Below are positions 1 through 64,000 of a DNA stretch of 64,000 bases, one piece after another. Location of the stretch: contig JAKRSB010000146.1 in NCBI GenBank assembly GCA_022402525.1, positions 1-64,000 on the forward strand, in the 5' to 3' direction. The notes under the pieces were generated by a model. That model did no database searches and was not told where the DNA came from. It saw only the letters and a program-made list of their open reading frames with translations. The position numbers and the translations under genes were made by a program. The DNA comes from Thermosynechococcaceae cyanobacterium MS004. Its GTDB lineage: Bacteria; Cyanobacteriota; Cyanobacteriia; Thermosynechococcales; Thermosynechococcaceae. Numbering within the stretch: position 1 is the stretch's first letter; each line of letters starts with the position of its first letter.

Positions 1-129
1 AAAAGGATATGCTTTACAGGCGTTCTAGACCTTTTTATAAAGCAACAACTCTATTAGCGCCTTGCAAAAGGATTTGTACGTTCAAACACTTTGCCTTCCG
101 GAGAGGGGGTGAGCAGCTCGTATTACGGA

Positions 130-516
130 CTAGGTGATTTTGACAATGCTGCGGTTAACGGCCTTCAGGTAGCTACGGCACTGGGGACAGCGCTTACCCA
201 TAGGCGGTACCACGAGCGATCGCCCACAGGTGGGACAAGCACCACGGGCGATCGACCACTGAAGGCCAATGCCAACTGCAATCAAAGTCACCCAGGCGGG
301 CAAAATTCCCCAGAGCCAAGGGCGCGGCACCTGGGGCAGCACGATCAGAATAGAGGCTAGGGTGAGCGTGGTTAGGGTTCCCCAAGCCACACCGCCAAAA
401 ATCCGCATCCCTGTGGTGAAGGGCAGATCTTGTTCTGAATGGTTTTGCTCTGGATGGTCTTGTTCCACAGGGTCTGCTTTGGGATATTTTTTGCGGGAAG
501 GCTTGGAGGAGGGCAT
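130..516 (-). CDS. small membrane protein with C-terminal zinc ribbon
   Basis: About 128 residues; no named family recognised. A polar N-terminus of some 35 residues contains a short DHPEQNHSEQD repeat. Two hydrophobic helices follow, around residues 40-60 and 70-90. The C-terminus has a CPTCG ... CPQC pair about 15 residues apart, a typical zinc-ribbon knuckle. A GTG directly precedes the ATG chosen here. This is probably a membrane-anchored zinc-ribbon protein of unknown role, with the ribbon on the cytoplasmic side by inference. It is divergent from the downstream glucokinase. Confidence 0.7.
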   Translation of the reverse strand: MPSSKPSRKKYPKADPVEQDHPEQNHSEQDLPFTTGMRIFGGVAWGTLTTLTLASILIVLPQVPRPWLWGILPAWVTLIAVGIGLQWSIARGACPTCGRSLVVPPMGKRCPQCRSYLKAVNRSIVKIT

Positions 517-690
517 CACAAAACTCTGAACGCTGAATCTGAAGGGAGACGCGCACCAGCGCGTTATAAATCTGGGGGACTACAAATCTAGGGTGCTTTT
601 CTAGGGCGCAATAAATCCTAGAGAGCGATAAATCTGGGGCTATATAAATTCTGTACTATCATATCGGTGCAGATCGACGGTTTGACAAAT

Positions 691-1701
691 ATGGTGCGGC
701 TACTGGCAGGAGACATTGGCGGAACAAGTACGCGGCTTCGCTTAGTAGCATTTGAAGAGGAGTCTTATACTGCACCAGAGTCTGGGCTACTTTACGAACA
801 GCAATACCCCAGCGCCGACGCCGAACACCTCAATTTAATTGTGAAGCAGTTTTTGCAGGAGGCCAATAGCCCGCTGCCCATTGCTGCCTGCTTTGCGATC
901 GCAGGCCCCGTCAAAAACGACACCGCTCAAGTCACCAACCTGCCCTGGGAGCTAGATGCACGGCAAATGGAAGCTGATCTGGGCATCAAAACCATTCGGT
1001 TGATTAATGATTTTGCTGGCATTGGCTACGGTATTCCCGCACTCCAGCCAGCAGATCTCGTTGTGCTGCAAGATCGGCCTGCAGTGGCCAACGCAACGAT
1101 CGCCGTTTTGGGGGCTGGCACGGGGCTGGGCGAAGCCTTACTGGTGTGGCAAAAAAAACGCTACGAGGTACTCGCCACGGAGGGCGGCCACACAGACTAT
1201 GCGCCGCGCACCGACCTAGAAATTGGTCTGCTTCAATTTTTGCGATCGCGCCACAGACGGGTTTCAGTGGAGCGAGTAGTGTCTGGTCAGGGCATTTTTG
1301 CGATCTACGAATATTTACGCTCCATTCCTGGGGCTTCCCCCTCTCCTGTAGTCGAGGCCCAGATCCTCAAAGAAGATCCCTCCGCCGTGATTGCTCAGCA
1401 GGCACTAGCCGATGGCGACCCACTCTGTGTACAGGCACTCGATTTATTTGTGGCCAACTATGGGGCAGAGGCAGGGAACCTTGCCCTCAAAAGCTTGCCC
1501 TACGGCGGGCTATATCTGGCAGGTGGGGTGGGCACTAAAATTTTGCCGAAGCTACAAAATGGACTGTTTCTCGAACATTTTTTAGAGAAGGGTCGGATGC
1601 GCCCCATCCTTGAGAGCCTTCCCGTCTCGCTGATTACCAATACCAATGTGGGTCTGATTGGCGCAGAGCGCTACGCCCAAACCCTTATCCAGCCGGACTA
1701 G
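691..1701 (+). CDS. glk: glucokinase (ROK-independent, Glk/PF02685 type)
   Basis: ATP-dependent glucokinase that phosphorylates glucose to glucose-6-phosphate in the cytoplasm. The N-terminus carries the phosphate-1 motif LLAGDIGGTSTRL. A central INDFAGIGYG segment holds the catalytic Asp, followed by the adenosine/phosphate motif GAGTGLGEALL and the EGGHTDYAP segment. Length (336 residues) is usual for the family. An in-frame GTG at 667 would add eight residues, but the ATG at 691 puts the phosphate loop at the expected distance from the N-terminus. It is transcribed alone, and its stop overlaps a weak minus-strand ORF by 17 bp. Confidence in the function is high. Confidence 0.93.
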   Translation: MVRLLAGDIGGTSTRLRLVAFEEESYTAPESGLLYEQQYPSADAEHLNLIVKQFLQEANSPLPIAACFAIAGPVKNDTAQVTNLPWELDARQMEADLGIKTIRLINDFAGIGYGIPALQPADLVVLQDRPAVANATIAVLGAGTGLGEALLVWQKKRYEVLATEGGHTDYAPRTDLEIGLLQFLRSRHRRVSVERVVSGQGIFAIYEYLRSIPGASPSPVVEAQILKEDPSAVIAQQALADGDPLCVQALDLFVANYGAEAGNLALKSLPYGGLYLAGGVGTKILPKLQNGLFLEHFLEKGRMRPILESLPVSLITNTNVGLIGAERYAQTLIQPD

Positions 1702-1969
1702 TGCCTTTGATACGGTCAAGACGGGACTGTACCCTGTGTCGTAGGCTGCTCCGGACACTACACAGCGTCTGAAACTCTGCACACAGCTCGGCTTTATGAG
1801 CCCAGAGCGGCTCCAGCGGCACCTTGAATACCCATGATGCAGAGTAGCTGCTTGAAACATTAACCCCCAGCGCTGTTTTGAGCAAATAGGCTCCATAGAA
1901 AAGAACCAAAGCACTCATGAATGCTGGAGTGATGTGACGGAACCCTAATCGTTTGGTTGGCAGTTTCAT
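1685..1969 (-). CDS. hypothetical small membrane protein
   Basis: A 94-residue reading frame with one probable membrane helix (PAFMSALVLFYGAYLLKTAL, residues 15-34) and a basic C-terminus. No family recognised and no clear ribosome-binding site before the ATG. It lies in an otherwise empty 400-bp gap and is convergent with glk, overlapping its last 17 bp. The composition looks protein-like but coding is not certain. Confidence 0.33.
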   Translation of the reverse strand: MKLPTKRLGFRHITPAFMSALVLFYGAYLLKTALGVNVSSSYSASWVFKVPLEPLWAHKAELCAEFQTLCSVRSSLRHRVQSRLDRIKGTSPAG

Positions 1970-2105
1970 GGGCGATCGCTCAGAATTTTGAGTAGTTTAC
2001 TTGAGTCGCTGCATCTGAGATGTCCATTCTGGATCAATTCTTCTAAAACTGCCATTATCTCCAGCGATCGCTGCCCCATAGAGGAAAAACCTATAGGCCA
2101 CACAC

Positions 2106-2723
2106 ATGAACTACGAAGCCCATTGCCGATGGATGAGACAGGCGATCACCCTCGCTAACACTGCGGGAGTGGCAAAGGAAGTTCCGGTTGGGGCTGTCGT
2201 GGTAGACGCTCAGGGCAACCTTGTGGGAGCCGCTGAAAATCGACGAGAGCGCGACCAAGACCCTACGGGGCACGCGGAAATATTGGCGCTACGGCAGGCC
2301 GCCCAGACCCTAGGCCGATGGCAGCTCCAGGACTGCACCCTCTACGTCACCCTAGAACCTTGTCCCATGTGCAGTGGAGCCATCATTCAGGCACGCATCG
2401 GCCTGGTGGTCTACGGCGCTGATGACCCCAAGACGGGCGCAGTTCGTACCGTCCTGAACCTGCCGGACAGCGCGGCTTCCTTTCATCGACTTAAAGTGCT
2501 GGGCGGCATCTTAGAAGCAGACTGTCGGCAGCAGCTTCAGACATGGTTTGTGCAGCATCGTCAAGGCTCTGCTAGTCAAGGTTCTGTGGGTCAAAGCTCT
2601 GCTAGTCAAGAGTCTGCTAATCATCCTTCCCAAACAGCCCATTCAGGAATCCGGACACCACGGACAGCACCAAGGAGCCCAGCAAAGCAGGCAGAAAACC
2701 CTCAATCTCAAAACCAGGACTAA
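2106..2723 (+). CDS. tadA: tRNA-specific adenosine deaminase TadA
   Basis: Deaminates A34 to inosine in tRNA-Arg(ACG), an essential wobble modification. The cytidine-deaminase-like core shows the zinc ligands HAEI (with the catalytic Glu) and PCPMCSGAI. The fold ends near LQTWFVQHRQ, about residue 152. The protein then continues for some 50 residues. First come four imperfect copies of a 15-bp unit (Gly-Ser-Ala-Ser-Gln type). The rest is read from DNA that is the 3' end of the opposing PF04020 gene. Related enzymes usually stop near 150-170 residues, so this tail is probably unconserved. Confidence 0.92.
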   Translation: MNYEAHCRWMRQAITLANTAGVAKEVPVGAVVVDAQGNLVGAAENRRERDQDPTGHAEILALRQAAQTLGRWQLQDCTLYVTLEPCPMCSGAIIQARIGLVVYGADDPKTGAVRTVLNLPDSAASFHRLKVLGGILEADCRQQLQTWFVQHRQGSASQGSVGQSSASQESANHPSQTAHSGIRTPRTAPRSPAKQAENPQSQNQD

Positions 2724-2964
2724 AGGCACTGGCCACCCAGATTGTGAGGGCATTGACGACAAAGGAAAACAGCCCCAGGGTCAAAATGGTGATCGGCAGG
2801 GTGAGCAAAAACAGCACCGGACGAACAATGGCGCTCACCAGTCCAATGACGACCGCTGCAATCACGGCGGCGGCCACGCTCTCAACCTTAAAGCCTGGGA
2901 TGATGTAGGTGGTGATTAAAAGCGAGACGGCTGTAATCAGCCAGGTGGTAATAAACCGAGGCAT
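2617..2964 (-). CDS. PF04020 (phage holin-like) four-helix membrane protein
   Basis: About 115 residues, nearly all hydrophobic, forming four membrane helices: WLITAVSLLITTYIIPGF, the VAAAVIAAVVIGLVSAIV stretch, LFLLTLPITILTLGLFSFVV, and ALLGSLVLSVVSGFLNGLF. The pattern and the IIPGF, IVRPV and LPITILTLGLF signatures match PF04020. That family is called 'phage holin' but is widespread in bacterial chromosomes with no proven lytic role. The ATG at 2964 is preceded by GAGGG; a TTG at 2979 is an alternative. The last 107 bp overlap tadA in antiparallel orientation. Confidence 0.82.
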   Translation of the reverse strand: MPRFITTWLITAVSLLITTYIIPGFKVESVAAAVIAAVVIGLVSAIVRPVLFLLTLPITILTLGLFSFVVNALTIWVASAFSPGFEIEGFLPALLGSLVLSVVSGFLNGLFGKDD

Positions 2965-3257
2965 CGCATTATCCCTCAAGATAGGTTCCTAGAATGGGTT
3001 CATAAAAGACGCTGATCAAAAAGAGGCCGATAAAATTGATCGAACACGATCGCGCTGAACCCCTGAGATCTGTACTAGGGTAAAGAAGTCAGACAAATTT
3101 TGTGCCTGAATTCATTAGCCGACCCTCTCTTACAGGCCATGATTTTACAGGCCATGATGTATAGGTCTATGTTTAGTCTATTCTTTCTGGCCGAGCCTTT
3201 TGGCCAATGGACTAAGCTGGACTTGGATTTTTCCCCGCCCTGAATTTTGATAAAAGC

Positions 3258-4637
3258 GTGAGAAGTGGAGTGCCTCAATCGGTAAGCGTAAACACTGGGG
3301 AGAAAACTACTGAGGATGTAGCCTCAGGAGTGTTACAAGTCTCCCCAGTTCAAGACCTGTTATTAAAAGTTCTGCCCGCCCAGCAAATCCTGCCCATTGA
3401 GCACTGGCCTGCGGGGCTGGACTCACAGGTGAAGGCTGTCTGCTTAGACCAGATTCCCGCTCATCTGGCGCTCCCTCAGACAACTCAGGAGCTTGCTGCC
3501 GTCATGGCTTTAGCCCATCAGCAGCAATGGCGGATATTGGTTGTGGGTCAGGGCTCAAAGTTAAGCTGGGGGGCATTGGCTCACAAGATTGATCTGGTGG
3601 TCAGCACCCAGGAGCTGAATCGCCTCGTTGACCATGCCGTTGGGGATATGACCGTGACGGTTGAGGCGGGAATGCGGTTTGCTAAGCTACAAGCGCTGCT
3701 TGCCCAGCACAACCAGTGGCTCCCCCTTGACCCCACCTATCCAGACCAAGCCACTTTGGGGGGTATTTTGTCCACCCGCGATGCAGGCTCCTTGCGGCAT
3801 CGGTATGGCAGCCTGCGGGATCTGTGCTTGGGACTGAGCTTCGTCCGCTCTGACGGTCAAATTGCTAAAGCCGGCGGGCGGGTGGTCAAAAACGTGGCTG
3901 GGTATGACCTCATGAAGCTCTTTTCAGGTGCTTACGGCACTTTGGGCATTGTGACGGAAATCACGCTGCGGGTCTATCCGCTCTTAGAAAAGACCGATAC
4001 GGTTCTGGTTTCGGGCAGTCCAGCGACGATCTCAGCGCTGGCCCAGGAACTTCTCCAGTCGACCCTAACGCCCGTCATTCTAGATATCCAAGCAAACAGT
4101 CAAACCGAGGAGATGACGCTTAAGGCTCAGTTTCAAAGCCTGCCGGAGAGCGTTTCTGCCCAAATTGAACGGGTTCAGGCAATGGCGAAGGGGCGATCGC
4201 TTAGGGTTGTAGCGCCAGAGGATGATGCTCAGGAGACAGCCTTGCCGAATTCAATCCGGTGTCAGGTGGGTGTTTTGAGTGCAGAGGCTGTTTCTAGCTT
4301 GGCGTGGTTTCGGCAGGTTGCGGCGGAGCAAAATCTCTCTATGCAGGGCAAAATCTATGCAGGGAGTGGATTAGGGCAACTGCACCTAACGGGACATCTG
4401 ACGGGAGATGAAGCTGCGTTAGACGAAGCTGCTTTAAAAGATGTCTTGCGGAAATGGCGATCGCACTGTAAGGCATCCAGCGGGTTTTTGTCAATTTTAG
4501 AAGCGCCGATCACGCTCAAGCAAACTCTCGATGCTTGGGGATATTCAGGCAACGCCTTGGGCGCTATGCGTAAACTCAAAGAACAGTTTGACCCCCAGGG
4601 GTTACTCAATCCAGGTCGTTTTGTAGGGGGCATTTGA
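3258..4637 (+). CDS. glcE: glycolate dehydrogenase FAD-binding subunit GlcE
   Basis: FAD-linked oxidase (FAD_binding_4) subunit of glycolate dehydrogenase, which oxidises photorespiratory glycolate to glyoxylate. The FAD fold is visible in VVGQGSKLSWG (about residue 98), DPTYPDQATLGGILSTRDAG (about 157) and GGRVVKNVAGYDLMKLFSG (about 213). The C-terminus FDPQGLLNPGRFVGG is the usual end of the family. GTG starts occur at 3258 and 3270. The stop TGA shares one base with the ATG of glcF, so the two are translationally coupled. No glcD gene is in the window, so the catalytic GlcD subunit must be encoded elsewhere. Confidence 0.88.
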   Translation: MRSGVPQSVSVNTGEKTTEDVASGVLQVSPVQDLLLKVLPAQQILPIEHWPAGLDSQVKAVCLDQIPAHLALPQTTQELAAVMALAHQQQWRILVVGQGSKLSWGALAHKIDLVVSTQELNRLVDHAVGDMTVTVEAGMRFAKLQALLAQHNQWLPLDPTYPDQATLGGILSTRDAGSLRHRYGSLRDLCLGLSFVRSDGQIAKAGGRVVKNVAGYDLMKLFSGAYGTLGIVTEITLRVYPLLEKTDTVLVSGSPATISALAQELLQSTLTPVILDIQANSQTEEMTLKAQFQSLPESVSAQIERVQAMAKGRSLRVVAPEDDAQETALPNSIRCQVGVLSAEAVSSLAWFRQVAAEQNLSMQGKIYAGSGLGQLHLTGHLTGDEAALDEAALKDVLRKWRSHCKASSGFLSILEAPITLKQTLDAWGYSGNALGAMRKLKEQFDPQGLLNPGRFVGGI

Positions 4638-6088
4638 TGGCGCTATCTAGCTCAAATTCGCTGGGTTCAAATTCACTGGATTCAAATTCACTGGATTCAA
4701 ATTCACTGGGTTCAAATTCACCGGGGCTTGAAGGGTTTGAGAATCCGGCAGATCCTCTAGAGGCTGGCCTACCCTTTGATAGCCAGCATCCCCCTGAGGT
4801 CAGCGTGATGGATAGCTGTGTGCACTGTGGATTTTGCCTCTCCACCTGTCCTAGCTACCGCGTCATCGGCAAAGAAACCGATTCCCCACGCGGACGCATC
4901 TACATGATGCACGACATCAGCGTGGGCAAAACAACCCTGAACCAAGCTACCGTGCAGCATTTTGACTCTTGCCTGGGCTGCTTGGCCTGCGTGACCACCT
5001 GTCCATCAGGGGTGGAGTACGACAAGCTCATTGCCGATATGCGCCCTCAAATTGAGCGCAACTACCCTCGGAGCGCCTCTGAGAAGCTTCTGCGGCAGCT
5101 CATTTTTTCGATTTTCCCCTATCCCCAGCGGCTGCGCCTGCTGCTGCGTCCGCTGCGGGTTTACCAGCAGATTGGGCTGCAGGGCTGGCTGCGGAAAACA
5201 CCGCTTTTTAAGCAGCTTATGCCCAAAACCCTCGCGGCGATGGAGTCTGTTTTAGCGCCACTCTCCCCTGAAGCGTTTCGAGATTCACTCCCCGCGTTGA
5301 TTCCGGCGCAAGGGACAAAACGCTACCGCGTAGGCATGATTTTAGGCTGTGTGCAGCGCATCTTTTTGCCAGAGGTGAATGCGGCAACGGTGCGGGTACT
5401 GACGGCTAACGGGTGTGAAGTGGCCATTCCTCCAGGGCAGGGCTGCTGTGCGGCGCTCTCCCATCACCAAGGCCAGGAAGAACAGGCCAAAACCCTAGCG
5501 CGACAAATGATAGAGACGTTTGAGGATTCCAATCTGGATGCCATTCTAGTCAATGCGTCTGGCTGCGGCCATACGCTGAAGGAGTACGGCCATCTGCTAG
5601 AAGATGACCCAGCGTACCGCGATCGCGCGATCGCCTTTGCCGCAAAGGTCAAGGATGTGCAGGAGTTTTTGGACGAGGTGGGGTTAACCGCAGATCTTTC
5701 ACCATTACAGGGCGATATCCCCCTGAGCCTGGTCTATCAAGACGCCTGCCACATGCTGCACGGCCAAAAAATTCAGCAGCAGCCCCGCCGCCTGCTTAAA
5801 AAAATCCCCAACGTGAAGCTCCGCGAGCCTGTGGATGCGGCGCTTTGCTGCGGCAGTGCCGGCATTTACAACATTTTGCAGCCAGAGGTGGGAGATGAAC
5901 TGGGGCGTCAAAAGGTGCAAAATCTCACCAACACCAAAGCCCAGGTCATTGTCTCGGCCAATGTGGGCTGCACAATTCAGCTCCGGAAGCACCTAGACCT
6001 ACAGGAACAGCAAACTCCTGTATTTCACCCCATGCAGTTGCTGGACTACGCCATTCGCGGGGAAGCGCTGCCGCTCCAGAAACCCTAA
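4637..6088 (+). CDS. glcF: glycolate dehydrogenase iron-sulfur subunit GlcF
   Basis: Iron-sulfur subunit passing electrons from GlcD/GlcE towards the quinone pool. Two ferredoxin-type 4Fe-4S motifs, CVHCGFCLSTCP and CLGCLACVTTCP, lie in the N-terminal quarter. Two cysteine-rich CCG-type regions follow: PGQGCCAALSHHQG, then DACHMLHGQ with ALCCGSAGIYN. The first 30 residues are odd: an SNSLG/SNSLD repeat made by about five copies of a 15-bp unit, ahead of the conserved MDSCVHC. The ATG abuts the glcE stop, with a one-base overlap. A TTG three bases earlier is less likely as the start. Confidence 0.9.
   Translation: MALSSSNSLGSNSLDSNSLDSNSLGSNSPGLEGFENPADPLEAGLPFDSQHPPEVSVMDSCVHCGFCLSTCPSYRVIGKETDSPRGRIYMMHDISVGKTTLNQATVQHFDSCLGCLACVTTCPSGVEYDKLIADMRPQIERNYPRSASEKLLRQLIFSIFPYPQRLRLLLRPLRVYQQIGLQGWLRKTPLFKQLMPKTLAAMESVLAPLSPEAFRDSLPALIPAQGTKRYRVGMILGCVQRIFLPEVNAATVRVLTANGCEVAIPPGQGCCAALSHHQGQEEQAKTLARQMIETFEDSNLDAILVNASGCGHTLKEYGHLLEDDPAYRDRAIAFAAKVKDVQEFLDEVGLTADLSPLQGDIPLSLVYQDACHMLHGQKIQQQPRRLLKKIPNVKLREPVDAALCCGSAGIYNILQPEVGDELGRQKVQNLTNTKAQVIVSANVGCTIQLRKHLDLQEQQTPVFHPMQLLDYAIRGEALPLQKP
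4653..4724 (+). repeat. 15-bp tandem repeat inside glcF
   Basis: About five imperfect copies of TCAAATTCACTGGGT encode the SNSLG/SNSLD stretch near the GlcF N-terminus. The period is a multiple of three, so copy-number change keeps the frame. It lies before the first Fe-S motif, where an unstructured linker would be tolerated. Confidence 0.85.
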
Positions 6089-6146
6089 GAAGGTGCGATC
6101 GCTCCTATCATCAGGCTCAAAATTCGAGCCTCACGATTAGAGAGTC

Positions 6147-7925
6147 TTAGATACTATAGGCTGATCGATTCACGAGATAGACAGCCTCAATGAGGCTTTC
6201 GTCTGGGATAGTGCCTAATAGCTCAGGACTGGTGGGCATCAAGAACGATCGCAACTGCTGTGCAAGCCGCTGGGTGACTTGGGCGCGATCACGGGCAGAG
6301 AGCTGATCTCGACAGCCCAGAAAATTACGCACCGTCAGGTACTGATTCACGGACAGAAGGGTTGGATCGGTCTGCTGGGTCAAGACTTCAACCGTATCTT
6401 CCGTGAGTCGGCTAAAGCGGGTGGGGATGGCTAAGGTCTGCTGCTGCTTGGCAATCTGCTCATCCTGAATCACCAGGGTGCCAGCAGCAAAATCCCCTAA
6501 GCGCTTTTCAGAGCGGTTGAGCATAATGAGCATGAGGCCAATGACAAAAAAGCCTAAATCGATCCAGCCCACAAAGCTGCGCAGGGTCGCCTCGCGAACG
6601 CCAATGGGTTGGCCATCGTCCCGCACCACGCGAATGTGGGAAATCTGTTTACCGGGGGTTTGGCCGCGCCGGAAGGTTTCGCAGTAGATAAAGTAGCCGT
6701 TGGCCACTACAAACCCGATCAGGGTGGCGATCGCCCCTGCCCAAAGGTTGAGGTCGTCGGTGGCAGAATCAGGGAACTGATCGGTCAGGAAGGGGAACAG
6801 CACGTAGCCGTAAATCAGCGCCCCAATAAAGACAAGCGCCGTTAACAGCAGGTACAAAATCACCTGATCAATCATCCAGGCTAGGGCACGACTGCCAGGG
6901 CCAGCCAAGGCAAAGTCCAGGGCAATTCCCTCTGGGGTTTGGATGGCAACCCGTCGCAGCCATTGACGCGGGTTGGGGGGGGGAGTGCCGAGGTCAAAGA
7001 TCAGCCCTGACTTGGCGGCAGCGAGGTCGTAGTAGTTGGCGGCTTTGACGGCCTGCCAGAGCGGAAAAAAGAGCACCCCGATCAAAAAGCTCACAAAGGG
7101 CACGACGACATTAACCAGGGAGGCAATAACGGACAGAGGCAGGGTCAGCAAACTGGTTGCAAACATGACCGTGGTAACGCTCCAGCCTTTTCCCTGAGTC
7201 AGTTCCCAGCTTCTCAAGAGCGCTTCTAGGGGCGATCGCTCCGGCTCTAGAACCAGCACGGCATCAAAAAACCAAAGCCGCGCGGCGAGGTAATAGCCGG
7301 TCATCCCTAGTCCCAAAAATAACAGGAGTCCGGCAATCACAGCGCCCAAGGCCAGCGTACCCTGAAGCTGCGGGGTGGCGGCACCATAGAAGCCTTCCCA
7401 GCTCGGCAGAATAACCACAACGGCTAAAGCCGCCACCGCCAGAATGAGGCCGTAGGTCAGCAGCAGCGAAACGCTAAAGAGCATCACGGCGATCGCGTAG
7501 GCCCAGATGCGCCGCTGGATAGTCTGTTTATAGAGTTCGCCCGGTTCGTAGCGGTGGCGTAGGGTATTGACGCCCATGCGCGTCATGATGCCGCCCGTTG
7601 CCGTCATCCACCCCACCGCATAGAGAATAATGGCGATCGCCAGCACACCGCCCACGCCCACCCCAGCCACCACAAAAAAACTTTGGGTGGATAAGAGCGC
7701 ATCTAGGCCAAACCCAAAGGCAAGCCCCAGCCCCAAGAGCAGCACACTACCCACCAGCCCTAGCCCTAGCCAGAGGTGCGCTAGAAAACTGCGGTTAAAG
7801 TAATCACCGAAGTGAAGGCGGGCAAGCTGTATGCCAATGCTGACAATATTGCCAGGACTGAGAACCGAGATAGGGCTATCTAATGGGATGAAGGATTTGG
7901 GGCTAGGGGACTCGTACTCGCTCAC
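6147..7925 (-). CDS. RDD-domain integral membrane protein
   Basis: 592 residues. The N-terminal half (about 30-310) has six or so long hydrophobic segments of no family I can name with certainty. From about residue 335 comes an RDD domain: RALAWMIDQVILYLLL, then FRRGQTPGKQISHIRVV, ATLRSFVGWIDLGFFVIG and SEKRLGDFAAGTLVI. The last 100 residues are polar and cytoplasmic by inference. The GTG start directly follows the stop codon of the S1-domain gene with no spacer, so the pair is probably one transcript. RDD proteins are often linked to transport, but the substrate is unknown. Confidence 0.82.
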   Translation of the reverse strand: MSEYESPSPKSFIPLDSPISVLSPGNIVSIGIQLARLHFGDYFNRSFLAHLWLGLGLVGSVLLLGLGLAFGFGLDALLSTQSFFVVAGVGVGGVLAIAIILYAVGWMTATGGIMTRMGVNTLRHRYEPGELYKQTIQRRIWAYAIAVMLFSVSLLLTYGLILAVAALAVVVILPSWEGFYGAATPQLQGTLALGAVIAGLLLFLGLGMTGYYLAARLWFFDAVLVLEPERSPLEALLRSWELTQGKGWSVTTVMFATSLLTLPLSVIASLVNVVVPFVSFLIGVLFFPLWQAVKAANYYDLAAAKSGLIFDLGTPPPNPRQWLRRVAIQTPEGIALDFALAGPGSRALAWMIDQVILYLLLTALVFIGALIYGYVLFPFLTDQFPDSATDDLNLWAGAIATLIGFVVANGYFIYCETFRRGQTPGKQISHIRVVRDDGQPIGVREATLRSFVGWIDLGFFVIGLMLIMLNRSEKRLGDFAAGTLVIQDEQIAKQQQTLAIPTRFSRLTEDTVEVLTQQTDPTLLSVNQYLTVRNFLGCRDQLSARDRAQVTQRLAQQLRSFLMPTSPELLGTIPDESLIEAVYLVNRSAYSI

Positions 7926-8798
7926 CTACTCTGCTTCGCCTCGCACTTTTTTCTGATAGCGCTCTGCCCGCTGTTCAGCGTCTGCCATGACCTCAGCCAG
8001 CTCCTCTAATACCTCGCCGGGGCGATTCTCTAGCACACTGGTTGAGAGCGAAATTCGCCCGCGCTGCTGATCCAGATCCACCACAATGGCTTTGAGTGCC
8101 GTACCGTTGGGCAACAGGGCACTGACGGAAGAGACGTAGTTTTGGCTAATGTTATTGATGTGCAGCAGTCCACTCACGCCGCCGAGATCGACAAAAGCCC
8201 CAAAGGGTCGGGTATCGGCCACGGTGCCGCTCACAAGCTGGCCAATTTCTAGCTCGGTGATGCGCTGGGCGCGTTTTGCCTGTCGCTGGGAGAGCACCAG
8301 TTTCTTGCGGTCTGGATCGGCTTCTAGAATCACTACCGTGAGCTGCTGGCCAATCAGTTCTTCTTGATTTTCGCGCTGCACCACATGCGATCGCGGGATG
8401 AAGGCTTTGATCGACTTAAAGTTAGCCGTTAGGCCGCCCTTATTGGTGCCCGTCACGCGAACCGTCAGGGTGTGACCAGGTTCGTAGGTTTGAATTTCTT
8501 CCCACAGCGCCTTAATTTCGATCTGGCGGAGCGAGAGCGTCACCTGACCGTCGGCATCCTGGCCGCGAATGATGACCAAATCCAGTTCGGTCTGGAGGGG
8601 CAGCAGATCTTCAAACTTTTGGCCTGCTGCGAGGGTAATTTCCCGCTCCGGCAAAAACGCAGGGGATTTACCGCCAATATCGATGTAGGCACCATCGCTC
8701 TCGTAGCCGGAAACCTTGCCCCGAACCGTTTGGCCTACTTCAAAGGCAAAGTCTTGCTGCTCTAGGGCAAGTAAAAAGTCGTCGTGTGAAAAACTCAA
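7926..8798 (-). CDS. S1 RNA-binding domain protein (small RpsA-like)
   Basis: 290 residues with three S1 domains, at roughly 20-85, 103-165 and 183-250. Each shows the S1 pattern: GQTVRGKVSGYESDGAYIDIG, GHTLTVRVTGTNKGGLTANF and GQLVSGTVADTRPFGAFVDLG. Full-length ribosomal S1 of cyanobacteria is a little longer, and these organisms carry a second, shorter S1-like protein that this resembles. It probably binds mRNA in translation or RNA metabolism. It sits directly upstream of the RDD gene on the same strand and is divergent from the M3 peptidase. Confidence 0.88.
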   Translation of the reverse strand: MSFSHDDFLLALEQQDFAFEVGQTVRGKVSGYESDGAYIDIGGKSPAFLPEREITLAAGQKFEDLLPLQTELDLVIIRGQDADGQVTLSLRQIEIKALWEEIQTYEPGHTLTVRVTGTNKGGLTANFKSIKAFIPRSHVVQRENQEELIGQQLTVVILEADPDRKKLVLSQRQAKRAQRITELEIGQLVSGTVADTRPFGAFVDLGGVSGLLHINNISQNYVSSVSALLPNGTALKAIVVDLDQQRGRISLSTSVLENRPGEVLEELAEVMADAEQRAERYQKKVRGEAE

Positions 8799-9293
8799 GC
8801 TCGTAATCCTAATGTGCTGTGAATAGTGTCCAATGAAACTTGTTGTGATGAAACTTGTGCTGGGAAACTTGTGCTGGGAAACCGTAATGACATGATTCTA
8901 CCCAAGGCGATGGCAGCACTCCAACTCTAGAGACAAGATTTAGGAGACAAATTGATCGGTTCGGGTTGCGCGACCTCAGTTTCCGGCGTTTATAAATCTG
9001 AAGTCTATAGAATAAATAAACGAGAATAGATAAACGAGAGAATCACTGAGTAAAAGAATCACTGAGCAAGATTGTATCGATAACCCGCAAGAATCGCGAT
9101 CAAGCGTGAACCATTGCATCTATATCTAGAGATATCAGAGCATCTATCCAGGAATGCACGCACCAGAAATGCACGCAGAACAATCACGCCGCTTCTCCAT
9201 ACCTTGCACTACCCATTGCGTTACCCATTGCGCTATCGGCTGCGCTTTCAACCTTACCTTAAACAACCCTACAATCTTTGACGCTGAGAGTTT
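8799..9293. other. 495-bp divergent intergenic region
   Basis: No gene seen. It lies between the S1-domain gene (minus) and the M3 peptidase (plus) and should hold both promoters. It contains several short imperfect tandem duplications, including GAAACTTGTGCTGG at about 8855-8882, ATAAACGAGA at about 9016-9040, AGAATCACTGAG at about 9040-9067, and a duplicated TTACCCATTGCG-type unit near 9205-9235. No known operator recognised. Confidence 0.6.
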
Positions 9294-11387
9294 ATGACCA
9301 TCACGACCCCCACCCTAACCCAATCCAATCCTTTGTTAATTGGCAAAGGACTGCCGCCCTTTGATCAGGTCAAGCCAGAGCATGTGGTGCCAGCCATGAC
9401 GCAGCTCTTGAGTGAGCTTGAAGACTCTCTTGCCCAGCTTGAAGCCACGGTTCAGCCCACATGGAAGGGCTTGGTCGAGCCCCTCCAGGCTCTAGAAGAG
9501 CGCATTCGTTGGAGCTGGGGCATCGTCGGCCATCTGCTAGGGGTTAAGAATAGCCCAGAGCTTCGGGAAGCCCATGAGGCGATTCAGCCCAAGGTGGTGG
9601 AGTTCTACAATCGCTTTAGCCAAAGCCGACCCATTTACGATGCGTTTAAGCAAATCCGCGACGGCAGCGCCTGGAGCACCCTAGAAGAAGCCCAGCAGCG
9701 CATTGTCGAAAGCGCTCTGCGCAGTGCGGAGCTATCGGGCGTAGGGCTAGACGGAGCCGATCGCGATCGCTTTAATGAGATTCAGCTAGAGCTGGCAAAC
9801 CTTTCCACCCAGTTTTCCAATCACGTCCTGGACGCCACCAAAGCTTTTAGCCTCACCCTCACCACCCCAGAAGAGATTGCTGGACTGCCGAGCAGCCTCT
9901 TGGCCTTTGCCGCCCAGACCGCCCGTGAAGAAGCCCCAGAAGCCACGCCAGAATCTGGCCCTTGGCGAATTACCCTAGATTTTCCGAGCTTTGGGCCGTT
10001 TATGCAGCATAGCCAGCGCCGCGATCTGCGCGAAAAGCTGTATCGCGCCTACATTAGTCGCGCGGCCTCCGGGGAATACAGCAACCAAGAGATTATTGAG
10101 CGTATTTTACTGCTGCGCAAAGAAGAGTCTAAACTGCTGGGTTACGACACCTTTGCAGAAGTCAGCCTAGCCAGCAAAATGGCTCCCAGCGTTGCGGCGG
10201 TTGAAGACCTCTTGAGCGAACTCCGACAGCCCAGCTACCTCGCGGCGCAGCAAGAGCTAGAAGAACTCAAAGCCTTTGCGATCACTAAGGGATTTCCAGG
10301 AAGCGAACCCCTCATGAATTGGGATACAAGCTTCTGGTCAGAGCGGCTACGGGAAGAGAAGTATGCCCTCAATGACGAAGAGCTCCGCCCCTACTTTCCT
10401 TTGCCCCAAGTCCTTGAAGGACTCTTTGGCTTAGTCCACCGCATTTTTGGGATCACCGTGACCCCTGCGGACGGCCAAGCACCCGTATGGCATGAAGAGG
10501 TGCGCTATTTTCAGGTTGCCAACGACCAGGGAGAAGCGATCGCCCATTTCTATCTGGACGCCTATAGCCGACCCGCTGAGAAGCGCGGCGGGGCCTGGAT
10601 GGATGACTGCTTGGGTCGCGCCAAGACAGACGCTCAGCTCCAGACCCCTGTGGCCTACCTCGTCTGCAACCAGACCCCACCCGTAGACGGCAAGCCCAGT
10701 CTCATGACCTTCCGCGAAGTAGAAACCCTCTTCCATGAGTTTGGGCACGGCCTCCAGCACATGCTGACCCAGGTCAACTACGCTGGAGCCGCTGGCATCA
10801 ACAACGTGGAGTGGGACGCCGTGGAGCTACCCAGCCAGTTTATGGAAAACTGGTGCTACGACCGCGCCACCCTGATGGGGATGGCGCGCCATTACGAAAC
10901 CGGCGAACCCCTTCCCGAAGTGCTGTATCAGCGTCTGCTTGCCGCCAGAACCTTCATGAGCGGTTCGGCGACCCTACGCCAAGTCTTTTTCTCCACCATT
11001 GACCTAGAGCTACACCATCGCTATCAGCCTGGAAGTGGCGAAACCATCCGTGATGTGCGCGATCGCGTGGCGCAAACCAACAGCGTTCTCAAACCGCTAC
11101 CTGAAGACGCATCACTTTGTTCCTTCGGCCATATTTTTGCCGGAGGGTACGCGGCGGGCTACTACAGCTACAAATGGGCAGAAGTCCTGAGCGCCGATGC
11201 CTTTGCGGCCTTTGAAGAAGTCGGTCTAGAGCAAGAAGAGGCCATCGTGAATACTGGCCGACGGTTCCGAGATACGGTGCTGGCGCTGGGCGGCAGTAAG
11301 CACCCCATGGAGGTCTTCAAAGCCTTCCGCGATCGCGAACCCAGTACCGAAGCGCTGCTGCGCCATAGCGGACTGGTGGCGGCTTAG
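9294..11387 (+). CDS. M3 family metallopeptidase (oligopeptidase A-like)
   Basis: Cytoplasmic zinc oligopeptidase of the thimet/PrlC family, degrading short peptides. The zinc site HEFGH lies at about residues 480-484, and the third-ligand Glu follows in the VELPSQFMENW segment about 28 residues on. The family motifs GTFRE-like FREVETLFHEFGHGLQHM and GYAAGYYSYKWAEVLSADAF are both present. Length (697 residues) is typical. The ATG follows a short GAGAG. The next gene starts 18 bp after the stop, suggesting co-transcription. Confidence 0.93.
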   Translation: MTITTPTLTQSNPLLIGKGLPPFDQVKPEHVVPAMTQLLSELEDSLAQLEATVQPTWKGLVEPLQALEERIRWSWGIVGHLLGVKNSPELREAHEAIQPKVVEFYNRFSQSRPIYDAFKQIRDGSAWSTLEEAQQRIVESALRSAELSGVGLDGADRDRFNEIQLELANLSTQFSNHVLDATKAFSLTLTTPEEIAGLPSSLLAFAAQTAREEAPEATPESGPWRITLDFPSFGPFMQHSQRRDLREKLYRAYISRAASGEYSNQEIIERILLLRKEESKLLGYDTFAEVSLASKMAPSVAAVEDLLSELRQPSYLAAQQELEELKAFAITKGFPGSEPLMNWDTSFWSERLREEKYALNDEELRPYFPLPQVLEGLFGLVHRIFGITVTPADGQAPVWHEEVRYFQVANDQGEAIAHFYLDAYSRPAEKRGGAWMDDCLGRAKTDAQLQTPVAYLVCNQTPPVDGKPSLMTFREVETLFHEFGHGLQHMLTQVNYAGAAGINNVEWDAVELPSQFMENWCYDRATLMGMARHYETGEPLPEVLYQRLLAARTFMSGSATLRQVFFSTIDLELHHRYQPGSGETIRDVRDRVAQTNSVLKPLPEDASLCSFGHIFAGGYAAGYYSYKWAEVLSADAFAAFEEVGLEQEEAIVNTGRRFRDTVLALGGSKHPMEVFKAFRDREPSTEALLRHSGLVAA

Positions 11388-11405
11388 GCGAACAGCATAA
11401 GCGGT

Positions 11406-12290
11406 ATGCAGTCATTGACCGATCAAGTCCGTGGATTGTGGATGGGGGCAGCACTGGGAGAGCTGTCCCTCCAGACACCGATGGCCGCACCATCAGGAAA
11501 GGCTACGCCGCTCGCGGTAAAGGACACGGTGCAGGGCACGGTGCCCAAAACCTATGGCCTCATGCTGCTCGCCACTCGACAGCTCAAGCATTTAATTCCT
11601 GAGACAGAAGCCTTTGGACTCCGCTGTGCGCGCTGGCAGGATGTCCTGCTTCGCACCCTGGCGATCGCCTTTCTCCACCCAGCCGCAACCCAGGGGTTAG
11701 CCGCCCAGCTCAGTGGATGGTGTTCAGACCCCCGCGATCGTGAACGGTTTGTAAGCGCCTTTGTGGTCGTCTGTACTCTGGAGTGGCTTCAACACCAAAG
11801 ACCTCTCCAGGATTTAATTCCTGATCTTTTAAGGCATCCTGAGCTAGAGGGAACCCACGCTGCATTCCACCTAGAAAACGTGCAGCAACATCTGCTTCAG
11901 CGTGCAAGTTTACAGTCTGTGGTGCAGCTTCAGCCCATTCCCCCGCAGGAGTGGACTCCAAGCTGGGCGATCGCGCTATGTCTTTATGCAGTCTTGAGCA
12001 CCCCCCAGGATTTTCAGCTCACCGTTCAGCGGGCGCGACAGATGCTGCCCCAACAGCCGGAACTGGTGATGCTCACCGCTGCACTATCTGGATTTTACAA
12101 TGGGTTAGCGACGATGCCCCTAGAGGGACGCTGGACGCTAAAAACACTGAAATGGAAGGTCGCCGTACCCTTTGAAACAGGACTTTTGACCCTTGCAGAC
12201 CTCTGTGCCGCTCAATGGGCAGGAAGCACAGGTTTGGATATGCCCGCTAGTGCGGTCTTTCATGCTCCAGGGCAGCTACGCCCTCGTTGA
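11406..12290 (+). CDS. degenerate ADP-ribosylglycohydrolase-like protein
   Basis: 294 residues. The N-terminus DQVRGLWMGAALGE resembles the opening helix of ADP-ribosylglycohydrolases (RGAxxGLAVGDALG). The region CLYAVLSTPQDFQLTVQRA ... LSGFYNGLATMP resembles the C-terminal helices of that fold. The metal-binding acidic motifs (GD near the N-terminus and the later GGDTD) are absent, so if related it is probably not catalytic as DraG is. It lies 18 bp after the M3 peptidase gene, probably in one transcript. The family assignment is inference from weak resemblance. Confidence 0.7.
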   Translation: MQSLTDQVRGLWMGAALGELSLQTPMAAPSGKATPLAVKDTVQGTVPKTYGLMLLATRQLKHLIPETEAFGLRCARWQDVLLRTLAIAFLHPAATQGLAAQLSGWCSDPRDRERFVSAFVVVCTLEWLQHQRPLQDLIPDLLRHPELEGTHAAFHLENVQQHLLQRASLQSVVQLQPIPPQEWTPSWAIALCLYAVLSTPQDFQLTVQRARQMLPQQPELVMLTAALSGFYNGLATMPLEGRWTLKTLKWKVAVPFETGLLTLADLCAAQWAGSTGLDMPASAVFHAPGQLRPR

Positions 12291-12381
12291 TGAAGCGCCA
12301 CTTGTTGGATGACTGCTGCTCAACTTTGGGAATGATGCTTTAGGAATGACCAAGTCCGGGATAACGAACAATCGCGCAAAG

Positions 12382-13254
12382 CTAGCGCAAACGCAGCCAA
12401 TCATTAAGATCTGAGAGTTCGGAAAAATCTAGTAAAGCCTCGCCTAACTCTTCGAGCTGAGCCAATGACAGAGCGCGGATTTGGACTTCAGTTTCAGGCG
12501 CGATCACACCAATACGCCGATGGATCAGCCGTAGTACAAAATTTAAGCCTTCCTCAATTCGTCCTCTGGCCTCACCTCTGGCCTCACCTCTGGCTTCGCC
12601 TCTGGCCTCACCTCTGGCCTCAGCTTCAGCTTCAATTTCTTGGTAGATCACAGACTCTCGCATAATATCGCTCCGCAATACTCGATGAATGACTGCTTTA
12701 TCCAATACTAGCCCAGCCAAAATGGCGCTTGCTGCTGCCACGTTACGCTGCGATCGCGCTTCGGCAATTGCCTCAACTCGGCGAGCGACTTCTCGCAATA
12801 TCTCAATGGGTTCTGTGGTTTGGCTGAGTACCGCAAATGGTAATAACCCAGGTGATTCAAGAAATCGAGCTGTGGGCTCCTCCCATAGCCTGACCACTTC
12901 AAATTCATGACGCAGTCCTGGCAGTTCAAAATGGGTTTGATACGCTCGATCAGATTGGGTTGGCCTTAGATAAACTACAATTTGCCGCATTTGCTTTTGA
13001 GGGTAGCGACGAAACCCTCTGAGCCTATAGTCCGCCATCCTAAATCCCATCTCAGGATCAGGGTCTGTCTGAAACTCGACATGGAGCAAGATATCTTGTG
13101 ACTCTAAAAAAAGAACCGCGTCGGCACGAATCGGTTCTGCAAAGAGTTCCGATGGCTCCAGCTTTGTCAGCGGAGTTGGCGTTCCCAATAACCAGCTCGC
13201 AATATCGGCGCTAAAGTTTTCGGCAATAAATTTGCAAGTGTTGTCAAAAGCCAT
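12382..13254 (-). CDS. Rpn/PD-(D/E)XK family nuclease-like protein with DUF4351 tail
   Basis: 290 residues. The N-terminal half has the Rpn/transposase-associated nuclease signature RADAVLFLES ... LLHVEFQT, in which Asp and Glu-x-Gln form the PD-(D/E)XK-type site. MGFRMADYRLRGFRRYP and QIVVYLRP follow, as in this family. The last 50 residues, LRLIHRRIGVI ... LEELGEALLDF, match the DUF4351 helix pair. Between them is an EARG repeat of about five 12-bp units (12566-12620). Related proteins promote DNA breakage or recombination; here the function is inferred only. Very common as multi-copy genes in filamentous cyanobacteria. Confidence 0.85.
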   Translation of the reverse strand: MAFDNTCKFIAENFSADIASWLLGTPTPLTKLEPSELFAEPIRADAVLFLESQDILLHVEFQTDPDPEMGFRMADYRLRGFRRYPQKQMRQIVVYLRPTQSDRAYQTHFELPGLRHEFEVVRLWEEPTARFLESPGLLPFAVLSQTTEPIEILREVARRVEAIAEARSQRNVAAASAILAGLVLDKAVIHRVLRSDIMRESVIYQEIEAEAEARGEARGEARGEARGEARGRIEEGLNFVLRLIHRRIGVIAPETEVQIRALSLAQLEELGEALLDFSELSDLNDWLRLR

Positions 13255-13299
13255 AAAAACCGTCGGGGAAGTCTGAGGGGAAAATTTACTGTTTTGGGC

Positions 13300-14007
13300 T
13301 TATTTTGGGGGATTGTGCTGGTTTATTTCATCCCAAAGCTGCTTGAGCACCTTGGCAGGGTCATTTGCCTGCAATACTGCACCGCTTACCGCGATCGCCG
13401 CCACCCCTTGCCCCATCACGTCCCTCACCCGTCCTGGACGGATACCTCCCAATGCCACGAGGGGACGAACGCTGCGCTGAATGCAGCGTTGCAGCCCCAG
13501 TGCGCCCAAAGTCTCCCGCTGATCATCGGGCTTAGAAGTGGGCGAATAAATGGGACTGATGGTGGCGTAATCCGCGCCACTCAGATCGGCTTCATCAAGG
13601 GTATTAAAGCTATGCCGCGAAACGCCCAGCAGCATTTCAGGCAAAAGCTGCGATCGCACAGACATAATGTCGGACTGGGAAGCGAGATGAACGCCCTCTA
13701 ACCCCCACTCCAGCGCAAGCCTGGGGTAGCTATGAATCAACAACTTTGCCCCTGAATCCCGCACAATGGGCAAGATGTCTCGAAGCGTCTGAGCGATTTC
13801 GGCCTGGGGCAGCACCTTCTCCCGCAGCAGAACCGCCACGCGATCGCTCCCAGGCTGCTTCAGCATTGCCGCCAGGGTTGACTCCACCGTGCGGCCTGCC
13901 TTCGCGCAGGAAAGGCGATCTGTAATGACTAAAATATCAAAGGGTAGATTGTCTAAGGGTAGTGCCGCCATTCGGTAGTGCCGCCATTCGTTTGATGCGG
14001 TTCCCAT
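13300..14007 (-). CDS. thiamine phosphate synthase / TenI-like protein
   Basis: TIM-barrel protein of the ThiE/TenI family, 235 residues. Visible motifs are ILVITDRL near the N-terminus, LLIHSYPRLALEWGLEGVHLA, GADYATISPIYSPTSKP and VALGGIRPGRVRDVMGQGVAAIAVSGAV. These correspond to the pyrimidine/phosphate-binding loops of ThiE, which joins HMP-PP and thiazole phosphate. The GQxD loop of true ThiE reads ASQSD here, so a TenI-like or ThiE-like role is equally possible. It is divergent from the YkgJ-like gene 40 bp away. Confidence 0.8.
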   Translation of the reverse strand: MGTASNEWRHYRMAALPLDNLPFDILVITDRLSCAKAGRTVESTLAAMLKQPGSDRVAVLLREKVLPQAEIAQTLRDILPIVRDSGAKLLIHSYPRLALEWGLEGVHLASQSDIMSVRSQLLPEMLLGVSRHSFNTLDEADLSGADYATISPIYSPTSKPDDQRETLGALGLQRCIQRSVRPLVALGGIRPGRVRDVMGQGVAAIAVSGAVLQANDPAKVLKQLWDEINQHNPPK

Positions 14008-14047
14008 AAACCGCTGCTGAGTTGTTTTCTAACGTGAGTGAATCATC

Positions 14048-14404
14048 ATGGCGACGTGGCATTGTGTCAAATATTGTGGAGCCTGCTGCCAGCTTAACCC
14101 TAGTGATCGCCCTGACCTTGCGGACTATCTCACCCCTCCAGAGCTAGCGCTTTACCTCAGTATGGTGGGGCCGGACGGCTGGTGTATTCATCTCAACCCC
14201 GACACCCGCGAGTGCCAAATCTACGACGATCGCCCAAACTTTTGCCGCGTACAGCCCGATACCTTTGAGCGGATGTTTGGCGTTGCAGCGGAGGATCTTG
14301 ACGACTTTGCCATTGACTGCTGCCGCGAACATATTGAAGATGTCTATGGCGATCGCAGTCTTGAAAGCCTCCGGTTTGAACGTGAACTGGGTCTACTGTA
14401 TTAA
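14048..14404 (+). CDS. YkgJ family cysteine cluster protein
   Basis: 118 residues with the Zn/Fe-type cysteine cluster of YkgJ/UPF0153 proteins. CVKYCGACCQLNP lies at the N-terminus. CIHLNPDTRECQIYDDRPNFCR follows in the middle, and a late DCCREHIEDVYG closes the set. The function of the family is unknown; metal binding is inferred from the eight or so conserved cysteines. Short, complete and probably monocistronic. Confidence 0.88.
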   Translation: MATWHCVKYCGACCQLNPSDRPDLADYLTPPELALYLSMVGPDGWCIHLNPDTRECQIYDDRPNFCRVQPDTFERMFGVAAEDLDDFAIDCCREHIEDVYGDRSLESLRFERELGLLY

Positions 14405-14534
14405 GCCCTATCCCTCGCTCTCAAGGCTAAGACGCAAGGAGAAAAGCCACTCCCCCCACCTCCGGGAACAGCATGAGCAACAAAGTTGATGAAGTATTGG
14501 CATAATAATGAAAGAAATATGAAAGCTTTCTGGG

Positions 14535-15041
14535 GTGCCTGTGCTGAATTCAGAACCTTCAACCACGGCTCAATCCATAGACCAACCCATCGAACTGGCT
14601 AGAAGTCAAGGCGTGGATCAGCGTCTCGGCTTCGAGAGTCCTGTCTTGGCAGACTCGCCTTTGACGGACATAGCCTTGACGGACATAGCCTTGGCGGAAA
14701 CGACCGTGGCTGACCCTGTTGCTGAGCCGCCCATACCCTTTGTTCAGAAGCAAAAGCCAGGCGTGTTGCGAGAGTTTTTGACCGCATTTATCACCATTTT
14801 CTTGGCCGAGATTGGCGATAAAACCCAGCTTGCCACCTTACTCATGACGGCAGAGTCTCAGTCACCCTGGGTTGTGTTTGCCGGTGCTGCCGCTGCGCTG
14901 CTCACCACCAGTTTGTTGGGGGTGTTGATTGGCCGATGGCTCGCGCAGCGGCTCTCTGAAGAGACGCTAAAAACAGCGACTGGCGCTGGAATGTTGATTA
15001 TTTCGGTGCTGCTTTTGTGGGATGTGGTGCATTTAAATTAG
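14535..15041 (+). CDS. TMEM165/GDT1 (UPF0016) family transporter, half-size
   Basis: 168 residues. The C-terminal 90 form one UPF0016 domain: the signature FLAEIGDKTQLAT, three membrane helices and a LLLWDVVHL end. The family exports Mn2+ or exchanges Ca2+ (Mnx in Synechocystis). Most members have two such domains, so this half-size protein should pair with itself or a partner not adjacent here. The first 75 residues are polar and contain a duplicated LTDIA unit from an 18-bp repeat (14659-14698). The GTG start is the first available; a later start is possible. Confidence 0.85.
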   Translation: MPVLNSEPSTTAQSIDQPIELARSQGVDQRLGFESPVLADSPLTDIALTDIALAETTVADPVAEPPIPFVQKQKPGVLREFLTAFITIFLAEIGDKTQLATLLMTAESQSPWVVFAGAAAALLTTSLLGVLIGRWLAQRLSEETLKTATGAGMLIISVLLLWDVVHLN

Positions 15042-15083
15042 GAGCCCCACGCTCCGATGGGCTTTGCTGGTGCTTGCTGCCTG

Positions 15084-15111
15084 TTTTAAGATTTTGCTTA
15101 AAATCTTAAAA
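15084..15111. terminator. AT-rich 28-nt perfect hairpin
   Basis: TTTTAAGATTTT and its exact complement form a 12-bp stem with a GCTT loop, 43 bp after the GDT1-like gene. With A/T runs at both ends it could act as a terminator in either direction. The stem has few G-C pairs, so its strength is uncertain. Confidence 0.5.
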
Positions 15112-15318
15112 GTTAAGGATCGTCCTGCCCCTTGTCTCTAAAGATACGGACAATGAAGGGAGTAGAGGCTGTTAATTTTTTAGCCCCTTAAACTTAACCC
15201 TTCTGGGTAGGCTTTCTGAATGGGCCTAGAGGCGTGGAAGGTCTAGAGGCGTGGGAGGGAAAGCGTCTGAGTTTTTGCTTAGAGCTGTTTGTTTAGATGT
15301 GAAAGGGAGCGAGATCGC

Positions 15319-17094
15319 GTGAAGTACTGGATCGTGGGGTTATGCATCGTCGCCACAGGTGCTCCGGCATTGGCTGCCAGCGCTGCACCGCTCAATCCTG
15401 AGCTAAAGATTGGGATTCGGCAGCGGGTTGGTCAAAAAGCAAAAGCTGAGCTTTTGATTCAGGCGCTACCGGGCGATCGCTTAACGGTTAAGTTCCCCAG
15501 TCGGGATAAGGTTGAAACCCTCACCACCGATAAACTACAAGTCAGCATTACCCCAAAGCCACTGACCGAGCCACGCATAGAAGAGCGGGTGGTGATTAGC
15601 ACCCACCGGAGTTTTGAAAGTGCGGAAGCCAGTGCTGCCTACTGGAAAGCTCAGGGCATTGAAGTTGAGGTAGCTCAGCCTGAAAACTGGCAGGTTTGGG
15701 CAAAACGCGATCGCTACGACTCGACCGTAAGCCGTCTGCTGCTGCTGCAAGATCTCAAGTCTAAGGGTCTTAAGACAGGCTACCTAGATCGCAAAACCTG
15801 GACAACTCGGCCAACCCTAAACTGGGTGGTCAATGGCTATCGCTACCATCGCGATGAAGTGGATATCACCAGCACCAGAGGCGTAATCCAGGTGGATCAA
15901 AAGCGCTATGGGGGTCGCTTGCGGTTTCAGCCCAACACCTACGGCAGCTATACCCTCGTGAATCAGGTGCCTCTGGAAACCTATCTGCGGGGCGTGGTGC
16001 CCCACGAAATTGGCCGACAGGCACCCGAAACCGCAGTTCAGGCGCAGGCAATTTTGGCAAGAACCTACGCACTTCGGAATCTTCGTCGCTTTAAGATTGA
16101 CAACTACGAACTCTGTGCCGATACCCAGTGCCAGGTCTATGAGGGACTCAACGACACTGACGCCAAAGCCGACAAGGCGATCGTTGCCACTAGGGGCCAG
16201 GTCTTAACCCATAAAAACGAGCTCATTGATGCCCTGTACTCTTCCACAACTGGGGGCGTTACCGCAGCCTTTGAAGATGTGTGGGAAGGCAACCCGCGCC
16301 CTTACCTCACCGCCAAGATTGACGCCTACCCCAACCAAGTCTGGGACTTAAAAACACGGAGCCTCTCCGATGAAAAAGCCTTCCGCGCCTTTATTAATCT
16401 CAAGCAAGGGTTTAATGAAGCAGGGGGCTACTTCCGCTGGAGAACCGAAGCCCCCCTCGCCCAGCTCAACCAAAATTTCCGAGAATTTCTGAAAAAGCAG
16501 CAGCACCCCCTCGCAGGGTTTAGCAGCATTCAAAACCTAACCGTAGCCGGACGGGCGGGCGGTGGACGGGTGCAGCGGTTCCGGGTCACCACTGAGAAGG
16601 GTGCCCTAGACTTAACCAAGGACGAAATTCTGAGAGCTTTTGATGCACCGAATAGCCTGCTCTTTTATGTAGACCCAATCTTTCAGCCCGATCGCAAAAC
16701 CTTAAAGGGCTTTGCGTTTGTCGGGGGCGGCTTAGGACATGGGGTAGGGCTGAGCCAGATTGGATCCTATGCGCTTAGCCAAGGGGGATGGTCAGCCCCT
16801 CAAATTTTGAGTTTTTACTATCCCAATACGGTCTTACAGCCCCTCAGCACACAGGTGTCTTACTGGACGGAAGCACCATCTCCATCCTCAGGCAGCAAAA
16901 CCTCGTTAAACGGCCAAACAAGCGGCCTCTCTTCAGCCAGCCAGGGCGGGAGTGACCAGGGCGGGAGTGACCAGGGCGGAATTTGGATTTTGGGGTGGCA
17001 GTTTCCTAGCTTTCAGACCATTGTGAACTGGTTCAACTCCCTCGGCAAACCCCAAAGTGCCTCTCTGGCACTAAAGTCACCTTATCTTGACTGA
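15319..17094 (+). CDS. SpoIID/LytB domain protein
   Basis: 591 residues, probably secreted. The GTG at 15319 follows AAAGGGAGCGA and gives a signal peptide (VKYWIVGLCIVATGAPALAA). A SpoIID/LytB domain occupies about residues 190-480, with VPLETYLRGVVPHEIG, AQAILARTYALRN, YSSTTGGVTA and GHGVGLSQIGSYALSQGG visible. Family members are lytic transglycosylases or amidase enhancers acting on peptidoglycan. A Ser/Gly-rich linker near residue 540 has a 15-bp duplication (GGSDQ). The GTG at 15289 would precede the signal peptide with a charged stretch and is less likely. Confidence 0.88.
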   Translation: MKYWIVGLCIVATGAPALAASAAPLNPELKIGIRQRVGQKAKAELLIQALPGDRLTVKFPSRDKVETLTTDKLQVSITPKPLTEPRIEERVVISTHRSFESAEASAAYWKAQGIEVEVAQPENWQVWAKRDRYDSTVSRLLLLQDLKSKGLKTGYLDRKTWTTRPTLNWVVNGYRYHRDEVDITSTRGVIQVDQKRYGGRLRFQPNTYGSYTLVNQVPLETYLRGVVPHEIGRQAPETAVQAQAILARTYALRNLRRFKIDNYELCADTQCQVYEGLNDTDAKADKAIVATRGQVLTHKNELIDALYSSTTGGVTAAFEDVWEGNPRPYLTAKIDAYPNQVWDLKTRSLSDEKAFRAFINLKQGFNEAGGYFRWRTEAPLAQLNQNFREFLKKQQHPLAGFSSIQNLTVAGRAGGGRVQRFRVTTEKGALDLTKDEILRAFDAPNSLLFYVDPIFQPDRKTLKGFAFVGGGLGHGVGLSQIGSYALSQGGWSAPQILSFYYPNTVLQPLSTQVSYWTEAPSPSSGSKTSLNGQTSGLSSASQGGSDQGGSDQGGIWILGWQFPSFQTIVNWFNSLGKPQSASLALKSPYLD

Positions 17095-17378
17095 AGATAG
17101 GTTCTGGGAACTACCCCATCACTTCTGTCTCAGCCTAAGATAGAGTGGAATCCAAAATCACTCCAAATCTGCCATCCAAAGCGAGTTTGAAAGTAAAGCG
17201 CCTCTAAAGGGATACTTTACGGGTCGTCGCGTCTTTCTTGTGGTGGAAAGGGTGGTTCTGGATTATTACAAACCGTTTATCCATTGGTTTTCTGCATACA
17301 AAACGAAACACAATGGAGAGTAGAAAAGCCTGTCTTGAGCCCTTTTCCTGACCCAGCGCCCTATTATCTTCAGCCGTC

Positions 17379-18452
17379 ATGCAGAAAACCTATGACCTTC
17401 ATGTCGTAGAGACCCGACCTTTGATTAGCCCAGACCTTCTTCACCATGAGCTGCCCATCTCCAGCGCAGCTTCTCTCCTTGTCGCAGAGACCCGCGATCG
17501 CATTCGCAATATCATGCGCAACGAAGACCGACGACTACTGGTCGTTGTGGGCCCTTGCTCGGTGCATGACGTAGATGCGGCCTACGTTTATGGTCAAAAG
17601 CTAGCGGCCCTGCGGCAAGAGCTGGCGGATGACCTAGAAATTGTGATGCGAGTGTATTTTGAAAAGCCCCGCACCAATATCGGCTGGAAAGGACTCATTA
17701 ACGACCCGCATCTAGACGGCAGCTACGACATCAATAAAGGGCTGTGGCTGGCCCGCAAGCTTCTCCTAGACCTAGCGGCCTTGAATTTGCCCGCCGCGAC
17801 GGAACTCCTAGACCCCATCACGCCCCAGTATATTGCTGATGTAATTGCCTGGACTGCGATCGGTGCGCGCACTACGGAAAGCCAAACCCACCGGGAAATG
17901 GCTTCTGGCCTATCCATGCCCATTGGGTTCAAAAACAACACGGACGGCAGCTTACAGGCCGCGATCAACGCTATGCTGTCAGCTAGCCAACCCCACCATT
18001 TCCTAGGGGTGAATCTGCACGGTCTTGCCAGTATCGTAGCCACCACGGGCAATCCAGATACTCATTTGGTATTGCGAGGCGGGAAGTCTGGGCCGAACTT
18101 TGAGGCAACCTATGTGGAGGCTGCGGCGAAGGAGCTGGTACGGCTGAACCTTAACTCGCGCATTATGGTGGACTGTAGCCACGCCAACGCGATGAAAGAC
18201 CACGATCGCCAAGCCAATGTCCTAGAGAATGTGGCGGAACAGCTCCTGGCTGGGTCACGGCACCTATTGGGCGTGATGATTGAAAGTCATCTCGTGGCAG
18301 GAAATCAGCCTATTCCTGAAGATCTCTCTCAGCTTGTTTATGGTCAGAGCATCACGGATGCCTGTGTAGACTTTGAAATGACGGCTGTTATGCTCAGAAA
18401 GCTAGCTGGCTCTGTCCGCGAAGCGAAGACGGCCTCGTTGTCCTTGAGCTAG
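17379..18452 (+). CDS. class I DAHP synthase (3-deoxy-7-phosphoheptulonate synthase)
   Basis: First enzyme of the shikimate pathway, condensing phosphoenolpyruvate and erythrose-4-phosphate. It is the AroF/AroG/AroH (type I alpha) form of 357 residues. Motifs seen are VVVGPCSVHD (about 54-63), RVYFEKPRTNIGWKGLINDP, AIGARTTESQTHREMASGLS, GFKNNTDG, VLRGGKSGPNF and MVDCSHANAMKD. Metal-binding Cys, His and Glu positions appear intact. The isoform specificity for Phe or Tyr feedback cannot be read with confidence. The 280 bp upstream are gene-free and probably hold its promoter. Confidence 0.93.
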   Translation: MQKTYDLHVVETRPLISPDLLHHELPISSAASLLVAETRDRIRNIMRNEDRRLLVVVGPCSVHDVDAAYVYGQKLAALRQELADDLEIVMRVYFEKPRTNIGWKGLINDPHLDGSYDINKGLWLARKLLLDLAALNLPAATELLDPITPQYIADVIAWTAIGARTTESQTHREMASGLSMPIGFKNNTDGSLQAAINAMLSASQPHHFLGVNLHGLASIVATTGNPDTHLVLRGGKSGPNFEATYVEAAAKELVRLNLNSRIMVDCSHANAMKDHDRQANVLENVAEQLLAGSRHLLGVMIESHLVAGNQPIPEDLSQLVYGQSITDACVDFEMTAVMLRKLAGSVREAKTASLSLS

Positions 18453-19337
18453 GGGATGATCTTGAGTAAGCTGTTTCCTGGCGTAGGATACGGCTTTAGA
18501 TCTACCGCCACAACCACCTCATCCCAAGTCCCGCCCCAGCCAAGCGATCGCCCTCCCACTGCCAGCATCCACTCAAGCCTGCGGCCTAGCGCCGAGCGGG
18601 TTTCGTTAGCCAAGCGTAGGGACGGTTGCCTAAAAGCAGGGGCTTTGCCTCAAAAGTAAACAACGATATTTTTCCCCGCAGCACTTCATAAAGACCCTGA
18701 CACATCCTACGGCGTGACGATCCCCGACCTCCTCCCAGGCTGCTTTTCTTGAGGGGATACGATTGATGAGGCGATCGCATTCTATTGCTGACAAAGCTTC
18801 AGCATGGCGCTAGGCTTCGACAGCGGCTCTTTGCTGGCGTCATAGCTGCTGATCGTGCCCACGTTGCTCTCGTTCTTATGGACTTTGCTTAAGCCCATCA
18901 TCAGTCATGTATGTCATCAATCATGGGCTGTTTTGCTAAAAATCAATACCAGATAAGCTGATCTACCTTGCTGACCTACCTTAAGTTGATACTCGGTCAA
19001 ATATCTTGGTTTCCCAACTTTTGAGAGATTAGTGGGTACGGGGCAAAATCCGAATTATCTTAAATTGCATAGAATGCTTGACCTGCATGAGTTTAAGCCA
19101 ATTTATTCTCCAATCTAAGTTCAGATTATCTATCCAAACCTTCTTAATTTTGGATCGGTAGTTGAAGATACCGTTTTTTGATCAGAATCGAATCATTATT
19201 ACATCAAGTAAATAAATCGTTCTGTTCATTTGAGTGAACCTACAGTAGCCCTAAATAGTTCGTAAGATATGCTGTCCAAGAAGTTTTAAGCAGTAAAGAT
19301 CAAAAATTAGAATCAACCTAGGGTTGTCTATTATTTG
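18453..19337. other. 885-bp region with decayed sequence
   Basis: It contains the HicB remnant listed separately. A minus-strand frame of 39 codons (18782-18901) looks protein-like but has no recognisable family or clear ribosome-binding site. From about 18900 the DNA becomes clearly AT-richer than the core genome, and no gene is seen up to the 55-codon gene. Confidence 0.5.
18660..18791 (+). pseudogene. HicB-type antitoxin remnant
   Basis: The frame from 18660 reads FPAALHKDPDTSYGVTIPDL, then LPGCFS, a TGA stop at 18750-18752, and GDTIDEAIA. This is the well-conserved N-terminal signature of HicB antitoxins (HKDPDSDYGV.. PDLPGCFSAGDT..EA). It has no start codon, an extra Leu codon before PGC and a nonsense codon where Ala is usual. 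The remainder of HicB and any HicA toxin are missing. A dead toxin-antitoxin remnant. Confidence 0.72.
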
Positions 19338-19505
19338 CTAGCCTCGACTCAGCTGTGGCGAGTAATATCCGTAACCAAGAAGCACAGGAGGAAGGGTAGA
19401 TGCAGTTTCAGCGAGTATTCGAGAGAACTTTACCCACTGAGCAGCTTTCACTTCTGAAGACTTAGCGAGCCTATCGTTGCAATTAGCCATTTTCAATGGT
19501 TCCAT
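19338..19505 (-). CDS. 55-residue protein with a strong ribosome-binding site
   Basis: The ATG at 19505 is preceded by AGAGGAAGG at about 7 bp spacing, one of the best Shine-Dalgarno sequences in the window. The peptide begins MEPLKMANCNDRLAKSS and ends LPPVLLGYGYYSPQLSRG, with a single Cys. It has no signal peptide or membrane helix. The Pro/Gly/Tyr-rich tail resembles a modified-peptide core or a leader peptide, but no family is recognised. It is divergent from the OsmC-like gene, and a 14-bp palindrome lies between them. Coding is inferred from the ribosome-binding site and composition. Confidence 0.55.
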   Translation of the reverse strand: MEPLKMANCNDRLAKSSEVKAAQWVKFSRILAETASTLPPVLLGYGYYSPQLSRG

Positions 19506-19557
19506 GATTTTCCTTCCTCTTGGACTATCCAAATTTTGAATTCCATTGTTCAATTAG

Positions 19558-19571
19558 ATAGAACGTTCTAT
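19558..19571. promoter_or_regulatory. 14-bp perfect palindrome, candidate TetR operator
   Basis: ATAGAACGTTCTAT is a perfect dyad in the 90 bp between the 55-codon gene and the OsmC-like gene, where it could control both. AACGTTCT, the core of one side, recurs at 24963-24970, about 55 bp before the tetR start. TetR-family repressors usually bind such dyads near their own and neighbouring promoters. Assignment to this TetR protein is inference. Confidence 0.5.
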
Positions 19572-19595
19572 TCGTATACGATTTAGAGGCGAAAA

Positions 19596-20153
19596 ATGGC
19601 TGAAACTACTATCTCCGCATCCGTCAGTTCCACCTTGGATCAGGCTCCTCTGCGCCCGATTAGCCACGAGGGTTTGGTGAACTTGGCTGAGACTGCGAAG
19701 GCGAACCCTAATGTGATCAAATCGTTGAAGGTGAAGACGGTTTGTGAAGGGCAATTTCGCAATTTAACCTATGTGAGAGATTTGGAACCCCATGTAATTG
19801 ATGAGCCGCCAGGACTTTTGGGTGAAGATACCGCACCGAATCCTTCGGAGGCTGTATTGGCTTGTTTGGGTTCTTGCCTGTCGGTGGGGATTCATGCCAA
19901 TGCAACGATGCGGGGCATTACATTGACTAAGTTGGAGCTGGAATTAGAGGGAGATATTAATATCACTGGGGTTTGGGGAATTGGTGATCTGTCGGAAAAG
20001 CGGCTGGGGTTCACGGATATTCGCGTTAAGGTCGATCTTGAAGGGAATGCCACTCGTGCGGAACTAGACGATTTGGTGGCGCACTCGAATACTTGGTCCC
20101 CAGTGGCGAATACGCTGCGGCTGCCAGTGAATATGGATGTTTCGCTCGCGTAA
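19596..20153 (+). CDS. OsmC family protein
   Basis: 185 residues with the OsmC/Ohr fold: NPSEAVLACLGSCLSVGIHANATMRG holds the reactive-Cys helix, here with two Cys. GDINITGVWGI and the later SNTWSPVANTLR follow. OsmC and Ohr use two Cys to reduce organic hydroperoxides. The second one, usually in C-P-V-x-x-T-L, is Ser here, so a classical thiol peroxidase cycle is unlikely. It is first in the plus-strand island with the flavoprotein and ABC transporter. A strong hairpin follows its stop. Confidence 0.85.
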   Translation: MAETTISASVSSTLDQAPLRPISHEGLVNLAETAKANPNVIKSLKVKTVCEGQFRNLTYVRDLEPHVIDEPPGLLGEDTAPNPSEAVLACLGSCLSVGIHANATMRGITLTKLELELEGDINITGVWGIGDLSEKRLGFTDIRVKVDLEGNATRAELDDLVAHSNTWSPVANTLRLPVNMDVSLA

Positions 20154-20165
20154 TGTAATGTTGTG

Positions 20166-20191
20166 AAACCCAGCGTTATTCGCTGGGTTTT
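20166..20191 (+). terminator. intrinsic terminator or attenuator after the OsmC-like gene
   Basis: AAACCCAGCG and its exact complement flank a TTATT loop and end in a T run (TTTT). It lies 12 bp after the OsmC-like stop and 50 bp before the flavoprotein gene. It would end or reduce transcription into the downstream genes. Confidence 0.7.
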
Positions 20192-20241
20192 GAGATCGAT
20201 ACGACCAAGAAATTTGCACAATTTTTGGGAATTTTGGATTC

Positions 20242-21420
20242 ATGCAGGCAGTTTCAATGTCTATTGCTAATGGCGTGTCAGATCGATCTCAGCCCCATGT
20301 TTTGCAGTCGATCCAAACAATGAGTCAGCAGTTAGGTGAAGCTGTTTTGACGATGCTGAAACCCCAGCTAAAGGCGATTGATCAGGGTCATTATCCGGCG
20401 GAGTTTATGCACTTGGCGGGTCGTTTAGGTGCATTTGGGCAGGCGGTTTCACCGGAATATGGCGGTATGGGGAATGGGTTGCGGGGGGCTCTCCAGGCGA
20501 TCGAGCTGATTTCCCAAGAATGCCTTTGTACAGGTTTTATGGCCTGGTGTCAGGTGGCTTGTACTTGGTACATGCAAAACAGTGACAATCTCTATTTGAA
20601 AAAAAATATTTTACCTCAGGTAGCCACGGGGAAGTTATTGGGTGGCACGGGATTGTCGAATCCCATGAAGCACTTTGCAGGCATTGAGAAAATTGCACTG
20701 GTCGCTGAACGTCAGCCCGGTGGGTATGTCCTAAATGGCTTACTGCCGTGGGTTTCCAACATTGGCGCTGGGCATCATTTTGGCATTGCGGCGCAGATTC
20801 AGGGTTCTGATGAGTATTTGATGGCGATCGTGTCGGATGAATTGCAGGGTTTAACCTTGAGGTGCAATGCCCATTTCATTGCTTTAGAGGGAAGTAATAC
20901 CTTTAGCTGTATGTTTCGGGATGTGTTTGTGCCGGACGAACTTATTCTTGCAGCACCGAGTGATGCCTACGTCAATCGGATTCGACCGGGCTTTATTTTA
21001 ACCCAAGTGGGGATGGGCCTGGGTTTGGTAGCTGGTTGTTTGGAGATTATGGTGCGGTCGAACCAGCGCTATGGCCATGTTAATTGTTTCCTCGACGATT
21101 GTGTCGAAGAGCTGTCGATCGAGTTACAACAGGCTCAAAGTAAGTCCTACCAGTTAGCTGATTTGGTTGACCAGCAGACCTCAGTTGATCGGGTCTTATT
21201 CCGAGAGGTTGTTCAGATGCGTATTTTAGCCAGTGAACTATCCCTGCGAGCATCCCAATCAGCCATGCTCCATTGTGGTGCTAGGGGCTATTTGCAGGGT
21301 GCGGCGGTAGAGCGGAAGTTGCGGGAGTCTTATTTTGTGGCGATCGTTACTCCGGCGACTAAACAGTTGAAAAAGATGCTGCATGATATGCAGGTTCAGG
21401 ATTTGGCGACCGTGGGATGA
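20242..21420 (+). CDS. acyl-CoA dehydrogenase-like flavoprotein
   Basis: 392 residues of the acyl-CoA dehydrogenase fold: an N-terminal helical domain (LGAFGQAVSPEYGGMGNGL), a middle beta domain (GGTGLSNPMKHFAGIEKIAL, then GYVLNGLLPWVSN) and a C-terminal helical bundle. Subfamilies of this fold act as flavin-dependent monooxygenases in sulfur or nitrogen scavenging (DszC, SfnB/SfnC types), and the sequence resembles those more than fatty-acid enzymes. The neighbouring ABC transporter and cyanase suggest it acts on an imported small organic compound. The substrate is unknown. Confidence 0.8.
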   Translation: MQAVSMSIANGVSDRSQPHVLQSIQTMSQQLGEAVLTMLKPQLKAIDQGHYPAEFMHLAGRLGAFGQAVSPEYGGMGNGLRGALQAIELISQECLCTGFMAWCQVACTWYMQNSDNLYLKKNILPQVATGKLLGGTGLSNPMKHFAGIEKIALVAERQPGGYVLNGLLPWVSNIGAGHHFGIAAQIQGSDEYLMAIVSDELQGLTLRCNAHFIALEGSNTFSCMFRDVFVPDELILAAPSDAYVNRIRPGFILTQVGMGLGLVAGCLEIMVRSNQRYGHVNCFLDDCVEELSIELQQAQSKSYQLADLVDQQTSVDRVLFREVVQMRILASELSLRASQSAMLHCGARGYLQGAAVERKLRESYFVAIVTPATKQLKKMLHDMQVQDLATVG

Positions 21421-21603
21421 TGTTTGTTTTTTAGATGGGGGATAGCAGTCAATGACCATCCTGCGCAGGTTAACGATTGCGTTACTGCACCCAATCTAAG
21501 AAATAAATGGTATTCATGATCGACAAAAAATGAATTGAGTTGGATCTTTGGGTGCAACTCCCTAGCCTGATTTTTAGCCTGTTATTTTTAGTGAGGAAAT
21601 CCC

Positions 21604-23193
21604 ATGGTAGTTTCTGAATACCCTTTGACGGGTCGGTTTGATTCTTTATCAGCAGCCTTTTGTGGCTGTGGTGCTGGGCATTTGCCAAAAGATCACTGGC
21701 AGGCAACGTTTGGAATGCCGGAAGATCCAATCGATCTGGTTGGCGATCTGGTACAGATGGGGCATTATTCCGGTGAATCGATCAATTTTGCTAAGTCTCT
21801 AACTCAGGCTGAATTCAAGAAAGCTTTACTGCTGCAAATGATCGATAAGGCAGAACCCAGCCAAAAAGCTATCTGTGAGCAATTGATTAAACTCGCAGGC
21901 GGTGTGGAGGAAGCTTTTGGTGCAGCATTTGGGCCAAATGCAAGTGAGTTTTTTGCCGATGGCTATCGCGTGGGTGCGTTCAATCGTCGCGATTTTTTAA
22001 TTAAAGTGGCGGCTTCAGCAGCTATCGTAACCTTGGCAAGCTGCGGTGGTAATCAGTCGCAATCCCCAACGGAACCATCTCCCAGTGGCAATGCCGCGAC
22101 GGATAAGTTAGAAAAAACTGATTTAACGATCGGGTTCATTCCGATCGCCTGCTCAATTCCAATTGTGATTGCAGAACCGCAGGGTATTTATAAAAAATAT
22201 GGCCTGAATGTGACTCTAAAGAAAATGCCAAACTGGGCAGCAGTAAGGGATTCTGCGATCGCTGGTGAATTGGATGCTTACCATATGCTATCGCCGATGC
22301 CGATCGCAATGACTCTGGGATTAGGGTCGGGTGCGTTCCCAATCAAACTTGCCAGCATTGAAAATATCAATGGTCAATCCATTGCCGTTGCCAAGAAGCA
22401 TTTAGGCAAAGTCAAAGAAGCCAAGGATTTCAAAGGTATGACGATCGGGGTACCATTCCCCTTTTCCATGCATAATTTGTTGCTGCGCTACTATTTAGCC
22501 AGTGGTGGTCTGAATCCAGACAAAGATGTATCCATTCAGATTGTCCCACCACCCGATTCAGTGGCAAAGATGGCGGCGGGGCAAATGGATGCCTTCCTAA
22601 TGCCCGATAACTTTGGCCAGCGGGTCATTTTTGAAAAGATTGGTTTTATCCATATGCTGACGAAGGATCTGTGGCCAGGGCATCCCTGCTGCGCCTTTGC
22701 CGCTAGCGAGAAATGGATCGGCGCAAATCCCAACACCTTCCGCGCGGTCAATAAAGCCATCATCGATGCTGCCAGCTATGTCAACAATCCCGCCAACCGC
22801 GAATCCGCCGCTCAAACCATGAGCGATCGCAAATACCTCAACCAGCCCGAACCCGTCCTCAAAGCAGTATTGACAGGTAAATTTGAAAACGGACAGGGTC
22901 AGACTTTGGAAGTGCCCGATCGAATTCAGTTTGAGCCCTATCCTTGGAAGAGCTTTGCTTATTGGATTGCATCGCAAATGGTGGTTTGGAACTTAATGCC
23001 TACGGAAAAAGCAAAATATCAGGAAATCGCCGATCAAATTTACTTGACCGATTTGGCGCGGGAACTGGCAAAAGAGTTGGGCCAAACCCCACCGAGCGAT
23101 CCAACGCGAGTTGAAAAACTCAAGTTCGGGGACTTCGATCCCGCCAATGTAGAAGGTTACATTGATGGATTGAAGAAGAAGTTTCAGGTGTAA
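21604..23193 (+). CDS. NrtA/SsuA-type ABC substrate-binding protein with extra N-terminal domain
   Basis: 529 residues. Residues about 170-525 are a periplasmic binding protein of the nitrate/sulfonate/cyanate/bicarbonate type: IGFIPIACSIPIVIAEPQGI, KKYGLNVTLKKMPNWAAVRD, GELDAYHMLSPMPIA and KDFKGMTIGVPFPFSMHN. A twin-arginine motif NRRDFL (about 127-132) and lipobox LASC (Cys about 147) precede it. The first 125 residues are an extra soluble domain with a CGCGAGH motif (Cys20, Cys22, His26). So the signal sequence is internal. It is first of a three-gene transporter with the permease and ATPase. The cargo may be cyanate, given cynS downstream. Confidence 0.82.
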   Translation: MVVSEYPLTGRFDSLSAAFCGCGAGHLPKDHWQATFGMPEDPIDLVGDLVQMGHYSGESINFAKSLTQAEFKKALLLQMIDKAEPSQKAICEQLIKLAGGVEEAFGAAFGPNASEFFADGYRVGAFNRRDFLIKVAASAAIVTLASCGGNQSQSPTEPSPSGNAATDKLEKTDLTIGFIPIACSIPIVIAEPQGIYKKYGLNVTLKKMPNWAAVRDSAIAGELDAYHMLSPMPIAMTLGLGSGAFPIKLASIENINGQSIAVAKKHLGKVKEAKDFKGMTIGVPFPFSMHNLLLRYYLASGGLNPDKDVSIQIVPPPDSVAKMAAGQMDAFLMPDNFGQRVIFEKIGFIHMLTKDLWPGHPCCAFAASEKWIGANPNTFRAVNKAIIDAASYVNNPANRESAAQTMSDRKYLNQPEPVLKAVLTGKFENGQGQTLEVPDRIQFEPYPWKSFAYWIASQMVVWNLMPTEKAKYQEIADQIYLTDLARELAKELGQTPPSDPTRVEKLKFGDFDPANVEGYIDGLKKKFQV

Positions 23194-23216
23194 TCGTTAA
23201 ACTCAATATTTAATCT

Positions 23217-24065
23217 ATGGCAAATCCAAGCATCAACACTAATTATCACCGCCTAAAATCTTCTTCTCCCTGGTGGCAAAATACCAACCTGCAAGCATTT
23301 GCCTTATTTATCATCCTGCTTGTCACTATTCTCGGTATTTGGGAGATGGGCGCAACAACTGAGATTTTCTCGCCCGTGATGCCTTCCGCTAGTCGCACCA
23401 TCAACGATTTCCTGGGGTGGATTAGCGATCCCTTTTATGACAATGGCCCTAACGACAAGGGCATTGGCATTAACATTTTAGGGAGTTTGCAGCGTGTGCT
23501 CGTTGGTTTTTTCCTGGGGAGCGCGATCGCAATTCCCTTAGGCGTTGCCGTCGGGCTTTCACCAGTGGTCTCCAAAGCCGTCGATCCCTTTATTCAACTG
23601 CTGCGTCCTGTTTCGCCCTTAGCTTGGCTACCGCTAGGCTTGGGTATTCTAAAAAGCTCCGAAGGCACGGCGCTATTTGTGATTGCCATTACCAGCATTT
23701 GGCCGACTTTGAGTAATACCAAGTTTGGCGTGAGCAATGTTTCGGCAGATTACTTAAATGTCGCCAAAACCCTGGGAGCCTCGCGCTGGCGCACAATATG
23801 GAAAATTATTTTACCATCGGCAGCGCCGCATATTGTTGCTGGATTGCGGATTAGCATTGGCATTTCTTGGTTGGTGATTGTGGCAGCAGAGATGATTGTT
23901 GGAGGAACAGGAATCGGCAGTTTTATCTGGTTTGAATGGAATAACTTGAATGTTACTAGCATTATTACAGCCATCATTGTAATTGGTGCTGTTGGAGTTT
24001 TACTTGATCGAATTTTGGCATTATTACAATCTTGGGTTTCATTTGGACAAAGGAATAACGCATGA
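23217..24065 (+). CDS. ABC transporter permease (NrtB/SsuC/CynB type)
   Basis: 282 residues, six probable membrane helices. The cytoplasmic EAA loop reads VAKTLGASRWRTIWKIILPSAAPHIV, the ATPase-docking signature of this family. ILRPVSPLAWLPLGLGIL-like and WLVIVAAEMIVGGTGIGSFIW segments match nitrate/sulfonate/cyanate permeases. The gene starts 23 bp after the binding protein, and its TGA overlaps the next ATG (ATGA), so the three are translationally coupled. Confidence 0.9.
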   Translation: MANPSINTNYHRLKSSSPWWQNTNLQAFALFIILLVTILGIWEMGATTEIFSPVMPSASRTINDFLGWISDPFYDNGPNDKGIGINILGSLQRVLVGFFLGSAIAIPLGVAVGLSPVVSKAVDPFIQLLRPVSPLAWLPLGLGILKSSEGTALFVIAITSIWPTLSNTKFGVSNVSADYLNVAKTLGASRWRTIWKIILPSAAPHIVAGLRISIGISWLVIVAAEMIVGGTGIGSFIWFEWNNLNVTSIITAIIVIGAVGVLLDRILALLQSWVSFGQRNNA

Positions 24066-24940
24066 TGACTTCTAGTGCGATCAATGAATCGGCAGAGATA
24101 TTCAGCAAATCCACTACTCAGCTTTCCCTGAAGGATGTTTACAAAGTCTACGCTGGTCGGCACGGCTGGCCAGACAAACTTCTCCGGCGCACTTCGCCCG
24201 ATTACATTGCCCTTGCTGAAATCAATCTTGACATTGTCGCCAATCAGTTTGTCTCGATCATTGGCCCATCCGGTTGTGGTAAATCCACGTTACTCAATAT
24301 TATTGCCGGTCTAGACCAACCAACTCAAGGAGCAGTATTGCTCAATGGTCAGCCAGTCAAGGCTCCTGGCCCTGATCGGGGTGTGGTTTTCCAACATTAT
24401 TCCCTTATGCCTTGGATGACGGTTGAGGAAAATATTCGATTTGCGATCGAAACGGTTTTTCCAACAATGACCAGAGCAGAACAAATCGATCAGGTGCGCC
24501 AATACATCGAATTAGTCGGACTCCAATCCGCCAGCAAACGCCATCCCCACGAACTGTCGGGAGGCATGAAACAACGGGTCGGGATTGCCCGCGCCTTGGC
24601 AATCGAGCCGCAAATGCTATTAATGGACGAACCCTTTGGTGCCTTAGATGCCCTCACCCGAGGCTTTTTGCAAGATGAGGTGGCTCGGATTTGGGAGCAG
24701 CAACGCAAAACGGTGATCTTGATTACCCACAGCATTGACGAAGCGCTCCTACTCTCAGACAAGATCATCATGATGAGCCGTGGACCTGCGGCTAAAATTG
24801 TTGAAGTGCTCGATATTCCCTTCCCCCGTCCCCGAAGACGTGAGAACTTAGCTCAGTTTTCTAGTTATGCGGAATTACGGGCGGAATTAGAATTGCATCT
24901 ATCGCGTGAAACCCGCGCAGTGGAGGAATCCCGGATCTAA
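24062..24940 (+). CDS. ABC transporter ATP-binding protein (NrtD/SsuB/CynD type)
   Basis: 292 residues. Walker A GPSGCGKST, Q-loop VFQHYSLMPWMTV, signature LSGGMKQRVGIARAL, Walker B LLMDEPFGALD and the switch His in ILITHSID are all intact. It energises uptake with the preceding permease. The N-terminal insert around RHGWPDKLLRRTSPDYIAL before the first strand-end is longer than in many homologues. No separate NrtC-like regulatory subunit is present, which favours a sulfonate/cyanate-type layout over a nitrate one. Confidence 0.9.
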   Translation: MMTSSAINESAEIFSKSTTQLSLKDVYKVYAGRHGWPDKLLRRTSPDYIALAEINLDIVANQFVSIIGPSGCGKSTLLNIIAGLDQPTQGAVLLNGQPVKAPGPDRGVVFQHYSLMPWMTVEENIRFAIETVFPTMTRAEQIDQVRQYIELVGLQSASKRHPHELSGGMKQRVGIARALAIEPQMLLMDEPFGALDALTRGFLQDEVARIWEQQRKTVILITHSIDEALLLSDKIIMMSRGPAAKIVEVLDIPFPRPRRRENLAQFSSYAELRAELELHLSRETRAVEESRI

Positions 24941-25023
24941 ACTAGATTTTGTCAATTTAATTAACGTTCTTGCCTAAAATGTTTTTGTACTCCGTCTTTT
25001 CTTAAAAATATGACGAATCTGCT

Positions 25024-25617
25024 ATGGTGAACCTTAAGCGTACTCGCGATGATATCCTTGTCTCCGTGATGGATGTCATCCATCATCAGGGCTTTCAATC
25101 TACCGGATTGAAGGAGTTATTTGCGATCAGTGGTACGTCCTCCGGCAGTTTTTACAATTACTTTCAATCAAAAAACGAACTCGGCCATGCACTGATTGAG
25201 TTCAAGTGGCAACAAATTAAAGCAAATATTCTCGATCCTATGGTCGTCGTTTGTGATGATCCGATTGATGGCCTTTTTTGGATGATCGACCAACTCGAAG
25301 CCAAACACCTAGCCGAGCCTGATTGTGCCGGATGCTTCCTCGGCAATTTGATTGTCGATCTCGCTAAATACAACCCTGAATTTGAAACAGCACTTCAGCA
25401 AGTCTTTCTCGACTGGGAAAGCGCCATTGCTCAACAACTCAAAGCAGGCAAAAAACAGCTTCGCCAAGATATCCAGCCCAATCTCTTAGCCGAACAAATC
25501 ATGAGCATGATCGAAGGAGTTCTTTTAACAGCAAGACTTTACAACGATTCTAATCGGCTCAAACGAGGCTTTACAGGGATTCGGCAGTTTGTACGATCAT
25601 CCCTGATTGATCGCTAG
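25024..25617 (+). CDS. TetR/AcrR family transcriptional regulator
   Basis: 197 residues. The N-terminal helix-turn-helix is typical: RTRDDILVSVMDVIHHQGFQ, then TGLKELFAISGTSSGSFYNYF. SKNELGHALIEF follows as in most TetR proteins. The C-terminal ligand domain has Cys in PDCAGCFLGNL, which could sense a thiol-reactive compound. It lies 84 bp after the transporter ATPase and before cynS, so it probably regulates this island. A half-match of the 19558 palindrome lies in its upstream gap (24963-24970). Confidence 0.88.
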   Translation: MVNLKRTRDDILVSVMDVIHHQGFQSTGLKELFAISGTSSGSFYNYFQSKNELGHALIEFKWQQIKANILDPMVVVCDDPIDGLFWMIDQLEAKHLAEPDCAGCFLGNLIVDLAKYNPEFETALQQVFLDWESAIAQQLKAGKKQLRQDIQPNLLAEQIMSMIEGVLLTARLYNDSNRLKRGFTGIRQFVRSSLIDR

Positions 25618-25763
25618 AGTGCGGGCGCGCTCTGCTCCCAAGCATCATCGCTCATTCCTCATTTTTTGTCCGCCACAAACGCTTTCTAGGCACACAAAAT
25701 TATTACCTTAGGGCGAAATCCCTACACTAGTTTTATTAAAGGATTCGATCACAGGAGATCTTT

Positions 25764-26204
25764 ATGGCAAATGTCGAACTCACTCAAACTCTTCTTGCAG
25801 CGAAAAAAGCCAAAGGGTTAACTTTCGCCGATTTAGAAACCGTTATCGGCTGTGATGAAGTTTGGATTGCCTCTTTATTTTATGGTCAAGCATCTGCCTC
25901 TGAGGAACAGGCTAGCAAGCTGGTTGAGACCTTGGGTTTAAGCACCGACCTCATTCCCGAGCTGACCAAGTTCCCCACTAAAGGACTGGGCCCGGTCGTC
26001 CCCACCGATCCTTTGATCTACCGCTTCTACGAAATTATGCAGATCTATGGAATGCCGATGAAAGATGTCATTCAAGAAAAATTCGGCGACGGTATCATGA
26101 GCGCGATCGATTTCACCTTGGATATTGAGAAAATTGAAGACCCAAAGGGCGATCGAGTTCAAGTGACGATGAATGGAAAATTCCTGCCTTACAAGAAATG
26201 GTAA
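25764..26204 (+). CDS. cynS: cyanate hydratase (cyanase) CynS
   Basis: 146 residues. It converts cyanate and bicarbonate to ammonia and CO2 through carbamate. The catalytic trio corresponds to Arg87 and Glu90 ([13 protein letters not shown]) and Ser113 (GIMSAIDF). The N-terminal helical domain and the C-terminal FLPYKKW end are as in the family. The ATG follows AGGAGATCTTT, a strong ribosome-binding site. It is separated from tetR by 146 bp, so it may have its own promoter. It closes the island; recombinase remnants begin right after its stop. Confidence 0.95.
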
Positions 26205-26342
26205 TCTGAGGCAACTCCCATAAAATGTCGCACTACGATTGAGGTGGTGAATCGTGGCATAGACCCATTGTTGGCCATGCAGATTACCCGCCATACGTCA
26301 GCAAAGTCCTTTGAGCGATACAGTAAGCGATCGCGCTTCTGA
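26205..26342 (+). pseudogene. C-terminal remnant of a tyrosine recombinase
   Basis: Immediately after the cynS stop, the plus-strand frame reads IEVVNRGIDPLLAMQITRH and then TSAKSFERYSKRS. This matches the end of tyrosine recombinases, with the active-site His and the Tyr nucleophile nine residues later. A TGA at 26340 ends it. The rest of the gene, including the Arg-Lys-Arg part, is absent. The call rests on the short His-Tyr pattern, so it is moderately certain. Confidence 0.55.
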
Positions 26343-26394
26343 AGCAGACTGAAGCCCAGTTTTTGCAGATGGGCGAGGGGTGAGGAGGGCGATC

Positions 26395-26669
26395 GCCCAG
26401 ACTTAGGGGGAGCATCGTGATCCGATTGTTGCCGCCCTTGCGATCGCGCACGACAATCTGGGACTGAGCAAAATCGATACCTTCACCCGCAAAGATAGCG
26501 CCTCAGATAAGCTCAGGCCACTTCCGTAGAGGATCTGAGCGACAAGCTGATGGGTGCCAGAAAGCTTGGAGAGGACAGCGATCGCCTCTTCATGGGTGAG
26601 TACCGTAGGCAAATAGCGAGACTGCTTTGCACGAACAGCCTCAATTTGACCGCCGATCTCTTGGCGCAG
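26395..26669 (-). pseudogene. integron-integrase (IntI)-like remnant, frameshifted
   Basis: The minus strand encodes RYLPTVLTHEEAIAVLSKL, then THQLVAQILYGSGLSLSEAL and SLRVK. After a one-base deletion the next frame gives IDFAQSQIVVRDRKGGNNR and ITMLP. This is the start of the catalytic domain of integron integrases (VLT..E....L.GTH.L.AQLLYG.GLR). The first catalytic Arg (after GSGL) is Ser. The N-terminal domain and the C-terminal box II are missing. XerC-like origin is the alternative, but the GTH.L.AQ pattern favours IntI. Confidence 0.65.
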
Positions 26670-27006
26670 GAATCAATCGATCTTCCTGAGGTTCAAGAAA
26701 TGCTTCGTAAGCTATCAAAGTATAATCCTGGTGTATCCATGCTACATATGCATAATGGAGAAACGGGAGATTTTCAACCTCTTCCAAAAGAACTTGTACA
26801 AGTCGAAGCCGACCTTAAAGTTTCATTCTCACCGATTGAAGAAATTCCGGAAGAGATTCAAGGTCAAGACAGTCCGCTACGTTCCTGTAGCATGGTTTTG
26901 GCGAGATACTGAGGCTGTCCCAGTAACTGTTGTAAGTATGTGCTATTCATACTGCGAGGTTCCAGTAGGCTATACAAGTCATGTATGGAAACATCGACAG
27001 CAATAA
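26657..27006 (+). pseudogene. frameshifted unrecognised gene fragment
   Basis: From about 26657 one frame reads ESIDLPEVQEMLRKLSKYNP through IEEIPEEIQGQ and then stops. The adjoining frame continues VRYVPVAWFWRDTEAVPVTV up to a stop at 27006. Both stretches look protein-like, and together suggest one gene broken by a frameshift near 26870. It is plus-oriented, directly beyond the integrase remnant. No family recognised. Confidence 0.3.
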
Positions 27007-27136
27007 AATTGCTCGTATATTTCTGGAATAAAAAATATTTGATATCTGAGCATGAGTTTTAATATAACTCTAAGCAGTGAAAATTGGGCTGGCTCAAAAG
27101 TTCCTGAATTGCATTTATTCCAAAACGAAGTAGATC

Positions 27137-27391
27137 TTAAACTTCCCTGTTTGGAACATTTCCACAACGTAGCCAGATAACTTTAGGAGGAGAGCCAAAT
27201 AAACGGCTTCTCTCTGCAAAATCTGCATCTTGAGTCACGACGCAGAAGTCATTTATCTTAGCAAACTCCCATATTTCAGTATCAGTTTTCTCTTCCAAGT
27301 CATGAAACTGTACATGACTTGAAGTGGGGTAAATATCAGCCAATCGCGTCACTAATTTACGACTCAAATTTTAATCAAAAAGCAATTTCAA
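27137..27391 (-). pseudogene. DUF5615 PIN-like toxin with an early nonsense codon
   Basis: The frame from TTG at 27391 reads LKLLFD, a TAA at 27371-27373, then NLSRKLVTRLADIYPTSSHV and on to VIWLRCGNVPN. DUF5615 proteins begin MKLLFDQNLS.., so the Gln codon CAA has become TAA. The body is otherwise in frame, with the TDTEIWEFAKINDFCVVTQD core and PPKVIWLRCGN intact. Translation could restart at TTG 27367 but would lose the N-terminal Asp of the PIN-like site. It starts 2 bp after the antitoxin stop, as in intact DUF433-DUF5615 pairs. Probably an inactivated toxin. Confidence 0.75.
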
Positions 27392-27393
27392 GT

Positions 27394-27624
27394 TCAAACG
27401 GTACCTGCTGAAACTGCTAAACGATGTTCTCGATCAGCCGCAAATTCAAGACAAGCTCTAATGTCCTCTTCCGTCAATTCAGGGAAGTCTTCTAAAATTT
27501 CGGCATGCGACATGCCAGCCGCCAACCAACCCAAAACATCGTACACAGTGATTCGCATTCGTCGAATACAGGGTTTACCGCCTCGTTTATCTGGCTCAAT
27601 CGTAATAATACTGTGATAGCTCAT
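27394..27624 (-). CDS. DUF433 antitoxin
   Basis: 76 residues with the DUF433 pattern IITIEPDKRGGKPCIRRMRI, TVYDVLGWLAAGMS, EILEDFPELTEEDIRACLEF and AADREHR. DUF433 proteins are VapB-like antitoxins with a helix-turn-helix-like fold, usually encoded just upstream of a DUF5615 toxin, as here. It appears intact although the toxin partner carries a stop codon. It is opposite in orientation to the neighbouring cassette genes. Confidence 0.85.
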   Translation of the reverse strand: MSYHSIITIEPDKRGGKPCIRRMRITVYDVLGWLAAGMSHAEILEDFPELTEEDIRACLEFAADREHRLAVSAGTV

Positions 27625-27665
27625 AGCTGTTAGGTGCTATATGATGTTTCTCTAAGTCCAGAGCA

Positions 27666-27752
27666 GCCCAACAAAGGCTTGCAGCGGACGGAATCAAGAC
27701 TCTGATTATAACTCAAAGACCTTTGCCGCCGATGAAGCCTGAGCCGTTATGT
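27666..27752 (+). other. attC-like recombination site 1
   Basis: It starts with GCCCAAC (RYYYAAC) and ends with GTTATGT. The two ends pair as inverted repeats: AGGCTTGCAGCGG on the left against AGGCTTCATCGG from the complement of the right end. The left arm has one unpaired G, the extrahelical base typical of integron attC sites. It is 87 bp long and lies just before the DUF3592 gene. Confidence 0.68.
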
Positions 27753-27862
27753 TGCCAGCGAAAATAGAGATTGCTGGTGAGGCGGTGTTGTTTTACACTT
27801 AATGTACAAAAAATATTCCGGAGGGCAAAAATACAGCCTTGTAAAAATACAGTAAGAAGACT

Positions 27863-28321
27863 ATGGCAGAAGAAAAAAGTCAAACTTCTTGGACGCGACA
27901 TTTGCCTGCCTGGTGGCAGGTAGTGATTGTGTTGGGATGTCTGGCCATGGCAGTTTATAAACAAAAACCTTATTGGGGCTATATAAAAACCGAGGCGGTG
28001 GTGATGGATGTGAAAGCCACCTATGCTACAAAAAATTCTACTGTAGACGGCTGTGTAGCCGTATATGAGTATGCTGTAAAATATACAGACAAAATAGGTA
28101 AGTCCTATTTGGCCCAACACCGACAATCCTTCAGAACCTGCAACCTCGAGGAAATAGAAACAGGTGACAAAACGAAGGTGTACTATAATCCTGATTCTCC
28201 AGCAGAATCATTGCAATATACCAATGACGAAATAGGGGCGGGGTTATACTTATTCGGAATAGGGGGTTTGGTTGCCCTGTTTGCACAATTTTTATGGAAT
28301 TGGTGGAAAAGTCGCAAGTAA
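27863..28321 (+). CDS. DUF3592-like membrane protein (cassette gene)
   Basis: 152 residues. A first membrane helix (WWQVVIVLGCLAMAVY) and a second near the C-terminus (GAGLYLFGIGGLVALFAQFLW) flank an extracytoplasmic beta domain. The domain runs AVVMDVKATY ... YAVKYTDKIGKSYLAQHR ... VYYNPDSPAESL, which is the DUF3592 pattern. The function of the family is unknown. It lies between two attC-like sites in the same orientation, as an integron cassette would. AT-richer than the core genome. Confidence 0.75.
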   Translation: MAEEKSQTSWTRHLPAWWQVVIVLGCLAMAVYKQKPYWGYIKTEAVVMDVKATYATKNSTVDGCVAVYEYAVKYTDKIGKSYLAQHRQSFRTCNLEEIETGDKTKVYYNPDSPAESLQYTNDEIGAGLYLFGIGGLVALFAQFLWNWWKSRK

Positions 28322-28535
28322 TACCTTTTTAGCTGGGTAAATACTCCCCTCCGTAGTCGAAAAAATCGTCAGCAATAGCCTGATCGCAGTAAATAGCACC
28401 GCCCTACCGTGCTCATGGAATCGGCGTAACCCCACCAACAATTTGCCCAATCTCGGCAGTAACTCACGGCCAGAATTTCTGTGACTAGGCTCAGTACCAA
28501 TCAACAGGCGATCGCTTTGGTGCAAGAGTTAAACA

Positions 28536-28620
28536 ACATAACAAATCACTGCACCCGACCCTATGCTAGTTGTCCATACCATCCAAAGTCAATGACGGCA
28601 GGTGAGTTCAACCGTTATGC
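28536..28620 (+). other. attC-like recombination site 2
   Basis: It starts ACATAAC and ends GTTATGC, which are near-complementary. Inner arms pair as ATCACTGCACC against the complement of the right end (AACTCACC), again with a single unpaired G. It is 85 bp long and ends 9 bp before the SMI1/KNR4 start codon, the usual cassette spacing. Confidence 0.7.
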
Positions 28621-28629
28621 AGCAAATCC

Positions 28630-29238
28630 ATGCGTGATCTAGTTTGTAGTCCAAATACCCTCGTAGGCCCAATTGATCATCGGGTCGTGAATGCGTTGTC
28701 CAAACGCTACCCTCTCGATACGAATTTCCTTGCCTATATGGCAATTTGCCACGGCGGGCAACCCATAATCGGAACAGTAAAGGTTAATGGCTATCCTTAT
28801 CGCGTCGCTGAGTTCCTCACGCTGCTTGATGATAAATCAAAACTCACCGGCGACTTTCGCCCGCACTTCGATCAAATTCAAACTGATGAACGTGTGATGA
28901 AGTCAATATCTTCATTGATAAATTGCGAGTGCAACACGTCGCGAGCTCTCTTTTCTGGCTTGCTTCCCTTCGCTGCCACTCAAACAGATATGTGCCTTGA
29001 TCGCGGATATGTTGATCTCTTTTGCTTCGATTACCGCGTGCGATCTACCTCACCCGCAGTTGTGATTTGGGATGCAAACAAAGCAATGGATGCATACTTT
29101 GAATGGGACTCACTACCATTTGAGCAGCAGTTCGGCGATGATGATCAATTCCTCAACGTGAATTGGGATTCGTTTCTGATTCCAGTGGCTTCATCATTCC
29201 AAGAGTTCGTCGGTATGTTGGAACGAAATTCTGAATAG
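28630..29238 (+). CDS. SMI1/KNR4-like protein (cassette gene)
   Basis: 202 residues resembling the SMI1/KNR4 (SUKH) superfamily: LAYMAICHGGQPIIG, then YRVAEFLTLLDDKS, LLPFAATQ.. DLFCFDYRV, VVIWDANKAMDAYF and a C-terminal SSFQEFVGML. SUKH proteins are common immunity proteins against contact-dependent toxins; no toxin is nearby. It is framed by attC-like sites at both ends, so a mobile gene cassette is the best reading. Codon use is more AT-rich than the core genes. Confidence 0.78.
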   Translation: MRDLVCSPNTLVGPIDHRVVNALSKRYPLDTNFLAYMAICHGGQPIIGTVKVNGYPYRVAEFLTLLDDKSKLTGDFRPHFDQIQTDERVMKSISSLINCECNTSRALFSGLLPFAATQTDMCLDRGYVDLFCFDYRVRSTSPAVVIWDANKAMDAYFEWDSLPFEQQFGDDDQFLNVNWDSFLIPVASSFQEFVGMLERNSE

Positions 29239-29243
29239 GGCTG

Positions 29244-29262
29244 CATAACAACGGGAGCATCC
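29244..29262 (+). other. truncated attC-like left end
   Basis: GCATAACAACGGGAGC lies 5 bp after the SMI1/KNR4 stop, where the left end of a cassette attC is expected. No matching GTTATGC-type right end follows within 120 bp. Probably a site broken by deletion. Confidence 0.45.
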
Positions 29263-29395
29263 CACTTTGGGTTTCCGTCGAAAGAAGCTTATGTGCTGGC
29301 TGTCGATATTGTTCAGTGGGTGCGTTGGTTGTATTTTGGAGCTTTAACTTTCCTGACCTTCTATCTATTTCAACCTCAGCGTAGTTGGCAGTAAG
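29262..29395 (+). pseudogene. C-terminal fragment of a membrane protein
   Basis: An open frame without a start reads FPSKEAYVLAVDIVQWVRWL, then YFGALTFLTFYLFQP and a stop at 29395. It includes one probable membrane helix. It begins where the preceding attC-like site is broken, so it may be the tail of a cassette whose front was deleted. No family recognised. Confidence 0.35.
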
Positions 29396-29527
29396 TGGTG
29401 TAATAGCAAACATTCACTTCAACGCTGCTATGAGAGAAGAAGAACGAGGCAAAATCTGCCTGAATACCGATCACCGATCACGATTAGCACTCTCAATGAG
29501 AGTGCAAGCTTACCTGTAACAAGCGCG

Positions 29528-29615
29528 GCATAACAATTCCAATGCAGGCGGACAGATGAAAGCTGCTAGTGCTGAGCCTGAGGGTGCTTGACGCCGCTGA
29601 TTTGAGTCGTTAGAC
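29528..29615 (+). other. attC-like recombination site 3
   Basis: It starts GCATAAC and ends GTTAGAC (GTTRRRY). Inner arms pair as CAATGCAGGCGG against the complement of the right end (CAAATCAGCGGCG), again with an unpaired G. It is 88 bp long, with no gene directly after it, and is the last attC-like site in the array. Confidence 0.68.
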
Positions 29616-29856
29616 TCCGCCAGCGATTTCTAGTTGGCGATTTCCAATTGTTAGTTCAGTCCGTTTCTGCTTTGGTTGCGGAGTGTTAGTTTTTGGGTTT
29701 TAGCTCTAAGGTTTTGTGGTGGGGACTGAGGGGTGATCGCCTTTCATCGTAAGCGTATTAAATCGGTTAATTTGTTGTCTGGCTTGGTTGCCTATGCCTA
29801 CCATCCGACGAAGCCTTCCCTAGATCTTAATGACAAAGGCTTCAAAGCCCCGCCAA
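29616..29856. other. gene-free region between the cassette array and mfd
   Basis: No open frame or family signal recognised on either strand. Base composition moves back towards that of the core genome. Confidence 0.5.
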
Positions 29857-29900
29857 AAGCGATTTTCTAATGTCGAACGCACGTTCAAATTAAAATCGCT
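29857..29900 (-). terminator. candidate terminator of mfd
   Basis: AGCGATTTT and its complement AAAATCGCT form the outer stem, with an inner imperfect stem around GAACG/CGTTC. Read on the minus strand the hairpin follows the mfd stop by 14 bp and is followed by a short T run. Confidence 0.5.
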
Positions 29901-29913
29901 CCTCTTTTGGTCC

Positions 29914-32900
29914 TTACCCTTGGGCTACAGCAGCCTCCGGTAAAGCACCCTGCATTTTACCTAGCCACTCAATCAGGCTCTCTAGCTGCTGGTCGGCTTT
30001 TAGCATTCCTAAGCCGCGTACCGTCACCTTGCCGCTGCTGTACACAAACCGCGATCGCAGATGGCTGGGGATACGCTCAGCGAGTAGATTCCAGGCAGGT
30101 TCTTCCATCGGGGTTTCGAGCTGGATGTGCTGTTTGCCTTCGGGCTTGATGCGCGAGAAGCCGAGGGATTTTGCAATCTGCTTGAGTTCGACGACGCGGA
30201 TGAGCTGATGGGCAGCAGCCGGAATCGTACCGTAGCGATCGTTCCAGTCCAGGGCGATCTGGGTTAGCTCTTGCTTGGAATTGGCGGAGGCTACGGCACG
30301 GTAGGCACTCATCTTTTGGTCTAGGTCGGGAATATAGTCTGAAGGCAGAAAGGCTGTGAGGTTGAGGTCAATTTGAGTGTCGTCTACCTGCGGGATAGCC
30401 TGACCGCGAATTTCGCTGATGGCCTCTTGCAGCATCTCCATGTACAGATCAAACCCAATCACGTCCATTTGGCCAGACTGCTCTGCACCCAGAAGGTTGC
30501 CCACCCCGCGAATTTCCATATCGCGCATGGCGAGCTGATAGCCGGAGCCAAGTTGGGTAAATTCTTGCAGGGCGCGCAGCCGCTGACGGGCGGCATCGGA
30601 TAGGGCATTGGCGTTGGGGTAAAAAAGCCACGCATGGGCCTGAATTCCAGCGCGGCCCACCCGCCCGCGAAGCTGGTAGAGCTGAGAGAGGCCAAACTTT
30701 TGGGCGTCTTCAATGACGATGGTGTTGACGCGGGGAATATCTAGGCCGGACTCAATGATGGTGGTGCAGACCAAAATCTCGGCGTCCCCATTGCTGAAGG
30801 TAAGCATGGTGGCTTCCAGCTCGCCCTCCTGCATCTGGCCGTGGGCGATCGCAATTCTGGCGCTGGGCACCATTTCGCGCAGCTTGGCGGCAATTTCTTC
30901 AATGCCTTCCACGCGGGGCACAACGTAAAAGACCTGCCCCCCCCGATCAATCTCTTGGCGGACGGCGCTGCGAATGGTTTCGCTATCGTAGGGGGCAAGG
31001 TGGGTTTTGATGGGGCGACGGGAAGGCGGCGGCGTGGTGATTAGGCTCATCTCGCGGACGCCGGAGAGGGACATATACAGGGTGCGCGGGATGGGGGTGG
31101 CGCTGAGGGTCAGCACATCCACCTGGGTTTTGAGGGCCTTGATTTTTTCCTTTTGGTTGACGCCAAACCGCTGCTCTTCGTCTATGACCAGCAGTCCTAA
31201 GTCCCGGATGGCAACACCCTTGCCCAAGAGCTGATGGGTGCCGACTACAATATCTAGTTCTCCGGTTTGGAGGCGCTTTTGAATGTCGCGGCGCTCTTCG
31301 GCGGTGCGGAAGCGGTTGAGGAGGCCAATTTCGATGGGGTAGGGGGCAAAACGCTCCTTCAGGGTGTGGTAGTGCTGCTGGGTCAGAATGGTGGTTGGGG
31401 CTAAAAAGGCGACCTGCTTACCTGCGGTGACGGCCTTAAAAATGGCGCGGATGGCAACCTCGGTTTTGCCAAAGCCCACGTCTCCACAGACCAGCCGATC
31501 CATCGGGCGATCGCTTTCCATATCGCGCTTTACGTCCTGTGCGGCCTTGAGCTGGTCGGGGGTGGGCTGGTAGGGGAAAGAGTCTTCCATTTCTTCCTGC
31601 CAGGGCTGATCGGCGGGGTAGGTAAATCCCTGCTGCTGCGATCGCTGGGCATAGAGCTGAAGCAGATCTACCGCCAGCTTTTTGATAGTCTTGCGCACCT
31701 TGGCCTTGGTCTTTTCCCAAGCCTTGCCAGACATTTTGTGGAGCGTGGGGGGCTGGTTATTGGTGACGCGAAACCGCGAGAGCGAGCCAAGCTGATCGGC
31801 GGCCACCCGCAGTAGGCCATCGTCGTACTGAATGACCAGATACTCACGGGTTTCCTGGTTAATGGTTAAGCGCTCTAGCTTGAGGAAGCGCCCAATGCCG
31901 TGGTTGCGATGCACCACATAGTCCCCCTGCTGTAGCTTATTGGGGTCTACCTGCTTCGAGGCGGCGCGGCGGCGCTTGCGGACGTAGCTGGGAGAAGTAA
32001 GGCTATGCTGCCCAAAAAACTCCCGATCCGTCACCAGCACCACGCGGAACGTGGGCAGCACAAACCCTTCTAGTTCCGCCAGTCCCGAATATTTGAGCGC
32101 AACGGGGGTGCGATGCTCATGAAGCTTGTCAATGGCCGGAAAGTCTTTGGGGTTGGGCACAAACTGCGCTGGACAGTCATGCTCTTGCAGCAGGGACACC
32201 GATCGCGAGGGCTGCGCCGACACCAGCCAAACCTGAAACTTGCGATCGCGCTCCTGCCTCAAGGTCTCCGCCAGCTTTGCAAACTGGTGGGGCATTGCAG
32301 GGACGGGACGACTCGCTAGGTTTAGACCCTGGTTTTCGAGGGCCAGCTCATTTAGCCAAAGGCGCTCAAAGGCGCTTAGGCAGGCAATCCCCTCCGCAAA
32401 GGACTGATGGGTTGGCGGCAGCTTGAGTCCAGCCTTGTCTAGAATCTGCCAGTGTTCTTGGGCATGCTCCACCCAGCGATTGCAGTGGGCCTTACACTGC
32501 TCCGGCTCATCCACGGCGACGACTGTGTTAGCGGGCAGGTAGTCCAGGAGGGAGGCGGGCTGGGGAAAGGCAATGCCCAGAAATCTTCGAGCGCCCTCTA
32601 GGGTGCCGTTCTCAAACTGCTCCTGCTCCTCTGGGGATAGATGAGCCTGAAGTTGCTCAGGCTTGAGCGCAGCAATCGTAATGGGCTGGAAACTGGTGGG
32701 CGTGAGGGTAAGCTGGGCAATCCCGTCCAGCGATCGCTGAGAGGCGGGGTCAAATTCGCGCAGCTTATCGAGCTCATCGCCGAACCACTCTAGGCGCACG
32801 GGCAGCTCAGCCGACACCGGAAACACATCAATAATGTCGCCTCTGCGCCCCCACTGACCCTCGGTTTCGACCAGCGAGACGCGCTCGTAGCCCAGTTTGG

Positions 32901-33375
32901 CGAGCTGGCGGCTCAGGGTTTCCAGGTCGTACTCCATCCCTTTGCGCAGCGTCAGGCAGAACGGCTTAAAATTCTCCATCGGAGGCAGGTGGGGCTGAAG
33001 GGCTCGCTCCGTGGCAATTACCGCCACTGGTTCATCGGAAGCCAGCAGTTCCGCCAAGACCTGAAGCTGCCCCCAGGTCATTTCGGCCTCTAGGTCAAAG
33101 GTTTCGTAGGGGGAAGATTCGGCGGTGGGGTAAAACTGCACCGTCGCCCAGCCCATCGCCTCTAGCTGCGCCGCCCAGCGTCCGGCTTCTTCGAGGGTGG
33201 CGGTAATGACGCATAGATGCTGGCTGCGGATCTGGGCGATCGCTGAGGCCACTAATCCCTTGGGCAGTCGGGCTAAACCGCTCAGGTGTAGCTCCTGGGT
33301 TTGCGTCAGTTTTGTGAGGAGTTCCTCGGATAAACGCGATCGCCCCAAAGACCGAACCAAAGCAGAAAATGTCAT
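29914..33375 (-). CDS. mfd: transcription-repair coupling factor Mfd
   Basis: 1153 residues, the usual length. Mfd removes RNA polymerase stalled at lesions and recruits UvrA. The N-terminal UvrB-like region ([19 protein letters not shown]), the RNA-polymerase-interaction domain ([18 protein letters not shown]), the RecG-like translocase (Walker [19 protein letters not shown] box, [16 protein letters not shown]) and the C-terminal TRCF domain ([19 protein letters not shown]) are all present. The gene is intact and has no close partner; the gene upstream on the same strand is 346 bp away. Confidence 0.97.
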
Positions 33376-33721
33376 AGACCGTCCTAAGTCCTGGGGAATG
33401 CCCCCGTAAAGTCCACCATGAATCTACAGGGAAGGCAGTGCAGCCAAGTCTAAACTCAGGCTTACCCAACCTCAACAACGCCTGAGCGACGAAAACGCCT
33501 AAACGAAACCTTCGCAGTCTCCGAAGACCCCGCCGCTATTCTAAGAAATTTACGAGCTGTTCCACCAATCGTCTCAGTCCACCTAGTTTTTTAGACCACC
33601 CCTAACCCACGACTAGTTTCTGTCCTGAGCCGTTCATTGTCGCAAGGTTTTCAGCCCATCGCCCCTGCAATAGGCAGTAGGTGTTGCCCAACTAGGTGCT
33701 GTCTAACTAGGTGCTGCCTAA
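33376..33721. other. 346-bp intergenic region
   Basis: No gene seen. At 33682-33725 an 18-bp unit CTAACTAGGTGCTGC is imperfectly repeated three times, running into the 3' end of the coiled-coil gene. It should contain the mfd promoter; no regulatory site recognised. Confidence 0.5.
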
Positions 33722-35428
33722 CTAGCGCCACAGCCAGCCAAAAAGCCGTGAAAATAGGCCGCGCTTGGGCCGTGACTGTAGCCGCTGCAGCTCCGTTAAA
33801 ACCTCTTGGTGCTCTGCCCAGTCCACCTTTGCTTCGGCCACGGTCTGCCATTCCCGCAGATCGCGTTCCTGCTGCTGGAGGGTGCGACGCATCTCGGCAA
33901 TAAAGTCGTTTTTCTCTGAAACTTCCTGCTGGAGAGATTCATATCGACTGAGTTCAATCTTCTGGGTGGCGTCTGTCGTCGCTTCCTTCAGTTGCTGTTC
34001 GAGCCGCTGCACTAGGCGCTGAAGATCCTGAATTTGGATGACCTGGGCATTCGCCCGCTGCTGCACAAGGTCGTGGGCTTCAGGATCGATACTTTGCTTG
34101 GCCTTTGCTTCCCATTCCGCTGCCTGGGCTTGGGCGATCGCGAGGGTTTCCTCTAGGGCTGAAATATGACCTGTTTGTTGCTCCGCCTGCTGCTGGGCGA
34201 TCGTCAACTGCTCTGCGGCCGCACGCGCCTGGCTCTGAAGCGTCTCCAATCGCTGGGACTGCTGTTCCACCTGAAGCCGCAGCCGTTCGTGAGTGCTGGG
34301 CTCAATTTTGTCAGCGAGTTCGCTCTGGAGGGTATCAACCTGAACGAGCGCTGTTCTGAGTCGATGCTCTAGCTCCGCAATTTGAACGGTCTGCTGCTCC
34401 GACTGTTTCTGGAGGGCATCGTAGCGTTCAGCAGAAACCATCGGAATCGGCTCACTTTCCACGCTGGCGTGGAGCGATGGGGACGGATCAGGGGACGGAT
34501 CAGGGAACGGATCACTGGGGAGCACCTCAACGGAGGAAGTCTCAAATAGGGCGGTTGCTACTACGGGGACTTCTTGCGGTAAAGCTAGGTCTGGTGCAGA
34601 TAATTCGGGCAATGCAGCGTCTAATTCTGGAGATGATTCAAGCTCTGAAGACGATTCAAGTTCTGGGGATGACTCAAGTTCTGGGGATGGTTCAAGCTCT
34701 GGAGATGGTTCAAGCTCTGGGGATGATTCAAGCTCTGAAGACGATTCAAGCTCTGGAGATGGTTCAAGTTCTAAAGATGATTCAAGTTCTGGGGATGGTT
34801 CAAGCTCTGAAGATGATTCAAGTTCTGAAGATGGTTCAAGCTCTGGAGATGATTCAAGTTCTGGAGATGATTCAAGGCTAGGGGATTCAAGAAAAGGTTC
34901 TGGTGTTGCCGATTCCTCAAGAGATTCTCTCAAAATAGTTTGTACTTGAGCATCCAGTTCTGGGTCAACAGTCTTGGTGCGGTAGGCATCCAAAGGGATC
35001 GCATTGGTGGGTTCTAGTGAGTTGAGAGATCCTCCAGTACGGTTGCTAATCTCACTTTCAATCTCGTTGCCGATGCCATCCGCAAGACCTGACTGCAGCA
35101 GTCGATAGATATCTCCTGTCGAATCAACGTAATAGGTATGGTCAACCGTTGCGTAGTATCCAGGGTCTAAGTTTCGATCTTCTTCAACGTAAAGATCAAA
35201 TTGAGAGAGCACCTGCCGCACCGATGTACATTCACCCTGGGTGCCCCAAAAGACGCGGCCCTCACCAAATTCATCCCAGCGATCCGAGTCGAGGGCGGGC
35301 AGTCCCGCTTCATTAATGGCCGCAGCGACCTGCTGATACAAATTGCTCCAATGCTCGTCGTCTAGCCGCTCGCCCGCTTCTTCAGGCTCTCGATCAAAGC
35401 CAATGGCAAAAGCGTATTGCTCAGACAT
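33722..35428 (-). CDS. large coiled-coil protein with an acidic repeat
   Basis: 568 residues; not recognised as a known family. The N-terminal 150 residues form a globular domain (QYAFAIGFDREPEEAGERL, LPALDSDRWDEFGEGRVFWG). A strongly acidic linker follows (about 185-270), made of Ser-Ser-Pro-Glu-Leu-Glu units from 14 or so copies of an 18-bp repeat. Residues about 330-545 are heptad-rich coiled coil (Gln, Leu, Glu, Arg). The end, RPKRGLFSRLFGWLWR, is a basic amphipathic helix that could bind membrane. A structural or scaffolding role is inferred. Confidence 0.75.
   Translation of the reverse strand: MSEQYAFAIGFDREPEEAGERLDDEHWSNLYQQVAAAINEAGLPALDSDRWDEFGEGRVFWGTQGECTSVRQVLSQFDLYVEEDRNLDPGYYATVDHTYYVDSTGDIYRLLQSGLADGIGNEIESEISNRTGGSLNSLEPTNAIPLDAYRTKTVDPELDAQVQTILRESLEESATPEPFLESPSLESSPELESSPELEPSSELESSSELEPSPELESSLELEPSPELESSSELESSPELEPSPELEPSPELESSPELESSSELESSPELDAALPELSAPDLALPQEVPVVATALFETSSVEVLPSDPFPDPSPDPSPSLHASVESEPIPMVSAERYDALQKQSEQQTVQIAELEHRLRTALVQVDTLQSELADKIEPSTHERLRLQVEQQSQRLETLQSQARAAAEQLTIAQQQAEQQTGHISALEETLAIAQAQAAEWEAKAKQSIDPEAHDLVQQRANAQVIQIQDLQRLVQRLEQQLKEATTDATQKIELSRYESLQQEVSEKNDFIAEMRRTLQQQERDLREWQTVAEAKVDWAEHQEVLTELQRLQSRPKRGLFSRLFGWLWR
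34618..34875 (-). repeat. 18-bp tandem repeat in the coiled-coil protein gene
   Basis: About 14 imperfect copies of TTCAAGCTCTGGGGATGA (plus strand), varying mainly at four positions. Each encodes Ser-Ser-Pro-Glu-Leu-Glu or a close variant. The period keeps the reading frame. Confidence 0.92.
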
Positions 35429-35736
35429 ACGAGGTCACTCCAAAATGCAAGCGTTAGATAAAAGGTTGCAGTTAAAGGTCGCAGTTACCAGAAGCCTACA
35501 TCGATAAAGTCTGGATAAAGTCTGGATGCAAACCTCAAAGTTTTTAGATCCTACATCGAATAAAAAAGTTAGTTTAATTTTTCCCAAAAATTAGGCATTT
35601 ATAGCTACCAATTCTCTGTATTGAGTTTAGAGGAGGTCTAGGTCTGTAGCGGTCTGCCTGACGACAATTTAGCGGTTTGTGGGTTAGTGGCTCGGCCTAT
35701 GGGGCTGGACTTATAGGACTCACAGGACTCATGGGA
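35429..35736. other. 308-bp intergenic region
   Basis: No gene seen. It contains small duplications such as CGATAAAGTCTGGATAAAGTCT (twofold GATAAAGTCTG) near 35500 and GGACTCACAGGACTCATGGGACT near 35714. Confidence 0.5.
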
Positions 35737-36144
35737 CTAATAGCGCCAGTAAATTCGGCCCTGCCAAAATACACCAATCAGTACCCCGATGAAGTGAACT
35801 TGGGACAGATCGGCCAGTCCAAGGCCAGCAACTGGAATGTTGGATGCCAGCCACAGGACGATCAGGAGGCACAAAATTAAGCTCCAGAGAATATTGGCGT
35901 TGATAAACCGGAGATTGCCGATGCGCTCTAAGCACAGCACGCCCAGTCCACCCACGGCCAGACCGCCACAGCCAAACAGCAGTAGCCCTCCGGCTGGTGT
36001 GACCAGCAGCTTAAAGATGGCGGCGTCAGGCCCTACGATCGCGATCGCCTGTGCAATGGCAAAGTCTAGGGATTTGACGATGAGGACAGCTAGGAGTGCC
36101 GCAAGGAAAAGCGATCGCCAAGGGAGTTGTTTTAAGGCATTCAT
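35737..36144 (-). CDS. hypothetical integral membrane protein
   Basis: 135 residues with four hydrophobic segments: LFLAALLAVLIVKSLDFAIA, LVTPAGGLLLFGCGGLAVGG, ILWSLILCLLIVLWLASNI and HFIGVLIGVFWQGRIYW. The N-terminus MNALKQLPWRS is basic, consistent with a cytoplasmic start. No family recognised. It is divergent from purT, with 147 bp between them. Confidence 0.72.
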   Translation of the reverse strand: MNALKQLPWRSLFLAALLAVLIVKSLDFAIAQAIAIVGPDAAIFKLLVTPAGGLLLFGCGGLAVGGLGVLCLERIGNLRFINANILWSLILCLLIVLWLASNIPVAGLGLADLSQVHFIGVLIGVFWQGRIYWRY

Positions 36145-36291
36145 TCAGTAAGGTTTCCTCAAATCTATTCTCCAATGGATTAGCCAAGGGATTAGCCAAT
36201 GAACGACAAGAGCACAGCTAGGCCAAAATCTACGGAATGACGGCGCGATCGCGATAAAATCAGCCCACTCCTCAAAAACTGTACCGCGAAG

Positions 36292-37533
36292 ATGATCCAG
36301 ACCGTTGTTCCGAATCCTGCTCCCGCTGCTTGGGGGACACCACTCCAGCCTGGCGCAAAAAGGCTAATGCTCCTGGGTTCTGGAGAACTGGGACGAGAGG
36401 TGGCTCTAGAGGCCATGCGTTTGGGTATTGAGGTGATTGCGGTGGATGCCTACCCCCATGCCCCTGCCATGCAGATGGCCCATCGCGCCCACGTCATTAA
36501 TATGCTAGATGGCGCACAGCTTCGTGAGGTCATCCTTTCCGAAAAACCTGACTTAATTGTGCCGGAAGTAGAGGCGATCGCGACGGATACGCTGATTGAG
36601 CTAGAGGCAGAAGGCTGGACGGTCATCCCCACGGCCCGCGCCACCCAGCTCACCATGAATCGAGAGGGCATCCGGCGGCTGGCGGCAGAGGAGCTGGGCT
36701 TAAAAACCTCCCCCTACCGCTTTGCCACCACGAAAGAAGAGTACAAAGCGGCGATCGTTGAATTAGGTATCCCCTGCGTGGTGAAGCCCATCATGAGTTC
36801 ATCGGGGAAAGGACAAAGCCTGATTCGCACCACCGATCAAATTGATGCGGCTTGGGACTATGCCCAAGCTGGAGGGCGCACCCAAGGTCAGCGGGTCATT
36901 GTGGAAGGGTTTGTGCCCTTTGAAACGGAAATTACCCTCCTCACCGTCCGCGCCGTAGATGGCACCCATTTCTGTCCACCCATCGGCCATGTGCAGATAG
37001 AGGGAGACTACCGCGAATCTTGGCAGCCCTGTCCATTATCCCCGCAAACCCTAGCCCAGTGTCAGGCGATCGCCGCCTCGGTAACGGAATCGTTGGGAGG
37101 GTGGGGGCTTTTTGGCGTGGAGCTATTCATTCAGAACAAAATTCAGGGAGAAGACGAAGAGCAGACCGTCTTGTTTAGTGAAGTCAGCCCTCGCCCCCAC
37201 GATACCGGCATGGTCACGATGGTCAGCCAGACGATGTCAGAATTTGAGCTGCACGTTCGCGCTATTTTGGGATTGCCCATTGGCACCATTGCGCTAACTC
37301 AGCCCGGTGCATCCGCCGTCATTCTCGCCTCGGAGGCTGGGGCACCCTCCTTTTCAGGGATGGATGCTGCCCTTGCTGTCCCAACCAGTAAACTGCGGCT
37401 ATTTGGCAAGCCCACTTGCCGCAAAAATCGACGGATGGGCGTCGCCCTCGCCACGGGAACGACTACAGATCAGGCCAGGGAACGCGCAAAAGCCTGTGCT
37501 GCCCAAGTCAGAGTTACTGTCTCTGCGGATTAG
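36292..37533 (+). CDS. purT: formate-dependent GAR transformylase PurT
   Basis: 413 residues. It uses formate and ATP to formylate glycinamide ribonucleotide in purine synthesis. ATP-grasp features are visible: [59 protein letters not shown] and [14 protein letters not shown]. The PurT end region KLRLFGKP and RRMGVALA is present. The extra N-terminal 20 residues ([17 protein letters not shown]) are as in other long PurT forms. Monocistronic by position. Confidence 0.96.
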
Positions 37534-37986
37534 GGAGAAATAGTGCCCGTGCCAGTGCCCGTGGGGTCAAGCTCTAAACGGCTTTGGCAAAGTTTTTATA
37601 GGGCGATCGCTCATTTTCAGGAAGGGTCATGAGGTTTTCTCCTGCACGATAGGAATCATAGTCTTTGAGTAGGCTATTGACTCAAATCAAAGCCCTATAC
37701 ATCTTTTCACAAGCGCAAGTAATCGTGTTGCCTGATCTAAAGCACAAGAAGCGCTTAGCCCATCTGTGGAACACCAATAGACATGGGCAGACATGAGCAG
37801 ACATGGGCGAACCGTGAGTATGAACGTCGAGTGCCGATGCTTTTAGCACATTGATTCAGCTTTATTCAATGGCATTGACTTGAAGTTGCCCCTGATCTCA
37901 GCGCTGCCCACAAGGATTATGCCTAATCCCTTGAAAGATTGCGGAAATCAAGCGAAGATAAAGGCGTTTGATTACTGTACAAAAAT
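37534..37986. other. 453-bp intergenic region upstream of the UmuD-like gene
   Basis: No gene seen. Small duplications include GTGCCCGTGCCAGTGCCCGT near 37543 and GCAGACATG (three times) at 37789-37808. The last 20 bp form the repeated motif listed separately. Confidence 0.5.
37967..37986 (+). promoter_or_regulatory. 20-bp motif directly before the UmuD-like start
   Basis: TTTGATTACTGTACAAAAAT ends one base before the ATG. The same 20 bp recur at 38606-38625 with only two bases swapped (TA to AT). CTGTACAAAAAT is identical in both. A LexA-type or other repressor site is possible; it does not fit the published cyanobacterial LexA consensus cleanly. Confidence 0.45.
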
Positions 37987-38550
37987 ATGGGACGTGGGGG
38001 CAAACGACCAGGGGGTGGACGACCCAAGGGGAGCGGTAAGTTTGGCGCAGAGCCAACAAAGGCCATTCGCCTCCCAATTAGTCTAATTGAGCAGATCGAA
38101 CAACTCCAAGCGCGATCGCAGGAGTCTACGGTTGAAGATGTCTTGCGTCCCGTCAGAACCACACGCTATGCGCTGCCGTTTTATATGGTATCCGTGGCCG
38201 CTGGGTTTCCCGCACCGGGAGAAGACTACATAGAAGGCAAAATAGATCTCAATCGCCACCTGATCAAAAATCCGGCGGCGACCTTCCTTGTGCGGGTGAC
38301 GGGTGATTCCATGATTGAGGCAGGCATCCATTCGGGCGATATTTTACTGGTGGATCGATCGCTGCAGCCTGCCGATCAAAAAATTGTCATTGCGGTGCTG
38401 AATGGGGAATTGACCGTCAAACGAATGCACTACGAAAAAGGTCGGCTGTACCTCATGCCAGCCAACCCAGACTACCCTGCGATCGCCATTGAAGAAAGCA
38501 TGGCGCTCCAGGTTTGGGGGGTCGTGACCAACGTGATTCATCCGGTATAG
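37987..38550 (+). CDS. UmuD-like S24 peptidase (translesion polymerase subunit or LexA-like)
   Basis: 187 residues. The C-terminal two thirds are an S24 self-cleaving domain: cleavage dipeptide Ala72-Gly73 (SVAAGFPAP), Ser108 nucleophile (VTGDSMIEAGI) and Lys145 (GELTVKRM). The N-terminus is not a LexA winged helix but a Gly/Arg/Lys-rich AT-hook-like stretch (GKRPGGGRPKGS) followed by a ribbon-helix-helix-like segment (TKAIRLPISLIEQIEQLQAR). UmuD is the best match, but no umuC follows, so it is an orphan here or pairs with a distant polymerase. Cytoplasmic. Confidence 0.82.
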   Translation: MGRGGKRPGGGRPKGSGKFGAEPTKAIRLPISLIEQIEQLQARSQESTVEDVLRPVRTTRYALPFYMVSVAAGFPAPGEDYIEGKIDLNRHLIKNPAATFLVRVTGDSMIEAGIHSGDILLVDRSLQPADQKIVIAVLNGELTVKRMHYEKGRLYLMPANPDYPAIAIEESMALQVWGVVTNVIHPV

Positions 38551-38605
38551 CGGGGCAAGAGCAGACCCAAGGACAGAACGCTTTATAGAACTGTAAAATA
38601 TTTTC

Positions 38606-38625
38606 TTTGATATCTGTACAAAAAT
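38606..38625 (+). promoter_or_regulatory. second copy of the 20-bp motif
   Basis: TTTGATATCTGTACAAAAAT, 18 of 20 bases identical to the motif before the UmuD-like gene. It lies 43 bp before the small gene at 38668. Both copies end in a run of five A followed by T, and the second is flanked by TTTGAT/ATCAAA half-sites. Confidence 0.4.
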
Positions 38626-38667
38626 CAAAAGTGCAATTATTGTAAGGTCTGAAGCCGTGATTTTGGA

Positions 38668-38868
38668 TTGAATGCACCCATGACTCAACTCCCCATGACT
38701 CAACTTCAGCTTCCTCAGTTTCAGGCCACTCTCAAGAACACCGTTGGGCTGCTCACCCTTGAAGATGCAGAGTACCTGGTGTCTCAGGGATGGCTGACGC
38801 CAGAGGGCGTGGTGTATCTTTTTCCCCATGTGGTCAGACGCTATGTAGAAGCGGCTGCTCAGAATTGA
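38668..38868 (+). CDS. small conserved-looking hypothetical protein
   Basis: 66 residues. The first 15 contain a MTQL duplication from a 15-bp repeat (CCCATGACTCAACT). The rest, TVGLLTLEDAEYLVSQGWLT and PEGVVYLFPHVVRRYVEAA, looks like a compact helical domain. No family recognised. ATGs at 38668, 38680 and 38695 are all possible starts. The repeated 20-bp motif upstream suggests co-regulation with the UmuD-like gene. Confidence 0.6.
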   Translation: MNAPMTQLPMTQLQLPQFQATLKNTVGLLTLEDAEYLVSQGWLTPEGVVYLFPHVVRRYVEAAAQN

Positions 38869-38996
38869 GGCTCCACCCCTTTGCCTTTGGCGCAGCGTCA
38901 ACGTGAGGCGGATGTCACAGTAGAGTGATTCATCTGCCGGATTATGAAACAATAGGACTGAACGCATCTCTAGTCCGCATTTGACGCATCACCTCT

Positions 38997-39320
38997 ATGG
39001 GCAATACCTACACCGTTGAAATTAATCATAATGGCGTCGCTCATACCCTGGCGATTCCTGACAACCAAACGATTCTCAATGCGGCCCATGAAGCCGGAAT
39101 AGATCTGCCTAATTCTTGTTCGGCGGGGGTTTGTACAACCTGTGCAGCTCAAATTCTAGAGGGTGAGGTAGATCAAAGCGAGGCGATGGGTCTGGGGCCT
39201 GAAATTGTGGCTCAAGGGTACACCCTCCTATGTGTGGCCTATCCGCGCTCAGACCTCAAAATTGAATCTGGGAAGGAAGATGTTGTATATCACCTTCAGT
39301 TTGGCCAGTTTCAGTCTTAG
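38997..39320 (+). CDS. plant-type [2Fe-2S] ferredoxin
   Basis: 107 residues. The cluster ligands are Cys41, Cys46, Cys49 (NSCSAGVCTTC) and Cys79 (YTLLCVAYP). The chain has the usual acidic surface and an EVDQSE loop. Ferredoxins of this type carry electrons from photosystem I to soluble enzymes. It differs from the main PetF by a slightly longer C-terminus (EDVVYHLQFGQFQS), so it is probably a secondary isoform. Monocistronic, with a likely terminator 32 bp downstream. Confidence 0.93.
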   Translation: MGNTYTVEINHNGVAHTLAIPDNQTILNAAHEAGIDLPNSCSAGVCTTCAAQILEGEVDQSEAMGLGPEIVAQGYTLLCVAYPRSDLKIESGKEDVVYHLQFGQFQS

Positions 39321-39351
39321 TTCAGGTTTAGGTTTAGTTCAGGTTTAGCTC

Positions 39352-39376
39352 AGGTTTAAGTTCAAACCTAATTTTT
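39352..39376 (+). terminator. intrinsic terminator after the ferredoxin gene
   Basis: AGGTTT and AAACCT pair around AAGTTC and are followed by AATTTTT. The left arm lies at the end of a run of TTTAGTTCAGG-type imperfect repeats (39318-39360). Confidence 0.6.
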
Positions 39377-39562
39377 AGCTCTGTTCTGCTCTATTTTTTT
39401 CAGCCTTGGGGCTGTTCAAGTTTTGAGCTGTTCTGTATGTGCTTTCGCTGGATGCATTGCGGGATGATGTACTGCACCGCGATCGCTGAAGCCTCTGATA
39501 CAGATCCGCCCCTTTGAGTCGCTCCATTTATCCTCAACTCCATTTTTTCCTCTCTTTAGCCG

Positions 39563-39781
39563 TTGAATATTCAGTTCACCACGGTACAGGTCCCCATCCC
39601 CCCCAACGCGCTGACGCTCTTTCAGGAGATCGAAGGGCAGCTCAGCCTGCAGGGCGAGCCGCTGCGCTGGGCCATTACTGGCGTTGAGGATGGAGTGGCG
39701 TTGATTGAAGCAGTTGTGCTTCAGTCATCTACCCCTGCTGGGGATGGGCTTTACCCCAGTGCGTTTGCCGAGCAAGAATAG
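39563..39781 (+). CDS. small conserved cyanobacterial hypothetical protein
   Basis: 72 residues: NIQFTTVQVPIPPNALTLF, then EGQLSLQGEPLRWAITGVED and EAVVLQSS. An alpha/beta composition without membrane segments. Start is TTG; no ATG is available nearby. It is followed by the DUF3326 gene 26 bp downstream on the same strand, so they are probably co-transcribed. Function unknown. Confidence 0.65.
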   Translation: MNIQFTTVQVPIPPNALTLFQEIEGQLSLQGEPLRWAITGVEDGVALIEAVVLQSSTPAGDGLYPSAFAEQE

Positions 39782-39807
39782 TCCTGAACCTTGGCCTGAA
39801 TCCTGAC

Positions 39808-40965
39808 GTGAATCCTGGCGTGAATCCTAACCGTCCTTTTAACGTTGCGCTAATTATTCCGACCGGCATTGGAGCGGCCATCGGCGGCTATGCCGGAGAT
39901 GCCCTGCCCGTCGCCCGCGCGATCGCCCAAGTTTGCGATCGCCTGATTACCCACCCCAATATCCTGAATGGCGCGCAGCTTTACTGGCCGATTCCGAATG
40001 CGGACTACGTAGAAGGGTATGGGCTGGATCAGTTTGCGGCGGGTCGCTGGGGACTCCGGGCTGTGCAATCCAACACCATTGGCCTAGTGATTGATAGCGG
40101 ACTGGAGCCAGACTTGCGCCTGCGCCACCTTCAGGCTGCGGATGCGGCACGGGCTACCCTAGGGCTAACCCTCACCGATGCGGCTCTCACCGATGCGCCC
40201 CTGGGCGTCACGCTCTCCACCGCAGCTTCTGGCGCAACCTGGGGCACGCTGCAAAATCCAGACAGCCTCCTGCGGGCGGCGGCGGCGGTCATTCAGGCGG
40301 GAGCCACCGCGATCGCCGTTGTGGCACGATTTCCAGATGATGTGGGCAGTGCTGCCCTAGAGCAGTATCGCCATGGGTCAGGGGTAGACCCCCTAGCTGG
40401 TGCTGAAGCCGTCATTAGCCATCTGGTGGTGCGTACCTTCGGATTACCTTGCGCCCATGCCCCTGCCCTGCTGCCCCTGCCCCTTGACCCAAACCTAAGT
40501 CCCCGCTCTGCCGCAGAAGAATTGGGGCACACCTTTTTGCCCTGTGTTTTAGTGGGGCTGAGCCGTGCCCCACAGTTTGTCACCGCCTCCAATCGCTCTG
40601 AATCTGGGCAAGATCATCTTGGGCAAGATCATCTTTGGCGAAATAATCTTTGGCGAGATAATGTTGATGCCGTTGTGGTTCCAGAGAGCGCCTGTGGCGG
40701 CAGCGCGGTTTTAAGCTGGAGCCAGACCCAAGCCAAAATTATTACCGTGGCCGACAACGCCACAACCCTAAACGTGACGCCCGAATTATTGGGGCTGCCT
40801 GAGCTGATGGGGCCAAACAGACTGCGATCGCAGTCCTACGGGGAAGCGATCGGGATGCTAGTGGCCCTGAGGGCGGGGCTAAATCCGCTCTCGCTGACGC
40901 CGCACATTCAGCCTATTGGCTGGCTTACTTCCCAGACAGAAGCCACTAAACCTGTTAGGGTTTAA
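39808..40965 (+). CDS. DUF3326 family protein
   Basis: 385 residues. Conserved features of DUF3326 include VALIIPTGIGAAIGGYAGDA, HPNILNGAQLYWPIPNADYVEGYGLD (N-terminal third), VAVVARFPDD, AEAVISHLV and VPESACGGSAVLSW. Function unknown; conserved in cyanobacteria and plastid-bearing plants. The segment ESGQDHLGQDHLWRNNLWRD (about 267-286) comes from two back-to-back short duplications and probably forms a surface loop. Two in-frame GTG codons (39808, 39820) are both usable starts. Confidence 0.85.
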   Translation: MNPGVNPNRPFNVALIIPTGIGAAIGGYAGDALPVARAIAQVCDRLITHPNILNGAQLYWPIPNADYVEGYGLDQFAAGRWGLRAVQSNTIGLVIDSGLEPDLRLRHLQAADAARATLGLTLTDAALTDAPLGVTLSTAASGATWGTLQNPDSLLRAAAAVIQAGATAIAVVARFPDDVGSAALEQYRHGSGVDPLAGAEAVISHLVVRTFGLPCAHAPALLPLPLDPNLSPRSAAEELGHTFLPCVLVGLSRAPQFVTASNRSESGQDHLGQDHLWRNNLWRDNVDAVVVPESACGGSAVLSWSQTQAKIITVADNATTLNVTPELLGLPELMGPNRLRSQSYGEAIGMLVALRAGLNPLSLTPHIQPIGWLTSQTEATKPVRV

Positions 40966-41072
40966 GTATCGGTCGGGCTTAATATATCCCATGAGTGGCC
41001 TATTAACGTCCCAAAAACGTCCCAAAAACGTCCCAGATAAGATTTGACCCAGATAGGGTTTCGCGGAGCCTT

Positions 41073-41675
41073 GTGGCAAAACTCACCTCTCAAGAACCTG
41101 AACTAGAGCCCCTAAGTCGCGCCCAGATTTTGATAGCCATTGGGCTGACGGCTCTATTGCTGTTGGTGGTTGCAAAAGTTTGGCTACGGCTCGACCCTCT
41201 CCCGCAGTTTCCCCTACATTGGAGTGCTCAAGACCTGCTGTGGGGGGCTCTGCTCAGCGCGGGCATTACGGGAGGCAGTGCGCTCCTGTATCAGTTTTGG
41301 CCTCAGTATCGCACTTCCGCAGATTGGTATCTCAACTTCATTATCAAGCCGCTCCTGTGGCCGGATTTAATCTGGCTGGGGCTACTCCCTGGACTCAGTG
41401 AGGAGCTTTTATTTCGGGGCGTTATGCTGCCTGCGCTGGGTCTAGACTGGTTTGGGCTATTGGCCTCTAGCCTTTGCTTTGGGGTACTCCACATGAGCAG
41501 TGTTAAGCAGTGGCCCTATGCTGTCTGGGCAATGGTCATTGGTTTGGCGCTGGGCGCTAGCCTCCTGCTGACGGGCAACCTACTGGTGCCCGTCTCCGCC
41601 CATATTTTGACGAATATTATTGCTAGCACAACCTGGAAATGGCGATCGCAGCGCCCATCTCAAGTTTCCAGCTAA
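41073..41675 (+). CDS. CPBP family intramembrane glutamic endopeptidase
   Basis: 200 residues, about six membrane helices. The CAAX-protease/bacteriocin-processing (CPBP) motifs are LSEELLFRGVML (catalytic Glu-Glu and Arg), SSLCFGVLHMSS (His) and SAHILTNIIAS (His). The GTG start follows AGCCTT. CPBP proteins cleave or process membrane substrates; the target is unknown. 107 bp after DUF3326, in the same direction. The gap contains a triplicated AACGTCCCAA unit (41006-41034). Confidence 0.88.
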   Translation: MAKLTSQEPELEPLSRAQILIAIGLTALLLLVVAKVWLRLDPLPQFPLHWSAQDLLWGALLSAGITGGSALLYQFWPQYRTSADWYLNFIIKPLLWPDLIWLGLLPGLSEELLFRGVMLPALGLDWFGLLASSLCFGVLHMSSVKQWPYAVWAMVIGLALGASLLLTGNLLVPVSAHILTNIIASTTWKWRSQRPSQVSS

Positions 41676-41797
41676 ATGCTTCAGCATCCTGGTATAGACC
41701 TTACCAACTTACCCTTGTTGCCGTAAGACAAATCAACGATATCTGCAGAAGCAGCTTAAGCCCCGAACAGCTTTGCTGGCTGAATTTTTAGAGTGAT

Positions 41798-41869
41798 GGG
41801 CGGTGAGGGACTCGAACCCCCGACAACCTCGGTGTAAACGAGACGCTCTACCAACTGAGCTAACCGCCC
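41798..41869 (-). tRNA. tRNA-Val(UAC)
   Basis: A 72-nt cloverleaf on the minus strand. Acceptor arm GGGCGGT/ACCGCCC, D arm GCTC/GAGC, anticodon loop TTTACAC with anticodon UAC, and T arm GGGGG TTCGAGT CCCTC. No encoded CCA. Confidence 0.95.
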
Positions 41870-42009
41870 TCAAAACGCTTAAAGCTGCCTTTAACTTTGC
41901 AAACTTGTAAACGCTGAACTATCCTAGCAAACATTGTGCGTGAATTAAATAGGCTTCAGTGAATTGACTTCAGCGAAATAGACTTATCCCCATACATTCA
42001 GCACCTTTT

Positions 42010-42552
42010 ATGCCAAGCGGGGCAACTCATGACCAGATTACTCTAAGCTGCTTGCCAATTGTGGGAGGACTTGGGCTTGCCGTAACCCACAGCGCCAGCA
42101 TTACGTTGAGCCTGACGGGAAGTTTTTTGTTCAGTGGCTTGATGTTTGGCCCCGATCTTGACATTTACTCTGTGCAGTTTAAGCGCTGGGGGCTGCTGCG
42201 CTGGCTCTGGCTTCCCTACCAAAAAGGACTTCAGCATCGCTCTTGGCTTTCCCACGGCCCCATTGTGGGAACCCTGGGGCGTCTTGTTTATCTCGGCCTT
42301 TGGGGGCTGATCTGCGCGGCGATCGCCCTGAGTCTGGGCCTGATGACCCGCTGGCTCGCTTGGGACTGGCAAGTTATTTTTACCCTAAAAGGGCATCTGC
42401 TAACCGTTGGGGGTCAGTACCCTTGGGAAATTGGTGGGGCGCTCTTAGGGCTGGAGCTTGGCGCGATGAGCCATTCCTTGAGCGATGTGCTTGGTTCTGT
42501 CTGGCGCAATCTGCGGAAGCGGCGATCGCGGTTTCGCTCTAAGCGCTCGTGA
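42010..42552 (+). CDS. DUF2227 putative metal-binding membrane protein
   Basis: 180 residues. The DUF2227 pattern of His/Asp residues is present: PSGATHDQITL at the N-terminus, GPDLDIYS (about 53), HRSWLSHGPIVG (about 77) and GAMSHSLSDVLGSV (about 152). These are probable metal ligands. Four membrane helices alternate with them. The C-terminus is Arg/Lys-rich. Resembles YdjM/phospholipase C-like membrane hydrolases; the substrate is unknown. Confidence 0.82.
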   Translation: MPSGATHDQITLSCLPIVGGLGLAVTHSASITLSLTGSFLFSGLMFGPDLDIYSVQFKRWGLLRWLWLPYQKGLQHRSWLSHGPIVGTLGRLVYLGLWGLICAAIALSLGLMTRWLAWDWQVIFTLKGHLLTVGGQYPWEIGGALLGLELGAMSHSLSDVLGSVWRNLRKRRSRFRSKRS

Positions 42553-42649
42553 CTCAGACCCAAGCCCAACTTACAATCGTCGCTTCCTTGAGGGGGACAA
42601 GATAGACTGATGTAAATCAAGTCACAGTAGTCACCATAGACCCGAATTT

Positions 42650-43771
42650 ATGAATGTTTTGAGTGCTGAGGCAGGACTTTGCGTGATCACAGTCTCGGAG
42701 CTATTGAGTGGTTCACTGCCACCCTCTAGGCCAATCCTAGTCACGCTGGTGGAAACCGATGAGCAGCTTCAGAAATTAGTAAACTGGCTCAGTGGCCAAG
42801 TTGATCCACATCATGCCCTGACGCTCATTTCAGCCACAGGTCAATCGTTTACCCAGGCGCTCTCCAAACTCAATCTTTCTGAAATCCAGCTATTTCCGAT
42901 CCAGGTTTATATTCCACCCTACCTGTCCTCCCAGGCGATCGCCCTTGAAAAGCTGACCCATGTCGTCGCTCAGCTCCGCAATCCAGAAGAAGGCTGTCCG
43001 TGGGACCTGGCGCAAACCCCCGAAACCCTGATTCCCTACATCATCGAGGAAGCCTACGAAACCGTCGATGCAATTCGTCAAGGAGAACCAGAGGCGATCG
43101 CCGATGAATTGGGCGACCTTCTGCTCCAGGTTGTCTTACAGTCTCAAATTGCGGGTGAATCTCAGCAGTTTTCCCTCACTAGGGTGATTGAAGGCATTGC
43201 CGCCAAGCTGATTCGGCGTCATCCCCATGTCTTTAGCGATGTGCAGGTTAGCGGGATTGAAGAAGTCCATACCAACTGGGAAAAGATTAAAGCCGCCGAA
43301 AAAGGGGAAGCAGAATCTGCGCTGGAAGTTTTAAGTCAAAAGCTTCAGCGCTATACTCGTCGTCTGCCGCCCCTGATGGCTAGCCTGAAGGTATCTGAAA
43401 AAGCAGCGGCATCTGGGTTTGAATGGCCAGATATGGAAGGCGTCTGGGCCAAATTTTATGAAGAGCTATCGGAGTTCCAGGAGGCGCTGCTCAACGGTAA
43501 CGCGCAAGAGCAAGAAGCGGAGCTTGGCGATCTGATCTTTACACTCATTAATATTGCCCGCTGGTGCAGCATCGACCCCACGACTGCGCTACACCAAACG
43601 AACCTGAAGCTCATTGAGCGAATTCAGCTCATTGAGGCAAAGGCAGAAAAGCCGCTGGGTGAATACAGCCCTGAGGATCTAGAGGATCTTTGGCAAGCGG
43701 CAAAGCGAGAGCTGAGGGCTGAGGCTACAGCGGTGGAGCAACTGCCGCAATCTTCTGAAGTGGCCGTCTAG
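42650..43771 (+). CDS. mazG: nucleoside triphosphate pyrophosphohydrolase MazG
   Basis: Hydrolyses NTPs and dNTPs to monophosphates and pyrophosphate. Two MazG helical domains are visible. The first has CPWDLAQTPETLIPYIIEEAYE and DELGDLLLQVVLQSQIA; the second has FEWPDMEGVWAKFYEELSEF and EAELGDLIFTLIN. The EExxE and ExxD metal motifs are intact. A 95-residue N-terminal extension (LVTLVETDEQLQKLVNWLSG) looks like a worn SAM-dependent tetrapyrrole-methylase domain, as seen fused to MazG in other bacteria; it is too short to be active. Confidence 0.93.
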   Translation: MNVLSAEAGLCVITVSELLSGSLPPSRPILVTLVETDEQLQKLVNWLSGQVDPHHALTLISATGQSFTQALSKLNLSEIQLFPIQVYIPPYLSSQAIALEKLTHVVAQLRNPEEGCPWDLAQTPETLIPYIIEEAYETVDAIRQGEPEAIADELGDLLLQVVLQSQIAGESQQFSLTRVIEGIAAKLIRRHPHVFSDVQVSGIEEVHTNWEKIKAAEKGEAESALEVLSQKLQRYTRRLPPLMASLKVSEKAAASGFEWPDMEGVWAKFYEELSEFQEALLNGNAQEQEAELGDLIFTLINIARWCSIDPTTALHQTNLKLIERIQLIEAKAEKPLGEYSPEDLEDLWQAAKRELRAEATAVEQLPQSSEVAV

Positions 43772-43934
43772 CCTCGTCGTTCGCGTTTATGCTGTTGCCT
43801 CATGACAGCCCACTTAATCTCGGTTAGATATCTCGTTTAGAATCCTCAGATGTTTCTCACCTAGATCTGGAGGCAAACTTCAGGGACAAACTTGGGCAGT
43901 CTTTTTTTCTCTTCCTCTGGTTATTCGGTACTTC

Positions 43935-45257
43935 ATGCGGATTTTTTTAATCGTCTGGATTGGGCAATTCATTTCCCTCCTTGGCTCCAAGCTCAGTGAG
44001 TTTGCCTTGGCACTATGGGCCTATCAGCAAGTGGGATCTACAACCCAAGTTGCGGTTCTGGTCGTTCTGCTGTACTTGCCGAATATTCTGATTTCTCCCT
44101 TTGCTGGCTCCTTGATTGACCGCTGTAATCGTCGCTGGGCGATGATTTTTAGTGATTCACTATCGGGAGTTTGCTCCATTGTGGCGCTCCTGTTGACCGT
44201 TACCGGACAGCTTCAGCTTTGGCATATTTATCTGGGGGTTCCGATTCTGTCGATCGCAGGGGCTTTCCAAGCGCCAGCCTATGCAGCAGCGATCGCCCAG
44301 CTCGTCCCCAGAAAACATTACGGCCGCGCCAACGGCATGACCGAGATCCCCTTGGCCGTTTCTAGGATTTTGACCCCCCTTCTGGCCGCCCTGCTGCTTG
44401 GAATCATCAAGCTTCAGGGGGTCTTACTCATAGACTGCCTGACCTTTCTTACGGCATTGGTGACTCTATCCATTGTTCGATTCCCTAAACTTCAGACCAG
44501 CCAGACCCTGAAAAACAGCAGCGTACAGCAGCTTGGGAAAGAGGCGATCGCGTCCTGGCGCTATATTCGCGCTAGAGCGCCTTTATTTAGACTCTGGCTT
44601 TTTATCATTGCCACCTACTTCACCATTGGCATGTTTGATATTGCCTTTTGGCTGCTTGTTCTCAAGTTTGGCTCTGCTACACAGTTTGGCATTGTCATTT
44701 CGGCCGCCGGATGCGGCATGTTGGCGGGCAGCATGGCCATGAGCGCTTGGGGGCGACCGCGACGGCGCGTCTTGGGTATTTTAAAGCTCACCGCCTTCCA
44801 GGGGATCGTCGTGATCGGGCTGGGGTTAGGAGTCAAGCTATCTCTGGCAGTGGCCAGTCTGGGGGCATTTCTTTATTTATTTGCAGACCCCATTATTATG
44901 GGAGCCAATCGCGCCATCTGGCAGCAGCAGATTCCCCAAGAGCTTCAGGGGAGGGTGTTTGCGGTTCTCCTCATGTTTCAGCGAGGGGCAATGATTCCGG
45001 CCTACTTGATCACAGGGCTGCTGGTTGACCGCGTGTTTGAGCCACTGTTTGCCACCCATCCCTTTTGGCAAAATAGCTTGGGCAAACTCCTGGGTAATGA
45101 ACCCGGTACGGGAATTTGCTTATTTTTGATGCTGCTGGGCGTTGCAAAACTGCTGCTGTCTGCGTTTGCGGCTCAAGATGCTCTGCTGCGAACTGCCGAG
45201 CGTCCCATGCATGATCTGGATGCGGTGGCGAGAGTCAATAGTCCGTCTGGTTTATAG
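43935..45257 (+). CDS. MFS transporter (enterobactin exporter EntS-like group)
   Basis: 440 residues with 12 expected membrane helices. The opening FLIVWIGQFISLLGSKLSEF and the loop GSLIDRCNRRWAMIFSD (the conserved Asp-Arg of MFS loop 2-3) place it in the MFS_3/EntS-like group of multidrug or siderophore exporters. The QELQGRVFAVLLMFQRGAMI segment is characteristic of that group. Substrate unknown. Monocistronic; a dispersed repeat lies after it. Confidence 0.88.
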   Translation: MRIFLIVWIGQFISLLGSKLSEFALALWAYQQVGSTTQVAVLVVLLYLPNILISPFAGSLIDRCNRRWAMIFSDSLSGVCSIVALLLTVTGQLQLWHIYLGVPILSIAGAFQAPAYAAAIAQLVPRKHYGRANGMTEIPLAVSRILTPLLAALLLGIIKLQGVLLIDCLTFLTALVTLSIVRFPKLQTSQTLKNSSVQQLGKEAIASWRYIRARAPLFRLWLFIIATYFTIGMFDIAFWLLVLKFGSATQFGIVISAAGCGMLAGSMAMSAWGRPRRRVLGILKLTAFQGIVVIGLGLGVKLSLAVASLGAFLYLFADPIIMGANRAIWQQQIPQELQGRVFAVLLMFQRGAMIPAYLITGLLVDRVFEPLFATHPFWQNSLGKLLGNEPGTGICLFLMLLGVAKLLLSAFAAQDALLRTAERPMHDLDAVARVNSPSGL

Positions 45258-45360
45258 CGCGTTCTGGAATGGTGCGCTCTGGAGTAACATCTTCTGGATG
45301 TATGGTGAATTCACCGATCGCTTAAGTTCAACGTGAGTTCGATGATGCACTTGAAGCCCC

Positions 45361-45483
45361 TCACCCCAAACCCCTCTCCCAAAGGCGAGGGGCTTAAGAA
45401 GCTTGATTGTTCATTGCCCCTCCTTTTCCCTAGGGAAAAGGGGGATGGGAGGATGAGGGGCGGTTGTTTTGGGTTGAACTCAC
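45361..45483. repeat. dispersed palindromic repeat, copy A
   Basis: CCCCTCTCCCAAAGGCGAGGGG and a second arm around CTCCTTTTCCCTAGGGAAAA form two hairpins. The unit ends TTGTTTTGGGTTGAACT. A diverged copy is at 62195-62314. Such non-coding repeats are common in cyanobacterial genomes. Confidence 0.75.
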
Positions 45484-45532
45484 ATTAAGTTCAAAGATCT
45501 CTGAATGAAGATCACCGAGTGAAGATCATGAA

Positions 45533-46768
45533 ATGAAAATTGCAATTATTACCTCTGGCTTTTTGCCGGTCATTGATGGCGTTACCGTGAGCGGGATGCA
45601 GCGCCTCCAGAAGCTTAGCGAGTGGGGCCATGAGGTGCTGCTGCTGTGCCCAGATTACCAATCCCTGAGCCACATCTACCCCAATTGGAAAGACTTTACC
45701 GGAGAGATTTTACCTGGTGTAAGGGTGGTTAATCTTTCGAGTACCCCGTTTATGGACTTAGAGTATGAGCGCAATGTGTCTCCATTTTCCTACGGAGCAG
45801 TGACCCAGGCGCTTCAGGACTTTCAGCCAGATATTGTGCATGTGGATGAGCCGGAGCGGCTCTTTTTTGGGTTCTTTCGAGTTCCGGGTGTTGCTTATGC
45901 TAGAAGACATAACATTCCCTGCGCTGGCTTTTTTCGCACCAACTTTTTAGACTATGTCGAAGACTTTATTCCCTTGCCAGCCCCTGCGATCGCGGTCATT
46001 CGTTTTTTCTTCCGCCAGATTATCCTGTATGTCTATCATCACTACGACGTAACGCTAGTATCGAGTCGGGTGACGCATCAAAAGCTGCTTGAGTTGGGCT
46101 TTCGCAATACGCGCTATGGAAACCTACTGGGGTTTGAGCCCAATACCTTTGGGGCAGCCAGCCGTCAGCCTCAGTTTTGGCAAGACCGCTATCAGCTAGA
46201 TCTTAGCGCTCACGTTAAGCTGCTATTTCTAGGACGCTTAACGCCAGATAAGGGCTGGGACTTTACTCTCGAAGCCCTTGCCCAGTTTCCTCAAACCAGC
46301 GCGATCGCCGTTGTGGTGGCGGGGGATGGCCCGCTGCGGGACAGGATCGAGACAAGGCTTGCTGAGCTCAAGATTACGGCGCATTTCCTGGGCAGGGTCT
46401 CCCCAGAAGATGTGCCGATGCTGCTGACCAATAGCGATATCCACATCACAGCCTCCACCAAAGAAACCAGAGGCTTAACAATCCTGGAAGCGTTTGCGGC
46501 GGGGATTCCCGTCTTGGCCCCCAATGCGGGTGGGGTGGTGGAAAATATCCAAGACGGTCGCAACGGACTGCTGTTTGCCCCCAATGACCCCAAAGAGTTT
46601 GGGCAAAAACTAGGGCAGCTCGTGGGCGATCGCAATCTGCGGGAGGAAATGGGACGCTATGCAAAATCAAGCGTCGCGCAGTATAGCTGGGAAAATACGG
46701 TCAAAAACTTGGTTGAGATCTGGACAGATCTCATTGCCAAAACAGCTAAAAACGCAGCGAGCTTGTGA
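45533..46768 (+). CDS. GT4 family glycosyltransferase (SqdX-like)
   Basis: 411 residues, two Rossmann domains. N-terminal: KIAIITSGFLPVIDGVTVSG, and DIVHVDEPERLFFG. C-terminal: LLFLGRLTPDKGWDFTLEAL, AGDGPLRDRIETRLAEL and the sugar-nucleotide site STKETRGLTILEAFAAGIPV, with the Glu-x7-Glu motif. It resembles SqdX and other glycolipid or mannosyltransferases, so transfer of a sugar to a lipid or polysaccharide is likely; the acceptor is not known. Convergent with thyD, 28 bp apart. Confidence 0.88.
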   Translation: MKIAIITSGFLPVIDGVTVSGMQRLQKLSEWGHEVLLLCPDYQSLSHIYPNWKDFTGEILPGVRVVNLSSTPFMDLEYERNVSPFSYGAVTQALQDFQPDIVHVDEPERLFFGFFRVPGVAYARRHNIPCAGFFRTNFLDYVEDFIPLPAPAIAVIRFFFRQIILYVYHHYDVTLVSSRVTHQKLLELGFRNTRYGNLLGFEPNTFGAASRQPQFWQDRYQLDLSAHVKLLFLGRLTPDKGWDFTLEALAQFPQTSAIAVVVAGDGPLRDRIETRLAELKITAHFLGRVSPEDVPMLLTNSDIHITASTKETRGLTILEAFAAGIPVLAPNAGGVVENIQDGRNGLLFAPNDPKEFGQKLGQLVGDRNLREEMGRYAKSSVAQYSWENTVKNLVEIWTDLIAKTAKNAASL

Positions 46769-46796
46769 GTAGCTTGTGAGTAGAACGATGAGCAGG

Positions 46797-47702
46797 CTAC
46801 TGGATAATCTGCTGGAGCGCGGCCTTTACCGTAGGGTATTGAAACTGAAACCCTGTCGCCTCGGTTTGCTGGGGCAGCACGCGCTGGCCTTCTAGGACAA
46901 GCTTTGCAGCTTCGCCCAAGAGCAGTTCCAGCGCAAAATCTGGCACCGGAAGCCATGAAGGACGGTTCACGACCTGCCCTAAGGCCTGACAAAACTCGCT
47001 CATGCGCACCGGGTTAGGGGCTGTCCCATTTAAGACGCCTGCGGTGGAGGAGTCTGTTAAGGCTTTGAGAATAAGGGTAATCAAGTCTTCTCGATGGATC
47101 CAAGATACCCACTGCTGTCCGCTGCCTAAGGGCCCTCCCGCAAACACCTGAAAGGGCAGCATCATGCGCGCCAGGACGCCGCCCCCAGCCCCCAGCACAA
47201 TGCCAATCCGGATAATGGCAAGTCGGGCGCCGCTGGCTTTAACCTGCTCTGCTGCGGCCTCCCAGCCTTGGCAGACCTGGGCTAAAAAGTCAGTGCCAGG
47301 GGCGCTGGTTTCTTCAAAGGTGGTGGTTTCGCTGGTGCCGTAGTACCCCACCGCAGAGGCATTCACCAATACAGCGGGCTTAGAATTTGCCTGAGCGATC
47401 GCTTCGACAATCTTCTGGGTTCCTAGGGTGCGGCTTTCTAAGACCTCTTGTTTAATGCTGTCACTCCAGCGGGTGGCTAGTGGTTCCCCCGCGAGGTTGA
47501 TGACCCCATCGCAGCCAGAAATAGACTGCTGCCAAGCACCGGAGACTTTTGGGCTATATTCCACCACCTCAGCCTGAGGGAATTTTGACTGTGCCTGAGC
47601 GGGATTGCGCGTCAACAACAAAACCTGATGCCCCTCTGCTTGCAGTCGCTCGACTAATCGGGAGCCAATAAAGCCCGTTCCGCCTGTGACTGCAACTTTC
47701 AT
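46797..47702 (-). CDS. thyD: TIGR01777 / ThyD-like NAD-dependent epimerase
   Basis: 301 residues of the extended SDR fold. The nucleotide-binding loop is [11 protein letters not shown] (residues 6-16); [16 protein letters not shown] and [19 protein letters not shown] follow. The C-terminal DUF1731 part is [20 protein letters not shown]. In Synechocystis the homologous ThyD is a thylakoid protein affecting cell division, and the plant homologue is GC1. The symbol is by homology. The catalytic Tyr is retained in VGYYG. Confidence 0.88.
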
Positions 47703-48210
47703 ACTCTAATGTCCTTTCTGCTCCAATCTTCCCCTTAGTCTAGTCTGTCTTGAGAATGTTCATCCTCAAAATGTCGCAGTTCATTCGTTGTAAGGGTACT
47801 TTATAAAGACTTACTTCTCAGAGCAAGCCTTTAATTTGAAATTCTTTGAAAGCAATCTAAGGAATCTTGTTCAAAACCTGATTAAAACTGGAAACCAACC
47901 CATCAAAAATAAGTCTTAAGAACTATATCTCCACGCCTAAGCTGCTCAAAAAAGCCGACTGGCAAAAGATTAAGCAAAGTTGAAGACAAGGCTGAGATTT
48001 GTTTTTGCAGAGAAAAATCCCGTGCAAGACCGTCATTAATTCTCTTTTATTCTTTGTATATATAAATAATAAAAGTTCAAAGAAGATATTTTCTTTTCAG
48101 TTTTTGTGCAATTGATTAAAGCTGAATCACGAATGGGGCACTCTAAAAATATAGGCGAATCAAACTTGAACGTCTTTCCATAAAACCCTTGCATTGCTGC
48201 CTAATACGGT
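47703..48210. other. 508-bp intergenic region
   Basis: No gene seen. The second half is AT-rich (TATATATAAATAATAAAAG at about 48057) and could hold the promoter of the gene at 48211. No operator recognised. Confidence 0.5.
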
Positions 48211-49065
48211 ATGAACTCTCAATCTGATTGTGACGAGGCAATGGACAGCTTGTGGCGCAAGATGGCCACTTCTGGCAATGTTGAGTCTCAAACCTTCCTC
48301 AGCCCCCCAATGACTCTAGAGATCGGGCTAACCGAACGCCTTCAGCCTGACTTGAGCAGCAGCTTAGTTTTAGAAAGGTGTTCATCTTTTACTTTCCTAC
48401 AGGAACAATCAACCCAGATGTACTACGTCTGCGATGGACAGGAAGCACTTCTCAAGACCGAGCAATGGGCTGATGCCTATCGAGGATGGCTTGCGTTGCG
48501 TCGTTCGTCCTCGCTCAATCTTCAGCCTACGCCCGCCTCTGTTGAGGAACTCCATGACTGGGTCAGTCGCCATCAAGACAATCCTCATTTTGGTCAGCTC
48601 CTCTATAGCTGCGATCGCCAATTTCAGGGTTTGCTGCAGTACCACGTCCGGCTCTCCGAAACCCATGCCTTGCGCTGGGCACCCCCTCACCCCCAATTCC
48701 ATGCACCGGGTCAGTTAGTCGTAGATCTGCTGGGGCGGCGGCGGCATCGTCCGGCAAAGTGGGTGGAGCCTCGCGCTGCCGATAGCGTGGCTGATGCGCT
48801 GCACCGATCCATTCACACCATTCACGACCGCTATCAGTTTGACCTATACCGCTTCAATAGCGAGCATTGGGCAAGACTGGTCACCACAGGCCAAAGCCGC
48901 TCATTCCAAAGCGCAGACCTTCACGCTTACTGGCTCAAGCAAGTCCAGACGCAAGCCTTGGCGTCAGGGATTGATCCCTTAGATTGCGATAACAGCGTCT
49001 GTCCCACGATTGTGGAAGAGAATTTAGAGATGCAGATGCTGTTATTAATGGCGATCGCGCCCTAG
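48211..49065 (+). CDS. hypothetical protein with a possible LRAT-like motif
   Basis: 284 residues, no signal peptide. The C-terminal half has PQFHAPGQLVVDLL (His164), and YRFNSEHWARLVTTGQ at 213-228. FNSEHW resembles the NCEHF motif of the LRAT/NlpC-P60 permuted hydrolases, but the nucleophile Cys is Ser217 here. If related, it is a Ser variant or a non-catalytic form; this is only a motif resemblance. The N-terminal half (LERCSSFTFLQEQSTQMYYV) is not recognised. Its neighbours give no clue to function. Confidence 0.7.
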   Translation: MNSQSDCDEAMDSLWRKMATSGNVESQTFLSPPMTLEIGLTERLQPDLSSSLVLERCSSFTFLQEQSTQMYYVCDGQEALLKTEQWADAYRGWLALRRSSSLNLQPTPASVEELHDWVSRHQDNPHFGQLLYSCDRQFQGLLQYHVRLSETHALRWAPPHPQFHAPGQLVVDLLGRRRHRPAKWVEPRAADSVADALHRSIHTIHDRYQFDLYRFNSEHWARLVTTGQSRSFQSADLHAYWLKQVQTQALASGIDPLDCDNSVCPTIVEENLEMQMLLLMAIAP

Positions 49066-49153
49066 CCCATGAGCTGCCCTCAACCCTGAAGCTGAGATGC
49101 TTTCTCACCCAACGTCAGCGCTTAGGGGACAGCTTGAGCGCGCTCGATTGATG

Positions 49154-49702
49154 TTATTGAGGCTGCTTCAGCCACTGAATTTTGATTGGGGTGCCCACCT
49201 TAAGCCCTAGAGACGCTGTACGTCCGCCTCGCACCTCAATGACCTGATCCACCAGATCCTTGGGGCCGTAGGTGGGGCAAGGTTCGGCGGTACAGGGCGG
49301 TGCATTCTCAATAATGGCCACAACCTTTCCTTCCCGCAAAAAAATCATGTCCAGGCTAATGCGGCAGTGCTTCATCCAAAAGCTCACCTGCTGAGCCGGA
49401 CGAAAGGGAAACAGCATCCCGCGATTGGGCGGCAAGAACGTCCGGTACATGAGACCCATGGCCTGCTGCTGAGGCGTTTGGGCAACCTCTAGCTTAAAGG
49501 TTTCGCGTCCAATGACGGCTGTGGCCGAAATCGGCAAGACCTGTCCCGGCACCCGACTGGCGATCGCGGTTGTCTCCTGGCTGTGTAGCCCTGTCAGCCA
49601 ACACCCGCCCATGAGCAGCGCCGCAGTGCCTAAAATACTCAGCAACAGAAACTGCTTCTTCAAGCGTTTTGCCCTAAATTGACTTTTCCACTGACCCGCC
49701 AT
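49154..49702 (-). CDS. DUF192 lipoprotein
   Basis: About 182 residues from the ATG at 49702. A signal peptide with lipobox (LLMGGC) precedes the DUF192 domain: FKLEVAQTPQQQAMGLMYRT, then GMLFPFRPAQQVSFWMKHCR, SLDMIFL, VVAIIENAPPC and QVIEVRGGRTASLGLKVG. DUF192 proteins are small extracytoplasmic proteins of unknown activity. An ATG at 49801 would add a basic repeat (KGFRLKD) and overlap the regulator gene by 20 bp; either start is possible. Confidence 0.85.
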   Translation of the reverse strand: MAGQWKSQFRAKRLKKQFLLLSILGTAALLMGGCWLTGLHSQETTAIASRVPGQVLPISATAVIGRETFKLEVAQTPQQQAMGLMYRTFLPPNRGMLFPFRPAQQVSFWMKHCRISLDMIFLREGKVVAIIENAPPCTAEPCPTYGPKDLVDQVIEVRGGRTASLGLKVGTPIKIQWLKQPQ

Positions 49703-49781
49703 CGTCTTCAGCGAGAAACCCTTCAGTCGGAAATCCTTCAGCCGGAAACCCTTTAATCGAACAATCTTGACGCCGTGGCGC

Positions 49782-50474
49782 TTAAGCATCTCGAAGGGCA
49801 TAGCCCACTCCGCGAATCGTATAAATCAGCCTTTTTTCGCCCTCTCCCTCAATCTTTAAGCGTAAGTATCGAATATAGACCTCAATCACATTCGACTCTC
49901 CTAAAAAATCATAGCCCCACACATTTTCAAGAATCTGCTCTCGCGTCAGGACTTCGCGGGGATGCTCCATCAAAAACTTGAGCAGGTCATATTCCTTCAT
50001 GGTGAGATTAATCACCCGGTCAGAGCGCATCGCCTTCCGTGTTGCTAAATCTAGCACCAGGCTATCAAACTTCAAGGTTTCACCCGGAGTGGCACTGGAC
50101 GGCTGAAGGTAGAGACGCACAAAATTCAGAAAAGGGTCGCTGCGGTAGGGTTTTACAAAATAGTCATCCGCACCCGCCTCTAGGCAAGCCACCCGATCTT
50201 CTACAGAGTCATGCTCCATCACCAGCACCAGCGGAATTGCAACGCCAGCCAGTCGGAGCTGTTTACACAACTCCAAGCCAGAGGCTTTGCCTAAACACTC
50301 TTCAAGGACAACGAGATCAGGACGTTCCCCAACGGCAGGAAGCACCTCGGCGATCGCCTGGATCGGCTTAACGTCATAGCCAGACTGCACTAGGTCGGCA
50401 CTGGCCGCATCAGATAAGGGTAGATCGGACAGGACGGTTAAAATTGTGGGGCGGAAGGAGGAATTCATATACAA
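49782..50474 (-). CDS. OmpR-family response regulator with atypical receiver
   Basis: 230 residues. The C-terminal winged helix is standard: TMKEYDLLKFLMEHPREVLT, VWGYDFLGESNVIEVYIRYL, and IYTIRGVGYALR. The receiver is degenerate: the acceptor Asp is replaced by Glu58 (DLVVLEEC) and the N-terminal acidic pair is LSDLPLSD rather than DDD-type. The Lys of YFVKPY is kept. It may therefore act without phosphorylation, like NblR or ManR-type variants of cyanobacteria. No histidine kinase is adjacent. The DUF192 gene follows at once. Confidence 0.87.
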   Translation of the reverse strand: MYMNSSFRPTILTVLSDLPLSDAASADLVQSGYDVKPIQAIAEVLPAVGERPDLVVLEECLGKASGLELCKQLRLAGVAIPLVLVMEHDSVEDRVACLEAGADDYFVKPYRSDPFLNFVRLYLQPSSATPGETLKFDSLVLDLATRKAMRSDRVINLTMKEYDLLKFLMEHPREVLTREQILENVWGYDFLGESNVIEVYIRYLRLKIEGEGEKRLIYTIRGVGYALRDA

Positions 50475-50603
50475 ACGCTCATGATGGGTGTTTTAAATGG
50501 GTGTTTTAAATGGGTGCTTCTAACGGATGTTTCTAATGGGTGTTTGTAGATCAGTGTTTGTAGATCAGTGTTTGTAGATCAATGTTTGCAGCCCGCCAAT
50601 CGC
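50475..50603. repeat. tandem duplications upstream of the regulator gene
   Basis: Two runs: TGGGTGTTTTAAA-type units (about 50486-50545, about four imperfect copies) and GTTTGTAGATCA (50544-50589, three to four copies). They sit between the regulator start and the stop of the next gene, so they may alter its promoter spacing. Confidence 0.75.
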
Positions 50604-51224
50604 CTAAGGACGGAGAATCATCTGCCACTCATCTGTAGCCGGAGACTGCACTGGCACCGTAGTTTCTCCTACCACGTAAGGCCCCCAGTATCGCCGAGAA
50701 CCGTCCAGGGCAAACGCAACCAGGATGTCTCCCCGCTCTAGGGTAAGCTTTCCTGACGGTAACGAAAGCAATAGGCCCTCTTGGCTCCCCTCACTCGGTG
50801 CAAAGTCCCAATGGGCCGGCTTGCGATCGCGCTTTAGTGCGCTATTGGTTTGTGCGCCGTTGGTTTGCGCTTCATTGGTTTGCGCTTCATTTGACATCGC
50901 AGGGGACTGAGACAAAAGTACCACCCGCAGCGCGTAGTCGCTTTGATTACTCACCCGCAGGCCATTCTTAAGGGCCTGCGCTGGCGAGGGGGGGGAAGGG
51001 GCTACTGCACGAGGGGACGGACTCGTCGCCGGAGTCGTCGGAGCAGTCGTTGGCCTTGTGCTGAGGATGGGGGGTTCTGTATCGCTGGGTGACTCAATCC
51101 ACAGGCGGAACTGAAGCTGAGTCAGGACAAATGCAGCTCCACCCCCCACCAGCGCCGCTACAATCAGCGACACAATAGAGGGCTTTGGGCTGGGTTTGGC
51201 GTGGTTTTCTGCTGGCTGCGTCAT
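50604..51224 (-). CDS. hypothetical single-pass membrane protein
   Basis: 206 residues. A cytoplasmic N-terminus, one helix (IVSLIVAALVGGGAAFVLTQL), a Pro/Thr/Ser-rich spacer (SPSPRAVAPSPPSPAQ) and an extracytoplasmic domain (LRVSNQSDYALRVVLLSQSP ... DEWQMIL). Between them is a TNEAQ unit repeated three times from a 15-bp repeat. No family recognised; the beta-rich end suggests binding outside the membrane. Confidence 0.72.
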   Translation of the reverse strand: MTQPAENHAKPSPKPSIVSLIVAALVGGGAAFVLTQLQFRLWIESPSDTEPPILSTRPTTAPTTPATSPSPRAVAPSPPSPAQALKNGLRVSNQSDYALRVVLLSQSPAMSNEAQTNEAQTNGAQTNSALKRDRKPAHWDFAPSEGSQEGLLLSLPSGKLTLERGDILVAFALDGSRRYWGPYVVGETTVPVQSPATDEWQMILRP

Positions 51225-51455
51225 GCCTCTACTCTAAGCGGTCAGAACCGCTTTTGCCGATTCGCTCAGAGCGGCTATCTTAGCGCAAATCTCTCAGCAC
51301 AACTCTCTCAACGCAACTCTCTCAGAGAACCGTTGGCACAAGACTACTCACATAGAGCGTCACTTACATAGAGCATCACATAGAGCGATCGCCCAGAAGC
51401 CTGTTCAGCAAACAGCTCAGAAGCCTGTCCAGCAACCATCCCCACAAACGACTCC

Positions 51456-52676
51456 CTAGAGCGCCTGATCTGAAAATACTCTGAGGGTTTCGGGCTGCGC
51501 AGATAGTCTAACCGTGGTGCCGACTGTTAGGCTATTGTCTCGGCTGAGCGCGTGGAGCCTTTGGCCAGAGGGCGCTTGTAGACAGTACCGATAATCTCTC
51601 CCCAAGAACTGGCGATCGCGCACCACAACTCGCCCCTGAGGGTCTGCATGAAGCATCAGCGCTTCTTGACGAATCATGAGCCAGCCGCGAGCGATGTTTA
51701 CCTGCTCCGTTTCAGCAGCATTTTTGACACCCACAAAAGCACTCGATTCAGGCGCTCCTATTCCAGATACTTCTACCCCAGATACTTCTACTCCAGATGC
51801 TTCTACTTCAAAAGCCCCGACTTCTGTTTTCCAAATCTTGTCAAGACGTTGGGCGGCCAGAAAATTGGCCTGGGTGACAAAATCCGCCACAAAGCGAGAC
51901 GCTGGTGAACTGTAGACCGCTTCGGGCGTACCCATCTGCTCTATTCGTCCTGCGCGCATCACGGCAACTTGATCAGAAATTGCGAGGGCTTCTTCTTGGT
52001 CGTGGGTAACGAAGACTGCGGAGGTCTGAGCGGCTTTTAGAATCGTGCGCAGTTCTTGACGGAGGTGTAGCCGCACCTGCACATCTAGGTTACTGAGCGG
52101 TTCGTCTAGGAGCACCAGCTTGGGCTTGGGCGCTAGGGCACGGGCTAGGGCTATTCGCTGCTGCTGTCCGCCAGAAAGTTCATGAGGGTAGCGGCGCTGG
52201 AGGCCGTCCAGTCCAACCAGCTCCAGAACTTCTAAAACTCTTCGCTGGATAAATTCGGCCGCACGCTGCCTTTTAAGGTGACCTGTACTGTTCTTTAGGC
52301 CAAAGGCAATGTTTTCAAAAACGTTCAGGTGCGGGAATAGAGCAAAATCCTGAAACACCATGCCCACACCTCGCTCTTCAGTCGGCACCGTGAGTTGGGG
52401 GCTAGACACAAGGCGATCGCCCAGCAAAATTGAGCCAGATTCCGTTGACTCAAACCCAGCAATCAATCGCAATAGGGTCGTTTTGCCACATCCTGAGGGG
52501 CCAAGCAACCCTAAAATATTGCCCTGCTCTAAACGGAGGCTAATCGCCTCGACGGCTGGCGTCGACTGGGCTGCATAGGCTTTTGTAATGTTTTGAAGTT
52601 CAAGAATAGAGCGCGATTCAGGCTTTCTGACAGAATCTCTCACTGGCACACTCTGAAGGGAGGAAGATAGGGGCAT
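51456..52676 (-). CDS. futC: iron(III) ABC transporter ATP-binding protein (FutC/FbpC-like)
   Basis: About 406 residues from the ATG at 52676. Walker A GPSGCGKTT, Q-loop MVFQDFALFPHL, signature LSGGQQQRIALARAL, Walker B LVLLDEPLSNLD and switch VFVTHDQEEAL are intact. The C-terminal regulatory domain has TOBE-like strands (VVVRDRQFLGRDYRYCLQAP) and an inserted repeat, EASGVEVSGVEVSG, from an 18-bp unit (51753-51812). It is divergent from the permease 439 bp away. Iron specificity is by family likeness; a start at 52781 is an alternative. Confidence 0.85.
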   Translation of the reverse strand: MPLSSSLQSVPVRDSVRKPESRSILELQNITKAYAAQSTPAVEAISLRLEQGNILGLLGPSGCGKTTLLRLIAGFESTESGSILLGDRLVSSPQLTVPTEERGVGMVFQDFALFPHLNVFENIAFGLKNSTGHLKRQRAAEFIQRRVLEVLELVGLDGLQRRYPHELSGGQQQRIALARALAPKPKLVLLDEPLSNLDVQVRLHLRQELRTILKAAQTSAVFVTHDQEEALAISDQVAVMRAGRIEQMGTPEAVYSSPASRFVADFVTQANFLAAQRLDKIWKTEVGAFEVEASGVEVSGVEVSGIGAPESSAFVGVKNAAETEQVNIARGWLMIRQEALMLHADPQGRVVVRDRQFLGRDYRYCLQAPSGQRLHALSRDNSLTVGTTVRLSAQPETLRVFSDQAL

Positions 52677-52781
52677 GACTGCATTTGGACGAGTGGACGA
52701 GGAAGACAGGCTTAAATAAGATGAGATGAATGGTGAAGCGCCTTGAGCATAAGCCCTAGTTACCATCCAATGACCATCCAA

Positions 52782-53115
52782 TCATCATCCAGTCATCCTC
52801 TGGCCATCCTTGTGTGACATCGTCTAATGTCAGTCTAGTGAGGCTAGGATGATGCAAGGTTGCACTGCTTACGACCATCTTATTGCAAAATATATGCATT
52901 AGTCTATTGTTTCAACCTATCGCGTTGCGATCTTCTAGCCCTGATCTTTCCTGATCCCTGATTTTCAAAGATGTCTCAGTCATGATCTCAATCGCTAGAT
53001 ATCTCAATCGCTAGATACCTCAATTGCTAGATGTTGAAGCTCAGACCCAGCGTCTAGGTGCGGCGATCAGGAACCAAGGGTTGCTTTTTCTCAGTTTTTC
53101 AAGACGGTTTGCCCC
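52782..53115. other. 334-bp divergent intergenic region between futC and futB
   Basis: No gene seen. ATATCTCAATCGCTAG-type units are repeated about three times at 52985-53033, and CCATCC-type units near 52760-52810. I do not see a convincing Fur box (GATAATGATAATCATTATC-like). Confidence 0.5.
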
Positions 53116-54846
53116 ATGTCTAGAAGTTTGCCACCCCGCCGAGTGGGAAAAATATACCTCAGCTCAACCTGGTTGACCCGTTGTTACATTGGTGTCGTGC
53201 TGACCATTGCGGGGCTTGTGGCAACACCCGTTTTGGTCGTGCTCAGCCATATTTTTGGCGCTTCAGCCGCAGCCTGGCAGCATCTAGCGCAGACGGTTTT
53301 GCTGGGTTATGTCCTTAATTCCCTGCAGCTTATCTTGGGGGTTGGCTTTGGGACAGCAGTGCTGGGCATCGGGACGGCCTGGTGTGTGACGCTCTGTCGT
53401 TTTCCAGGGCGACATATTTTTGAGTGGGCGCTGTTGCTGCCCTTGGCGGTCCCGGCCTATGTGCTGGCCTATACCTACACCGATTTTTTAGATGTGGCAG
53501 GGCCAGTCCAGACCCTGCTCCGCGATCGCCTCAGTCTCTCGGTTCAGCAATACTGGTTTCCAGAAATACGCTCCGTGGGTGGGGCGATCGCCATGCTGAC
53601 CCTGGCGCTGTATCCCTATCTCTATATGCTGGCTAAGGTTGCGTTCCTGGAGCAGGCACGCAATACCCTAGAGGCGAGTCGTGCCCTTGGCAGCAGCCCT
53701 TGGCGTAGTTTTTGGGCGATCGCCTTACCCCTTGCGCGCCCCTCCATCATTGCCGGACTCTCCCTAGTGCTGATGGAAACCCTCAGTGACTTTGGCACCG
53801 TCCAATACTTTAGCGTTGATACCTTTACTACAGGCATCTATCGCACCTGGTCAGGCATGGGCGATCCAGCCACCGCCACCCAGCTTTCCGCCGTGTTGCT
53901 GTTGGGCATTTTAGGGCTGATTGTGCTAGAGCAATGGTCTCGTGGCCACGCCCGCTATTACCAAAATGGCTCTCAACACTCTGAACCCCTCTATTTCGTG
54001 CTGAGAGGGGTTAAAGCTTGGCTGGCCGTACTGCTTTGTGCATTGCCCCTAACCCTAGGCTTTTTGCTGCCCGTTACGCTGCTCTCCATGATGGCGTTTC
54101 GCTATGCTTCAGCAAACCTGACCCCAGACTTTTGGGGATTTGCCGCCAATAGTCTTACCCTCTCACTCAGTGCTGGCGCTATCACGGTTGTGCTGGCTAT
54201 TACCCTGGCCTATAGTCTGCGGCTGTACCCCACCAAGCTGCTGCGCACCGCCGGCAGAGTGGCGGCGATGGGCTACGCCATTCCTGGCTCGGTCATTGCG
54301 GTAGGCATCTCCATTCCCCTCGGCTGGGTCGCAAATATGGTCAACCGCACGAGCTTGAGCCTCTGGGGCACTCAGGCTGGCTGGGTGCTAAGCGGAACGG
54401 TGGGTGCGCTAATTTTTGCCTATGTTGTACGGTTTTTGGCTGTTTCTTTTAATACGGTTGAAGCCAGCCTGTCTAAAATCAAGCCCACCCTGGACGATGC
54501 CTCTCGAAGTTTGGGCTGTAGTCCCACCGCCACGCTCACTAAAGTCCACGTTCCGCTGATGTGGAGTGGTTTATTGACGGCCATGGTGCTCTGTTTTGTA
54601 GACATTATGAAAGAGCTCCCCGCCACGCTGATGATTCGCCCATTCAACTTTGATACCCTTGCGGTGCGCGTCTACCGACTGGCTTCTGATGAGCGCCTTG
54701 CCGAAGCTGCCGGCCCTTCCCTTGCCATCGTTGTGGTGGGGTTAATTCCGGTCTTGCTGCTCAGCCTCAGAATTACCAGAGGCCGCGATCGCCCCACCGC
54801 CGAATCTGCTACGCCCTACAGCCACCGCCCAAAAACAGCGCTTTAA
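53116..54846 (+). CDS. futB: iron(III) ABC transporter permease (FutB/FbpB-like)
   Basis: 576 residues, about 12 membrane helices in two homologous halves, as in fused FbpB/FutB permeases. Each half has an EAA loop: EASRALGSSPWRSFWAIALPLARPSI (about 190) and DASRSLGCSPTATLTKVHVPLMWSG (about 460). LMETLSDFGTVQYFSVDTFTTGIYRTW and DIMKELPATLMIRPFNFDTLAVRVY are typical of iron transporters. The periplasmic iron-binding protein (FutA) is not in the window. Divergent from futC. Confidence 0.88.
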   Translation: MSRSLPPRRVGKIYLSSTWLTRCYIGVVLTIAGLVATPVLVVLSHIFGASAAAWQHLAQTVLLGYVLNSLQLILGVGFGTAVLGIGTAWCVTLCRFPGRHIFEWALLLPLAVPAYVLAYTYTDFLDVAGPVQTLLRDRLSLSVQQYWFPEIRSVGGAIAMLTLALYPYLYMLAKVAFLEQARNTLEASRALGSSPWRSFWAIALPLARPSIIAGLSLVLMETLSDFGTVQYFSVDTFTTGIYRTWSGMGDPATATQLSAVLLLGILGLIVLEQWSRGHARYYQNGSQHSEPLYFVLRGVKAWLAVLLCALPLTLGFLLPVTLLSMMAFRYASANLTPDFWGFAANSLTLSLSAGAITVVLAITLAYSLRLYPTKLLRTAGRVAAMGYAIPGSVIAVGISIPLGWVANMVNRTSLSLWGTQAGWVLSGTVGALIFAYVVRFLAVSFNTVEASLSKIKPTLDDASRSLGCSPTATLTKVHVPLMWSGLLTAMVLCFVDIMKELPATLMIRPFNFDTLAVRVYRLASDERLAEAAGPSLAIVVVGLIPVLLLSLRITRGRDRPTAESATPYSHRPKTAL

Positions 54847-55198
54847 CTCAGCGCCCTAGCAGCAAGAAACTGGACTAGGCCATAAAAGCCGCTGGAATTT
54901 AAGACAAGCGGTCTACCGCAAAAGGGTCTACAGCAAAAGATTGACGCCGGAACATTTTTTACTGAATCAAACGTCTCGGAAGCACAGCGTGACATCTTAA
55001 GTCTGGTCTAATCTAGGCTCAGTTAATACCTAATTTACTTAGATTGATTTCCTGGAAGCTTCCAATGATAAGATGTCCGAAGTTTAACGCCTCATACTCA
55101 CCTCAAATCAATTACAGAGTGCATTCATGGTGTCAATAGGAACGGTTGGTGTGCGACAGCAGCGTGCTGGAAGTATCTTCTCTAAGGGGTTTCGACAG
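54847..55198. other. 352-bp intergenic region
   Basis: No gene seen. GGTCTACCGCAAAAGGGTCTACAGCAAAAG (54910-54940) is a twofold duplication. The last 70 bases before the next start would be translated only if its upstream ATG (55127) is used. Confidence 0.45.
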
Positions 55199-55819
55199 AT
55201 GAGTAGAGTATCTTCGTTGTCCTTAGCATTGTTCGTCGCGCTGCTATCGGCAACGGCTGCCCAAGCTCAAAGAGCCTCTGACTTTAGTGGGACAGGTACA
55301 GGCCAGCCCGCCGTCCCTGGAAATGTTGAAGTCCTGAGTCCTGCTGCTGGGCAGGGGGGAGTATTCAGTTCAGAGTCCGCCAAGCGCCTCCTATCTGAAG
55401 CCCAGAGCGCCGTCACTGCCCAAAACTACGGATTAGCCGCCTCCAAGCTTCAAGATGCCCGACAGGTTGGCAATCAGCTTTCTAATTTTTATCAGGCGCT
55501 GGCCGCTTCTTTCTTAGGGGTCGATAGCCGCGCCGCTGACAGTCTTCGTCGTAAAGCGCTAGAAACTGCTCAAATTCGAGATCAGGCCACCTATCAGTTG
55601 GCGCTGGTCTATCGCGCTCAAAATAAGTCCGAACAGGCAATTCCCTTACTCATTGAAATTATTCGGAGCCAAAATCCGAGTCGTGAACTGGGGCAAAAGT
55701 CCTATCAGCAGCTGTTTGAGCTAGGGTTTGTGGATGTTCCCTACCCGCGCGCGACACAAGCTGGCCCACCAGCTACACCACCCGCTGCTGCTCCACCTGC
55801 GCCTGCTCCACGTCGGTAA
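55199..55819 (+). CDS. secreted TPR-like repeat protein
   Basis: About 206 residues. MSRVSSLSLALFVALLSATA-AQAQ is a clear Sec signal peptide, so the ATG at 55199 (after AAGGGG) is preferred over 55127. The mature protein has helical repeats: SESAKRLLSEAQSAVTAQNY and YQLALVYRAQNKSEQAIPLL. It ends in a Pro/Ala-rich tail (PPATPPAAAPPAPAP). TPR-like helices suggest protein binding in the periplasm. A strong terminator follows 102 bp downstream. Confidence 0.75.
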   Translation: MSRVSSLSLALFVALLSATAAQAQRASDFSGTGTGQPAVPGNVEVLSPAAGQGGVFSSESAKRLLSEAQSAVTAQNYGLAASKLQDARQVGNQLSNFYQALAASFLGVDSRAADSLRRKALETAQIRDQATYQLALVYRAQNKSEQAIPLLIEIIRSQNPSRELGQKSYQQLFELGFVDVPYPRATQAGPPATPPAAAPPAPAPRR

Positions 55820-56163
55820 TTTTTATCCATTAGCTCCATGCAAGCATCCGTCGTGCTACGACCTAAGCGCATCCTAGCTAGCAAAACGGAATGAAAGGCA
55901 CCATTCAATGAAATTCAACATAAAGGAGGCTGGGCTCAGCCTCCTTTTTCATTTAACTATACTGAGCTACCTGGATCCAACTTAAGGACTTTCTGCTGAC
56001 CCGCACTACCCATCATCAATAAGTTCTCGGCTCTATGCAAACCAGGGTAGGCTCAAAACCTTATCAAAAGGTTGATCTAACTCAAAAATGTAAAAAACGT
56101 AATACGCTGTTGACGTTTTTGAAATCATTTGCCATTATGAGACGTAGGGGAGGGCGATTAAAC
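55820..56163. other. 344-bp gap including the terminator and an AT-rich boundary
   Basis: Apart from the terminator, no certain gene. The upstream part (56035-56163) is open in the frame of the antitoxin gene, but its strong ribosome-binding site points to the start at 56164. Base composition becomes AT-rich from here to about 57560. Confidence 0.45.
55922..55950 (+). terminator. strong intrinsic terminator
   Basis: AAGGAGGCTG GG CTCAGCCTCC TTTTT: a GC-rich stem of about 9 bp, GGAGGCTG with CAGCCTCC, then T5. It ends the TPR-like gene transcript. Confidence 0.88.
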
Positions 56164-56559
56164 ATGAACAAAAGTTTTAAGCAAATCCCAATGTCCGAGT
56201 TAAGGGTCAAACTTCCAAAACTTAGGCGGCAGGTTCAATCGGGTAACTTGCGGATTGTATGTACTCACTATGGCGAAGTTGCAGCTTTCTTACTTCCACT
56301 TCAAGATATTGATGATCTCAATTCGGAAGAGGGGGAGCATAGTATTCAGAAAAGCGAGGAAATTCCTCTCACTGAGTTTCGTGATCAGCTAACTGAGGCA
56401 TGGGAGAGGCTGCTGGGTGGAACAGATTGTATTTATCTTACGTTTCATGGGAGGCGGGTTGTTGCATTTGTCTCACCCCGTTTCACGCATTATCTTTCGT
56501 TACCATTAATTGGTGATGCAGCTAAAGTTCTGTTTGTTCGTTCTGAAATTCACTTATGA
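56164..56559 (+). CDS. double Phd/YefM-like antitoxin
   Basis: About 131 residues from ATG 56164, which follows AGGGGAGGGCGATTAAAC. Two Phd-like segments are visible in tandem. The first is KQIPMSELRVKLPKLRRQVQ ... THYGEVAAFLLP; the second is EIPLTEFRDQLTEAWERLL ... TFHGRRVVAFVSP. Phd proteins bind DNA and neutralise toxins; two copies in one chain are unusual. First gene of a three-gene operon with a PIN toxin last. The frame is open upstream to 56035, but that start lacks a ribosome-binding site. Confidence 0.7.
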   Translation: MNKSFKQIPMSELRVKLPKLRRQVQSGNLRIVCTHYGEVAAFLLPLQDIDDLNSEEGEHSIQKSEEIPLTEFRDQLTEAWERLLGGTDCIYLTFHGRRVVAFVSPRFTHYLSLPLIGDAAKVLFVRSEIHL

Positions 56560-56585
56560 CTATTGCAGCATGAGGTTTTGCAGAA

Positions 56586-57554
56586 ATGTTTAAATTCACA
56601 TATTTTGATCCTAAAATTCAATCGATTTTTTCTGACAAGAAAGCATTCTGTGATCTCGCAGTCAAGCAGGAGCTTATGCCTGTTCTAGAAGTCTTGAAAC
56701 AAGTCGGTGAAGTTGAAGGAGCTGTCTGTGGCGCTAAGCCTGGCGTTCCAGGGCTAGTCTATGAACTTAAAGGGAGAACGTTTCAGATCACCTACGCTGT
56801 CGACTTTCAGACAAAAAAAATCAGGCTTTATGAGTTTCAACAAATTTCTCACTTCATTAATTGGAAGATTTCTCTAAATCAAAATCTTCATAAAGCAAAA
56901 GAAAAGCCAATTTATATTCCTCAAATTGGTGACCCACAAAAATTTATTAAAACTGTTGAGCTAATTCATAATGGAACTAACACAGCTAAAGGATTAGGTG
57001 TTGCTTTTGGTAGTGGCGCAAAAAAAGAAAAAGATGTGGCTAGGAGAGGAGACTATCTTGGGAGATCTGTAATAGAAATTGGTCTTGCCAGACGAGGTTC
57101 AGCCAAGAATCAATCTTCAAACATTTACATTTTGACAGAGCGAGGTAATAGAATTGCCCAAAGTAATGATCAAGAGACACGCGAACGTCTTCTTGTAGAA
57201 GCATTGCTGGGGTTCTACCCAATTCAAATGATTCTTGAGAAGACAACCCGTGACAATCAAGAACTCACTAAGGAATTAATTCAAGAAGTGATCTCTCTAG
57301 TTAGTCTTGGTGATGCTGGAGGAGCTACCAATGCTCGTAGAGTCAGTTCTTTAAGAGCGTTGGTGAATTGGGTGTCACGCTGGGCTGGCATTCCAATTCG
57401 GCGAAAAGGTAATGATGGCGTTCAACTCTACATCCCTCAAATATATGGCGATCAATTGCGTCCATTTGGCTTGTGTGCAGGTGAGTTTACCGTTCCAGAT
57501 GATTTCGATGCTCCTTTGTCGGAGAATCTTTTGAGTGCCTTTGAGGGAAAGTGA
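56586..57554 (+). CDS. unrecognised protein in a toxin-antitoxin-like operon
   Basis: 322 residues, no membrane segment. The N-terminal part (KPGVPGLVYELKGRTFQITY, AVDFQTKKIRLYEF) resembles the RelE/ParE/HigB fold. Residues about 118-230 look like a winged helix: KGLGVAFGSGAKKEKDVARRGDYLGRS (in pieces), then YILTERGNRIAQS. A similar C-terminal part ends near VQLYIPQIYGD. The WGIP.. and TERG patterns resemble domains next to restriction enzymes and AAA proteins, which is inference. The TGA overlaps the VapC start (GTGA), so it is translated with the toxin. Confidence 0.55.
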   Translation: MFKFTYFDPKIQSIFSDKKAFCDLAVKQELMPVLEVLKQVGEVEGAVCGAKPGVPGLVYELKGRTFQITYAVDFQTKKIRLYEFQQISHFINWKISLNQNLHKAKEKPIYIPQIGDPQKFIKTVELIHNGTNTAKGLGVAFGSGAKKEKDVARRGDYLGRSVIEIGLARRGSAKNQSSNIYILTERGNRIAQSNDQETRERLLVEALLGFYPIQMILEKTTRDNQELTKELIQEVISLVSLGDAGGATNARRVSSLRALVNWVSRWAGIPIRRKGNDGVQLYIPQIYGDQLRPFGLCAGEFTVPDDFDAPLSENLLSAFEGK

Positions 57555-57934
57555 GAATTCTCCTAGATACACACATTTTTTTATGGTTTATTAGTGGTGA
57601 TACTCGGCTATCCAACAATGTCCGAGATGCGATTCGTGAGCCAGACAACGAGGTTTATCTAAGCGCCGTTTCAATTTGGGAAACAATTGTCAAATACCAG
57701 TCGGGCAAATTACCCCTGCCAGAGCATCCCGGAACGTATTTACCCAAACAGCGTGATCTTCATCAGATTGTCAGTCTTGCTCTTGATGAGAGTAGCGTGG
57801 CTCAATTGGCTAAACTGCCGCCACTCCATCGTGATCCATTCGACAGGATGCTCATCTGTCAGGCGTTACAGAACGGTTTAACCATTGCGACAGTCGATGC
57901 AGTAGTGCGCGCTTACCAAGTCAGCGTCATCTAG
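57551..57934 (+). CDS. VapC-type PIN-domain toxin
   Basis: 127 residues. The PIN-domain acidic residues are present: Asp5-Thr-His (LLDTHIFLW), Glu43 (SIWETIVKY), Asp93 and Asp97 (HRDPFDRMLI) and Asp115 (ATVDAVVRAY). These bind Mg2+ for ribonuclease activity. The GTG start overlaps the stop of the preceding gene. The expected single small antitoxin is replaced by the two upstream genes. PIN toxins of this type usually cleave tRNA or mRNA. Confidence 0.88.
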   Translation: MRILLDTHIFLWFISGDTRLSNNVRDAIREPDNEVYLSAVSIWETIVKYQSGKLPLPEHPGTYLPKQRDLHQIVSLALDESSVAQLAKLPPLHRDPFDRMLICQALQNGLTIATVDAVVRAYQVSVI

Positions 57935-58074
57935 CGGCACAGCACAATAAGTTGCTGGAGTGGAGCGTGGGCACTACGTCACCAATAGAGGTGCAAAGGC
58001 GATCGTCGCCCGCTCCGTTCTCTGCCCTAGATGTTTAAGATTGGTAGGGCATAATTACACTCTGCGGGGTTGAA

Positions 58075-58725
58075 TCACTTGTCTTTCTTACTCCTGAGCG
58101 ATCGCAACTGGCTCAAAGCTTTTTCGGATAGGCCCTGTTCTTGCTGTTTTTTATATAAGTCAGAGGCTTTCAAAAAGTCAGCCCTGGCTAATTCTAGCTG
58201 CTGCATGGCGGCGTATGCTTCTGCCCGACGGTTGTAGGCTAGGGCATTTTGTTCGTCTATTTTAATGATGGCAGTATAGTCTGTGATCGCCTGTTCCGGC
58301 TGGTTTAGAGACAGGTAGGACATGCCGCGATATAGATAGGAAAACGTATTGCGCGGCTCTAGCTGAAGGGCTGCGGTGTAGTCACGAATAGCAGCGGGAT
58401 AGTCTTTTAATCTGCGGTAGGCATTGCCTCGATTGTAGTAGGCATATTCATTTTGATTAAACAGCTTGAGCGCCTCAGTGTAGGCGTCCACCGCCGCCTG
58501 AAATTTCCCCTCAGCATAGGCGCGATCGCCCTCACGCACATGGGCATAGACAGAAGTCCTGGGGCTAGACTGGTTGCTCGTGGGTGGTGCAGATTGTGCC
58601 ATCCCTGGAGCTGGACGCATCCCCAGCATCAGTAAGGCTGGCAGCCCGATGACGGGTAGTAGCATCACAGTCCGCTGAATCTTGTGAATCTTGCCCATAG
58701 GACATGCCTCTTTACAGACTTTCAT
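58075..58725 (-). CDS. TPR repeat protein, probably exported
   Basis: 216 residues. After a signal peptide (RTVMLLPVIGLPALLMLGM ... GMAQS) come about four TPR units: YAEGKFQAAVDAYTEALKL, YAYYNRGNAYRRLKDYPAAI, FSYLYRGMSYLSLNQPEQAI and LAYNRRAEAYAAMQQLELAR. They form a protein-binding solenoid. The ATG follows GGAGTTAA; a second ATG nine codons on (58698) also fits the signal peptide. No partner is evident. Confidence 0.85.
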   Translation of the reverse strand: MKVCKEACPMGKIHKIQRTVMLLPVIGLPALLMLGMRPAPGMAQSAPPTSNQSSPRTSVYAHVREGDRAYAEGKFQAAVDAYTEALKLFNQNEYAYYNRGNAYRRLKDYPAAIRDYTAALQLEPRNTFSYLYRGMSYLSLNQPEQAITDYTAIIKIDEQNALAYNRRAEAYAAMQQLELARADFLKASDLYKKQQEQGLSEKALSQLRSLRSKKDK

Positions 58726-58752
58726 TTAACTCCAAAGGGTTTCGACTCATTT

Positions 58753-59232
58753 TTATAGCCTTTGTTCCATTTTGATATGGGAGATGCCAGCTTCTACAAA
58801 GGATTCTCCCACTGGCTCAAAGCCCAGCGGCTCATAGAAGGATTGGCTTATTGTCTGGGCGTGCAGCACCAGATAGTCATAGCCTTGATCTTGTGCGTAG
58901 GCGATCGCAGTGTATACCAGTTCACTGCCTAGTCCTTGATGACGATAGGGGTTTAGGATCGCTAAGCGCTCTAGCTTTAGAACCGATGACTGTGAGCCAT
59001 CTTCCTCGGCTATTTCTCGCAGCCTGAGACCCCCCACCGATTCATAGCTTCCTTGCCCCTCCAGCCTGACCTGTACCAAAACATGGATGGCAGAGTCATC
59101 TAGCCCATCCCAGTCTAGTTCGGCGGCAATTCCCTGCTCTTGCTGAAAGACGGCTTCCCGGATCTGGCAGATTGCGCTGTGCTCGTCTGCAAATAGGCAG
59201 GTTTTGACGTGGAGGGTCTGAATGCTGCTCAT
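58753..59232 (-). CDS. GNAT family N-acetyltransferase
   Basis: 159 residues of the GNAT fold. VLKLERLAILNPYRHQGLGS holds the acetyl-CoA loop (Q/R-x-x-G-x-G/A as RHQGLGS), followed by ELVYTAIAYAQDQGYDYLVL and the SFYEPLGFEPVGESFVEAGI end. Resembles ElaA/YjdJ-type acetyltransferases. The acceptor is unknown. It lies upstream of the TPR gene on the same strand with only 27 bp between them, so they may be one transcript. Confidence 0.88.
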   Translation of the reverse strand: MSSIQTLHVKTCLFADEHSAICQIREAVFQQEQGIAAELDWDGLDDSAIHVLVQVRLEGQGSYESVGGLRLREIAEEDGSQSSVLKLERLAILNPYRHQGLGSELVYTAIAYAQDQGYDYLVLHAQTISQSFYEPLGFEPVGESFVEAGISHIKMEQRL

Positions 59233-59425
59233 GGGTTTAATCTAGGGCTGCTGAACGCAGGGCGATTCTACCAGCGGGGCAGGCGGTCTTCCAGATAAAG
59301 CTGACTTGCCTATCGCTGACTTGCATATCATAGATTAATCGTATACTGGGCTTAAGTCTCTTGAGCAAGCTGGAGCCTGCGTTGAAAAGCTTGCTGAGAT
59401 TCATTTTTCATTCTCAGGGGGAAGT

Positions 59426-59587
59426 ATGCATTTTCTTCACGATGGGCAGCAATGGGAAGTTGTTGATATTACCTGGGACGGGTGGGTTGCAGTGCTGTTT
59501 GAAGGGGGGTGCCGTACCCACTACCGGGCGTTATTTCCGTTTAATGACCCGCCAGCCGCCAACAGGGAAAAGGTTTCCCCCTCATAA
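59426..59587 (+). CDS. small 53-residue protein
   Basis: The ATG follows CAGGGGGAAGT, a strong ribosome-binding site. The product starts MHFLHDGQQWEVVDITWDG and continues WVAVLFEGGCRTHYRALFPF. It is compact, beta-like and Trp-rich. No family recognised. It overlaps a longer frame (59361-59621) whose composition is poor, so this frame is preferred. It precedes the protelomerase-like gene by 66 bp on the same strand. Confidence 0.6.
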   Translation: MHFLHDGQQWEVVDITWDGWVAVLFEGGCRTHYRALFPFNDPPAANREKVSPS

Positions 59588-59652
59588 CTTCTGCGACTCC
59601 AGACTTGAAGCATGCTCGTAAACAGTGTCCATCCTGACTGCCTACACCAACC

Positions 59653-62046
59653 ATGCTTCGCCTAGAACAGAACGATCAGGTCAGTGACACGCTGCATTGG
59701 GAGTCCACACGCCGCGAAATTATTGATTCCTACCGCGATCGCATTGCTCAAGGCGATCGCCTTAGGCTGTCCAAGGAAGATTTGAGTGGACTGGTCGAGG
59801 GATTCATTGCGCTGCTGAAAAGGTCAGAAACAGCAGCAGAGACGGAAGACCAAATCAAGGCGCTTTGCGAAGCTGAAATTCAGCTCCTAGAAGAAGGCTA
59901 CCCGCAAGCTTCGGTGGCTAAGTACGTGACCGTTTACCGTAAGGCCATTACGGCAGCGATCGCAGCGGGTGTGCTAGCGCTGAGCGATCAAAACAGCCAT
60001 CGGTTTATTCATCAGCAGCGGGTGACGGGACTTCGGGAAGAGCGTCTAGAGCATTGGGCGCTGACCTACCTCAAATATTCACCCCAAATTTATGAATCCA
60101 TTGATCGGCGATCGCAGCTCGTGAATCGAGGGAAGCAGCTCAATCTGCGGCTGGTCAAGGTAGAGCGCTATCTATCATTATTGCGGAGCTTTCTAGAAAA
60201 AAAGGGAAACTCTGAAGCGCGATGGCTGGGGGTCGCGATCGCGGGGTTAACGGGACGGCGATTTTCGGAGGTGATGGCGAAGGGAACCTTTCGGCTCACG
60301 AACCATCCCTACCTACTGCACTTTGAAGGGCAGCTCAAAAGCCGAGGCGAACGGGCAGAGGGCTACGACATTGTGACGCTGTTTCCGGCGACGGAGGTCC
60401 TGGATGCCATCGTGCGCCTACGCAGTCTACCGACGGTCAACCAAATTGCGCAGCATACCGGAAAAGAACTCTCCAGTGCGCTCAATATTTTTAATCAAAA
60501 GCTGAATCGAGTTTGTAATGCTGCCCTGGTGGGGGTAGTACCGCCCCTGGAGGGCAAAAAATCGGTGTCCGTACACAACTTAAGAAGCCTGTACGGGGCG
60601 ATCGCGGTTTATTTATTTTGCCCTGAGCTTCAGCATGACTATGCCTTTGTTCAGCATTTTTTAGGCCATGTGATGGACTCGCCCGCCACGGGACATTATT
60701 TTCGCTTTGCCCTCTGCGATAACCAAGGCAATTTACTTCGCAAAAAGGGCATTTTGCTCAATCAAGTTGCACCGCTACCGCTAGAACAGGAGACAGAAAG
60801 ACCCGTGCCCAAAACAACGCCTAGAAAAACGAGGGCGCAAAAGGAGCCCCGTCAGCAGGCAAATCAGCGAGTAAATCAGCAAACAAGTCAGCAAACGAAA
60901 GCGCAAGCAGCTTTAGCTGAGGCCGCCTCTGAGGATGCCGAACTAGCGTCTATTCCGGCAGTACAGAAGCTTCAGCAAGCATGGCAAGCCGAGGTTCGTC
61001 AGCAAATTGCCAGCCTCCGGGATGAATTTGAGGCGCAGCTTCAAGAGCTACGCCAGGAGAGCCATGCGGGCTGGTTTGTCCGGCGAATTGAAGGGCTAGA
61101 GCGCGAAAACCTCCAGCTTCGGCTAGAGCGAGATAAGGCGATCACATCGGTCGCGAGTGAAGGAAAAGAATTAGAGCGACTCAAAACAGAAAAGGCCTTG
61201 CTAGCCCAGGAGCTAAAGCAGGCGCAAGACAAGCTTGACGGCTTCCGACGGCTGCTCACAGAAGATGAAGGCGTAGCGGCTCCTCAGGTGGGGCAAGCTG
61301 ATTTTTCGCCTAATCGTGAGGAGTCAAGAACCAATCGGAAGTCAGAACTGCAACCAGAGCTGGAACCAGAACTGGAACTAGAGTTGGAACTAGAGTTGGA
61401 ACCAGAGCTAGAAACAAAACTGGAGCAGCCCTCAGCTTTGACCCATTCTGCGCCCCATTCTGCGCCAGAGGTTGTGGGGAATCAACCCCGCAAGCAAACT
61501 CAAGGCAATCGACGCAAAAAGGTTTCTGCGGGGACAGTACGTGCGATCGCCGCTCAAGAGACGCCGGCTCAAGAGACGCCGCCAGCAGACTTCTTTCCGT
61601 CAGCTCAGCACCAGCCTCCAAAAGATCAACCTCCAGAACCTCAGCCCCCAAAGCCTCAGTCCGTCCCATCAGATCAGACAAATCACACAGAGTTAATCTC
61701 AACTGCCAAACAGCTTGAAACCGCTGCTCTCTCAGAAGAATCCGTCCTCAAATCGCACGCCCCTAAAGCCAAGAAAGCATTTCAACGAGCTGAAGCAATT
61801 TTTCTCGCGATTAAAGATTGGAATCGCCTGAACCCATTTGAAACATTTGTGGTGAGTCCGGGGTTACTAGAAACAGTTTTTCACGTTCATCGGCAGGCGG
61901 CTAAGGAATTTTGTGAGGTTTTTCAGAATGAACTCTGGGAATACCATCAAGAAATTGGGGTCGAGTCTCCACGCTGGCATAATCGCGGAAAAGATACCCA
62001 AAAGTTGAGGTCTTTTGTAGAAAAGACTGACTTAGAAAAGGCTTAG
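59653..62046 (+). CDS. protelomerase (telomere resolvase)-like tyrosine recombinase
   Basis: 797 residues. Residues about 1-360 match the TelK/TelA catalytic type. The presumed active site has Arg202/203 (AGLTGRRFSEV), Lys229 (GQLKSRGER), Arg311 (SVHNLRSLYGA), His335/339 (QHFLGHVMDSP) and Tyr349 (TGHYFRF). Telomere resolvases cut and rejoin DNA at palindromes to make hairpin ends. After residue 375 comes a Gln-rich linker, a coiled coil (about 440-540), acidic Glu-Leu repeats (about 560-595), a Pro-rich stretch and a conserved-looking C-terminal domain (AEAIFLAIKDWNRLNPFETF). Most characterised enzymes are shorter. Alternative: a non-telomeric relative. Confidence 0.8.
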   Translation: MLRLEQNDQVSDTLHWESTRREIIDSYRDRIAQGDRLRLSKEDLSGLVEGFIALLKRSETAAETEDQIKALCEAEIQLLEEGYPQASVAKYVTVYRKAITAAIAAGVLALSDQNSHRFIHQQRVTGLREERLEHWALTYLKYSPQIYESIDRRSQLVNRGKQLNLRLVKVERYLSLLRSFLEKKGNSEARWLGVAIAGLTGRRFSEVMAKGTFRLTNHPYLLHFEGQLKSRGERAEGYDIVTLFPATEVLDAIVRLRSLPTVNQIAQHTGKELSSALNIFNQKLNRVCNAALVGVVPPLEGKKSVSVHNLRSLYGAIAVYLFCPELQHDYAFVQHFLGHVMDSPATGHYFRFALCDNQGNLLRKKGILLNQVAPLPLEQETERPVPKTTPRKTRAQKEPRQQANQRVNQQTSQQTKAQAALAEAASEDAELASIPAVQKLQQAWQAEVRQQIASLRDEFEAQLQELRQESHAGWFVRRIEGLERENLQLRLERDKAITSVASEGKELERLKTEKALLAQELKQAQDKLDGFRRLLTEDEGVAAPQVGQADFSPNREESRTNRKSELQPELEPELELELELELEPELETKLEQPSALTHSAPHSAPEVVGNQPRKQTQGNRRKKVSAGTVRAIAAQETPAQETPPADFFPSAQHQPPKDQPPEPQPPKPQSVPSDQTNHTELISTAKQLETAALSEESVLKSHAPKAKKAFQRAEAIFLAIKDWNRLNPFETFVVSPGLLETVFHVHRQAAKEFCEVFQNELWEYHQEIGVESPRWHNRGKDTQKLRSFVEKTDLEKA

Positions 62047-62100
62047 GAGTCTTGTAAAAATAACTTCAATACTGTTCGGTTAAAGCTCAGCATCCTTGCA

Positions 62101-62180
62101 CTTGCCCCCCAGCCCCCCAATTTTGGGGGAGTCTGAGCTCAAAGTCCCCCAAGGTTGGGGGATTTAGGGAGCGAGTGCAA
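62101..62180. repeat. dispersed cyanobacterial repeat (CCCCC/GGGGG palindromes)
   Basis: CCCCCAGCCCCCCAATTTTG and GTCCCCCAAGGTTGGGGGAT form two hairpins separated by about 20 bp. This kind of element is widespread in cyanobacterial intergenic DNA. It lies after the protelomerase-like gene. Confidence 0.72.
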
Positions 62181-62194
62181 AGTCGATTACTCTT

Positions 62195-62314
62195 GCCCTA
62201 AACCCCTCGCCTTCGGAAGAGGGATTTAAGGAGGTTGATTTTTCATTGCTCCTCCTTATCCCTAGGGAGAAGAAGGCTGGGAGGATGGGAAGCAGTTGTT
62301 TTTTGTTGAACTTC
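62195..62314. repeat. dispersed palindromic repeat, copy B
   Basis: It aligns with the element at 45361-45483: CCCCTCGCCTTCGGAAGAGGG, then CATTGCTCCTCCTTATCCCT and GCTGGGAGGATGGG, ending TTGTTTTTTGTTGAACTTC. The two copies are clearly homologous but diverged, so it is an old or mobile non-coding family. Confidence 0.75.
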
Positions 62315-62343
62315 AGCCACGAGGGTGAGGTGAACAACCACCA

Positions 62344-64000
62344 TCAGTCCACGATGCAGACCACGCGGAATCCTAGGTCATTATCATGCTTATTAGCGCC
62401 ATACTTGCCCCGAATCGCTGCGCGGCAGGCTCTTGGCGTTGTATTCCAGGAGCCGCCCCGGAGCACGCGCTCGTCTTCCGCTGCCGCGTCGGAATTTATC
62501 CAGGCGCTGCCATCCTTGGGTGCGCCTTGATAGGTACTATGCCAATGATCTTCGCACCACTCCCAGGCGTTACCGTGCATATCGAAGAGGCCAAAATCGT
62601 TGGCGACGGCAAAATAGCCTACGTCTGTGGTTTGTTCGCGGAAAGAGCCTTTCGGCCCTTGACCGTAGGCTCCAGACTCAGTGGTGTCTTGGGCGGTAAG
62701 GTCTGTTCCGCGATAGTTGGCAAGGTCTGTGGTGATGGTTGCCCCAAAGTGAAAGGGCGTTTGGGTGCCGGCACGGCAGGCATATTCCCATTCGGCCTCG
62801 GTGGGTAAACGATAGGTCTTTTGGGTGTAGTTGGAGAGTCGCGCACAGAATTCTACGGCGTCATACCAGCTCACATTGTCAACTGGACGCAGATCGCCCT
62901 TAAATTTTGATGGATCAGCCGTCAGCGCCTGGTTGACTTGAGGCAGCGATGCAACGGTTCGCCACTGGACTTGGGTGATGAGATGCTGACTCAGGTAAAA
63001 CGGCTCAATGAACACTACGTGCTGCGGGCCTTCATTATTGCTACGCTCAGCTTCTGCGGCCGGAGACCCCATGTTGAATTCCCCTTTGGGAATCTCCACC
63101 AGGTTGATAGCTACTTCATTTCCTAAGTCTTCTGCAAAAAACTTGGTGCGCGCTGTTTTGCGATCGCTGATATTGCCCCGCGCATCCACTTTGACCGTCT
63201 TAAATTCAATCTGCTGTAGACGATCAGAAATCTGTTTCCCCCAAAAAGAAACCCAGACTACGCCCAAAAAACCGACGCCACCAAATGCAGCCCAGTTTAA
63301 GAATCGCCGCCGCCCTAAGGTTGATTTTTGGTGAGGCTCCAGCCCCACGGGTAAGGTATGCTGCGGTGGGGGTGGATCTGAGGAATAGCCAACGGGTTGG
63401 GGACGCGCTCGAATCACTGTCCGCTGTCCGGCGATCGTTTCGGCGCTGTTCATCACACTCTGGAGCGCCTGTCTGGCCTCCGTTGCCGTTTGGTAGCGAT
63501 GCCTGAAGTAATGGCGCACCATCTTATCTAAAAAGTCGGCCAGCCCATCGCTCACAGATGCCCTATGCCGCCAGACCTTTTCACCATCGGTATCAACTCC
63601 AATATCCTTCGGGAATAGCCCCGTCAGTGCCTGAATGGCAATCATCCCGACCGCATAAAGATCGCTACTGGGGCGGGGCTGACCACTATACTGCTCCGTG
63701 GGCATGTATCCTACAGTTCCAACCATGACGCTGGGCTCTCCCATGATGGTCAACTGCTGGACGTGCCAATCCTTGACGGCTCCAAAATCAATCAGCACCA
63801 GCTTGCCGTCGAGGTCGCGTCGAATAATGTTGTCGGGCTTAATGTCTCGATGGATGACCTGTGGATCTTGACTTTGCAAAAATTCCAGCACGCGCAGGGT
63901 GTCCTGCAAAAAGCTCAACACCTGCGATTCGCTCCAGCGCTGGTTCAGCTCCAGGCTGAGGGGATGCCCCTCAATGTATTCCTGTACCAGATAAAACTCC
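62344..64000 (-). CDS. serine/threonine kinase fused to FGE-sulfatase domain (5' end cut by window)
   Basis: Partial: the N-lobe lies beyond the window, and the visible frame begins EFYLVQEYIEGHPL at 64000. The kinase C-lobe has HRDIKPDN, LIDFGAVKD and GTVGYMPTEQYSG. A spacer and one membrane helix (FGGVGFLGVVWVSFWG) follow. The C-terminal 230 residues are an FGE-sulfatase (SUMF1-like) domain: GEFNMGSPAAEAER, VSWYDAVEFCARLS, YRLPTEAEWEYACRAGT, WEWCEDHW and RVLRGGSWNT. This kinase-FGE form is common in cyanobacteria. The FGE part probably binds ligand outside the membrane rather than making formylglycine. Confidence 0.9.
   Translation of the reverse strand, partial: EFYLVQEYIEGHPLSLELNQRWSESQVLSFLQDTLRVLEFLQSQDPQVIHRDIKPDNIIRRDLDGKLVLIDFGAVKDWHVQQLTIMGEPSVMVGTVGYMPTEQYSGQPRPSSDLYAVGMIAIQALTGLFPKDIGVDTDGEKVWRHRASVSDGLADFLDKMVRHYFRHRYQTATEARQALQSVMNSAETIAGQRTVIRARPQPVGYSSDPPPPQHTLPVGLEPHQKSTLGRRRFLNWAAFGGVGFLGVVWVSFWGKQISDRLQQIEFKTVKVDARGNISDRKTARTKFFAEDLGNEVAINLVEIPKGEFNMGSPAAEAERSNNEGPQHVVFIEPFYLSQHLITQVQWRTVASLPQVNQALTADPSKFKGDLRPVDNVSWYDAVEFCARLSNYTQKTYRLPTEAEWEYACRAGTQTPFHFGATITTDLANYRGTDLTAQDTTESGAYGQGPKGSFREQTTDVGYFAVANDFGLFDMHGNAWEWCEDHWHSTYQGAPKDGSAWINSDAAAEDERVLRGGSWNTTPRACRAAIRGKYGANKHDNDLGFRVVCIVD

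Follow-up and report, generated by a model that had tools for sequence, protein, structure and literature searches.

Telomere resolvases close the termini of linear bacterial DNA as hairpins, and such telomeres have been a subject of study in Borrelia and Agrobacterium and in a small number of phages. The window, a stretch of 64,000 nucleotides from Thermosynechococcaceae cyanobacterium MS004, contains an open reading frame that the initial annotation likened to the resolvases TelA and TelK. The question raised by this locus is whether an otherwise ordinary cyanobacterial chromosome encodes a genuine telomere resolvase and, if so, whether the enzyme points to hairpin ends, to a linear replicon or to another use of the fold. 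The reading frame extends from ATG to stop, and the strand opposite is closed by many stops. The features discussed below are as follows.

59341–59346, no strand: GTATAC, candidate operator or binding site, a lead only, from its rarity and position
59426–59587, plus strand: small ORF of 53 aa with HDGxxWEVVDxTWDGW, directly upstream of the resolvase gene
59653–62046, plus strand: telomere resolvase (protelomerase) gene, 797 aa
59800–60072, plus strand: N-terminal helical-bundle domain, residues ~50–140, matching the TelA helical bundle
60091–60093, plus strand: Tyr147, aligned with TelA Tyr201
60142–60708, plus strand: catalytic domain, residues 164–352, with R203, K229, H308, R311, H339 and Y349
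60697–60699, plus strand: predicted nucleophile Tyr349, equivalent to TelA Tyr405 by alignment
60895–61263, plus strand: coiled coil, residues ~415–537, from predicted helices and coiled-coil matches
61264–61758, plus strand: low-complexity linker of Glu-Leu and Pro/Gln repeats; relatives lack the Glu-Leu part
61759–62043, plus strand: C-terminal domain, residues ~703–797, kept in relatives

Sequence, profile and fold comparisons agree that the gene product is a telomere resolvase of the TelA/TelK family and not a recombinase of the Xer type. The PF16684 domain (ResT-TelK_cat) matched residues 164–352 with an E value of 7e-52; the score was 176 bits, where 27 is the cut-off. When the full protein was compared with all PDB sequences, the matches were TelK (1e-6), TelA (2e-5), ResT (0.03) and one coiled-coil protein. 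The catalytic part alone recovered only TelK, TelA and ResT, plus one chance match at E 1.4, and neither search returned a Xer protein or an integrase. A profile built from eleven close relatives matched the solved structures of TelA (8e-17) and TelK (7e-15), and aligned residues ~50–115 of the window protein with TelA chain 154–221, the helical bundle, at an i-Evalue of 3.7e-05. A model of residues 1–380, with a mean pLDDT of 64 and values of 80–94 in the best-scored blocks of the catalytic core, was employed for a fold search. The best eight PDB chains, all below 1e-3, were TelA, TelK or ResT (8vs5, E 4e-4), while XerH, Cre and the Tn1549 integrase ranked below them at E>=2e-3. The outcome that would have refuted the initial annotation, a fold matched by ordinary XerC-type recombinases alone, was thus not obtained. 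Phage protelomerases were among the sequences aligned for the predictor, which makes the fold search partly dependent on the sequence result. A single-sequence structure of the entire protein was too poor in quality for use. The family itself is already known, as the RefSeq 'protelomerase family protein'. Within it, the window resolvase is not a TelA equivalog: it scores 44 bits with the NCBIfam TelA model NF052462, whose cut-off is 800.

The catalytic residues listed in the initial annotation, R202/R203, K229, R311, H335/H339 and Y349, are all present. In the profile alignment, R203, K229, R311, H339 and Y349 correspond to R255, K286, R366, H394 and Y405, the catalytic residues of TelA (PMC3558466). 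The set is complete in 17 of 17 aligned sequences, including TelN of phage N15. H308 occupies the position of TelA Tyr363; most tyrosine recombinases have His at this place, the Tyr being peculiar to TelA and ResT (PMC3558466). Tyr201 of TelA is essential to hairpin formation (PMC3558466); its counterpart, Y147, is invariant among 11 close relatives. Arg205, also required for hairpin formation in TelA, aligns with D151, R152/R153 adjoining. This speaks against a working resolvase, although Gloeocapsa-type relatives have the exact Y-x3-R spacing of TelA Tyr201 and Arg205.

The long extension described after the catalytic region was also confirmed, with a Gln-rich linker (residues ~390–415), the coiled coil, a Glu-Leu repeat and a separate C-terminal domain. 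In alignment with relatives, the coiled coil and the final 95 residues proved to be features of the family, and the Glu-Leu stretch an insertion private to the window copy. No Pfam family was found to cover the C-terminal domain. Elsewhere in the genome, contig C1 encodes a protein of 309 aa (L059:3078-4007) that has no recombinase domain and whose end resembles the C-terminus of the resolvase.

The window is part of contig C54 (76,278 bp) of a draft assembly of 150 contigs and 4.93 Mb. C54 is chromosomal by its gene content, which is ordinary and includes glk, mfd, purT-like and mazG genes, and no phage genes lie beside the ORF, in line with the initial annotation. The N15-type telomere-phage setting, in which phage genes surround the resolvase gene and a palindrome lies beside it, is absent at the window locus. 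A Phd/YefM-like antitoxin, a DUF7226 protein and a PIN toxin are encoded at 56035–57934, 2–4 kb upstream of the resolvase. Toxin-antitoxin or PIN genes also adjoin the resolvase on plasmids of Gloeothece and Gloeocapsopsis dulcis.

Further copies of the gene were found in the same genome. The C79 paralog is full-length, and to judge from its substitutions (K229 to R and H308 to L) it is likely inactive; the C6 copy is truncated and C68 holds a remnant. The small ORF upstream of the window gene also precedes the C79 and C6 copies, with a dN/dS of 0.22 between these two. At the upstream place where the window has GTATAC, C79 and C6 have TTGTATACAA. GTATAC occurs three times in the 64 kb, and two of the three lie within 750 bp upstream of the resolvase gene. 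The C79 paralog (L023:862-12361) adjoins a cluster of a DUF499 ATPase, a DUF1156 methylase and an SNF2 helicase, which matches Hma-type defence models. Other tyrosine recombinases are also encoded in the genome.

Comparison of the catalytic part with the copy in a genome of the same genus (G293) gave a dN/dS of ~0.09, a rough ratio since dS is ~2, and on this estimate the catalytic part is under purifying selection. The same-genus copies are chromosomal and sit at loci other than the window's; that of G293 adjoins a nicotinate phosphoribosyltransferase gene, and that of G292, which has a frame break, follows cobN. Synteny with the chromosomal copies of genus g117 was considered, since a shared AAA-ATPase gene lies less than 10 kb away in each case. 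With an identity of only 28% and places in separate clades, these resolvases were not called orthologs.

The genome was searched for a target of the enzyme. No palindrome longer than 36 bp was detected in 0.91 Mb (~19%) of the 4.93 Mb, and contig C54 has no long palindrome or terminal repeat. In control sequence amounting to 1.58 Mb, no palindrome exceeded 40 bp, the length of the longest. As a positive control, an N15-like Enterobacter plasmid gave a 60-bp palindrome ~200 bp upstream of its resolvase gene, and most N15-type phage contigs have a palindrome just upstream of theirs. Neither the Gloeocapsa telomere core described below nor, over the cut-off, the CyRepA1 and DUF3987 genes of linear-plasmid replication were found in the window genome. 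Several candidates were rejected. The imperfect palindrome downstream of the gene (62114–62161, at 62137) is a dispersed repeat with a second copy at C20:18452 and not a telomere. A 30-bp palindrome ~620 bp upstream of the truncated C6 copy is present once but lies within background for its size, and a dif-like site, a 28-bp inverted repeat upstream of C6, was not found upstream of the other copies. The palindrome at the start of contig C109, at 26 bp, is short and similar to a common type of dispersed repeat, presumably one that breaks assemblies.

The distribution of the enzyme was evaluated in other genomes. The PF16684 domain was present in 70 of 389 genomes in a class-wide cyanobacterial sample; an earlier sample of the phylum had given 13 of 292. 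Within the window's own family, 15 of 29 genomes have the domain, with none in genus g2. The closest named relatives are plasmid-borne, and most are called "protelomerase family protein" in RefSeq. No close relatives of the window branch were found in viral contigs. Weak-scoring chromosomal homologs occur in two 2.7-Mb genomes of one genus, G036 (L026:10080-11330) and G328 (C1:1196145), and the catalytic Tyr is missing from the former. Synechococcus elongatus was also matched among the named controls. A two-gene version was observed at L031, L032, L033 and L035, where short one-domain resolvases are each accompanied by a second related gene.

Many of these relatives lie on replicons whose ends carry long mirror-image sequences. 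The plasmid records of two of the nearest relatives are annotated as linear. One of these plasmids, pGLO7428.02, has perfect 1340-bp terminal repeats; at their start is a perfect palindrome of 36 bp, the core of which is TACATTGTTATATTGGAATTCCAATATAACAATGTA. The plasmid of Gloeocapsopsis dulcis is annotated as circular and contains a perfect palindrome of 3476 bp that shares this core, as would be expected if both ends of a linear molecule had been joined. The linear Nostoc plasmid pNPM10 has terminal repeats of 1.1 kb, and Fischerella plasmids 4 and 7, which are annotated as circular, have repeats of 2.8 and 1.5 kb. The mirror joints of these three plasmids are 1.9–5.7 kb long and perfectly palindromic at the centre. 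The telomere core of pNPM10, AAATTAACGGACA, recurs in draft contig G078:C53, which, like C59 of the same genome, has a palindrome at its end, and contig G127:C6 has 263-bp terminal repeats. Draft genome G359 contains a perfect palindrome of at least 856 bp (core TTTATGTTAATTAACATAAA), centred 637 bp upstream of a resolvase gene whose product is 31% identical to the window's. Divergent pairs of resolvase genes with identical scores occur in G436 and G369, and from gene order and scores these look like a palindrome-borne arrangement. Gloeothece Cy782202, annotated as linear, has no matching ends, and no long palindromes were seen in the partly read Gloeothece plasmids or in the chromosomal relatives G292, G293, G301, G304 and G305. 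Three records annotated as circular, AP018302.1, AP018305.1 and NZ_CP119970.1, have terminal inverted repeats or an internal palindrome that indicate linear hairpin-type molecules. For relatives, the proposal of hairpin ends is upheld by the terminal inverted repeats and perfectly palindromic joint of several replicons, whereas the window genome gave no such sign in the 0.91 Mb examined. The carriage in 70 of 389 genomes and the long mirror-image sequences, up to 6.2 kb, in or at the ends of many carrier replicons are new.

The longest of these sequences is in a chromosome. The single 4.68-Mb contig of G027 contains a 6.2-kb near-perfect palindrome at 2.113 Mb (C1 near 2113190; L021:6915-13085). 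Each arm encodes a resolvase of 876 aa that matches PF16684 twice, and the chromosomal genes on one side of the palindrome differ from those on the other. The sampled GC skew is positive before this region and negative after it. The arrangement fits a linear chromosome with hairpin ends that was assembled through the hairpin; an inverted duplication or an assembly artefact is also possible. In G294, an 11-kb repeat with resolvase genes is present at both ends of the 416-kb contig C3 and at the start of the 4.5-Mb contig C1 (L090, L092, L109). A linear chromosome was considered here and discarded, as C1 also overlaps C2 at a repeat 18.7 kb in, and a misjoin is likely. That some cyanobacterial chromosomes are linear, hairpin-ended and assembled as circles, with G027 as the candidate, and that chromosomal resolvases like the window's serve such chromosomes or chromids is a tentative idea that we consider rather doubtful.

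TelA acts as a dimer on a palindromic junction, where tyrosines cleave both strands, which are then refolded and resealed as hairpins. With moderate confidence, we favour the view that the product of the window gene is a functional resolvase of hairpin telomeres, from a cyanobacterial branch of the TelA/TelK/ResT family, and that its target in trans most likely is, or until recently was, a linear replicon. Two subunits would bind the palindromic junction left by replication of the linear replicon, Tyr349 would cut both strands a few bases apart, and each strand would be folded back and resealed as a hairpin. The helical bundle and catalytic domain would perform the cleavage and hairpin steps as in TelA. 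Dimerisation and an additional contact with DNA are the probable contributions of the coiled coil and the C-terminal domain. The chromosomal enzyme would act, or have acted, on its replicon as in Agrobacterium C58, where telA is on the circular chromosome and the resolvase acts on another replicon (PMC13293297).

The main rival, because no target was found in 0.91 Mb and the replication genes tested are absent, is an orphaned or repurposed enzyme. The gene would have been left behind by a linear replicon or have moved singly, there would be no hairpin-ended replicon now, and the enzyme might be decaying or have a non-telomeric role. The state of the gene family in this genome, one intact copy beside the substituted, truncated and remnant ones, is consistent with such a history, as are the scattered loci in the same genus and the homolog without a catalytic Tyr in G036, with its weak-scoring relative in G328. 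However, the catalytic set of the window enzyme is complete and, unlike the C79 copy, its catalytic part is under apparent purifying selection; moreover, ends were examined in ~19% of the genome only. We consider an orphan possible, though clearly less probable than a working resolvase.

It is improbable that the organism's own chromosome is linear with hairpin ends made by this enzyme. The mirror-image sequence of G027, with a resolvase in both arms at the change in sign of the GC skew, speaks for it, but nothing like it is present in C54 or the other contigs examined, and the chromosomal contig around the gene, 76 kb long, has no terminal repeat. The possibility was also considered that the protein is an ordinary tyrosine recombinase, an integrase or a Xer-like dimer resolvase, that only looks like a telomere resolvase. 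His308 is the residue used in such enzymes, where TelA and ResT have Tyr, and the dif-like repeat lies upstream of the C6 copy. This is very unlikely, however, since the PDB sequence searches returned no such protein, telomere resolvases filled the first places in the fold search, the dif-like site was not found upstream of copies other than C6, and the genome has other tyrosine recombinases.

A working resolvase, the reading preferred here, would have wider consequences. If the cyanobacterial enzymes work, hairpin-ended replicons would be common among cyanobacteria, almost all of whose genomes are shown as circles, and public records such as those of Fischerella NIES-4106 plasmids 4 and 7 and the Gloeocapsopsis dulcis plasmid are probably wrong in topology. 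These enzymes offer coiled-coil and C-terminal domains that are absent from TelA, and they open the possibility of linear chromosomes in cyanobacteria to direct testing. The structural paper on TelA counts cyanobacteria among the bacteria with hairpin-ended linear chromosomes, without detail (PMC3558466). Linear elements have been reported in Cyanothece 51142 and 7822; the literature searched on these elements makes no mention of telomeres, and a study of cyanobacterial protelomerases was not found in the open-access literature.

Among known systems, TelA of Agrobacterium tumefaciens shares with the window enzyme the helical bundle and catalytic domain, the catalytic residues, the Tyr201 equivalent and a chromosomal gene. 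The two proteins are ~20% identical, and the window enzyme differs in having His308 for Tyr363, D151 at the Arg205 position and 430 extra C-terminal residues, and in scoring below the TelA cut-off (44 against 800 bits); no linear replicon was recognised in the 0.91 Mb examined of its genome. TelK and TelN, of phages phiKO2 and N15, have the same catalytic core and order of active-site residues, but the window gene has no phage context and no palindrome beside it, and the N- and C-terminal parts differ. ResT of Borrelia is similar in the fold of the catalytic domain, whereas its sequence similarity is weak and it has Tyr at the His308 position (PMC3558466). The RefSeq protelomerases of Gloeothece Cy782202, Gloeocapsa pGLO7428.02 and Gloeocapsopsis dulcis are 42–49% identical to the window enzyme over the matched parts and have the same N-terminal, coiled-coil and C-terminal layout. 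These three are encoded on plasmids, two annotated as linear and one with the 3.5-kb palindrome, whereas the window copy is chromosomal.
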